IMG/VR virus record: IMGVR_UViG_3300026114_000010
Span: 1-29,240 of that record
Reading direction: 5' to 3' (one strand)
DNA length: 29,240 nucleotides
Source of the DNA: a virus
The notes beneath the pieces are model-generated. The model did not search any database. It was not told where the DNA came from and saw nothing but the letters and a program-made list of their open reading frames with translations. A program made the position numbers and the translations under genes. Of this stretch, positions 1 through 29,240 are shown piece after piece. Position 1 is the stretch's first letter. The number at the start of each line of letters is the position of its first letter.

Positions 1-352
1 CACGTGGGCGTATGTCGCCAAAGTACCCACTGGTGCCAGCACCATGCTTGGTTTGCATTGCAACCTCACTGGCTTTATCCATTACTTTAGAAATTTCATC
101 TCCAACATATGCTCCATTGCAGGAGATAGGCAATCCTTTATTATTGCCAAAATTAGACCAAACAGGGGATGACAGGCTATAAAAACCACGGCCCATATAA
201 TCGTAAAATTTATCAGCAAATCCTTCTACATCTAGAAACTGCTCGGCTTTATCTGCAATTTCTCTAATACGATCTTCTGCCGATTGCCCCTTCGACAGAT
301 ATCCACGAGACAAAAATGTCCGTGAATCTTTGTTTAGCCAGTCAAACCCCAT
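1..352 (-). CDS. nrdA: Ribonucleotide reductase class I large subunit, N-terminal part (runs off left edge)
   Basis: The reading frame starts at the ATG at 352 and stays open to base 1, giving about 117 residues of the alpha subunit that reduces ribonucleotides to deoxyribonucleotides with NrdB. Two family signatures are visible: a 'SLSSPVWSNFG' segment followed by 'GLPISCNG', where the cysteine is the first of the active-site redox pair, and 'KHGAGTSGYFGDIRP', which corresponds to the Gly-rich loop of NrdA. A good Shine-Dalgarno (AAAGGAG) stands 6-7 bases before the ATG. It follows nrdB by 61 bases on the same strand, the order nrdB-nrdA in transcription. The catalytic C-terminal two thirds lie outside the window. 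Supplying dNTPs for phage DNA synthesis is its usual role in T4-like phages. Confidence 0.9.
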   Translation of the reverse strand, partial: MGFDWLNKDSRTFLSRGYLSKGQSAEDRIREIADKAEQFLDVEGFADKFYDYMGRGFYSLSSPVWSNFGNNKGLPISCNGAYVGDEISKVMDKASEVAMQTKHGAGTSGYFGDIRPR

Positions 353-413
353 GTGTATCTCCTTTGTTTTATTGTAATCAAAATAGTTCATTCTTTTATA
401 TTATGGCTTCCGG

Positions 414-1385
414 TTAAAACAGTTCGTCTGCAGAAATTCCCTGACCCTTTGAATATTCGACTGGTCGTTTTTGGAAAAAATCTGTCATTGTTGAGCCTAA
501 TGTTGACTCATCAAACCAAAATGTTTTATCTACTAAAGATTTATCATATTTTACCATCGAGCTATCAAAACCTATTTGGTCAAGTGAATCTTTCATTCGC
601 TTATTGACAAATGCTTTGAGGATATCTTTATCAAGACCTTCAATAGCATAATCTCCTACCATCCAGTCAATGACTCGACTTTCTGCCTGAATAGATTCTA
701 GACATTCGTGTGCAATTCTATCTTCTAACTCTTGATCAAAAAGTTCTGGGTACTCTTCGCGGAGCGTGTTAATTAACTTAATACCAACTTGGCTATGAAG
801 CATTTCTTCATTGCGAGTATACTGCACCTGCTGTGCCACATCTTTTAGTACAGCACGATTTCTATTAAAGTGCATCACAATATAAAATTGTGAGAATAGC
901 GAAACATTTTCAACGAATAGCGTAAAAAGAATTATTGAATAGATAAACTGCTTGCGGTCGTTTTCATAAACCTTTTCATTATATTTTCTAAGATAATTGA
1001 CTCTGCCTCTGATTACTTCTTCATTTAGGTTCTCTTCAAAGACATGAGTAAGATGAAGAACATCAAGCAACTTCTCATAAGCCATATTATGAATGACTTC
1101 TGAGTTAGCCATAGCATAGCCTAAATCATTGATTGAAGGGTGTGGAAGGTGTGTGCCTACATTTGCCCAGAATGATTTCACAGCAACCTCAATCTGTCCA
1201 ATTGCTGATAGTGCTCTTACAACAACCTCTTGTTCTTGTTCTGTTAAATCTGTCTTGAATTGTGAGTAATCACTTCTAAAGTTAAACTCATCTGGTGTCC
1301 AAAATCCACTCCATATGGCATCAATGAATTGTTTTGTCCAAGGATAATGGTCTGGTTTTCTCGATAGTTGTTGTTCAAATAGCAT
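414..1385 (-). CDS. nrdB: Ribonucleotide reductase class I small subunit (beta)
   Basis: This 323-residue protein is the radical-generating beta subunit. The di-metal ligands can be placed by their spacing: E66, E96-x2-H99, E159 and E194-x2-H197. Y103 sits four residues after H99, exactly where the E. coli radical tyrosine Y122 lies relative to H118, so the enzyme looks like a tyrosyl-radical class Ia/Ib type rather than a Tyr-less variant. Length is close to that of short viral NrdB proteins. The ATG is preceded by AGGAG at a good distance. The 89 bases upstream (1386-1474) hold no gene and no convincing promoter or hairpin. It works with the NrdA encoded next. Confidence 0.95.
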   Translation of the reverse strand: MLFEQQLSRKPDHYPWTKQFIDAIWSGFWTPDEFNFRSDYSQFKTDLTEQEQEVVVRALSAIGQIEVAVKSFWANVGTHLPHPSINDLGYAMANSEVIHNMAYEKLLDVLHLTHVFEENLNEEVIRGRVNYLRKYNEKVYENDRKQFIYSIILFTLFVENVSLFSQFYIVMHFNRNRAVLKDVAQQVQYTRNEEMLHSQVGIKLINTLREEYPELFDQELEDRIAHECLESIQAESRVIDWMVGDYAIEGLDKDILKAFVNKRMKDSLDQIGFDSSMVKYDKSLVDKTFWFDESTLGSTMTDFFQKRPVEYSKGQGISADELF

Positions 1386-1474
1386 TTAAATATTCTCCTA
1401 ATTTTAGTGCGTAGTTTGGGCTTCTTGGATAATGTCTAATACCGGAGGGCGGCAAAGGACAACATTCAAGATAC

Positions 1475-1906
1475 TTAATAATTTTTATAGTGCTTAAGAT
1501 TTTTTGCGTTGATTTTACGATCTACCACTAGATGTTGTATGTCAACGCCATTAAGATCACCATAGCAGTAACCTAGGAAATATTTAGCAGGGAGTACCTC
1601 AACTACAATACCTTCATTAGAATCAATAATATATACGCTTTCTATATCCTCTCTAAAAAGCAATCCTAACGTATATACTATTCCAATAGAACGGGTTAAT
1701 TCGCACCACGTGTTGTCGGACAATAAATCCCAAGGGTTGGGCCATTCATCCCAATCCTCCCAAGCAATGTGTTGAGTAGATAGTGGAGCTTGCATCCACC
1801 AGTCATTTATTTGAAGAAGACATTCCTCAAATGGCAAATCTTGACAATTTTGCCTAAGGTCATTCCATTCTCGTAGCCGGTCTTCATAAAGATGTGGCCA
1901 ATTCAT
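1475..1906 (-). CDS. Trp-rich conserved phage protein, downstream partner of the tail spike
   Basis: This is a 143-residue protein of unknown function, strikingly rich in tryptophan and acidic residues between about residues 35 and 70 (several W-x(1-3)-W pairs such as 'WEDWDEWPNPW'). It has no signal peptide or membrane segment. Its ATG overlaps the stop codon of the tail-spike gene by one base (TAATG), so the two are almost certainly translationally coupled. I infer, without direct proof, a role linked to the spike such as assembly chaperone or attachment. I recall similar small Trp-rich proteins in marine T4-like phages, but I cannot name a family. Confidence 0.7.
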   Translation of the reverse strand: MNWPHLYEDRLREWNDLRQNCQDLPFEECLLQINDWWMQAPLSTQHIAWEDWDEWPNPWDLLSDNTWCELTRSIGIVYTLGLLFREDIESVYIIDSNEGIVVEVLPAKYFLGYCYGDLNGVDIQHLVVDRKINAKNLKHYKNY

Positions 1907-3561
1907 TAGTCAAAATAACTGAGGGAATAACGGAATGTGCCTTGAGAAGAACCGCTTGATGCTGTTGAAAAACTTATGACAATTTCATCGATAACAGTAG
2001 AGGCAACTATAGTTTCTTGTTGCTCAACAATAAAATAGAATCCCCTTGTATCACCAGATTCTGCGTATTCATCGTTATATATTGGTGTTGTTCCTGAAAA
2101 ATCTTTAGTAATAGATAATATACCTGATTTCACGCCACCAATTTCTTCCTCATCTACACTAGGTATTTTTATTCTATATCGAATATCGAACGAATCAATT
2201 TCACTAACATCTATAGTTGCTACTTCTACAGTTGATGTATCAATTGGTACATTAACATCGATTGTACTCTCTTGTGCGAGTTGTCCTAAGCGAATACGAT
2301 CACCAGATTCACTAGCAATTATTCTTGCGTCTGAAGAGATTGCTACCCTTTCAAAGTCAGCGTTTTCTTTGCGTTTGAATACATCACTCCAACTAACATT
2401 GTTTGACTCTGCAATATCAATAACAGGAAAAGATGCGTCAGTGGGATCAGCATTGGTGTTTAATTCATTACCAACATCAAAGAACACGTTGCCAACAGAA
2501 ACACTGTATTGTGTGCGGAAAAAATGTATTCCACGAGCATAGATTTTATCAAAACTATTGGATGCAATTCTAAATCCCTCGGGCCAAAATTGACTATCGG
2601 TATTATTTGGATTAAGTTCTACGCCAGAATAAAGTGTATCAAATTCACTATTAGTTACAGTGACTTTTTCAATTTCTTCAATAGTCCCAAAGACACGAAC
2701 CCCGTAGTTACAATTATAAAAACCACATCGGTCTACAATAATATCTTTTACTGTGGTATTGATTCCTGTACCACTATCAAATGTTAATGCAGATTGCTCT
2801 GATATTGTTCCACCAAAATCACCAATACCTTTTTCACCCCTAAACACAACATTTGAAAACTCAAGGTGTTGTACTCGATCTGCTAAAAATATAGATATAT
2901 CGTCGGTAGTATGAAAAGACAAAGAATCAATTTCAATATATTGAGGTGTGATTTCAGCCGTAGAGATATTTGTGCCGGTCTCTAAATTATTGCCGCATGT
3001 TCTGACCACAGCATCCGCAAGTGAAGAATCATCACTCGTATATTGTATTACAGAGCTTTCTCCACCTTCACCAACAAGTCTGGCATAGGGCGGTATTAAT
3101 ACGGTATCTGTAACACGATATACACCGGCTGGAAAAAATAATGCTCTCCTAACCCGTGTGTCTGTATCACGACAATATAATTCAAATAATGCACGATTTA
3201 TGGCGGCAGTATCATCAGTTATGCCATCACCTAGGGCACCAAAATCTCTAACTGATGCGAAATCGTCTAGCTTTCGTTGCAAAGAACGCTCAACATCTTC
3301 GTTTGAGTCTGGGCCGGTTTCAACCGTATATCCACCTGCTTCCCCGCGATATATATAACTTGTAGCGAAATTTAATAGATCATCACGTTCTGTTAGAATG
3401 CGTGTATTACCTATTGCTGGGGCACCCTCATCTATTGTCCCATTGCCTATGTAGAGTTCTTGTGCATCTGCAGCCCAACCAAACTCAGCACCATCTAATT
3501 GAGGAAGGTTCTCTTTAAGACCTATTCTGTGTGTAATTCTAGATATCTGAACTATTGCCAT
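1906..3561 (-). CDS. Tail spike/fibre protein with pectate-lyase-type beta-helix
   Basis: This 551-residue protein is probably a receptor-binding virion protein. Residues 1-42 ('QISRITHRIGLKENLP...AEFGWAADAQELYIGNG') resemble the short attachment repeat at the N-terminus of many phage fibres and Mtd-like proteins. Residues 103-125 ('VRDFGALGDGITDDTAAIN') are the classic start of the pectate lyase superfamily (Pectate_lyase_3) right-handed beta-helix seen in tail spikes. The rest is beta-rich with many Asn/Asp/Val/Ile rungs, consistent with a helix up to about residue 400 and a beta-sandwich tip. No catalytic residues can be assigned, so it may bind or cleave host glycans. A late-promoter-like box (3583-3591) lies 23 bases upstream of the ATG. 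The next gene overlaps its stop codon. Confidence 0.8.
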   Translation of the reverse strand: MAIVQISRITHRIGLKENLPQLDGAEFGWAADAQELYIGNGTIDEGAPAIGNTRILTERDDLLNFATSYIYRGEAGGYTVETGPDSNEDVERSLQRKLDDFASVRDFGALGDGITDDTAAINRALFELYCRDTDTRVRRALFFPAGVYRVTDTVLIPPYARLVGEGGESSVIQYTSDDSSLADAVVRTCGNNLETGTNISTAEITPQYIEIDSLSFHTTDDISIFLADRVQHLEFSNVVFRGEKGIGDFGGTISEQSALTFDSGTGINTTVKDIIVDRCGFYNCNYGVRVFGTIEEIEKVTVTNSEFDTLYSGVELNPNNTDSQFWPEGFRIASNSFDKIYARGIHFFRTQYSVSVGNVFFDVGNELNTNADPTDASFPVIDIAESNNVSWSDVFKRKENADFERVAISSDARIIASESGDRIRLGQLAQESTIDVNVPIDTSTVEVATIDVSEIDSFDIRYRIKIPSVDEEEIGGVKSGILSITKDFSGTTPIYNDEYAESGDTRGFYFIVEQQETIVASTVIDEIVISFSTASSGSSQGTFRYSLSYFD

Positions 3562-3580
3562 TTATGATAATTCCAATTAT

Positions 3581-5140
3581 CTAGTATTTAGTGATTTGGT
3601 CATCAAATTGATTTTCGGCCATCAAATCTACTATCTCTTTATGATATTTAAAAAAACTTTGATTTCGGATAGTGTCGTACTTTTTGCACTCTTCTAAAAA
3701 TTTATTGTTTAATACCGGGGTATTAGATTTGACTCGTTCTGCTATATTTCTCAACTCTTTTTCAGGATGTTGTGAATATTTTTCTATAACTTTGGTTTGT
3801 GTTTTTTTGTTAATATTATCAATACAGTAGTGATATGGGTGTTCAAGATACCACCATATTATATCTATTTCGATGCTATTAAAAAATCTATAAATTTCAT
3901 CCAGATACATTAAATTTTGTATATTAACAGTGACTGCCATTTTTATAGATATGTTATTATAATTCATATTGACAAATTTTTGGATATTTTTATATATTGT
4001 TGCCCATGAATCGCCACGCTGAATTTCAAATCTTTTACCTATATCATCTATACTCAATAAAATTTCTACAGATTTAAATTTATTAAATTTATTAATTAAA
4101 TGTTCAGGGAATACACTGCCATTAGAATTAAATTCCAAAGCTATATTTTTTGCATAGCCCTTTTCAATTAAAGTATCAAGAGTTTCTTCAAGGTGTGGAT
4201 ACAAAAATGGCTCACCACCCAAAATATGCAAAAACTCAATTGTTTCGGCGGATTGATCTAATATATTAAGAATTTTATTCTTTTTATTATCAGATAATTT
4301 ATATTTTAATATGTCTTTAATTTTCTTAATTTCTTTTTCCGAATCAGAATTTTTTATTTTTTCGGTAGCAATTGCTGAACTACTATAATGATCACATATT
4401 CTACACTTAAAATTACAAATATTAGAAGGAGATATTGTAAGATCTCTTATTTTCGTATCATCTAACCACCCGTAATCCAATGATTTTTCATATTTCAGCA
4501 AGCCAAGTTGTCGGAAGCTAGTAGTTCCGCTATCTTCGTTCTCCCAACATGTATTACACTCAACGGGTCGCTTGCCATGTTTCATTTCATTCCGAATTGC
4601 ATTAATTCTATCCCCGTAAAAAGAAGCCAAAAAATCATCTTTATCCAAGTTGCCTATAGAACCATCGAATTTACAACATGGTCGCATAGTGTTACTTTGC
4701 CCAATCATCGCCATTGAAAAGGGAAATGCACACATAGTATCAAACTTAAATATATTTTTAGTGCTTACTTTTTTTGTTTCATCTAAATTTATTGTTTCAG
4801 ACTGAATTTGGGTGTCATCGTAACCATACTTTTCGTTTGATAATTTTAATTTTTCTGAAATATCTTGATTATTACAGATTAAAATAAAAAAATTACTAAT
4901 ATCTATTTTTGCTGCTGCCCGTTGAATATGATCTAATAACGTTTGGTTTAGGTACTCAGAACTATATAATATTATTTTTTCATCAGGGCTGAACGCATCT
5001 TTTCTATGCTTGTCAAGGGTTTCGAAAATTTTTTTATGAGACGTTACTAACTCTGCTATATCAACAAAACAAATTACATCATATCTTGAATATAAATTTT
5101 GTTTTACATCAGTAATTGATATTTTCATTTTGGTTTTCAT
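3581..5140 (-). CDS. Radical SAM enzyme with N-terminal twitch domain
   Basis: From the ATG at 5140 the protein has about 519 residues. The radical SAM core is marked by a CX3CX2C cluster (C242, C246, C249: 'CNFKCRIC') that binds the 4Fe-4S/SAM cofactor, and by a 'LGGEP' motif about 60 residues later. Before it lies a second cysteine set (C137, C155-C156, C195-x2-C198; 'PCCKFDG...ECNTCW') typical of the N-terminal-twitch radical SAM family, which usually holds an auxiliary Fe-S cluster. The substrate is unknown; relatives often modify peptides or proteins. An upstream GTG at 5194 is in frame but would overlap the nuclease gene by 86 bases, so I prefer 5140 (5128 is also possible). Very AT-rich and Lys/Asn/Ile-rich compared with its neighbours. 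Confidence 0.8.
   Translation of the reverse strand: MKTKMKISITDVKQNLYSRYDVICFVDIAELVTSHKKIFETLDKHRKDAFSPDEKIILYSSEYLNQTLLDHIQRAAAKIDISNFFILICNNQDISEKLKLSNEKYGYDDTQIQSETINLDETKKVSTKNIFKFDTMCAFPFSMAMIGQSNTMRPCCKFDGSIGNLDKDDFLASFYGDRINAIRNEMKHGKRPVECNTCWENEDSGTTSFRQLGLLKYEKSLDYGWLDDTKIRDLTISPSNICNFKCRICDHYSSSAIATEKIKNSDSEKEIKKIKDILKYKLSDNKKNKILNILDQSAETIEFLHILGGEPFLYPHLEETLDTLIEKGYAKNIALEFNSNGSVFPEHLINKFNKFKSVEILLSIDDIGKRFEIQRGDSWATIYKNIQKFVNMNYNNISIKMAVTVNIQNLMYLDEIYRFFNSIEIDIIWWYLEHPYHYCIDNINKKTQTKVIEKYSQHPEKELRNIAERVKSNTPVLNNKFLEECKKYDTIRNQSFFKYHKEIVDLMAENQFDDQITKY
3583..3591 (-). promoter_or_regulatory. Candidate T4-type late promoter for the tail spike
   Basis: On the minus strand the sequence reads CTAAATACT, matching the box found before other structural-type genes in this window (consensus near (T/C)(A/C)TAAATACT; T4 late consensus TATAAATA). 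It ends 23 bases before the spike ATG. It overlaps the last codons and stop of the radical SAM gene, so chance similarity from coding sequence is possible. Confidence 0.4.
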
Positions 5141-5849
5141 TATAATATGACTCAAGGCGTTGCCACCATTGTTGTTGCCAGTAATCAAAGTCACTTCCTT
5201 CTACAACAAATTCTTGATATTCCGGTTCTGATATTACATTATTTTGCTTGTCAACTTCTGGTTTTACGGCCATCATAATGACACCCTTGCGAATGTTTGT
5301 TTCATATACCTCATTATGAGCAGTAGCATATGCAGCTAATTGCAGTTTGTAATCATCAATCCATTCTTCTTTTTTGCGTGAATTGCTTTGTTTATAATCC
5401 ATAATTGCTGGGTCGCCATTGTGTACACCAACAGAATCGGTGGTTCCAGCATAAATTCCGGGAAAATAAAGAGGAACCTCAACACCCCAGACTTCATTTA
5501 CATTAACAATGCCCTTTTCGATTATAGTTTCTGCCATCGCATGACTAGCCCAACTATATGGATTACTTGTTCTGTCTTTTAAAAAACCTTTTGTGACATA
5601 ATCTTCAAGGTAGTTGTGAAGTCTTGTGCCACGATTAGCTGCATCACTAGTTATTTCAGCGGCTTGTTTGTGACCTACCCGCCGTCTCCAATTTTCCAAT
5701 GCTAAACGTTTTTCTTCGCTTTTTGTTTTATCAAGAACACTGGTAACGCTTGGCACACAATCTTTGGTGGGGGTTTCATAATACCGAACGTTGTTTATAC
5801 TAACGCGAGATATTTTTTCATAATCAAATTTGTTTTTTAGTAATGACAT
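5109..5849 (-). CDS. PD-(D/E)XK exonuclease (Cas4/RecB-like)
   Basis: This 246-residue nuclease is of the RecB/Cas4 fold. Motifs run in the expected order: 'RGTRLHNYLE' at 73-82 (RGxxLH helix), E124, D138 ('TTDSVG'), D151-Y-K153 (the catalytic D-x-K) and Q170 in 'QLAAYATA'. It lacks the four cysteines of Fe-S Cas4 proteins; only one Cys is present. The start is the ATG at 5849, which overlaps the stop of the Fe-S carrier gene (TAATG); a TTG at 5873 is less likely. The likely role is 5'-3' DNA end processing in phage recombination or host DNA degradation. The 3' end overlaps the radical SAM gene by about 30 bases. Confidence 0.85.
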   Translation of the reverse strand: MSLLKNKFDYEKISRVSINNVRYYETPTKDCVPSVTSVLDKTKSEEKRLALENWRRRVGHKQAAEITSDAANRGTRLHNYLEDYVTKGFLKDRTSNPYSWASHAMAETIIEKGIVNVNEVWGVEVPLYFPGIYAGTTDSVGVHNGDPAIMDYKQSNSRKKEEWIDDYKLQLAAYATAHNEVYETNIRKGVIMMAVKPEVDKQNNVISEPEYQEFVVEGSDFDYWQQQWWQRLESYYNENQNENINY

Positions 5850-6172
5850 TACAGGGTAAAACTTTCTCCACAACCACAGCGGGCTGATTCGTTTGGGTTA
5901 ATAAATTCAAATAACTCATTGAGACCTTTTTTCTGGAAATCAATAGTCATTCCTTCTAAGAATACATTATGCTTGGGATCGATGTAAACTTCAACCCCAT
6001 CTATTTCATGTTTCACAAGATTATCTAACCCATCTTCTGCAATATATTCCATAACATATGCATATCCAGAACAGCCTGACTTTCTCACACCGACTTTAAT
6101 GCCAACAGATTCTGTTTGCTGGTTTAATTTTTCTTGGAGTTTAAATTTTGCTTGCTGGGTTATCTCAATCAT
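5849..6172 (-). CDS. A-type iron-sulfur cluster carrier (IscA/ErpA/HesB family)
   Basis: This 107-residue protein has the full family length and all three cluster-binding cysteines: C34 in 'SGCSGYAY' and C99/C101 in 'CGCGESF' near the C-terminus. The family carries and delivers 2Fe-2S/4Fe-4S clusters to apo-proteins; copies are known in marine myoviruses. Its stop overlaps the nuclease ATG by one base, and the radical SAM gene follows. A natural inference is that it loads clusters into that enzyme, though host targets are equally possible. The 49 bases upstream (6173-6221) hold no clear promoter. Confidence 0.92.
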   Translation of the reverse strand: MIEITQQAKFKLQEKLNQQTESVGIKVGVRKSGCSGYAYVMEYIAEDGLDNLVKHEIDGVEVYIDPKHNVFLEGMTIDFQKKGLNELFEFINPNESARCGCGESFTL

Positions 6173-6221
6173 ACGGCAATATTTACCATATCAGAAAGAG
6201 TAAAATACTTTTAAGTAAGGA

Positions 6222-6554
6222 TTATATTTTTGAGGCTCGTTTTGCCATCTTACTGACAATTTTTTCAGCTTGGTCAACTGGCATTTCTGTTGCCTGTGAC
6301 GACGTTTGTCCTTGAAAGGTTATTTTGTTATCGGTGATATCTTTAACTAGGTTATTCAGTGGTGGTTGCTTGACCAAATCATACATATCATTGCGAGTAA
6401 CTGAAACACCCATGTCATGTGCTAACTCAACAAAAGCATCCATGCTTATGCCAATCTCTGCATCTGCTTCTTTGCTTCTTTCTGAAACAAATTGAGCAAG
6501 TGCAGTAAGTTTGACAATCGAGTTATTTGTACCAGTTACTTCAGTAACCTTCAT
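6222..6554 (-). CDS. Conserved phage hypothetical protein (110 aa)
   Basis: This 110-residue soluble protein is mostly alpha-helical by composition. Its middle section ('ELAHDMGVSVTRNDMYDLV', residues 47-65) resembles a short helix-turn-helix-like pair, but this is only suggestive. Its ATG overlaps the stop of the preceding acidic-tail protein gene by one base (TAATG), so the two are coupled. I do not recognise a family function; the coupling hints at a shared job, perhaps in the virion. Confidence 0.65.
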   Translation of the reverse strand: MKVTEVTGTNNSIVKLTALAQFVSERSKEADAEIGISMDAFVELAHDMGVSVTRNDMYDLVKQPPLNNLVKDITDNKITFQGQTSSQATEMPVDQAEKIVSKMAKRASKI

Positions 6555-7528
6555 TAACGACGCTCTCTGCCTAGATTTGGTTCTAAATCTGGCTCTTCAA
6601 TATCATCTAATTCTATATCTTCATCATCAGAACTGTCTAGATCTAGATCAATATCGTCAACATCGTCGTCTGAATCAAGGGATGGTTCTACATCAATGTC
6701 TGCTTCGTCATCACCGGGGACGCTCATTACATCTTCACCAGTTAATGCAGAAAGACCAGTATTCATTTCTTCTTTGCTGCTTTGTAGTGTTTGCATAATG
6801 GTATCAAGTGCTGGGCCGATATTTTTTTGTAGTGCCTCTGCTTCGCTAGTGCCCAAGTCTGTTCTTGTTTGGTCAACTAGTGCAGGAAGTTCTTTATATT
6901 GAACTTCTGAAACATCTTCTATCATTTTTTGAACACGGTCAACTAAGTCTTTGGCAGCGAGAACAACCTGTGCTTGCTCAATATCACTTTCATTAAGTTT
7001 TTCAAGGGACTCACCAATCTGGCTATCAGCTGATTTTATTGCTACGGCGTTTGCTATCTTTTGCTCATCTGTATTTAATGATTGGCCACGCTCAAGTTTG
7101 TCTAATACTGATTGTGTTTCTGGGGCGGCTATGTCGATAGGAATTGTGTCCTGTTCTTCTATTTCTTTATGTTGTTTTTTTCTATGTTTGCTGCTTGTTA
7201 GTTTATTTACAGCAGCGGATCCAGCTGCCGCACCTGCTGCCCTTGCTGCTACACCTGCTAGAGGGGCAATTTCTTCTAAATCTTCTTCATTAACTTTGTC
7301 TCGGAGGGCTTGTTCAAGCATAACCAATTCAAGATAGGCAGGATTTTTTTCACTAGAATGAAATTTTGGCGTTTTACGATGCTCAGTGATGAGTTTGTTA
7401 ATTCTTGGCAGCATTGTGCGTGCCTCTTGTACAGTAACATTGTCAAAATCAACTGTTTTGCCAAAGTGTGATGACATAACTGATGCTACGCGTTTGCTCT
7501 TGGGTGCATCTAGTTCAAAAAGTTTCAT
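6554..7528 (-). CDS. Conserved phage protein with Ala/Gly stretch and acidic C-terminal tail
   Basis: From the ATG at 7528 the protein has 324 residues. Residues 1-80 form a compact helical domain that starts 'MKLFELDAPKSKRVASVMSS'. Next comes an Ala/Gly-rich segment ('AARAAGAAAGSAAVNKL', about residues 94-110) and a long helical region. The tail (about residues 268-322) is dominated by Asp, Glu and Ser. The ATG has an excellent GAGG Shine-Dalgarno and a late-promoter-like box (7550-7558) upstream; a TTG at 7534 is rejected. I cannot name the family; a virion-internal or scaffold-like role fits the acidic tail and late promoter but is inference. Confidence 0.7.
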   Translation of the reverse strand: MKLFELDAPKSKRVASVMSSHFGKTVDFDNVTVQEARTMLPRINKLITEHRKTPKFHSSEKNPAYLELVMLEQALRDKVNEEDLEEIAPLAGVAARAAGAAAGSAAVNKLTSSKHRKKQHKEIEEQDTIPIDIAAPETQSVLDKLERGQSLNTDEQKIANAVAIKSADSQIGESLEKLNESDIEQAQVVLAAKDLVDRVQKMIEDVSEVQYKELPALVDQTRTDLGTSEAEALQKNIGPALDTIMQTLQSSKEEMNTGLSALTGEDVMSVPGDDEADIDVEPSLDSDDDVDDIDLDLDSSDDEDIELDDIEEPDLEPNLGRERR

Positions 7529-8015
7529 GTTCAAATCCTCGTATTTGAAAGTATTTAGCCAAATTAATCATTTTATCTATTTGTTTTTTAGACAGATTTA
7601 ATTTTTGATAATCATCAGAGATTCGTGCTGTGATGATGTCTCGGTCTTCGAGTTTATCGGTTTTTTGCAACTGTTTTTTATTAATAAGAACATTATTTTC
7701 TAAAAAATATTTCCTGTCATCATGGTATTTTAACACTCGAGTTTCATCTTTTTTGTTATAGACAGATAGAATACACCAAGCCGCTGCTACTCTAATACTA
7801 GAGAATGATGCAATATATTCAGCATCATTGAATACATCAACAGCATTATGGCTCTTACGCAACTCATAGTTGCCGGGGAGCCTCCAAACATATCCATTCT
7901 TAGTAAAAAGTTTTTGAGCAAAAAAACTACGAGAATCATCTCGCAGATGTTTCAAATTACGGATTACTCTGTCAGTAAGCGTGCTTACCCTAATATTAGT
8001 GTTCCTACTGCCCAT
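7515..8015 (-). CDS. Conserved phage hypothetical protein (166 aa)
   Basis: From the ATG at 8015 the protein has 166 residues. It is basic, with a central segment 'FFAQKLFTKNGYVWRLPGNYEL' and a Lys/Asp-rich helical C-terminal half. There is no membrane segment and no recognised motif. The frame is open further upstream to 8102, but that would overlap the small membrane-protein gene by 118 bases. The 8015 start, overlapping by 31, is more usual here. The 3' end overlaps the next gene's start by 14 bases. Function unknown. Confidence 0.6.
   Translation of the reverse strand: MGSRNTNIRVSTLTDRVIRNLKHLRDDSRSFFAQKLFTKNGYVWRLPGNYELRKSHNAVDVFNDAEYIASFSSIRVAAAWCILSVYNKKDETRVLKYHDDRKYFLENNVLINKKQLQKTDKLEDRDIITARISDDYQKLNLSKKQIDKMINLAKYFQIRGFEHETF
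7550..7558 (-). promoter_or_regulatory. Candidate late promoter upstream of the acidic-tail gene
   Basis: The minus strand reads CTAAATACT, the same box as at 3583-3591 and closely like the boxes at 9295-9302 and 17171-17178. The box ends about 24 bases before the ATG at 7528, and a GAGG ribosome site lies between. It sits inside the 3' end of the upstream gene. Confidence 0.4.
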
Positions 8016-8269
8016 CCTGATACCGCTAGTAAAATTGCTATTACCCCGCCAGCCCATTTTAGTTGCTGATCTGTTCTTTTTTCGTTGCTTTTGATTACAC
8101 ATTCGTGTACTTGTTTAGTCAATTTTTCTAGTGCGTCAACTTTTTCTTCCACATCATTGAGTTTTTCTTCTAAAAACATATAACGGGTTGCACACAAGTC
8201 CACATGAGTTTCTAAGCTCTTTTTTTCTAGATCAGTTGGTTCCATAATTGATTTCTCTGTACGATTCAT
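7985..8269 (-). CDS. Small coiled-coil protein with C-terminal membrane segment
   Basis: This 94-residue protein has a heptad-like coiled coil at about residues 30-60 ('LEEKLNDVEEKVDALEKL'). A single hydrophobic span follows at about 73-92 ('GGVIAILLAVSGWAVGTLIL') and ends at the C-terminus. The layout resembles XhlA-type and related tail-anchored phage proteins, some of which act in lysis, but no endolysin gene is nearby. A strong GGAGG stands 8 bases before the ATG. It could be a holin-like or envelope-anchoring protein; this is inference from topology only. Confidence 0.7.
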   Translation of the reverse strand: MNRTEKSIMEPTDLEKKSLETHVDLCATRYMFLEEKLNDVEEKVDALEKLTKQVHECVIKSNEKRTDQQLKWAGGVIAILLAVSGWAVGTLILG

Positions 8270-8320
8270 GGCCGCTCCTCCACAAACTTAAGCAGTTTCC
8301 TGCCTCATTGTTAGTAGTTA

Positions 8321-8770
8321 TCATTTTTCTATCTCGAAATATGTATTAACTAAACTATCTGACAATACAAGATATGGTTCTAGTTTTACAGATTCCCCAA
8401 GCCCAGTTAACATAGGAACACCTTCTGCATCGTCTATTAGAGCACCTAACTCATTGTTTGTACTATAAAAAACACTGGTGTGCTCAACTTCAAAATTTAT
8501 TTTCCACGCGTTAACATCTTTGTCACTGTTTTTCCATTTAACACTTACTTTTCTTGGACCGATAATTCTTAGTGGTTGAGCCCTTAAAGAAACAATTTGT
8601 ATTATTGTTTCCCAATTTCGTTGTTGATTTCTAGCCTGTACCCATTCTTTTTCATTTTGTATCGAATTTCCGTGCTTGTCTGTTATTGGGAATCGTGCTG
8701 CACGAATGTGACTACGTATTCCAGTATCTGTAATATCAAAAAGTGTATAACAATTTATGCTAGTAAACAT
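8321..8770 (-). CDS. Conserved phage protein, possibly virion-associated (149 aa)
   Basis: This 149-residue, beta-rich protein begins 'MFTSINCYTLFDITDTGI'. It has many aromatic residues and no membrane segment or enzyme motif. It lies directly after the terminator that closes the 8844-9251 gene, so it needs its own promoter or read-through. An AT-rich 'TTAAATAT' sequence stands just upstream but is too close to the ATG to claim. I recall similar proteins in marine T4-like phages as unnamed structural proteins; confidence in that role is low. Confidence 0.6.
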   Translation of the reverse strand: MFTSINCYTLFDITDTGIRSHIRAARFPITDKHGNSIQNEKEWVQARNQQRNWETIIQIVSLRAQPLRIIGPRKVSVKWKNSDKDVNAWKINFEVEHTSVFYSTNNELGALIDDAEGVPMLTGLGESVKLEPYLVLSDSLVNTYFEIEK

Positions 8771-8785
8771 CTGTTATATTTAAGC

Positions 8786-8818
8786 AATAAAAAACCCCAA
8801 GCGATTAAACTTGGGGTT
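8786..8818 (-). terminator. Rho-independent terminator after the 8844-9251 gene
   Basis: A perfect 9-bp stem (8793-8801 with 8810-8818, AACCCCAAG/CTTGGGGTT) encloses an 8-base loop. On the minus strand it is followed by six U residues (8794-8789). It lies 26 bases past the stop of the 8844 gene and so defines that gene as a probable single-gene late unit. Confidence 0.85.
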
Positions 8819-8843
8819 CATAACAATTTATTTTAAATTGTTT

Positions 8844-9251
8844 TTAAACAGCGGCGGCGGTGGCAATCGCTAGGCCTGTTGCTGTAACAGTTGCTGAACT
8901 AAGATCGATTGAATCAACTGTGCCAAGAGCCCGAATGGCTGCTTGAAGCTGTGTAATCTGATCATTCTCTGCTGGATCGGCATCGCCCGAAAGCAGTAGA
9001 GGCTCTGCAGCAAATGTCTGCTGTGAACCAGTGTCAAATAGTGGACCGGCAGCAATGATTGTTGTGAACTGCTGGATAGCACGATAAACTGAATCAACAA
9101 CCTCGTCTGGGCCCAATGAGCCGCTTACGTCGCTGGTGTAATCAACTGTGAAAAATCCGATGTTTTTACCAACAACTTCCCACTGGTTCTCAGTAGGGTT
9201 CTGTGGGTTAACTGTTGCGGATTGTGGATTTACTTTTGTAACTCCTGCCAT
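8844..9251 (-). CDS. Small Ala/Thr-rich structural-type protein with its own late promoter and terminator
   Basis: This 135-residue protein begins 'MAGVTKVNPQSATVNPQNP'. It is poor in Lys and Cys, rich in Ala, Thr, Val, Gln and Asp, and ends in a run of small residues. Its codons are visibly more GC-rich than those of its neighbours. A canonical late box (TATAAATA, 9295-9302), the best ribosome site in the window (AAGGAG, 8 bases from the ATG) and a strong terminator surround it. That is the architecture of an abundantly expressed virion protein. I cannot assign it to a named T4 protein; minor capsid or decoration protein are possibilities. Confidence 0.75.
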   Translation of the reverse strand: MAGVTKVNPQSATVNPQNPTENQWEVVGKNIGFFTVDYTSDVSGSLGPDEVVDSVYRAIQQFTTIIAAGPLFDTGSQQTFAAEPLLLSGDADPAENDQITQLQAAIRALGTVDSIDLSSATVTATGLAIATAAAV

Positions 9252-9294
9252 TTTAATATCTCCTTAAGTATATGGACTGTTTGTGTCCTGTAAG

Positions 9295-9302
9295 TATTTA
9301 TA
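9295..9302 (-). promoter_or_regulatory. T4-type late promoter TATAAATA
   Basis: The minus strand reads GTATAAATACTTACAGG, an exact match to the T4 late -10 consensus TATAAATA. It lies 43 bases upstream of the ATG at 9251, inside the 83-base gap 9252-9334. T4 late promoters need only this box plus the gp55/gp33 sigma system and the sliding clamp. This is the clearest late promoter in the window. Confidence 0.75.
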
Positions 9303-9334
9303 CAAAAGCAAAAAATATAAGAATATAGAGTAAA

Positions 9335-10048
9335 TTAATTATTTTTATCTAATAAAATTTGAATAAAATGCTTACTAGCAATATTTCTTTTATGAAAATT
9401 ATCACTACTATGAAAAAAATTTCGTTTAAAAGCAATAAGTTGACCAGCTTTCTGTGCTGGCAATATTTTTTTAATTGTGAGCCATTCTCGGTCATCTGGC
9501 CAGCACATATCCAAATATTCATCCCACAATGATTTGTCTACTGGCGTGTCTGCTTTAGGATTGTTTTCCTTAAATCTCCAAAAGTCGTTATATTCTGTAC
9601 TTTCTTGTTGAAATACCATTGTTCTACTGTCAACATCGTGCAGTGGAATTAAAACATTATAAAATGGGGTATAATTTTCTATACCATGAGATTTACAAGC
9701 ATTATTTTGGGCTATATCTTCTCTTGTTAAATCACAATGTATATCCCATGGCAAATACAGCTGTTGAAATGTCATTTCTCTAATAAATACGCCGTCTTCG
9801 AATTCATTTAAGACAATATTTTCTATTTCTTTTACTGCAGGTGAGAAATTATAATTATTGTTATGGTTGTTTAAGTCATCATATCGTCTAATAAATTGTT
9901 GACGACTGACTCTGTGTCCTTTCCAAATTCCATGATGATCAACAAAATCTTCGCCCTTATGGTCGTTATCTAAACATTCTTTCCATAATTGAGATATTAA
10001 TTCTTTGTCAAAAAAGTCATCTTTTACTACAATGTCATCAGTGAGCAT
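9335..10048 (-). CDS. 2-oxoglutarate/Fe(II)-dependent oxygenase-like protein
   Basis: This 237-residue protein carries the H-x-D...H iron-binding pattern of the 2OG-Fe(II) dioxygenase fold: H104-C-D106 ('DIHCDLTRE') and H213 ('AFKRNFFHSSDNF'). A basic residue follows (R221 or K226) to bind 2-oxoglutarate. Such enzymes are frequent in marine T4-like phages and hydroxylate proteins, nucleic acids or small molecules; the substrate is unknown here. The ribosome site AAAGGA precedes the ATG. An AATAAATA box at 10077-10084 may be a weak late promoter. Confidence 0.7.
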   Translation of the reverse strand: MLTDDIVVKDDFFDKELISQLWKECLDNDHKGEDFVDHHGIWKGHRVSRQQFIRRYDDLNNHNNNYNFSPAVKEIENIVLNEFEDGVFIREMTFQQLYLPWDIHCDLTREDIAQNNACKSHGIENYTPFYNVLIPLHDVDSRTMVFQQESTEYNDFWRFKENNPKADTPVDKSLWDEYLDMCWPDDREWLTIKKILPAQKAGQLIAFKRNFFHSSDNFHKRNIASKHFIQILLDKNN

Positions 10049-10076
10049 TTGTTATTATCCTTTATTTTGCCAAATT

Positions 10077-10084
10077 TATTTATT
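10077..10084 (-). promoter_or_regulatory. Possible weak late promoter (AATAAATA)
   Basis: The minus strand reads AATAAATA, one mismatch from TATAAATA, 28 bases before the oxygenase ATG and with an AAAGGA site between. It lies in the 41-base gap 10049-10089. AT-rich gaps give such matches by chance, so support is weak. Confidence 0.25.
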
Positions 10085-10089
10085 ATGGC

Positions 10090-11004
10090 CTAGACGACAT
10101 AGCCTTTTTCTTTTGCCACACGTTTTAAAATCATATGAAGGTCACTGAAAAATACAGGGTTGCGTACCAAAAGTAGTAATCTTTTTATTACTTGAACCTT
10201 TTGGTTGTCAGGCAATTTGGGGTAACTGTTAGTTTCTCTGCGTAGTTGATAGTGTGCTGAACCAAGTCCATCTAATTGGCGTTGTAAGATTAACATCATT
10301 TTTTCATAATCATTTTCATTAATCTTGCCACTTTCTATTTCTCGCAAGTTTCTTCGTAGTCGCATTTCCGGAACACTTAACGCATTATCAATTTCTATTC
10401 TATCTGCAAAACGATTTTTATTTTGAATAAAAACTACAAGATTAAAAATATCTGGACTAGTTACACGAAAACCATTAAATTGAGGGTGCCGCATTATGGC
10501 TTTTGCGTACTTTGCTGCTGCTTTCGGGTCTTCGTAATGTAAAACACGCAATCCTAGCAAATGATTAAACAATGTGCGACCCAATTCGTCAATATCTTTG
10601 CCATTAATACGGTCTAACCGTCGTATTAATCGTGCTTCGTTAAGTTCTTTGATTAAATTTAACTGATTTTTAGGTTTTATTTCTTTAGTTTCTGGGTTTA
10701 CATTGTAGTTTTTATCAAAAAATTGTTTCCCATCATCAGTCATTTCTGTGACTGCTATTATCTTGTCGGGGAATTCTCTGAACAAGTCGTCTATAAGACG
10801 CCGTGCATAACCTTTTCGTTTGCTATCCTCTGAAGTAACGAGATTTCTGATAGATACTTCATCACCAAGGATATTAACATCAACACCACTTTTTTTGACA
10901 CCATCAACAGTTAAAAATTTGGAGCCAAATACTTCTCCACCATGGGCATCATGTACTTCTACATCGCTTATGCTGATGTCATCTTGTTCAGAATCATCTG
11001 TCAC
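10090..11004 (-). CDS. GNAT-like acetyltransferase domain fused to a phage-specific C-terminal domain
   Basis: This protein has 304 residues. Residues about 20-105 look like a compact GNAT fold: beta strands, then 'SKRKGYARRLIDDLF' (61-75), which matches the acetyl-CoA pyrophosphate-binding motif A (R/K-x-x-G-x-A), and a late strand-helix 'DGKQFFDKN'. Residues about 110-304 are helical and basic ('RLIRRLDRI', 'RVLHYEDPKAAAKYAKAIM') with no family I can name. The start is GTG at 11004, sharing GTGA with the stop of the NTase gene, so it is coupled. It may acetylate a host or virion protein, or the GNAT part may be degenerate. Confidence 0.65.
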   Translation of the reverse strand: MTDDSEQDDISISDVEVHDAHGGEVFGSKFLTVDGVKKSGVDVNILGDEVSIRNLVTSEDSKRKGYARRLIDDLFREFPDKIIAVTEMTDDGKQFFDKNYNVNPETKEIKPKNQLNLIKELNEARLIRRLDRINGKDIDELGRTLFNHLLGLRVLHYEDPKAAAKYAKAIMRHPQFNGFRVTSPDIFNLVVFIQNKNRFADRIEIDNALSVPEMRLRRNLREIESGKINENDYEKMMLILQRQLDGLGSAHYQLRRETNSYPKLPDNQKVQVIKRLLLLVRNPVFFSDLHMILKRVAKEKGYVV

Positions 11005-12845
11005 GATATCCCACCCGCATTTTTTTGGAAATTGGCAGCAGAAAAACGCATACGATCAACAAACTTTAAACCGTCATTGACATAGCCTTCATGCCCCGGC
11101 TTACCATTTATTGTTGCAGTAACTTCGTTTGCTTGGCCATCAAGTTGTCTAACAACATCATTTTTTAATTTTGTTATTTCGGCGAATGATCGCATAGCAG
11201 AAACTAGACCATACTTGTTCTCTTGCAACCATTCAAATATTCTAGATACTTTCCCGGGTGTTTCTTTTTGTTTGACCCACTCTGGGAACTCTGAAATCAA
11301 GTTATCTAAACTACCATCACGAACACGAGAGTTAATATACTGTTTCATTAATGCAGGAAGATTAGTTATCTTCCGGCTTCGCAATTCTTGTGGGTCAAAC
11401 AACCGGTCAATTTCTCCACTGCGATTCGCCAGTACTTTTTCAATATTTTGAAAAGATTTTTCATCAAGCGTAATTTTTCTTGGTTCTTTAATAGAAGGAT
11501 CAAGAATTAAAACACCTTTTGATGGCTGTAAAACATCAGACGTTATTGGTTTAGAACCTCCGCCGGGATAAGGCATATAAGTATGTATTGCAATTCCCAC
11601 ACGACTGCTAGCAACTTTTTTACCCAATTCACCATCTGTTGGAATTCGGTAAGTGACAGTATTCGGTGTAAATTCAAAAGCACCGTCAACAACTGGTGGT
11701 CGTGCCGAGAATAATAAGTCACCTTTAACATATCCCTCAAAATCTTTGGGAATAGTTTTTTCTAACATTGGAAACAAATTGGCATACAGGTTTACAAGTT
11801 CAGTCCTATCACCTTTTCGGTTATCCATTATCCGCTTTATATGCTCAGGGCTAGTCGCTAGCCCATCATAACTTTTAGAAGAAAACCCGCTTTTGTCTGT
11901 GAGAATAAATTCACCAGTTGGCTTTCGTCCAAATATAATAGCTGGCATACCATCCCACTTTACCGTGGTATTTTCTGGTTTTAATACAATAGACTTAATT
12001 CCGTCCACTGCTCGTTGAAGACCAGCAGAACCGTGATCAAATACCAAGTCTTCGGGATGATCGATTCTAGCGTTCTCAACTATTACTTGCATACCGTGAT
12101 TGACAATTCTATCACGCAACCGAGCCAAAAAGTGAGGACTATCCTCATCTACATTTTCTACATTTTGTTCAAAAACAATGCCTTGTTTGTCAGCATATTC
12201 TCTAAATGCCGCTAGTTTAGACTCTCGCTCTGGGTCATCTTTTAATGCGTCAAGTATTTTTTCTACACTACCTAACTCATCAATTGTAGCATTAGAACCC
12301 AATAGGAGTTTGGCAATTTGTTCTGGGTCATTTGTTACCAGTTTACCAGTCTCTCTATCTGTGATGCCTTGATTCGGCGTTAGTTTATAGTTTAATGACT
12401 TCGCAATGCTGTTTATTAATACATTACGCGATGCACCTCTGTATGTGCTATCTGCATCTTGACGAAACATAAACTTTGCAAAATCAGGTTGTTCAAAAAA
12501 CATAAAATCTACTTGGACAAACCCGTTTTTTGGATTTCCCATAATTGGAGAACGAAAATGTACAGATTCTCCTGTTTTTTTAATCCAATCTTTTGGATTT
12601 TGGCCTTGTTCTAGCACTGCCTGAGATAGTGTGTCGGATAATTGTGCTTTTTCAACTTTAGTAGCGTCGACCACCAAATCAATGTCGCCAGACATAGGTT
12701 TTTGACCAGTGCTGCCCAACTGATAGTCAGTTAATGGCAGACCAGTTAATCCTTCAAGCCACTCAATAGTTTTTGGAATTTGATCTTGCTTTATTTGCTG
12801 AGTTAACTGTTTGCCATCAGGGGATTTAAAAGCATTACCGCCCAT
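11001..12845 (-). CDS. Nucleotidyltransferase-fold protein with a second KxDG ligase-like region
   Basis: From the ATG at 12845, which has a clear GAGG site, the protein has 614 residues. The N-terminal part shows a DNA-polymerase-beta-type nucleotidyltransferase signature: G44-S45 in 'LGSTGQ', D54-x-D56 in 'SGDIDLVVD' and a third Asp, D113, in 'VQVDFMF'. A separate region at about 290-430 contains 'VKWDGMPAIIFGR' (K296). This matches motif I (KxDG) of ATP/NAD ligases and capping enzymes, and 'YVKGDLLF' (about 373-380) could be motif III. The C-terminal 150 residues are helical. I recall a DUF6267-like family with this second region, but that name is uncertain. The substrate is unknown; an RNA/DNA end-modifying role is inference. 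Confidence 0.65.
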   Translation of the reverse strand: MGGNAFKSPDGKQLTQQIKQDQIPKTIEWLEGLTGLPLTDYQLGSTGQKPMSGDIDLVVDATKVEKAQLSDTLSQAVLEQGQNPKDWIKKTGESVHFRSPIMGNPKNGFVQVDFMFFEQPDFAKFMFRQDADSTYRGASRNVLINSIAKSLNYKLTPNQGITDRETGKLVTNDPEQIAKLLLGSNATIDELGSVEKILDALKDDPERESKLAAFREYADKQGIVFEQNVENVDEDSPHFLARLRDRIVNHGMQVIVENARIDHPEDLVFDHGSAGLQRAVDGIKSIVLKPENTTVKWDGMPAIIFGRKPTGEFILTDKSGFSSKSYDGLATSPEHIKRIMDNRKGDRTELVNLYANLFPMLEKTIPKDFEGYVKGDLLFSARPPVVDGAFEFTPNTVTYRIPTDGELGKKVASSRVGIAIHTYMPYPGGGSKPITSDVLQPSKGVLILDPSIKEPRKITLDEKSFQNIEKVLANRSGEIDRLFDPQELRSRKITNLPALMKQYINSRVRDGSLDNLISEFPEWVKQKETPGKVSRIFEWLQENKYGLVSAMRSFAEITKLKNDVVRQLDGQANEVTATINGKPGHEGYVNDGLKFVDRMRFSAANFQKNAGGIS

Positions 12846-13110
12846 CTTCAGTGCCTCGTGGTGTGGCTTTTCGCAACATACGTGCAAACTTGTTAGGATC
12901 GCGATTACGAATAGCGTTTAAAAACTTACGAGATAAATTTTCGGCTTCTTCTTCAGAATACGATTCTTCAATCTGCTCTATTAGTCTCACAGCACTCGCA
13001 ATGACATTTCTAGCACGACTTTCTATAATATAATTTTGATCGCGGTCAGAGTGCTTTTCTTGGTAGATGGACTCCAACTCGTCCAAAATGCTGCGAGTAT
13101 GTTTTTGCAT
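12835..13110 (-). CDS. Conserved small helical phage protein (91 aa)
   Basis: This 91-residue, charged, all-helical protein has 'RARNVIASAVRLIEQIEESY' in the middle and 'FLNAIRNRDPNKFARMLRK' near the end. I recall close look-alikes in T4-like marine phages, always unnamed. It precedes and overlaps the NTase gene by 11 bases. The ribosome site AAAGGA precedes the ATG, and a possible late-type box lies at 13130-13137. The 64-base gap 13111-13174 holds no strong hairpin. Confidence 0.7.
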   Translation of the reverse strand: MQKHTRSILDELESIYQEKHSDRDQNYIIESRARNVIASAVRLIEQIEESYSEEEAENLSRKFLNAIRNRDPNKFARMLRKATPRGTEDGR

Positions 13111-13129
13111 GCTTGAGAATCCTTTTAGA

Positions 13130-13137
13130 TATTTATT
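13130..13137 (-). promoter_or_regulatory. Possible weak late promoter (AATAAATA)
   Basis: The minus strand reads AATAAATATC, one mismatch from the late consensus, 19 bases before the ATG at 13110 with AAGGA between. The spacing fits the other candidate boxes, but the sequence is only moderately informative in AT-rich DNA. Confidence 0.25.
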
Positions 13138-13174
13138 TTAACAAGAAAGATTATAAAACGCAACTAAATTGCAA

Positions 13175-14575
13175 TTATTGATTTTTTATTTGATTGAGCA
13201 TCTGTTTTAATTTTGTACTTTGTACATCAGCGTCAATTTTTCCCGGCTCAGATGCCCAGAGTCTAGTACCCCTGTAGAAGTTACCAGTGCTGTCTTGTTT
13301 CCCAAGGGAATTTAGAATGCTCGGCTGTGCTGGTGATGATTCAGCCTCGCTCAAGTCACTAATTCTTAAGCAGTTCATATCGAACTCCAGATCTACTTTT
13401 TGCCCAACACCGGAGCTTGATCGAGTTTTCATTAACTGGATTTGGTATCTACCACGCTCACGCATAGAACGACTAGTAAAAATACCAAACACATTATCAG
13501 CCGTGTTTATTTTAGAAATACCGCCAGAAATATGTGAATGGTCAAATTCTATTTCTTCTACTGCGGCTCGATTTAACTGGGACGCAGTAACAAAGAGTAC
13601 ACCAAGTTCTTTTGCAAGGTTTCGCAGTTCTTCAGAAACATACTTGTCTTTAACAAATAAGTCATTGGGAGAAACTTTCGCACTTACTGGCATTAGTAGG
13701 TCAAGATAATCAACGCAAATAAAGTCAATTTGTCTACCAGTTTTTATTGATAGTTCTTTTACATATGCACGAATGTCATTAACTGTACTCTGTGCATTCA
13801 TATACTTTATTTGTAATGTACCAGACTTCTTAGACATCATCTTGACTTTCATTTCTACAGTGTCAAGGTCTTTAAAAATCTCTTTAGAACCAGTATTAGT
13901 CAGCATACCATCAAGACGCATAGCAGTTAACCCTTCGGAAAGTTCTAGGGTTATATAAACACCATTTAGCCCAGCCTCTATCCAATTGACAGATAGGTTT
14001 TGCATAAACAAACTTTTACCTGAACCAGAGCCACCAGCAAAAATCTGTAATTCACCACGATTAAATCCGCCATACAGTACTTTGTCTAATGCTGTCCACC
14101 CAGTTGAGTTTTGCCCATTATTATCTTTAAGAGCAGTTAATCTTGCACGGGGGTCATCAAAATAGTCCAAGCCCATATCTTTAGTTAAACTTATTTGGAC
14201 CGCATCCTTTATAAGTTTCTCTACAGGGTCGTAATCACCCTTTTCTAATAGGTCAGCAGACTTCAGTATTGCTCTCTCCAATTCTTGGCGGCGAGTAAAT
14301 GCTTCAAATTCTTCTAATAGCCAATCAAAATGCCCATCATTAAGCCCATCAATTGGCTGCAATTTGATACCAGTAGTTGCAGAAATCTGCTCACGCTCTG
14401 GCATTGTGTAGTATTTGTCACAATGCTCTTGCATGAATTCAGCAACTGGACGCAGACGTTGATCAAAATTTAGTGGATTGAATATATTTTGAATACGCAC
14501 ATACAGCTCTGCATCATAAAGAAGCATTTCCAAAAATAATTGTTGAACTTCTGGTCCGTATTCTTTAAGTGACAA
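13175..14575 (-). CDS. 41: Replicative DNA helicase, DnaB family (T4 gp41)
   Basis: This 466-residue helicase is the hexameric 5'-3' enzyme that unwinds DNA ahead of the polymerase and works with the primase encoded just upstream. The RecA-like C-terminal domain has Walker A 'GGSGSGKS' (181-188), a Walker B ending in D289 ('FICVDYLDLL') and 'VTASQLNRA', the sensor/H3 region of DnaB proteins. The N-terminal 150 residues are helical, as in gp41. The start is TTG at 14575, chosen because AGGG lies 8 bases upstream and the next ATG would remove conserved N-terminal sequence. It overlaps the primase gene by 11 bases. Confidence 0.93.
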   Translation of the reverse strand: MSLKEYGPEVQQLFLEMLLYDAELYVRIQNIFNPLNFDQRLRPVAEFMQEHCDKYYTMPEREQISATTGIKLQPIDGLNDGHFDWLLEEFEAFTRRQELERAILKSADLLEKGDYDPVEKLIKDAVQISLTKDMGLDYFDDPRARLTALKDNNGQNSTGWTALDKVLYGGFNRGELQIFAGGSGSGKSLFMQNLSVNWIEAGLNGVYITLELSEGLTAMRLDGMLTNTGSKEIFKDLDTVEMKVKMMSKKSGTLQIKYMNAQSTVNDIRAYVKELSIKTGRQIDFICVDYLDLLMPVSAKVSPNDLFVKDKYVSEELRNLAKELGVLFVTASQLNRAAVEEIEFDHSHISGGISKINTADNVFGIFTSRSMRERGRYQIQLMKTRSSSGVGQKVDLEFDMNCLRISDLSEAESSPAQPSILNSLGKQDSTGNFYRGTRLWASEPGKIDADVQSTKLKQMLNQIKNQ

Positions 14576-15557
14576 TGGATATCCCTAGTTTTCGTCTAAG
14601 TTTCTTTTTATTCATCTCTATCTTAATTCGACTATGTTCTGCATTTTGTATAATAGTTATTATTGTTGATAAACGCCCTATTTTTCTAACAGCATCATTT
14701 ACGTCTTTACAGCCTTCAGGCCATTCAAGTGGAATGCTTACTGACCACCCAAGTTCTAATGCTCGGTCTATCATACTCATTCCTGCGTTATCTTGGTCAG
14801 GAACCACAATGACCTCACGTCGAAGCCGATTTATCAACTCTGCTTGTTGTGACGAGACTGTACTATGCATTACCGATAATCCATCAATGGAGAGTGCATC
14901 AAAAATACCCTCTGTCACAATAGTGTATTTCCAGTTTTCTTGTTGTAAATCTATACCAAAAACATATCCGGGTTGGCTGTCTGAAAGATACTTTGGTTTG
15001 CGGTTGTCAAGAAATCTGATTGTATATCCCACTGTTTTTTCATCGTGGGTAAATGGTACTAGTATGCCTTCTCTACCGTACTCATTGGAATCAATCGCCA
15101 TCAGCGGATACGAGTCATCGATACATCTGCTAAGCAGATGCTTTTTGTGATCTAAATGTTTGGCGTTGATCAGTTCAATGTTTTGAGGCAATTCTTTAGA
15201 ATCAAAGTTAATCTGTTTTTTCTTTGGCTGATTATAATTTATTGTAGCCACAATATCATTCATAGAACGATATTTCAAACTTTCTAAATTAATTCTATCA
15301 ATCTCTGTACCATCAACACCCAGCCACTGAAGAAAACTTCTTGCTTTAAAATTTAAATTACGACCATTTTTAAATCCACACTTAAATCCACAATTAAAGC
15401 AATTGTAAGTCCAACCTTCTTCTGAGGTGATTAATCCACCACGATTTTTAGTATCAACAGTTTCACCATTATGGATACAACATGGGCCTGAGAAACTAAT
15501 CCACCCAGATGGGGTGGTTTTAGCATTGGCTGGGAGATATTGTCTAACATCTATCAT
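14565..15557 (-). CDS. 61: DNA primase (T4 gp61)
   Basis: This 330-residue primase lays down RNA primers for lagging-strand synthesis with gp41. The N-terminal zinc ribbon uses C26/C27, H29, C53 and C56 ('CCIHNG...CFNCGFKCG'). The TOPRIM core has E216 ('VTEGIFDAL') and D254-x-D256 ('VVPDQDNAG'), which bind catalytic metal. Length is close to T4 gp61. It starts 13 bases after the SGNH gene with no obvious ribosome site and ends inside the helicase gene, so helicase and primase are likely co-translated. Confidence 0.92.
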   Translation of the reverse strand: MIDVRQYLPANAKTTPSGWISFSGPCCIHNGETVDTKNRGGLITSEEGWTYNCFNCGFKCGFKNGRNLNFKARSFLQWLGVDGTEIDRINLESLKYRSMNDIVATINYNQPKKKQINFDSKELPQNIELINAKHLDHKKHLLSRCIDDSYPLMAIDSNEYGREGILVPFTHDEKTVGYTIRFLDNRKPKYLSDSQPGYVFGIDLQQENWKYTIVTEGIFDALSIDGLSVMHSTVSSQQAELINRLRREVIVVPDQDNAGMSMIDRALELGWSVSIPLEWPEGCKDVNDAVRKIGRLSTIITIIQNAEHSRIKIEMNKKKLRRKLGISIVT

Positions 15558-15570
15558 TAGATAGATTATA

Positions 15571-16296
15571 TCACTTTTCGATACTTGAAATCAACCGGTT
15601 TTTTATCATTTCGTGACCAATTTCATTTGGATGGCCGACCTCTTTTATCAACTCTCTGCGTTGATTTGCAGGATGATCTCTAAACCAAGTTGTGGTGTCT
15701 TCACCATCCCATATTATGGTATCAAGATTTAGTTCAACTTCACGTGGCATAATATGAAATTGGTATAATTGCAAATTATGACTTTTTGCAACCCCATCAA
15801 AAAACAATGCTGCTTGCATGTAATTCAAACGCCTTAAATTTGGGCTGTCTGTAAGGACTGTGTACATTTTTGCCATCTCTCGCATTTCTTTAGATATTCC
15901 CATAAATCCATATTCCACCCAAGAACTATGGGCAAAACGATTCCAAGGGGGGTCATCTTCGTACACCACGTGGTTTGGATCGTAAAAACTCGAACGATCT
16001 GAGTCTGTGTGACCAACAAGAATTAAACATTCTGATAAATCAAATTCTTTTTCGTTTTCATACCACCACAAAAATGTCCATATTGAACTTTGTAAACTAC
16101 CACCAGCAATACCAAAATTTTCTACAGGAACATCATAGTATTCGCCAAGAAGACCAAGAAAACAATTCTTCTCACGGTACGGTTTATTTTGAATGTCATT
16201 TGGGTGAGCTGTTTTTACTTTTTTGGCATACTCTGGATCTAATAGTTCATCTCCATACACCCATGAATCACCAAATCCTACTATTTTTTTAATCAT
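15571..16296 (-). CDS. SGNH/GDSL-hydrolase-like protein
   Basis: This 241-residue protein opens with 'VGFGDSWVYGDEL', the GDS block I of SGNH hydrolases with S11 as nucleophile. Block II is 'FGIAGGSLQSS' (G65/G66), and 'GHPNEIGHEMI' near the end matches the block V H-P-N-x-x-G-H pattern (H222 or H228). An Asp for the triad is not obvious, and block III is 'VGHTDSD' rather than GxND. The family removes acyl groups from lipids or polysaccharides. It begins directly after the stop of a baseplate-like gene (TAG then ATG), so it may be co-expressed with virion proteins and act on host surface glycans. Confidence 0.7.
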   Translation of the reverse strand: MIKKIVGFGDSWVYGDELLDPEYAKKVKTAHPNDIQNKPYREKNCFLGLLGEYYDVPVENFGIAGGSLQSSIWTFLWWYENEKEFDLSECLILVGHTDSDRSSFYDPNHVVYEDDPPWNRFAHSSWVEYGFMGISKEMREMAKMYTVLTDSPNLRRLNYMQAALFFDGVAKSHNLQLYQFHIMPREVELNLDTIIWDGEDTTTWFRDHPANQRRELIKEVGHPNEIGHEMIKNRLISSIEK

Positions 16297-17154
16297 CTAT
16301 CTATATAGGATATTTTCTATTGAACCGCCAGAAACTCTTCCGTATATACGGAGCCACGGATAATAACCCGTAATGTTGATAGCAATTATTTCACTACTAT
16401 CTTCAAGTTCTAATTCTGGAATTTTTGTATTATTGTTGTCGTTGGCAAGTGAGAAATCAACTTCAAACCAAGGATACCCGATTTTCCCAAACCATATATC
16501 ATCACTATTTGACGCACCTTGCACTTCTAAATTTCCAGTATAATTTTTTAGTTTGATTTGAAATGTTGATTGGTCAATCTCTTTGCCTCGTATCCAGCTG
16601 CTATATTGTACCTGTGGATCACTAGGTGGTGAATTCAATCCATAGGTTGATTGGCGTTCATTACCAATAAACTCTGATTGTGATGGCATTGTAATTTCAG
16701 AGGTATGCACATAATCAGGGAAAACAGCGTCACGAATTTCTAATTCACCGCGTGAACCAGCCTGTTCATCCATATAAGTTGGTTCAGTTAATACACCAGA
16801 TTCTCGTGTTACTGACCAACTTGCATCTTGTGCTTCAACATTGTCTAAATCTGCTGCAGTAATCGTTACTCGGGCCCGCCCTGATTTAGCATTAAGTATT
16901 GTTGCTGGTTTTTCTATTAATAATTGTTTGCCATCACGGCTTATCGCTCTAAAAATTAGGGTACTGCCTGTTAGATCGAAAGGCCGTTGTTCTTGATTCT
17001 GAAATTCAAGAAGTAAATTATTATCAACACCGCGACTTACGCGAAATGGTTTTGCATACACTATTCTTGACCTCTTTGTGTCAAAGTCTGCACCGACTTC
17101 ATTGATTATTATGCGAGTGTTTTGTTGGTATAAATATGCCTGAGTCGAGTACAT
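16297..17154 (-). CDS. Probable baseplate/fibre virion protein
   Basis: This 285-residue, beta-rich protein starts 'MYSTQAYLYQQNTRIII'. Residues about 45-105 ('FDLTGSTLIFRAISRDG', 'GRARVTITAADLD') resemble the N-terminal domain of BppU-like upper baseplate/fibre-attachment proteins, where a polymer-like 'FDLTG' strand pattern is usual. The C-terminal part is low in Cys and Met and rich in Trp, Tyr and Ser, like a binding tip. A late-like box at 17171-17178 and AGGTG before the ATG support late expression. The exact baseplate position cannot be told. Confidence 0.6.
   Translation of the reverse strand: MYSTQAYLYQQNTRIIINEVGADFDTKRSRIVYAKPFRVSRGVDNNLLLEFQNQEQRPFDLTGSTLIFRAISRDGKQLLIEKPATILNAKSGRARVTITAADLDNVEAQDASWSVTRESGVLTEPTYMDEQAGSRGELEIRDAVFPDYVHTSEITMPSQSEFIGNERQSTYGLNSPPSDPQVQYSSWIRGKEIDQSTFQIKLKNYTGNLEVQGASNSDDIWFGKIGYPWFEVDFSLANDNNNTKIPELELEDSSEIIAINITGYYPWLRIYGRVSGGSIENILYR
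17129..17136 (+). promoter_or_regulatory. T4-type late promoter TATAAATA for the plus-strand gene
   Basis: An exact TATAAATA stands on the plus strand 39 bases before the ATG at 17176. It lies inside the first codons of the oppositely oriented baseplate-like gene. It is the natural promoter for the only plus-strand gene in the window. Confidence 0.6.
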
Positions 17155-17170
17155 TCTTGATCACCTAAAG

Positions 17171-17178
17171 TATTTATG
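17171..17178 (-). promoter_or_regulatory. Candidate late promoter for the baseplate-like gene (CATAAATA)
   Basis: The minus strand reads TCATAAATACTTTAGG, nearly the same as the strong box at 9295-9302 (GTATAAATACTTACAGG). It lies 16 bases before the ATG at 17154, and its first three bases are the complement of the plus-strand gene's own ATG. Confidence 0.45.
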
Positions 17179-17553
17179 AGTATTGAACTATTTGAAAAAC
17201 TAGATGAAAAGTACCCTTTCATCTCTGTCTGTCGTTACGCAGGTCAAGAATACCTTGGAATAATTCAAAACAGAGATTCAAATATAACCACTATCTATGA
17301 TTTTGGTGATATCACAGACCCTGATTTAAAAATTAGTTTTTTAGAACTAGGAAACATATGGTGGTGGGAATCTAATCGAATGATTCCTATTAATATATTT
17401 TTGAAAGGTGAATGGGACAAGTTTAGGCCGTATCTAAAAACATTTAATAATAAAGATTTAGATTTGTTACATGGCCCTGAGTGCTGTTTATCAGAAATCG
17501 TTGCTAAAAAAGGAAAGCGTCGCTCAATAACTCTTGTCAGAAAAATGGATTAA
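17176..17553 (+). CDS. Conserved phage hypothetical protein, the only plus-strand gene
   Basis: This 125-residue protein starts 'MSIELFEKLDEKYPFISV' and has a marked motif 'WWWESNRMIPINIFL' (about residues 62-76) and a basic C-terminus. I recall similar short proteins in many marine T4-like phages, all of unknown function. A TATAAATA late box lies 39 bases upstream on the same strand; the ribosome site is weak (TAAAG). Its last 30 bases overlap, tail to tail, the 3' end of the DnaE-like gene, and no terminator is visible there. It is not an antisense shadow, because the minus strand opposite it carries no long gene. Confidence 0.8.
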   Translation: MSIELFEKLDEKYPFISVCRYAGQEYLGIIQNRDSNITTIYDFGDITDPDLKISFLELGNIWWWESNRMIPINIFLKGEWDKFRPYLKTFNNKDLDLLHGPECCLSEIVAKKGKRRSITLVRKMD

Positions 17554-18099
17554 TCGCATATGCAAAGCAGCAAGATGAGCATAAGCAATGGCGTGGCTTT
17601 TCTTAAATGTATATCCACTATCGGTTGATTCCCACACAGTTTCTGCTACTTCTTTCCACGGTTTTCCAATAAGATGTTTCTTGCCCGGACGTATTATAGC
17701 CAGAAACATTGCTAACCGTTCTATTGAATTAACCGACTCCGGCATTTTTTGCATATTATAAAAATGATTGCCAAGATGCACCACTTTTTCAACAAAAGCT
17801 TTGTCTTGCAAGGTTTCCCACGGCACAGGTTGATTTAGCAACCACTGATAGTGTTCGGTATTTTCTATTAATGAATACACATAGACATTTAAGAAATCAA
17901 TTTTGAAATAACCCCGGTCTTCTGCCAATCGATAATCAATAGCCGCACAACTATTCATTGGATCATAGGGTATATCACTTACATAAACACCAGAATTATG
18001 TTTTTGTATTTCACCATTATTTTCTTGTCTTGCAGGAGTGTGCTTAATTAAATCAAGTATTGCTTTTCTATCTGCAAAATCTATGTCAACATCTGGCAT
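17524..18099 (-). CDS. Miniature DnaE-palm-like (DNA polymerase III alpha, family C) protein
   Basis: From the ATG at 18099 the protein has 191 residues. Motifs of the bacterial DnaE palm appear in the right order: 'PDVDIDF' (2-8, catalytic Asp pair), 'HNSGVYV' (34-40, like DnaE HAxGVxI), 'YFKIDFL' (64-70, like the KxDFLGL third catalytic Asp), 'IIRPG' (135-139, like xxRPGP) and 'FKKSHAIAYA' (165-174, like FNKSHAxxYA). The PHP domain, thumb, tau-binding part and most of the fingers are absent. DnaE itself exceeds 1000 residues. The start overlaps the upstream stop (TAATG) and has GGAGG 9 bases before it. Polymerase activity is not proven; it may be a relic with a new job. Confidence 0.7.
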   Translation of the reverse strand: MPDVDIDFADRKAILDLIKHTPARQENNGEIQKHNSGVYVSDIPYDPMNSCAAIDYRLAEDRGYFKIDFLNVYVYSLIENTEHYQWLLNQPVPWETLQDKAFVEKVVHLGNHFYNMQKMPESVNSIERLAMFLAIIRPGKKHLIGKPWKEVAETVWESTDSGYTFKKSHAIAYAHLAALHMRLIHFSDKSY

Positions 18100-18287
18100 T
18101 AAAAAATGCCTCCTTTTCGCCTTTCTTTTCTGCACCAAGCGGCATAAGACATTATTTTATTTTTGTTTTTCTTTTTCTTACAATATTTTTTATAGGATGG
18201 GTCAGTTTCTGCTGTTAGTGTTTTTTTCACTTTCCCTTTATAAAACTGTCTTTTGCCTGACCACGGATTACTGTAAACATTACTCAT
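18099..18287 (-). CDS. Small Lys-rich basic protein (62 aa)
   Basis: This 62-residue protein has a strongly basic middle ('KKYCKKKKNKNK', about residues 33-44) and Arg/Lys near the end. It is likely to bind nucleic acid or an acidic protein. It has no fold I recognise. It follows the zinc-knuckle gene by 9 bases and its TAA overlaps the ATG of the DnaE-like gene, so the pair is coupled and may act together. Confidence 0.6.
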   Translation of the reverse strand: MSNVYSNPWSGKRQFYKGKVKKTLTAETDPSYKKYCKKKKNKNKIMSYAAWCRKERRKGGIF

Positions 18288-18296
18288 TAATTTTTA

Positions 18297-18974
18297 TCAC
18301 CACCCGGCTTCTTTTAATATTTTTTGCACATATAATTGATCGGAAGGATACTTTGCAAAGCGTCCTTGCCAATATTCTGGTTCTATCCATGGCCATACAA
18401 TTGCTAATTGTTCGGTATTTAGATTATCTAAAAATGATTGCCCACTTTCACAGTTATATATTATCCAAGGACTAATTCTACCTGTAGATATGGCGTAGCA
18501 TATTTTATTAGAATTTCCATATCGCAACATATCATGTGGAGGACATTCTGTTTCATCTCCCCACTCAATACTATATTCTATTGCTCGCTCAAGTGCATCA
18601 TTTGATGCTTCTGTTCGTAGATACGTATATAGGTATTCTGCATAAATTTTATCTTTACACCAGTGATCTAATTTTTTATTATTATCGATGACCCAGTCAA
18701 TAAAACGGCTAGTGTTTATAGCACGAATTCTTATTAAATAATATCCAAATTTTACAAAACCACGATAATAACTACTTTGTGCAAAGTCATCAAATGTTTT
18801 TAATTTGGCAGAACCTTGCGTTTTTTCAAAAAATCTCAGATACGCGTTGAGTCCGAGTTGAACGCCTTTATGATCCTTATCTTGATATCTACGTTTCATT
18901 TCACACAAATGTGCAGCAAGAGTTGATTCTCTCACATAACTTTTACCACAATATTTGCATGTATAATCTGTCAT
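18297..18974 (-). CDS. Conserved phage protein with N-terminal zinc knuckle
   Basis: This 225-residue protein begins with a short zinc-binding motif, C6-x2-C9-x12-H22-x-C24 ('YTCKYCGKSYVRESTLAAHLC'), like a single C2H2/CCHC finger. The rest is helical and rich in Tyr and Trp with a conserved-looking 'GRISPWIIYNCESGQSFL' near residue 175. Its ATG overlaps the upstream stop (TAATG). I recall related proteins in marine T4-like phages without an assigned role. A DNA- or RNA-binding function is inferred from the finger only. Confidence 0.7.
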   Translation of the reverse strand: MTDYTCKYCGKSYVRESTLAAHLCEMKRRYQDKDHKGVQLGLNAYLRFFEKTQGSAKLKTFDDFAQSSYYRGFVKFGYYLIRIRAINTSRFIDWVIDNNKKLDHWCKDKIYAEYLYTYLRTEASNDALERAIEYSIEWGDETECPPHDMLRYGNSNKICYAISTGRISPWIIYNCESGQSFLDNLNTEQLAIVWPWIEPEYWQGRFAKYPSDQLYVQKILKEAGW

Positions 18975-19426
18975 TATTCTCCAAATTTCTTTTTATATTC
19001 TGAAATTTCTTTTTTATCGGCAATACTAGATAGTGTTTGCAAATCATCTAATTTTGCTGTCGGAAAAATCTCTTTCAAAGTTTTTAACTTTTTGCTTTCA
19101 TCAGGATTTTTCTTTTTATGTCCTATCCACGTATGTCTATAAACACCAAGGTCCGGGCTAATAGTTGATGCACAGAGCCATTGCAGTTTTGGATGATTAT
19201 ATATGTCAAAAAAATGTTTGTTCAACCGTTGGTTTGTCGCATGTAGATAATATTCTTGTAATTCTGGTGAACCTTGTACTGAACTCCCCCATCGTATCAT
19301 TAAATAGGTTGAAAACTTTTTCTTTTCCTCTTCATTTAAATCATCATAAAACGTCCTGCTCTTTTCATCGAGCATTTTCATTTCACACTGTATATTTAAT
19401 TTAGTACTTTGTGACTTACCACGCAT
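18974..19426 (-). CDS. Conserved phage protein (150 aa), possible gp62-type clamp-loader subunit
   Basis: This 150-residue helical protein contains 'LMIRWGSSVQGSPELQEYYL' (42-61) and 'HPKLQWLCAS', then a Lys-rich C-terminal helix pair. Its size, helical make-up and position beside replication genes would fit a small clamp-loader subunit such as T4 gp62, but I see no decisive motif. It could equally be an unrelated phage protein. Its start lies 11 bases inside the preceding gene. Confidence 0.6.
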   Translation of the reverse strand: MRGKSQSTKLNIQCEMKMLDEKSRTFYDDLNEEEKKKFSTYLMIRWGSSVQGSPELQEYYLHATNQRLNKHFFDIYNHPKLQWLCASTISPDLGVYRHTWIGHKKKNPDESKKLKTLKEIFPTAKLDDLQTLSSIADKKEISEYKKKFGE

Positions 19427-19916
19427 TGCGATAATCTACAACCTCACAGTTTCTACTAATATCTTTGGCAAAATAAATACAGCGTGGATTATCGCCCGAT
19501 TCAATTGGTACGCAAAGAATCTGACCATTTTTTAACTTTGGTGCATACCAAGTCACCTCATGATAGACATCTACAATTTCTACATCAGCAAATTCTGCAC
19601 TAAAACTGGTAAGTGGATTGAACAGGAAGGTGCGAAACCCTCTGTCATTTATTGAGGTCATTGGCAACATCTCAAGATCGCCCAACTCTGCTTCGCCAAT
19701 TAATATATGCCAGTCCATAGGCATTTTAATAATTTCATTATCTATTCGCAGAACTAATGCAGGTGCATTAAAACTTTCTAGAAAAATTAGAGGAATAAAA
19801 AAGTAATCTGGATTTGTGGGGTCTGAGTTGTCTAAAATTGCGAATCGTATATCGTCTATTTCTTCTGGTATGGTGTCTAACTCGTATGCACCATCTTCAA
19901 GCGTTAATATTTTCAT
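19416..19916 (-). CDS. Conserved phage hypothetical protein (166 aa)
   Basis: This 166-residue, acidic, beta-rich protein starts 'MKILTLEDGAYELDTIPEE' and ends 'CEVVDYRNAW'. It has no membrane segment and no enzyme motif I recognise. A sigma70-like promoter (19925-19954) lies just upstream, with the predicted RNA start only a few bases from the ATG, so the transcript would have almost no leader. It heads the run of small genes leading to the DnaE-like protein. Confidence 0.65.
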   Translation of the reverse strand: MKILTLEDGAYELDTIPEEIDDIRFAILDNSDPTNPDYFFIPLIFLESFNAPALVLRIDNEIIKMPMDWHILIGEAELGDLEMLPMTSINDRGFRTFLFNPLTSFSAEFADVEIVDVYHEVTWYAPKLKNGQILCVPIESGDNPRCIYFAKDISRNCEVVDYRNAW

Positions 19917-19924
19917 AACCTATT

Positions 19925-19954
19925 ATTGTACTACCTATGTGTTGTTGAAGTCAA
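19925..19954 (-). promoter_or_regulatory. Sigma70-type promoter in the uvsW-downstream gap
   Basis: On the minus strand, TTGACT (19954-19949), an 18-base spacer and TACAAT (19930-19925) form a near-consensus housekeeping promoter within the 46-base gap between uvsW and the next gene. The expected start site is about 19918, two bases before the ATG at 19916. Confidence 0.65.
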
Positions 19955-19962
19955 GTTATTTT

Positions 19963-21423
19963 TTAGTTTTGCCAATCTAATTTTTCTATTGAGAATGGAT
20001 ATTGTGCCTCTTTGTAGAAACTTTTTCTCTTTGTTAAATGGCGTTTTGCAAATTTGCAAGTTGATGTAATATCCCAAATTTGTACGTGATCTTTATCTTC
20101 GGCTTTACGAATACCACGACCAATTGACTGAATAACTCGAACAAAACTCTTGCCCGGCTCAATCAAAACAAGGTTAAAAATTCTAGGAAGATTAATTCCT
20201 ACTGCAGCAACACCGTATGTTGCAATGATAATCTTACCTTCGGAGTCAGCAACTTGGTCATAGTGGTCCTGTCTGTCTGTTGCTTTTGTACTACCAGAAA
20301 TGAATACCGAGTTATCTAACCTAGATTCTAACTCTTTTCCGGCAGATACTCTATCAACGAGAACAAGAACATTGCCTGAATTACTAGCCTGTTTGATAAT
20401 CTGGCTCATCATATCCAAACGACCAGATTCTTCAAGTAGATATTTCAATTCACTCTGATAGTTATTATATTCTACATAATCAATCATTTGAACTATATTG
20501 ACATGACAGTTTGCTAATACCCCTCTGTCCTGCAATTCAGATGCTGACAACTGTGATTCCACAGGTCCAAGACTAACGTGCAATGCTTGATATGCATAAT
20601 CTTCTTTTGGTACTGTTCCAGTCAATCCCCATCGTATTGGAACATGTCCCATTGCACCTGTTAATAGGGTTTTTAATGCATCAGCTTTTGCACTGTGTAC
20701 TTCGTCAACAATTACACAAACAACACCTTCTAAAAACTCACTAATAGAAATATCGGCAGTTTGATTCTTGGTGTTTTTCATTAAACCATTAAGGCTTTGC
20801 CAAGTACAGATTGTGTGCTGATGTCCAAACTCTTTTCTATCGCCATAAAATACACCAACATCAAGCCCCATGTTGCTATAGTCTTTTTCAGTTTGTGTCA
20901 CCAAACTTTTGTTAGGAACAATAACTATGCTTCGGCCATGTTGTTCTACACGCTGGCTTAATGCCGCAGTCATTATCGTTTTACCACTACCGGTAGCGAT
21001 TTCTTGAATTGATTGTGGGTTTTTTAAGAAATTATTAATTATTTCTACTTGGTAATCACGAAGTACTATAGAATCACCAGCAGCAGGATGTGTTGATGGC
21101 CACTTTCTGTCAGAAAAAGATTGTTCATCAACATCTTCTAAATCATAATCTACTTGATATGTTCTACGGTCGTCGACCTCAATCTCATAATTTTCTTCTA
21201 CAAGAATAGGTATAATTTCTGGCAACAAATTAACAAAAGTTGATCCGCCTAATTGAAAAAATGCCACTTTCCCATCCCAGCGGCCCAGCCTCACCGCTGG
21301 CATGTATCTGGCTCCCGGGATTTCATATTTAAACTTGCCAGTCAGTTTTCGTCTGGTATCGAGGTCAAGTCCTTCAATTTTGACGTTGACCTCGTCTTTA
21401 ACAATAATCGTTGCTTTTTTCAT
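19963..21423 (-). CDS. uvsW: UvsW-type RNA/DNA helicase (superfamily 2)
   Basis: This 486-residue helicase belongs to T4 UvsW, which unwinds branched DNA and R-loops and helps switch replication from origin-dependent to recombination-dependent. The N-terminal 100 residues ('RWDGKVAFFQ', about 48-57) match the UvsW-specific domain. Motif I is 'ATGSGKT' (143-149), motif II 'DEVH' (240-243), motif III 'GLTGTVP' and motif VI 'QSIGRGIRK' near residue 435. Length is close to the T4 protein. It starts 8 bases after the AAA+ ATPase gene. Confidence 0.95.
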   Translation of the reverse strand: MKKATIIVKDEVNVKIEGLDLDTRRKLTGKFKYEIPGARYMPAVRLGRWDGKVAFFQLGGSTFVNLLPEIIPILVEENYEIEVDDRRTYQVDYDLEDVDEQSFSDRKWPSTHPAAGDSIVLRDYQVEIINNFLKNPQSIQEIATGSGKTIMTAALSQRVEQHGRSIVIVPNKSLVTQTEKDYSNMGLDVGVFYGDRKEFGHQHTICTWQSLNGLMKNTKNQTADISISEFLEGVVCVIVDEVHSAKADALKTLLTGAMGHVPIRWGLTGTVPKEDYAYQALHVSLGPVESQLSASELQDRGVLANCHVNIVQMIDYVEYNNYQSELKYLLEESGRLDMMSQIIKQASNSGNVLVLVDRVSAGKELESRLDNSVFISGSTKATDRQDHYDQVADSEGKIIIATYGVAAVGINLPRIFNLVLIEPGKSFVRVIQSIGRGIRKAEDKDHVQIWDITSTCKFAKRHLTKRKSFYKEAQYPFSIEKLDWQN

Positions 21424-21431
21424 CTATAGGT

Positions 21432-22436
21432 TTACTTACTCATACAGGTATTTTTAGCCAGAGTTTTCCAATCATCAGAAATCTTAGTCAAATCTGCAAT
21501 CTTAAGTGCCATTCGCAAACTTACCTCACGTAGACGACCATGATTTTCCTGCATAAAATCAATGATTTCTTCACCCATATTTGGAGAGAAATTGTAATCT
21601 TTAAACAAATCACCCTTGAGAAAAATTTGGCGAATGCGGAGAATCTTGTCACGCATAGTATCTAGAGTTAAATCAAGGTAGTGACAACGACTTTGTAATG
21701 CGTCAAGATGATCTGCCAACTTTTTGCTACGGACATTTTCAAACTTAAGATTTGTCACAAAAATAACACTTCCACGAAACTCAAAGTTGTTGGGTACATC
21801 TTCGCTACGTAGTTTATGACTATCAGCGTTCCAGTGAATACGACGAGTTTTACCTGTATCTAATGCCGCCTTGAGGATATTAAGAGAAAGATCATCTAGC
21901 AAGACACTGTCACAATCGTCAAAGACGATGACATTATTAGATTCGCGACGCTCAAATAATTTGCAATAAAGACCAATGGGCGTCATCGCACCTTTAACAA
22001 ACTCATACTTCTGCTCTCTAGCACCAATGGTATCGAACAACCCCGCCATTTCTAATTGCTTTTCAATGCCATAACTCTTGCCGACACCGGGAGGACCAGA
22101 AACGATCATTGCACGGACATCGCCATTTACAGTGGCACGAGTCATGTTGTCTAGGATATCAAATCGCTCGGCAATACGCTCAATTACTTCTTCGTCAGTC
22201 TCGCCCTGTTCTGGTGACACTGACTCTGAAACATCTTCAAAATCACCGATTTCAATATTTTTTGGACTGCCTACCCGAATACGCACAACGTCATGCTCTG
22301 GCCCAAAACGTCCATTGCTGCGAACGGTAACAAAACCACCTCGCTTGCCTTCTTTGTAATCTTTGACTAACTCAAATGTCTGATTATAAACATCAAATGT
22401 GCGGTATTTGCCTTCGTGTACTAAAACTTGTGTCAC
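21432..22436 (-). CDS. AAA+ ATPase of unknown phage role
   Basis: This 334-residue protein has an N-terminal domain (1-95) of unclear fold and an AAA+ core: Walker A 'GPPGVGKS' (114-121), Walker B 'VIVFDDCD' (169-176), sensor 1 'VIFVTNL' and an Arg-rich region after it. It is not the gp44 clamp loader by motif pattern (no SRC). The start is GTG at 22436 with AAAGGG 7 bases upstream and a clear sigma70-like promoter before it, so it is probably expressed early with uvsW. Similar ATPases occur in marine T4-like phages; a role in DNA processing is inference. Confidence 0.8.
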   Translation of the reverse strand: MTQVLVHEGKYRTFDVYNQTFELVKDYKEGKRGGFVTVRSNGRFGPEHDVVRIRVGSPKNIEIGDFEDVSESVSPEQGETDEEVIERIAERFDILDNMTRATVNGDVRAMIVSGPPGVGKSYGIEKQLEMAGLFDTIGAREQKYEFVKGAMTPIGLYCKLFERRESNNVIVFDDCDSVLLDDLSLNILKAALDTGKTRRIHWNADSHKLRSEDVPNNFEFRGSVIFVTNLKFENVRSKKLADHLDALQSRCHYLDLTLDTMRDKILRIRQIFLKGDLFKDYNFSPNMGEEIIDFMQENHGRLREVSLRMALKIADLTKISDDWKTLAKNTCMSK

Positions 22437-22468
22437 GATAATGCCCTTTCGTCAGTGAATGAAAGAGT

Positions 22469-22497
22469 AGTATAACAACTCGCATGAACGATTGCAA
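22469..22497 (-). promoter_or_regulatory. Sigma70-type early promoter for the AAA+ ATPase/uvsW unit
   Basis: On the minus strand, TTGCAA (22497-22492), exactly 17 bases, then TATACT (22474-22469) form a good host-type promoter. It lies in the 65-base gap 22437-22501. The AAAGGG ribosome site and GTG start follow. Confidence 0.75.
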
Positions 22498-22501
22498 GTG
22501 C

Positions 22502-23203
22502 TTAACACCAGTTTCTAACAATAACTGGGTCTTTGACATCAACAATATTGGGTGTTCCATGAAAAGCCAAAACTGATGTATCAACAGGTATAACAGGGTC
22601 TTTCGTTTTTGTGAATCGCAAGCCGTGGCATGTTTTCTCTAAGTCATTCCGGTCGCGTATTTGCCACTTATAACTTTGAATCCACTTCTCGGGGAAGAAT
22701 TGTAATTCATCACGACATAAATGCCAAATCCAGTCTTGGTCACCACGAAACTTCTTGGTTATAGACTTGTGGTTTTTTTCAAACTCCGTCCATATTTCGG
22801 TTTGTGTTTTTGCTGGCCACTTCATAACAGCACTGCCTAGTTTAACCCAGTTTCGTCGGAATATTCTAGAGAGGTCTTGCAAACCAACAAATTGGTTTGG
22901 TTGGTATCGGATAAAGTGGTCAATATTATTGACAATCACCATATCCAAATCAAAGTATAAGTTAATATCGCCTGATGAAAAATGATTGGGTGAAAATATA
23001 TAAGGCTTATACCACCAGCCAGCCAAATCCGGCACATCAGGTAAATTGATAATTTCTATATCAGATGATATCTTATCAGTATTTTCTGTAAAACATATAA
23101 ATCTGTGTTTAAGCGTTAGATGCCGAGACACCATATTTTTGAGTCTATTGACATACTCATGGTCATACTTTGTACCATGTTTAACGCAAATAACATTTAA
23201 CAT
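22502..23203 (-). CDS. DxD glycosyltransferase-like protein, copy A
   Basis: This 233-residue protein starts 'MLNVICVKHGTKYDHEYVNRL' and has D85-L-D87 ('LYFDLDMVI'), the metal/nucleotide-sugar site of GT-A folds such as GT8. A C-terminal 'FHGTPN' resembles the late His of that family. It is a clear paralogue of the 23918-24619 protein (shared IC-x-K-x-G-x-KY...EYVNRL). The sugar donor and acceptor are unknown; targets could be phage DNA, virion or host glycans. No ribosome site is evident in the 16 bases before the ATG. Confidence 0.75.
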   Translation of the reverse strand: MLNVICVKHGTKYDHEYVNRLKNMVSRHLTLKHRFICFTENTDKISSDIEIINLPDVPDLAGWWYKPYIFSPNHFSSGDINLYFDLDMVIVNNIDHFIRYQPNQFVGLQDLSRIFRRNWVKLGSAVMKWPAKTQTEIWTEFEKNHKSITKKFRGDQDWIWHLCRDELQFFPEKWIQSYKWQIRDRNDLEKTCHGLRFTKTKDPVIPVDTSVLAFHGTPNIVDVKDPVIVRNWC

Positions 23204-23219
23204 AAGGAGTATAAAATAT

Positions 23220-23921
23220 TTACTTGTCTAGTTTAGATTGGTCAATACCGGCATCAAGAAGTATCTGATTAACAAATTTAGGCAAACCATCAACGCGGTA
23301 GCCATATTTGTTCATTATACCTACCCATAATGGGGCTCGCTGAACAACTAGTTTATCTTCGCTCCATTCTGAACCAAGATGATGACCTACTTTTTGTGTG
23401 TCAAATTGTTCAATTAGCCCAAGTCTATCGTCAAAATTTAATTTCTTTGGTGGATCTACATAAAGTTTTTTAATCTCTTCAACATCGGTTAATTCTTTGT
23501 GAGTTTGATACCTACCAGTCCAATCATTTACTAGGCAAGGAACGGTCATATTATGCTTTTGTGCTATCCACAAACGACTTCCACCTACTGTTGTTTCTAA
23601 AAAAAGTAGTTTCTTAGGGTTGGTTTTATGCATTTCTGGAGGGACACAATCCCATGAGCGTTTTTTGGGTGGGCCGCATGTTATTGTTATTGGATTGCGA
23701 AAGCCTTCTGCTAAAATACTTTTTTCAAGTCTTTTATAATGGCCGCATATTTCATCAAGTCCAGATTCAAATTCTGCAATAATTTTGCTTCTTTTTGTTC
23801 TTCCCTCTTTAGTCCAATCCGTCCATACTGAATTATGACCGCCGCCACACCTTCCAACCATACCAAAAATATGCTTGGCTGGTATATTAACATGCACTAC
23901 ACGATAGCCTTTATTATTCAT
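23220..23921 (-). CDS. ParB/sulfiredoxin-fold protein
   Basis: From the ATG at 23921, which shares ATGA with the preceding stop, the protein has 233 residues. Residues about 64-133 follow the ParB N-terminal/Srx pattern: 'LEKSILAEGFRNPITI', a loop, a Gly pair and Arg ('VGGSRLWIAQ'), then 'VPCLVND'. Such domains bind nucleotides and in ParB act as CTPases or nucleases; no DNA-binding HTH is visible. The N-terminal 60 residues hold a Gly/His segment ('GRCGGGHNSVW'). It lies between two paralogous glycosyltransferases, implying a linked function. Confidence 0.65.
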   Translation of the reverse strand: MNNKGYRVVHVNIPAKHIFGMVGRCGGGHNSVWTDWTKEGRTKRSKIIAEFESGLDEICGHYKRLEKSILAEGFRNPITITCGPPKKRSWDCVPPEMHKTNPKKLLFLETTVGGSRLWIAQKHNMTVPCLVNDWTGRYQTHKELTDVEEIKKLYVDPPKKLNFDDRLGLIEQFDTQKVGHHLGSEWSEDKLVVQRAPLWVGIMNKYGYRVDGLPKFVNQILLDAGIDQSKLDK

Positions 23922-24619
23922 TTCCAATAATCCAATACCCATGGCTGAGGCTCGGCCTTAAATTTCCAAGATTTCCATGATTTTGTTGCGGCATCTGGTA
24001 TAGAAGGTTCGCCGTGAAAGCATACAATTTTTGCATTATTTGGCAATCCATTAGCACAATGCACTTTGAAACTTACTATTTGTTCAGGATACAAATCTTG
24101 CCAGTATTTAACACTATTTCGTAAAGTATTGCCGATAAAAACTTGGTCTCCGTGTGGATGAACCGACTCAATTGCTTTTTCTGGATTCTGTATAAAACTA
24201 TTCCAAACATGATTAAATTTTCCCACATTCCAAGACATTACACCAGAAGCAGATTGTGTTGCGGTTCTGGCTAGCCCCCAGTAAAAATCTTGCAACATAA
24301 CTAACCCATCTGTATTATCCATCAAGAGGTAATCAATATTGCCTGTAATCAGCGTGTCTAAGTCTAGATAAAATATGTGTTCGTCTTTAGCAAACGGCAC
24401 TTCATTGCTGAACAACCAGATTTTATTCCACCATGAGGCAACTGTAGCAGAGTATGGTAAGTCATGTGTTATAACGGTTTGAGCAATTCCCGCTTTATTG
24501 TCAGTAAAGCAGTGGAGTTCAAATGGTAATGTGCAATTTCTTTTAATGCCATTATACAGCCGATTGACATATTCTGAGCCGTATTTCTCTCCCCACTTTA
24601 AACAAATTATTTTAATCAC
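23918..24619 (-). CDS. DxD glycosyltransferase-like protein, copy B
   Basis: This 233-residue paralogue of copy A begins 'MIKIICLKWGEKYGSEYVNRL' and has D86-L-D88 ('FYLDLDTLI'). A 'HGDQVFIG' motif (about 155-162) and 'CFHGEPS' near the end also fit the GT8-like layout. The start is GTG at 24619, overlapping the upstream stop (GTGA) with GAGG 7 bases before it. It is coupled both to the GT-B protein upstream and the ParB-like protein downstream. Confidence 0.75.
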   Translation of the reverse strand: MIKIICLKWGEKYGSEYVNRLYNGIKRNCTLPFELHCFTDNKAGIAQTVITHDLPYSATVASWWNKIWLFSNEVPFAKDEHIFYLDLDTLITGNIDYLLMDNTDGLVMLQDFYWGLARTATQSASGVMSWNVGKFNHVWNSFIQNPEKAIESVHPHGDQVFIGNTLRNSVKYWQDLYPEQIVSFKVHCANGLPNNAKIVCFHGEPSIPDAATKSWKSWKFKAEPQPWVLDYWK

Positions 24620-25632
24620 AGAGATTCCTCAGAATGTTTTTGGTTGTATCGAGTTTCAATAGTATCAATTATTTTTTTACTGATATCATGCCAAGAATTT
24701 TCAAGTGCTTTTTGTCTGGATTTTTTTATATCAATTGCATCCAGTGTAGATTGCCAGTTGATTGTAGAATCCCACTCAATGTGTCTGGTTGTGTTTAAAC
24801 GATCTTTATTCACCAACCCTTTAGGACTAAGAATTAACGCACCAGATGTGGCATTTTCAATTATAGCTTGTCCAACGCTTTCTTCGTGCGTAACACAGAA
24901 AATATGTGATTTTGAGTATTCTTTACAAGCATCTACATATGATATTCCTTTTCTATCATATCGCTCTATAGTAAAATTATCTATATCAACAATTTCTACT
25001 TCACCAGAAACAAATCGTCTGACTTCAACTGAATCAAACCCGTGATCCTTATACACACCAGAATGTATTAAATTTCTGATATTCATAAGAGTATCAAATG
25101 AACGATCTGATGCATTGTGATTAAATGCAGAATGATCTACGAGAATGCTAAGTTTCTTGCGTGGTTGTTTGCTTTTTATTAATCGTGAATCTGCAGCCCA
25201 TCCTATCAAAACATTGTTATCATGATGTCTTTGATACCTATTATTTGAAGATCCAAGAGGATACCTCCAGTCATCATCCCTAAAGGTAAATGTCACATCT
25301 ACAGGATCTGAATCTAAGCGACTGCCATCATATAATTGACAAAGAATGCCTTGATAACGATCATATAAAGATTGTCCGATTGCTTGTGGCAACTGACTAA
25401 AGTATCTAAGACCTAATGCGACTATGCCATGATATTTTTCAACATCTAAATTTTCAAACCATTGAGAAAGTTCTTCGTCAGAATCAAATGGCGGGACTGC
25501 TAAAAAATCTATCTCAATATCAAATGTTCTTAATTCATGATATAGATAATAGCACCATACGGATGTAAAACTATTAACCTCTTTTTTACTTTTTGGAATG
25601 CCTGATTTGGGTGACAATAATAATATTTTCAT
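24616..25632 (-). CDS. GT-B fold glycosyltransferase
   Basis: From the ATG at 25632 the protein has 338 residues. It begins 'MKILLLSPKSG', a typical first strand of a GT-B fold. Later 'FCVTHEESVGQAIIENATSGALIL' matches the EX7E-type donor-binding region of GT4-like enzymes, where the two Glu flank a helix. The ATG falls two bases after the stop of the methyltransferase gene. The substrate is unknown. With the two DxD enzymes and the methyltransferase it could build a short modified glycan. Confidence 0.7.
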   Translation of the reverse strand: MKILLLSPKSGIPKSKKEVNSFTSVWCYYLYHELRTFDIEIDFLAVPPFDSDEELSQWFENLDVEKYHGIVALGLRYFSQLPQAIGQSLYDRYQGILCQLYDGSRLDSDPVDVTFTFRDDDWRYPLGSSNNRYQRHHDNNVLIGWAADSRLIKSKQPRKKLSILVDHSAFNHNASDRSFDTLMNIRNLIHSGVYKDHGFDSVEVRRFVSGEVEIVDIDNFTIERYDRKGISYVDACKEYSKSHIFCVTHEESVGQAIIENATSGALILSPKGLVNKDRLNTTRHIEWDSTINWQSTLDAIDIKKSRQKALENSWHDISKKIIDTIETRYNQKHSEESL

Positions 25633-25634
25633 TT

Positions 25635-26396
25635 TTAATGTTGCCCAAACCATGTAAGACTTTTATCCAGCCATGGCAACACTAAGTCTCGCTGTCTTAC
25701 ATGCCCAAACCGTTTTAAACTTTTAGATGCTGATTCTGGTATTAATCCGCATTCATCCAAATCATACCAAGTTGTTGTTCTTGGATTCATTGGTGGCTGT
25801 TCGCTTTTATAAACTATTGCGTGGAGCCATGGATCATTAACGCCTTTTTTAAAAAATCCATCGCGACAGTCAAATCCATTAACTGCTAATTGGTGAATTA
25901 AAGAAACCACAGTATGATTATGATAACACCCGGACCATTGATCAAATGCCAACTCATTAAACTCCACATTAGTAAATTGTGGAAGAATTAAGACCACCAT
26001 TCCACCCGGTGTTATTTTATGCCACCATTCGGCAAGGGTTTTGAGAGGGTTCAAAACATACTGAAAAGAATCATGACACCAAACTACATCAAATTTCTTT
26101 TCATCGTCAAAATTTTCGAAATCTCTTTGTAGATATACTATGTTTTTATGATCCCTAGCAGAGCGAGTTGTTTTTACTAAATCAATACCAGTACATTTAA
26201 TATCTAATAATTCTGGACTATCCTCATCACGTGTAGTTCTTGTTGCCCACCATTCAAGATCAAGTCCCTCTTCGCCACATCCCATGTCGGCGAGAGTTTC
26301 GACACTCTCCATAAAATCATCAAATTCATACAACAAACGCAATGTTTGCAAACTATGTTTATGGCTTTCTGTTGGTGTGGTAAATGGTCTATACAT
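25635..26396 (-). CDS. Class I SAM-dependent methyltransferase
   Basis: This 253-residue protein has motif I 'LADMGCGEEG' (35-44), an acidic strand end 'GIDLV' (about 70-74), motif IV-like 'FDVVWCHDSFQYV' (about 102-114) and post-motif 'ITPGGMVVLIL' (about 127-138) of Methyltransf_11-type enzymes. There is no DNA-methylase DPPY/NPPY motif, so a small molecule, sugar or protein target is likelier than DNA. It starts the four-gene sugar-modification block and stands 2 bases after the preceding gene. Confidence 0.8.
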   Translation of the reverse strand: MYRPFTTPTESHKHSLQTLRLLYEFDDFMESVETLADMGCGEEGLDLEWWATRTTRDEDSPELLDIKCTGIDLVKTTRSARDHKNIVYLQRDFENFDDEKKFDVVWCHDSFQYVLNPLKTLAEWWHKITPGGMVVLILPQFTNVEFNELAFDQWSGCYHNHTVVSLIHQLAVNGFDCRDGFFKKGVNDPWLHAIVYKSEQPPMNPRTTTWYDLDECGLIPESASKSLKRFGHVRQRDLVLPWLDKSLTWFGQH

Positions 26397-26398
26397 TA

Positions 26399-26851
26399 TT
26401 AAACCTGAATATCTTCCATACCAGCAGCACGCAACCTAACAATATGGCCCGACATCCACTGTTTGTTATCTAAACCTTTCATTATTCCGAGCCAGCGATT
26501 ACGCATTAGTGCAACTTCATTAATTATAGTTTCAAAATCAACCACTTCATCCTCGCCATCTACATATTTTTCAGCATCACGACTGGTCAACGCACGAGCA
26601 TAGTTTTCCAGATATTTTTGAAAGTGGCGTCTGCGAACACGTTTCAATTCTATGTTAAGATAACTCAATACCGCTTCAATTTCTTGTAACTGATTGAACC
26701 TATGTTCAGTAATACCCGGTAGGTCTTTTATATTACGCTCAACCATACCAGAGAGTTTGCATTCACCTTTAGCATCTTCTAATTCACTTTCATAGTGAGC
26801 AAGAAAATTTGGTATTTGACCTAGGTCATTTGTTATACGGCTATACCACAT
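26399..26851 (-). CDS. Conserved phage protein, possible UvsY-like recombination mediator
   Basis: This 150-residue, mostly helical protein has a charged middle ('RRRHFQKYLENYARAL') and a C-terminal 'RWLGIMKGLDNKQWMSGHIVRLR'. That C-terminal helix pattern and the place two genes after uvsX recall T4 UvsY, which loads UvsX onto gp32-coated DNA. The similarity is a hint from pattern only. I recall close relatives in marine T4-like phages as unnamed proteins. Confidence 0.65.
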   Translation of the reverse strand: MWYSRITNDLGQIPNFLAHYESELEDAKGECKLSGMVERNIKDLPGITEHRFNQLQEIEAVLSYLNIELKRVRRRHFQKYLENYARALTSRDAEKYVDGEDEVVDFETIINEVALMRNRWLGIMKGLDNKQWMSGHIVRLRAAGMEDIQV

Positions 26852-26857
26852 AAGATG

Positions 26858-27106
26858 TTATTCGTCTTCATCCTCGTAAAAGTAATCATCCTCTGGGTCA
26901 TCTATATCCATCTCAACATCAGGATGCTCTCGTTGAATAACTTCTTGCATATCTGTGTCAGATTTAAATGCTGCTACTATTTCATCAGGTGCAAAGTCAT
27001 AATCACCTAAGAGGTCTACCACAACTTTTGCAGCATCTTCTCTTTCGGCATAGTTAATATAACTTTTTAACTCAATCCACAAATCATTTGCTAAGTCAAT
27101 CGACAT
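26858..27106 (-). CDS. Small acidic phage protein (82 aa)
   Basis: From the ATG at 27106, with GGAGG 7 bases upstream, the protein has 82 residues; an upstream alternative at 27142 lies inside uvsX and is rejected. It is helical, then ends in an almost purely acidic tail ('DDPEDDYFYEDEDE'). Acidic tails near gp32/UvsX often mimic DNA or bind basic proteins, but no function is known. It overlaps the end of uvsX by 11 bases. Confidence 0.75.
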   Translation of the reverse strand: MSIDLANDLWIELKSYINYAEREDAAKVVVDLLGDYDFAPDEIVAAFKSDTDMQEVIQREHPDVEMDIDDPEDDYFYEDEDE

Positions 27107-28178
27107 TATCTTCCTCCGGTTCATCTGGCACGTCTGGTGCATCGGTACTTAGCACTTCTTCTTTTTTTACAAAGTCTTGCATCAACAAATCTAAACAACC
27201 ATCGTCGTTTCGTTCCCAAGCCTTGCGGAATTGCTTGACTTCTTCACCCGAAGGGGTGGTAAATTTTAGTTTATTGCCGTCTTTTTCAAGCAACCCTTTC
27301 TTTTCAGCAAGATCTACGAGACCACTATATGGGTTCATTCCCGACTCATAAGGAATCTTAACTTGAACACTCTCAAAAGGTTTTGCATAACGAGTTTTCA
27401 TTACCTTACATCCAGCACGAATACCTTTTACATCAGAAATTTTGTTGCCATCTTCGTCTTCTTTAAGTTTCATCTTCTTCATTGCTACCACAATAGAAGA
27501 AGCATACACAAATCCCTGACCACCACTGATTTTGTCGTCCGGGTCAAACATATCTTGACTTGCATAGGTGTGATTTGTGCAAACCATACCTACATTATAT
27601 GCACCAAACATATTGACACAGTTACGCACAAGTGCAGTCAAACTCTTTGCTTTTCTACCCAAATCACCTTTCATATCACCTGATTCAAATTGATTGACAT
27701 CAGTAGGTGTAAGCATCATGCCAAGAGAGTCAATAATAAAAAGAACCTTTGGCTTTTCTTCATCTGGGAGATTTTTGTAATCAGTCATAAATGTGCTAAT
27801 GGTTTTAGCAACATCATCAACCATGGCCATGCTAAGACGAAGTAGTTTGTCTTCACTTGTATCAACGCCAAGTGCTTGTAACCATGTCTCATCAAGTGCA
27901 TTTTCTGTATCAACAAGAACTACATAAATTCCTTGTTCTTGGGCATGACGAGCGATATTTCCCGAGCACATGTAACTTTTACCACTTCCGCTTTCCCCAG
28001 CGAACACCGTCACTTTTCCAAGTGGAACACCTTTATCAAACTCACCCGAAATAAGGTAGTTTAGAGCATAGTTTCCTGTACTAATCCAGTCAGTGGGGTC
28101 ATTAAACCCAATTGAAAGTCCATCAATAGACTTTGTGATTTGTTTTCTAAATTTTGAAACATCAAATGGTTTCGGCAT
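27096..28178 (-). CDS. uvsX: UvsX recombinase (RecA/Rad51 family)
   Basis: This 360-residue strand-exchange protein of T4-type recombination works with gp32 and a mediator to invade homologous DNA. Walker A is 'GESGSGKS' (61-68), Walker B 'VLFIIDSLG' (145-153), and the L2-region 'NHTYASQDMFDPDDKISGGQG' follows. The C-terminal tail is acidic, as in UvsX. TTAGGA precedes the ATG. The upstream gap 28179-28253 is AT-rich, with a TATATT box and an imperfect dyad at 28211-28229; a convincing -35 is missing, so the promoter type is unclear. Confidence 0.96.
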   Translation of the reverse strand: MPKPFDVSKFRKQITKSIDGLSIGFNDPTDWISTGNYALNYLISGEFDKGVPLGKVTVFAGESGSGKSYMCSGNIARHAQEQGIYVVLVDTENALDETWLQALGVDTSEDKLLRLSMAMVDDVAKTISTFMTDYKNLPDEEKPKVLFIIDSLGMMLTPTDVNQFESGDMKGDLGRKAKSLTALVRNCVNMFGAYNVGMVCTNHTYASQDMFDPDDKISGGQGFVYASSIVVAMKKMKLKEDEDGNKISDVKGIRAGCKVMKTRYAKPFESVQVKIPYESGMNPYSGLVDLAEKKGLLEKDGNKLKFTTPSGEEVKQFRKAWERNDDGCLDLLMQDFVKKEEVLSTDAPDVPDEPEEDNVD

Positions 28179-28210
28179 AGTTTTTCCTAAGTGGTTTATA
28201 CGTAGATTTA

Positions 28211-28229
28211 TCGCGATATAATATAGCGA
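28211..28229. promoter_or_regulatory. Imperfect dyad with -10-like box before uvsX
   Basis: TCGC and GCGA flank an 11-base AT-only core containing TATATT/TATATC on the minus strand, about 33-51 bases before the uvsX ATG. This could be an operator over a -10 box. A weak -35 (TTCAAT, spacer 19) is the best available. Confidence 0.3.
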
Positions 28230-28253
28230 ATTATTTTTAAATTAATTGAATAG

Positions 28254-28286
28254 AAAAAGAGTAGGGGCATTGCCCCTACTCTTTTT
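28254..28286 (-). terminator. Strong bidirectional terminator after gene 32
   Basis: A perfect 15-bp stem (28254-28268 with 28272-28286) has a 3-base loop, a GC-rich inner stem (GTAGGGGC/GCCCCTAC) and A5/T5 outer ends. It would give a U-run on either strand. It begins 5 bases after the gp32 stop and separates gene 32 from uvsX. Confidence 0.92.
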
Positions 28287-28291
28287 TGGAG

Positions 28292-29240
28292 TTAACTAGA
28301 CTGTCTAGACCGAATCATAGCCAAAATATCTTCAGCCTTCTGGGTTCCAGTGTCAGCCTTTGGCTCAGTATCTGCTTCAGCAGGTGCTGGTTCTGGCTGA
28401 ACGGTTGACTGGGCAGGTTCTGGTGACGACTCTGGTGCTGGTGCTGGTGCAGTAGAAACACTAGTGCCAGATGGAGCAGACATTCCTGCTGGCCGGTAAT
28501 ATGCACCAAACCGGTCTGGGTCGTATGCCTCGCCATCAACACTGGCTTCAAACATCTGTTTCATAACACGAAGTCCTTCCTCAGATGGTCGGTTCGGCAA
28601 GAATTCAGAAAGGTCATATAGTCCATGGGTGCTAATTGCTGCTTGTTCTTCTTCGGTTAGTGGTGTTTCTTTTCGTGACCACTTAGAAGTAGAATAATCA
28701 GCATACCCACCCTTTGAGGTCTTATTAATACGAAAATCAAGACCGGCACTAAGGTCGGTTGGCAACTCTTCTAGTTCTGGGTCCATCAGTGCACTTTTAA
28801 TAATATTAAAAATTTGTGGACCAATAATGAACCGTCGAATTGGATTCTCGGGTGGAGTGTCATCTGCAAGTGCGTTCTCGCGAACAAACCCTTGGAAAAC
28901 GTAACTACGCTTTTTCCAATACTTGCGTCCCATGTCTTCAAGTGATGCATCCTTAAACCAAGTTCTAACTTCTGCTAGAATTGGGCAAGAATCACCCCAC
29001 ATTTCTACACATGGTACCTGCACATATAAGTTTTTGCTGTCAGCCTGACCCTTAATACCGTTGAACGGAAGCCGGATCATTTGTCGTTCTGCCCAGAAAA
29101 ATGTGTTCTTATCGTCACCGTCAGGTAAGAAGCGAAGCAGACTGCTGCCGCCTTCTTCCATTTTCCAGTGTGGGTAAATTGCGTTATCGCCGCCGGTGGA
29201 TTGACCGTCTTGTTTTGACTCTGCGGCTTGGAGTCGTTGA
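28292..29240 (-). CDS. 32: Single-stranded DNA-binding protein gp32 (N-terminus off right edge)
   Basis: The frame is open to the window's right edge, so the true start is outside; the visible part is about 315 residues. The entry segment 'DNAIYPHWK' followed by 'LLRFLPDGD' and 'FFWAERQMIRLPF' is the typical OB-fold core of marine T4-type gp32. A Cys pair in 'PCVEMWGDSCP' lies where the T4 zinc site is found, though the T4 His ligand is not evident. The C-terminal 80 residues are Pro/Ala/Glu-rich and end with 'AEDILAMIRSRQSS'. It coats ssDNA in replication and recombination and is followed by a strong terminator. Confidence 0.93.
   Translation of the reverse strand, partial: QRLQAAESKQDGQSTGGDNAIYPHWKMEEGGSSLLRFLPDGDDKNTFFWAERQMIRLPFNGIKGQADSKNLYVQVPCVEMWGDSCPILAEVRTWFKDASLEDMGRKYWKKRSYVFQGFVRENALADDTPPENPIRRFIIGPQIFNIIKSALMDPELEELPTDLSAGLDFRINKTSKGGYADYSTSKWSRKETPLTEEEQAAISTHGLYDLSEFLPNRPSEEGLRVMKQMFEASVDGEAYDPDRFGAYYRPAGMSAPSGTSVSTAPAPAPESSPEPAQSTVQPEPAPAEADTEPKADTGTQKAEDILAMIRSRQSS

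Follow-up and report, generated by a model that had tools for sequence, protein, structure and literature searches.

Can a protein of 191 amino acids that keeps the palm motifs of bacterial DnaE, the alpha subunit of DNA polymerase III (Pol III alpha), still take part in DNA synthesis, and in what form? The question is raised by a gene on a viral record of 29,240 bases, a metagenomic fragment that is referred to here as the window. A sequence-only reading of this DNA had recognized the motifs and had offered two explanations for the protein, here called mini-DnaE: either a miniature nucleotidyl-transferring enzyme, or a domesticated relic, for instance a decoy acting on the host replisome. The conservation, fold and distribution of the gene point to a different arrangement, in which the protein represents one half of a catalytic core whose other half is encoded elsewhere in the genome.

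A short gene derived from DnaE

The open reading frame was confirmed, and all five motifs occur in it in the order previously listed (Table 1). The spacing of the AAGGAGG element favours the ATG at 18099 over an upstream TTG at 18138 as the start codon. Comparison with three relatives that are 81-82% identical gave dN/dS values of 0.09-0.14, indicating purifying selection on the gene. The acids at the three catalytic positions, D3, D5 and D68, which correspond to D401, D403 and D555 of E. coli DnaE, are all retained, as had been proposed, and are invariant. D3, D5, D7, K66 and D68 are unchanged in the relatives compared, which came from viral metagenomes and from 12 named phages. Among 29 diverse members, the columns without any variation are D3, D5, I6, D7, H34, G37, K66, D68, L70, W94, I136, R137, P138, K140, H169 and Y173. 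The aspartates D3, D5, D7 and D68 thus do not vary freely among the homologues compared.

Table 1. Coordinates of mini-DnaE, its motifs and its neighbours in the window (residues are numbered along the 191-residue protein)
Feature	Position	Strand	Description
mini-DnaE open reading frame	17524-18099	minus	191 aa, ATG at 18099; probable C-terminal (metal- and template-binding) half of a split minimal Pol III alpha; PHROG 11778
Shine-Dalgarno AAGGAGG	18109-18115	minus	9 nt before the ATG at 18099
PDVDIDF	residues 2-8, 18076-18096	minus	D3, D5, D7 = E. coli DnaE D401, D403, D405; invariant
HNSGVYV	residues 34-40, 17980-18000	minus	H34, G37 invariant; by-eye match to E. coli HAGGVVI from residue 511
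YFKIDFL	residues 64-70, 17890-17910	minus	K66, D68 = E. coli K553, D555; invariant
IIRPG	residues 135-139, 17683-17697	minus	reduced fingers; I136, R137, P138 invariant
FKKSHAIAYA	residues 165-174, 17578-17607	minus	reduced fingers; H169 (E. coli H760), Y173 invariant
Basic lysine-rich open reading frame	18099-18287	minus	62 aa; pI 10.3; TAATG overlap with the mini-DnaE start
Convergent gene	17176-17553	plus	125 aa; PHROG 11637, function unknown; 30-nt overlap with the mini-DnaE 3' end
225-aa protein	18297-18974	minus	weak match to a C2H2 zinc finger; PHROG 11058; commonly the gene upstream of mini-DnaE
Primase (gp61 position)	14565-15557	minus	named by synteny with annotated relatives
gp41/DnaB-type helicase	13175-14575	minus	54% identical to PA5oct-group helicases
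SF2 helicase, UvsW position	19963-21423	minus	named by synteny

The relationship to DnaE is beyond the reach of simpler searches. A Pfam scan of the 191-residue protein of the window alone returned no match, and a PDB sequence search with the same protein returned weak unrelated matches only, thus making profile and fold searches necessary. A profile search with the window protein matched PHROG 11778, annotated as 'DNA polymerase', at 7.4e-51 over residues 3-184, and two longer phage DNA polymerase families were matched as well, one of 1190 positions at 1.4e-5 and one of 782 positions at 6.5e-6. Against E. coli DnaE, the mini-DnaE profile gave a weak match at the sequence level, with pieces aligned around residues 399-419, 606-641 and 739-767 only. 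An AlphaFold2 model of mini-DnaE, obtained with 40 sequences from the window and metagenomes, reached a pLDDT of 92.6. When this model was compared with the PDB by Foldseek, the top nine matches were all of the DNA polymerase III alpha/DnaE type (best E 9.7e-4, probability 1.00), and the next, unrelated matches started at E 0.36. Against entire DnaE chains, the nine matches have modest TM-scores (0.37-0.54), which is what a fragment would be expected to give. The structure prediction does contain a palm fold, resembling part of that of DnaE.

Other parts of DnaE are reduced or missing. The interval between the DxDxD and HNSG motifs is too short for a thumb, and alignment to E. coli DnaE shows about 90 fewer finger residues in mini-DnaE, including the stretch that holds R709/R710 in E. 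coli. All in all, mini-DnaE is a real, well-conserved gene derived from DnaE, whose relatives are encoded at 437 IMG/VR stretches and in 90 phage records. Nearly all of these phage records are genomes of about 280-490 kb (121Q, GAP32, RaK2, the PA5oct group, Atu_ph07, Phosso, XacN1 and SCTP-2), with Slicko01 (141 kb) as an exception.

The second gene and the division of the palm

In DnaE, the palm acids hold the metals and the GRGS loop contacts the incoming nucleotide. A whole-genome search of 11 named phages detected in each of them, above cut-off, another small gene, whose match to PF07733 is confined to the N-terminal third of the domain. This partner gene, which belongs to PHROG 11127, encodes about 169-183 amino acids and is located close to the gp44 clamp-loader genes, from which a GroES gene often separates it. 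The G-x-G-R-G-S residues of its GxGRGSS loop are invariant, and the C-terminus of most partners reads EFL[KR]. The model of the partner reached a pLDDT of 87.7, and its top 13 structural matches were all bacterial DNA polymerases of the Pol III alpha type. The partner profile aligns to residues 320-392 of E. coli DnaE, while mini-DnaE starts at residues 399-400, and thus the two genes divide the palm at one fixed point. The C-terminal regions of DnaE bind the clamp and tau; PHP, clamp-binding, tau-binding and OB-type regions were recognized in neither half. A search for adjacency or fusion of the two halves in 80 partner loci found neither.

Both halves are present in each of the 11 named genomes tested and in every one of the eight IMG/VR contigs that carry mini-DnaE and measure 200 kb or more. 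Since seven of these eight contigs were found through the partner, the unbiased evidence is represented by contig G030 (352 kb), which was found through mini-DnaE and carries the partner as well, by the 11 named phages, and by an exact match between the presence of mini-DnaE and that of gp41. Indeed, among the 19 contigs found through the partner, nine carry mini-DnaE and the same nine carry gp41, the other ten being without both. This coincidence indicates that mini-DnaE is absent where the contig is incomplete. Partner-only contigs, such as G015 (359 kb), were considered as a break in the pairing and rejected, as the gp41 region is missing from them too. The tree distances of the two halves also correlate (r = 0.84 over 19 pairs, with none of 2000 permutations as high), a congruence that would also arise from shared descent alone.

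In the window, only the C-terminal half of the split polymerase is present: the partner gene was not found in the 29-kb record, and neither was a clamp-loader gene. In six mini-DnaE-bearing contigs of 60-145 kb the partner was not found either, apart from a match to a single-chain DnaE in one of them, and the clamp loader was undetected there too. The 29-kb fragment does not include the clamp-loader region, so we infer the partner in this phage from close relatives. Two partner-bearing genomes, G022 and G012, fall inside the clade of the window, and its closest relative with both halves is contig G017, in which they measure 168 and about 190 amino acids.

Gene neighbourhood and other polymerases of the carriers

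Many relatives share one gene order, consisting of a UvsW-type helicase, small genes, a C2H2-type or other small protein, mini-DnaE, a convergent gene of 120 amino acids, primase and gp41; XacN1 and RAS14 depart from it. The gp41 of the window is closest to that of the PA5oct group and Atu_ph07, both of which are in the jumbo-phage set. The pairing of mini-DnaE with its PHROG 11637 neighbour is kept in most relatives, a remarkable constancy given that the two genes lie on opposite strands. On the other side of the gene, the sequence-only reading had described a coupling to a very basic small protein. The overlap and the basic character are both there (Table 1), but tblastn over the loci collected found the 62-residue frame elsewhere only in L001, whose 191-residue protein is identical to that of the window. 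Being confined to these two loci, the coupling is not a conserved feature, and the basic neighbour was rejected as a polymerase subunit.

The sequence-only reading had noted that T4-like phages normally use a family B polymerase (gp43). A family B polymerase is present in 11 of the 11 named mini-DnaE carriers tested, with no match within the 29-kb window fragment, and mini-DnaE probably acts beside this replicase. In Atu_ph07, vB_Pa-PAC2 and Slicko01, the family B polymerase matches lie in two separate open frames, and the replicase genes may be split too.

Some marine carriers of mini-DnaE also encode a compact, single-chain DnaE (L103:3447-5144 in G002, L198:4854-6584 in G006, and the end of L068). 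The weak partner-profile matches in G002, G006 and L068 are to this different DnaE and were rejected as partners. In G002 the compact enzyme measures 565 amino acids, contains PF07733 and a finger domain with no PHP match, and lies end-to-end with gp41; at the corresponding site in the window it is absent. Its best relative among phage records, at 39% identity, is found in LR756508.1, a 484-kb uncultured phage. For one phage to encode two different C-family enzymes seems unusual.

A probable two-chain polymerase and its alternatives

Taken together, the homology, the fold, the unvarying active-site residues, the place of the break and the presence of both halves in relatives make it very probable that mini-DnaE represents the C-terminal half of a minimal, two-chain C-family (Pol III alpha) polymerase specific to phages. 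The partner chain would contribute the beginning of the palm, including the GxGRGSS loop that binds the nucleotide, and the mini-DnaE chain would supply the three metal-binding acids, K66 and shortened fingers with the RPxK and KSH motifs. Association of the two chains is predicted, and would rebuild one nucleotidyltransferase active site. The reconstituted enzyme would have no PHP domain, no recognizable thumb, about 90 fewer finger residues and no tau-binding, clamp-binding or OB-type tail.

An enzyme working by itself would account for the presence of all three palm acids and for the confident folding of the single chain, and could be imagined in end-tailing or primer handling. The earlier proposal of a miniature nucleotidyl-transferring enzyme holds as far as the descent from DnaE and the retained palm acids are concerned; it fails in that the protein contains only half of the catalytic core. 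Indeed, the GRGS nucleotide-binding part of the palm is missing from mini-DnaE and conserved in the second gene of every named genome and long contig tested, and the break falls in the middle of the palm, which makes activity without the partner highly improbable. The other earlier proposal, that of a degenerate relic or of a decoy binding to parts of the host replisome, draws on the loss of most DnaE domains and is scarcely credible: dN/dS is about 0.1, the active-site residues of both halves are invariant across very diverse members (31-61% identity), and the very C-terminal regions through which DnaE binds the clamp and tau are absent. Invariance in both halves together with strong purifying selection leaves the relic or decoy unsupported.

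The two halves could also form a complex that has lost template-directed polymerase activity and is retained in the phage replisome as a subunit with a structural or regulatory role, or that transfers nucleotides to a target other than DNA. The missing thumb and finger stretch with R709/R710 of E. coli would fit such a complex, and DNA synthesis by the pair is itself a prediction; the literature searched contained no published experimental test of a split Pol III alpha, DNA synthesis by paired halves included. The invariant metal-binding acids, however, point to retained metal-dependent chemistry, and this explanation appears unlikely. With moderate confidence, we favour an active, obligate two-chain C-family polymerase, with a split palm and without the usual thumb and some of the fingers, that, throughout a large clade of phages, does a dedicated job alongside the family B replicase. 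The likeliest job, put forward tentatively, would be low-processivity synthesis, for instance to fill gaps, extend primers or carry out repair, given the location of the genes in the primase-helicase-UvsW and clamp-loader modules.

A split minimal Pol III alpha has already been described in the 'group 2.2' jumbo phages, in which Atu_ph07 is placed (Iyer et al. 2021, PMC7824862). Priority for the two-gene prediction belongs to that study, and the window is a further example and not a new kind: no essential difference from the system described there was seen, the window fragment holding only the C-terminal half. The PHROG families of the window protein and of the partner, 11778 and 11127, both named 'DNA polymerase', are listed as separate families and not as halves. 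In passages of a marine jumbo-phage survey (PMC9123017), PF07733 is listed among the frequent genes of one cluster, and the split polymerase is not discussed in those passages.

Compared with bacterial DnaE, the two chains share the palm motifs, the nucleotide- and metal-binding residues and the RPG and KSH finger motifs. Unlike DnaE, the enzyme is split in two, both halves together reach about one third of its length, and there is no PHP domain, no thumb, a greatly reduced set of fingers and none of the C-terminal domains. A minimal viral family X polymerase, discussed in connection with repair, likewise consists only of a nucleotidyltransferase fold and fingers (PMC11646218); it belongs to family X and not C and is a single chain, and the analogy thus concerns the working mode only.

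Should the pair be active, two chains encoded by separate genes would together form the catalytic palm of a C-family polymerase core of unusually small size, and this would reveal how few parts of Pol III catalysis requires.
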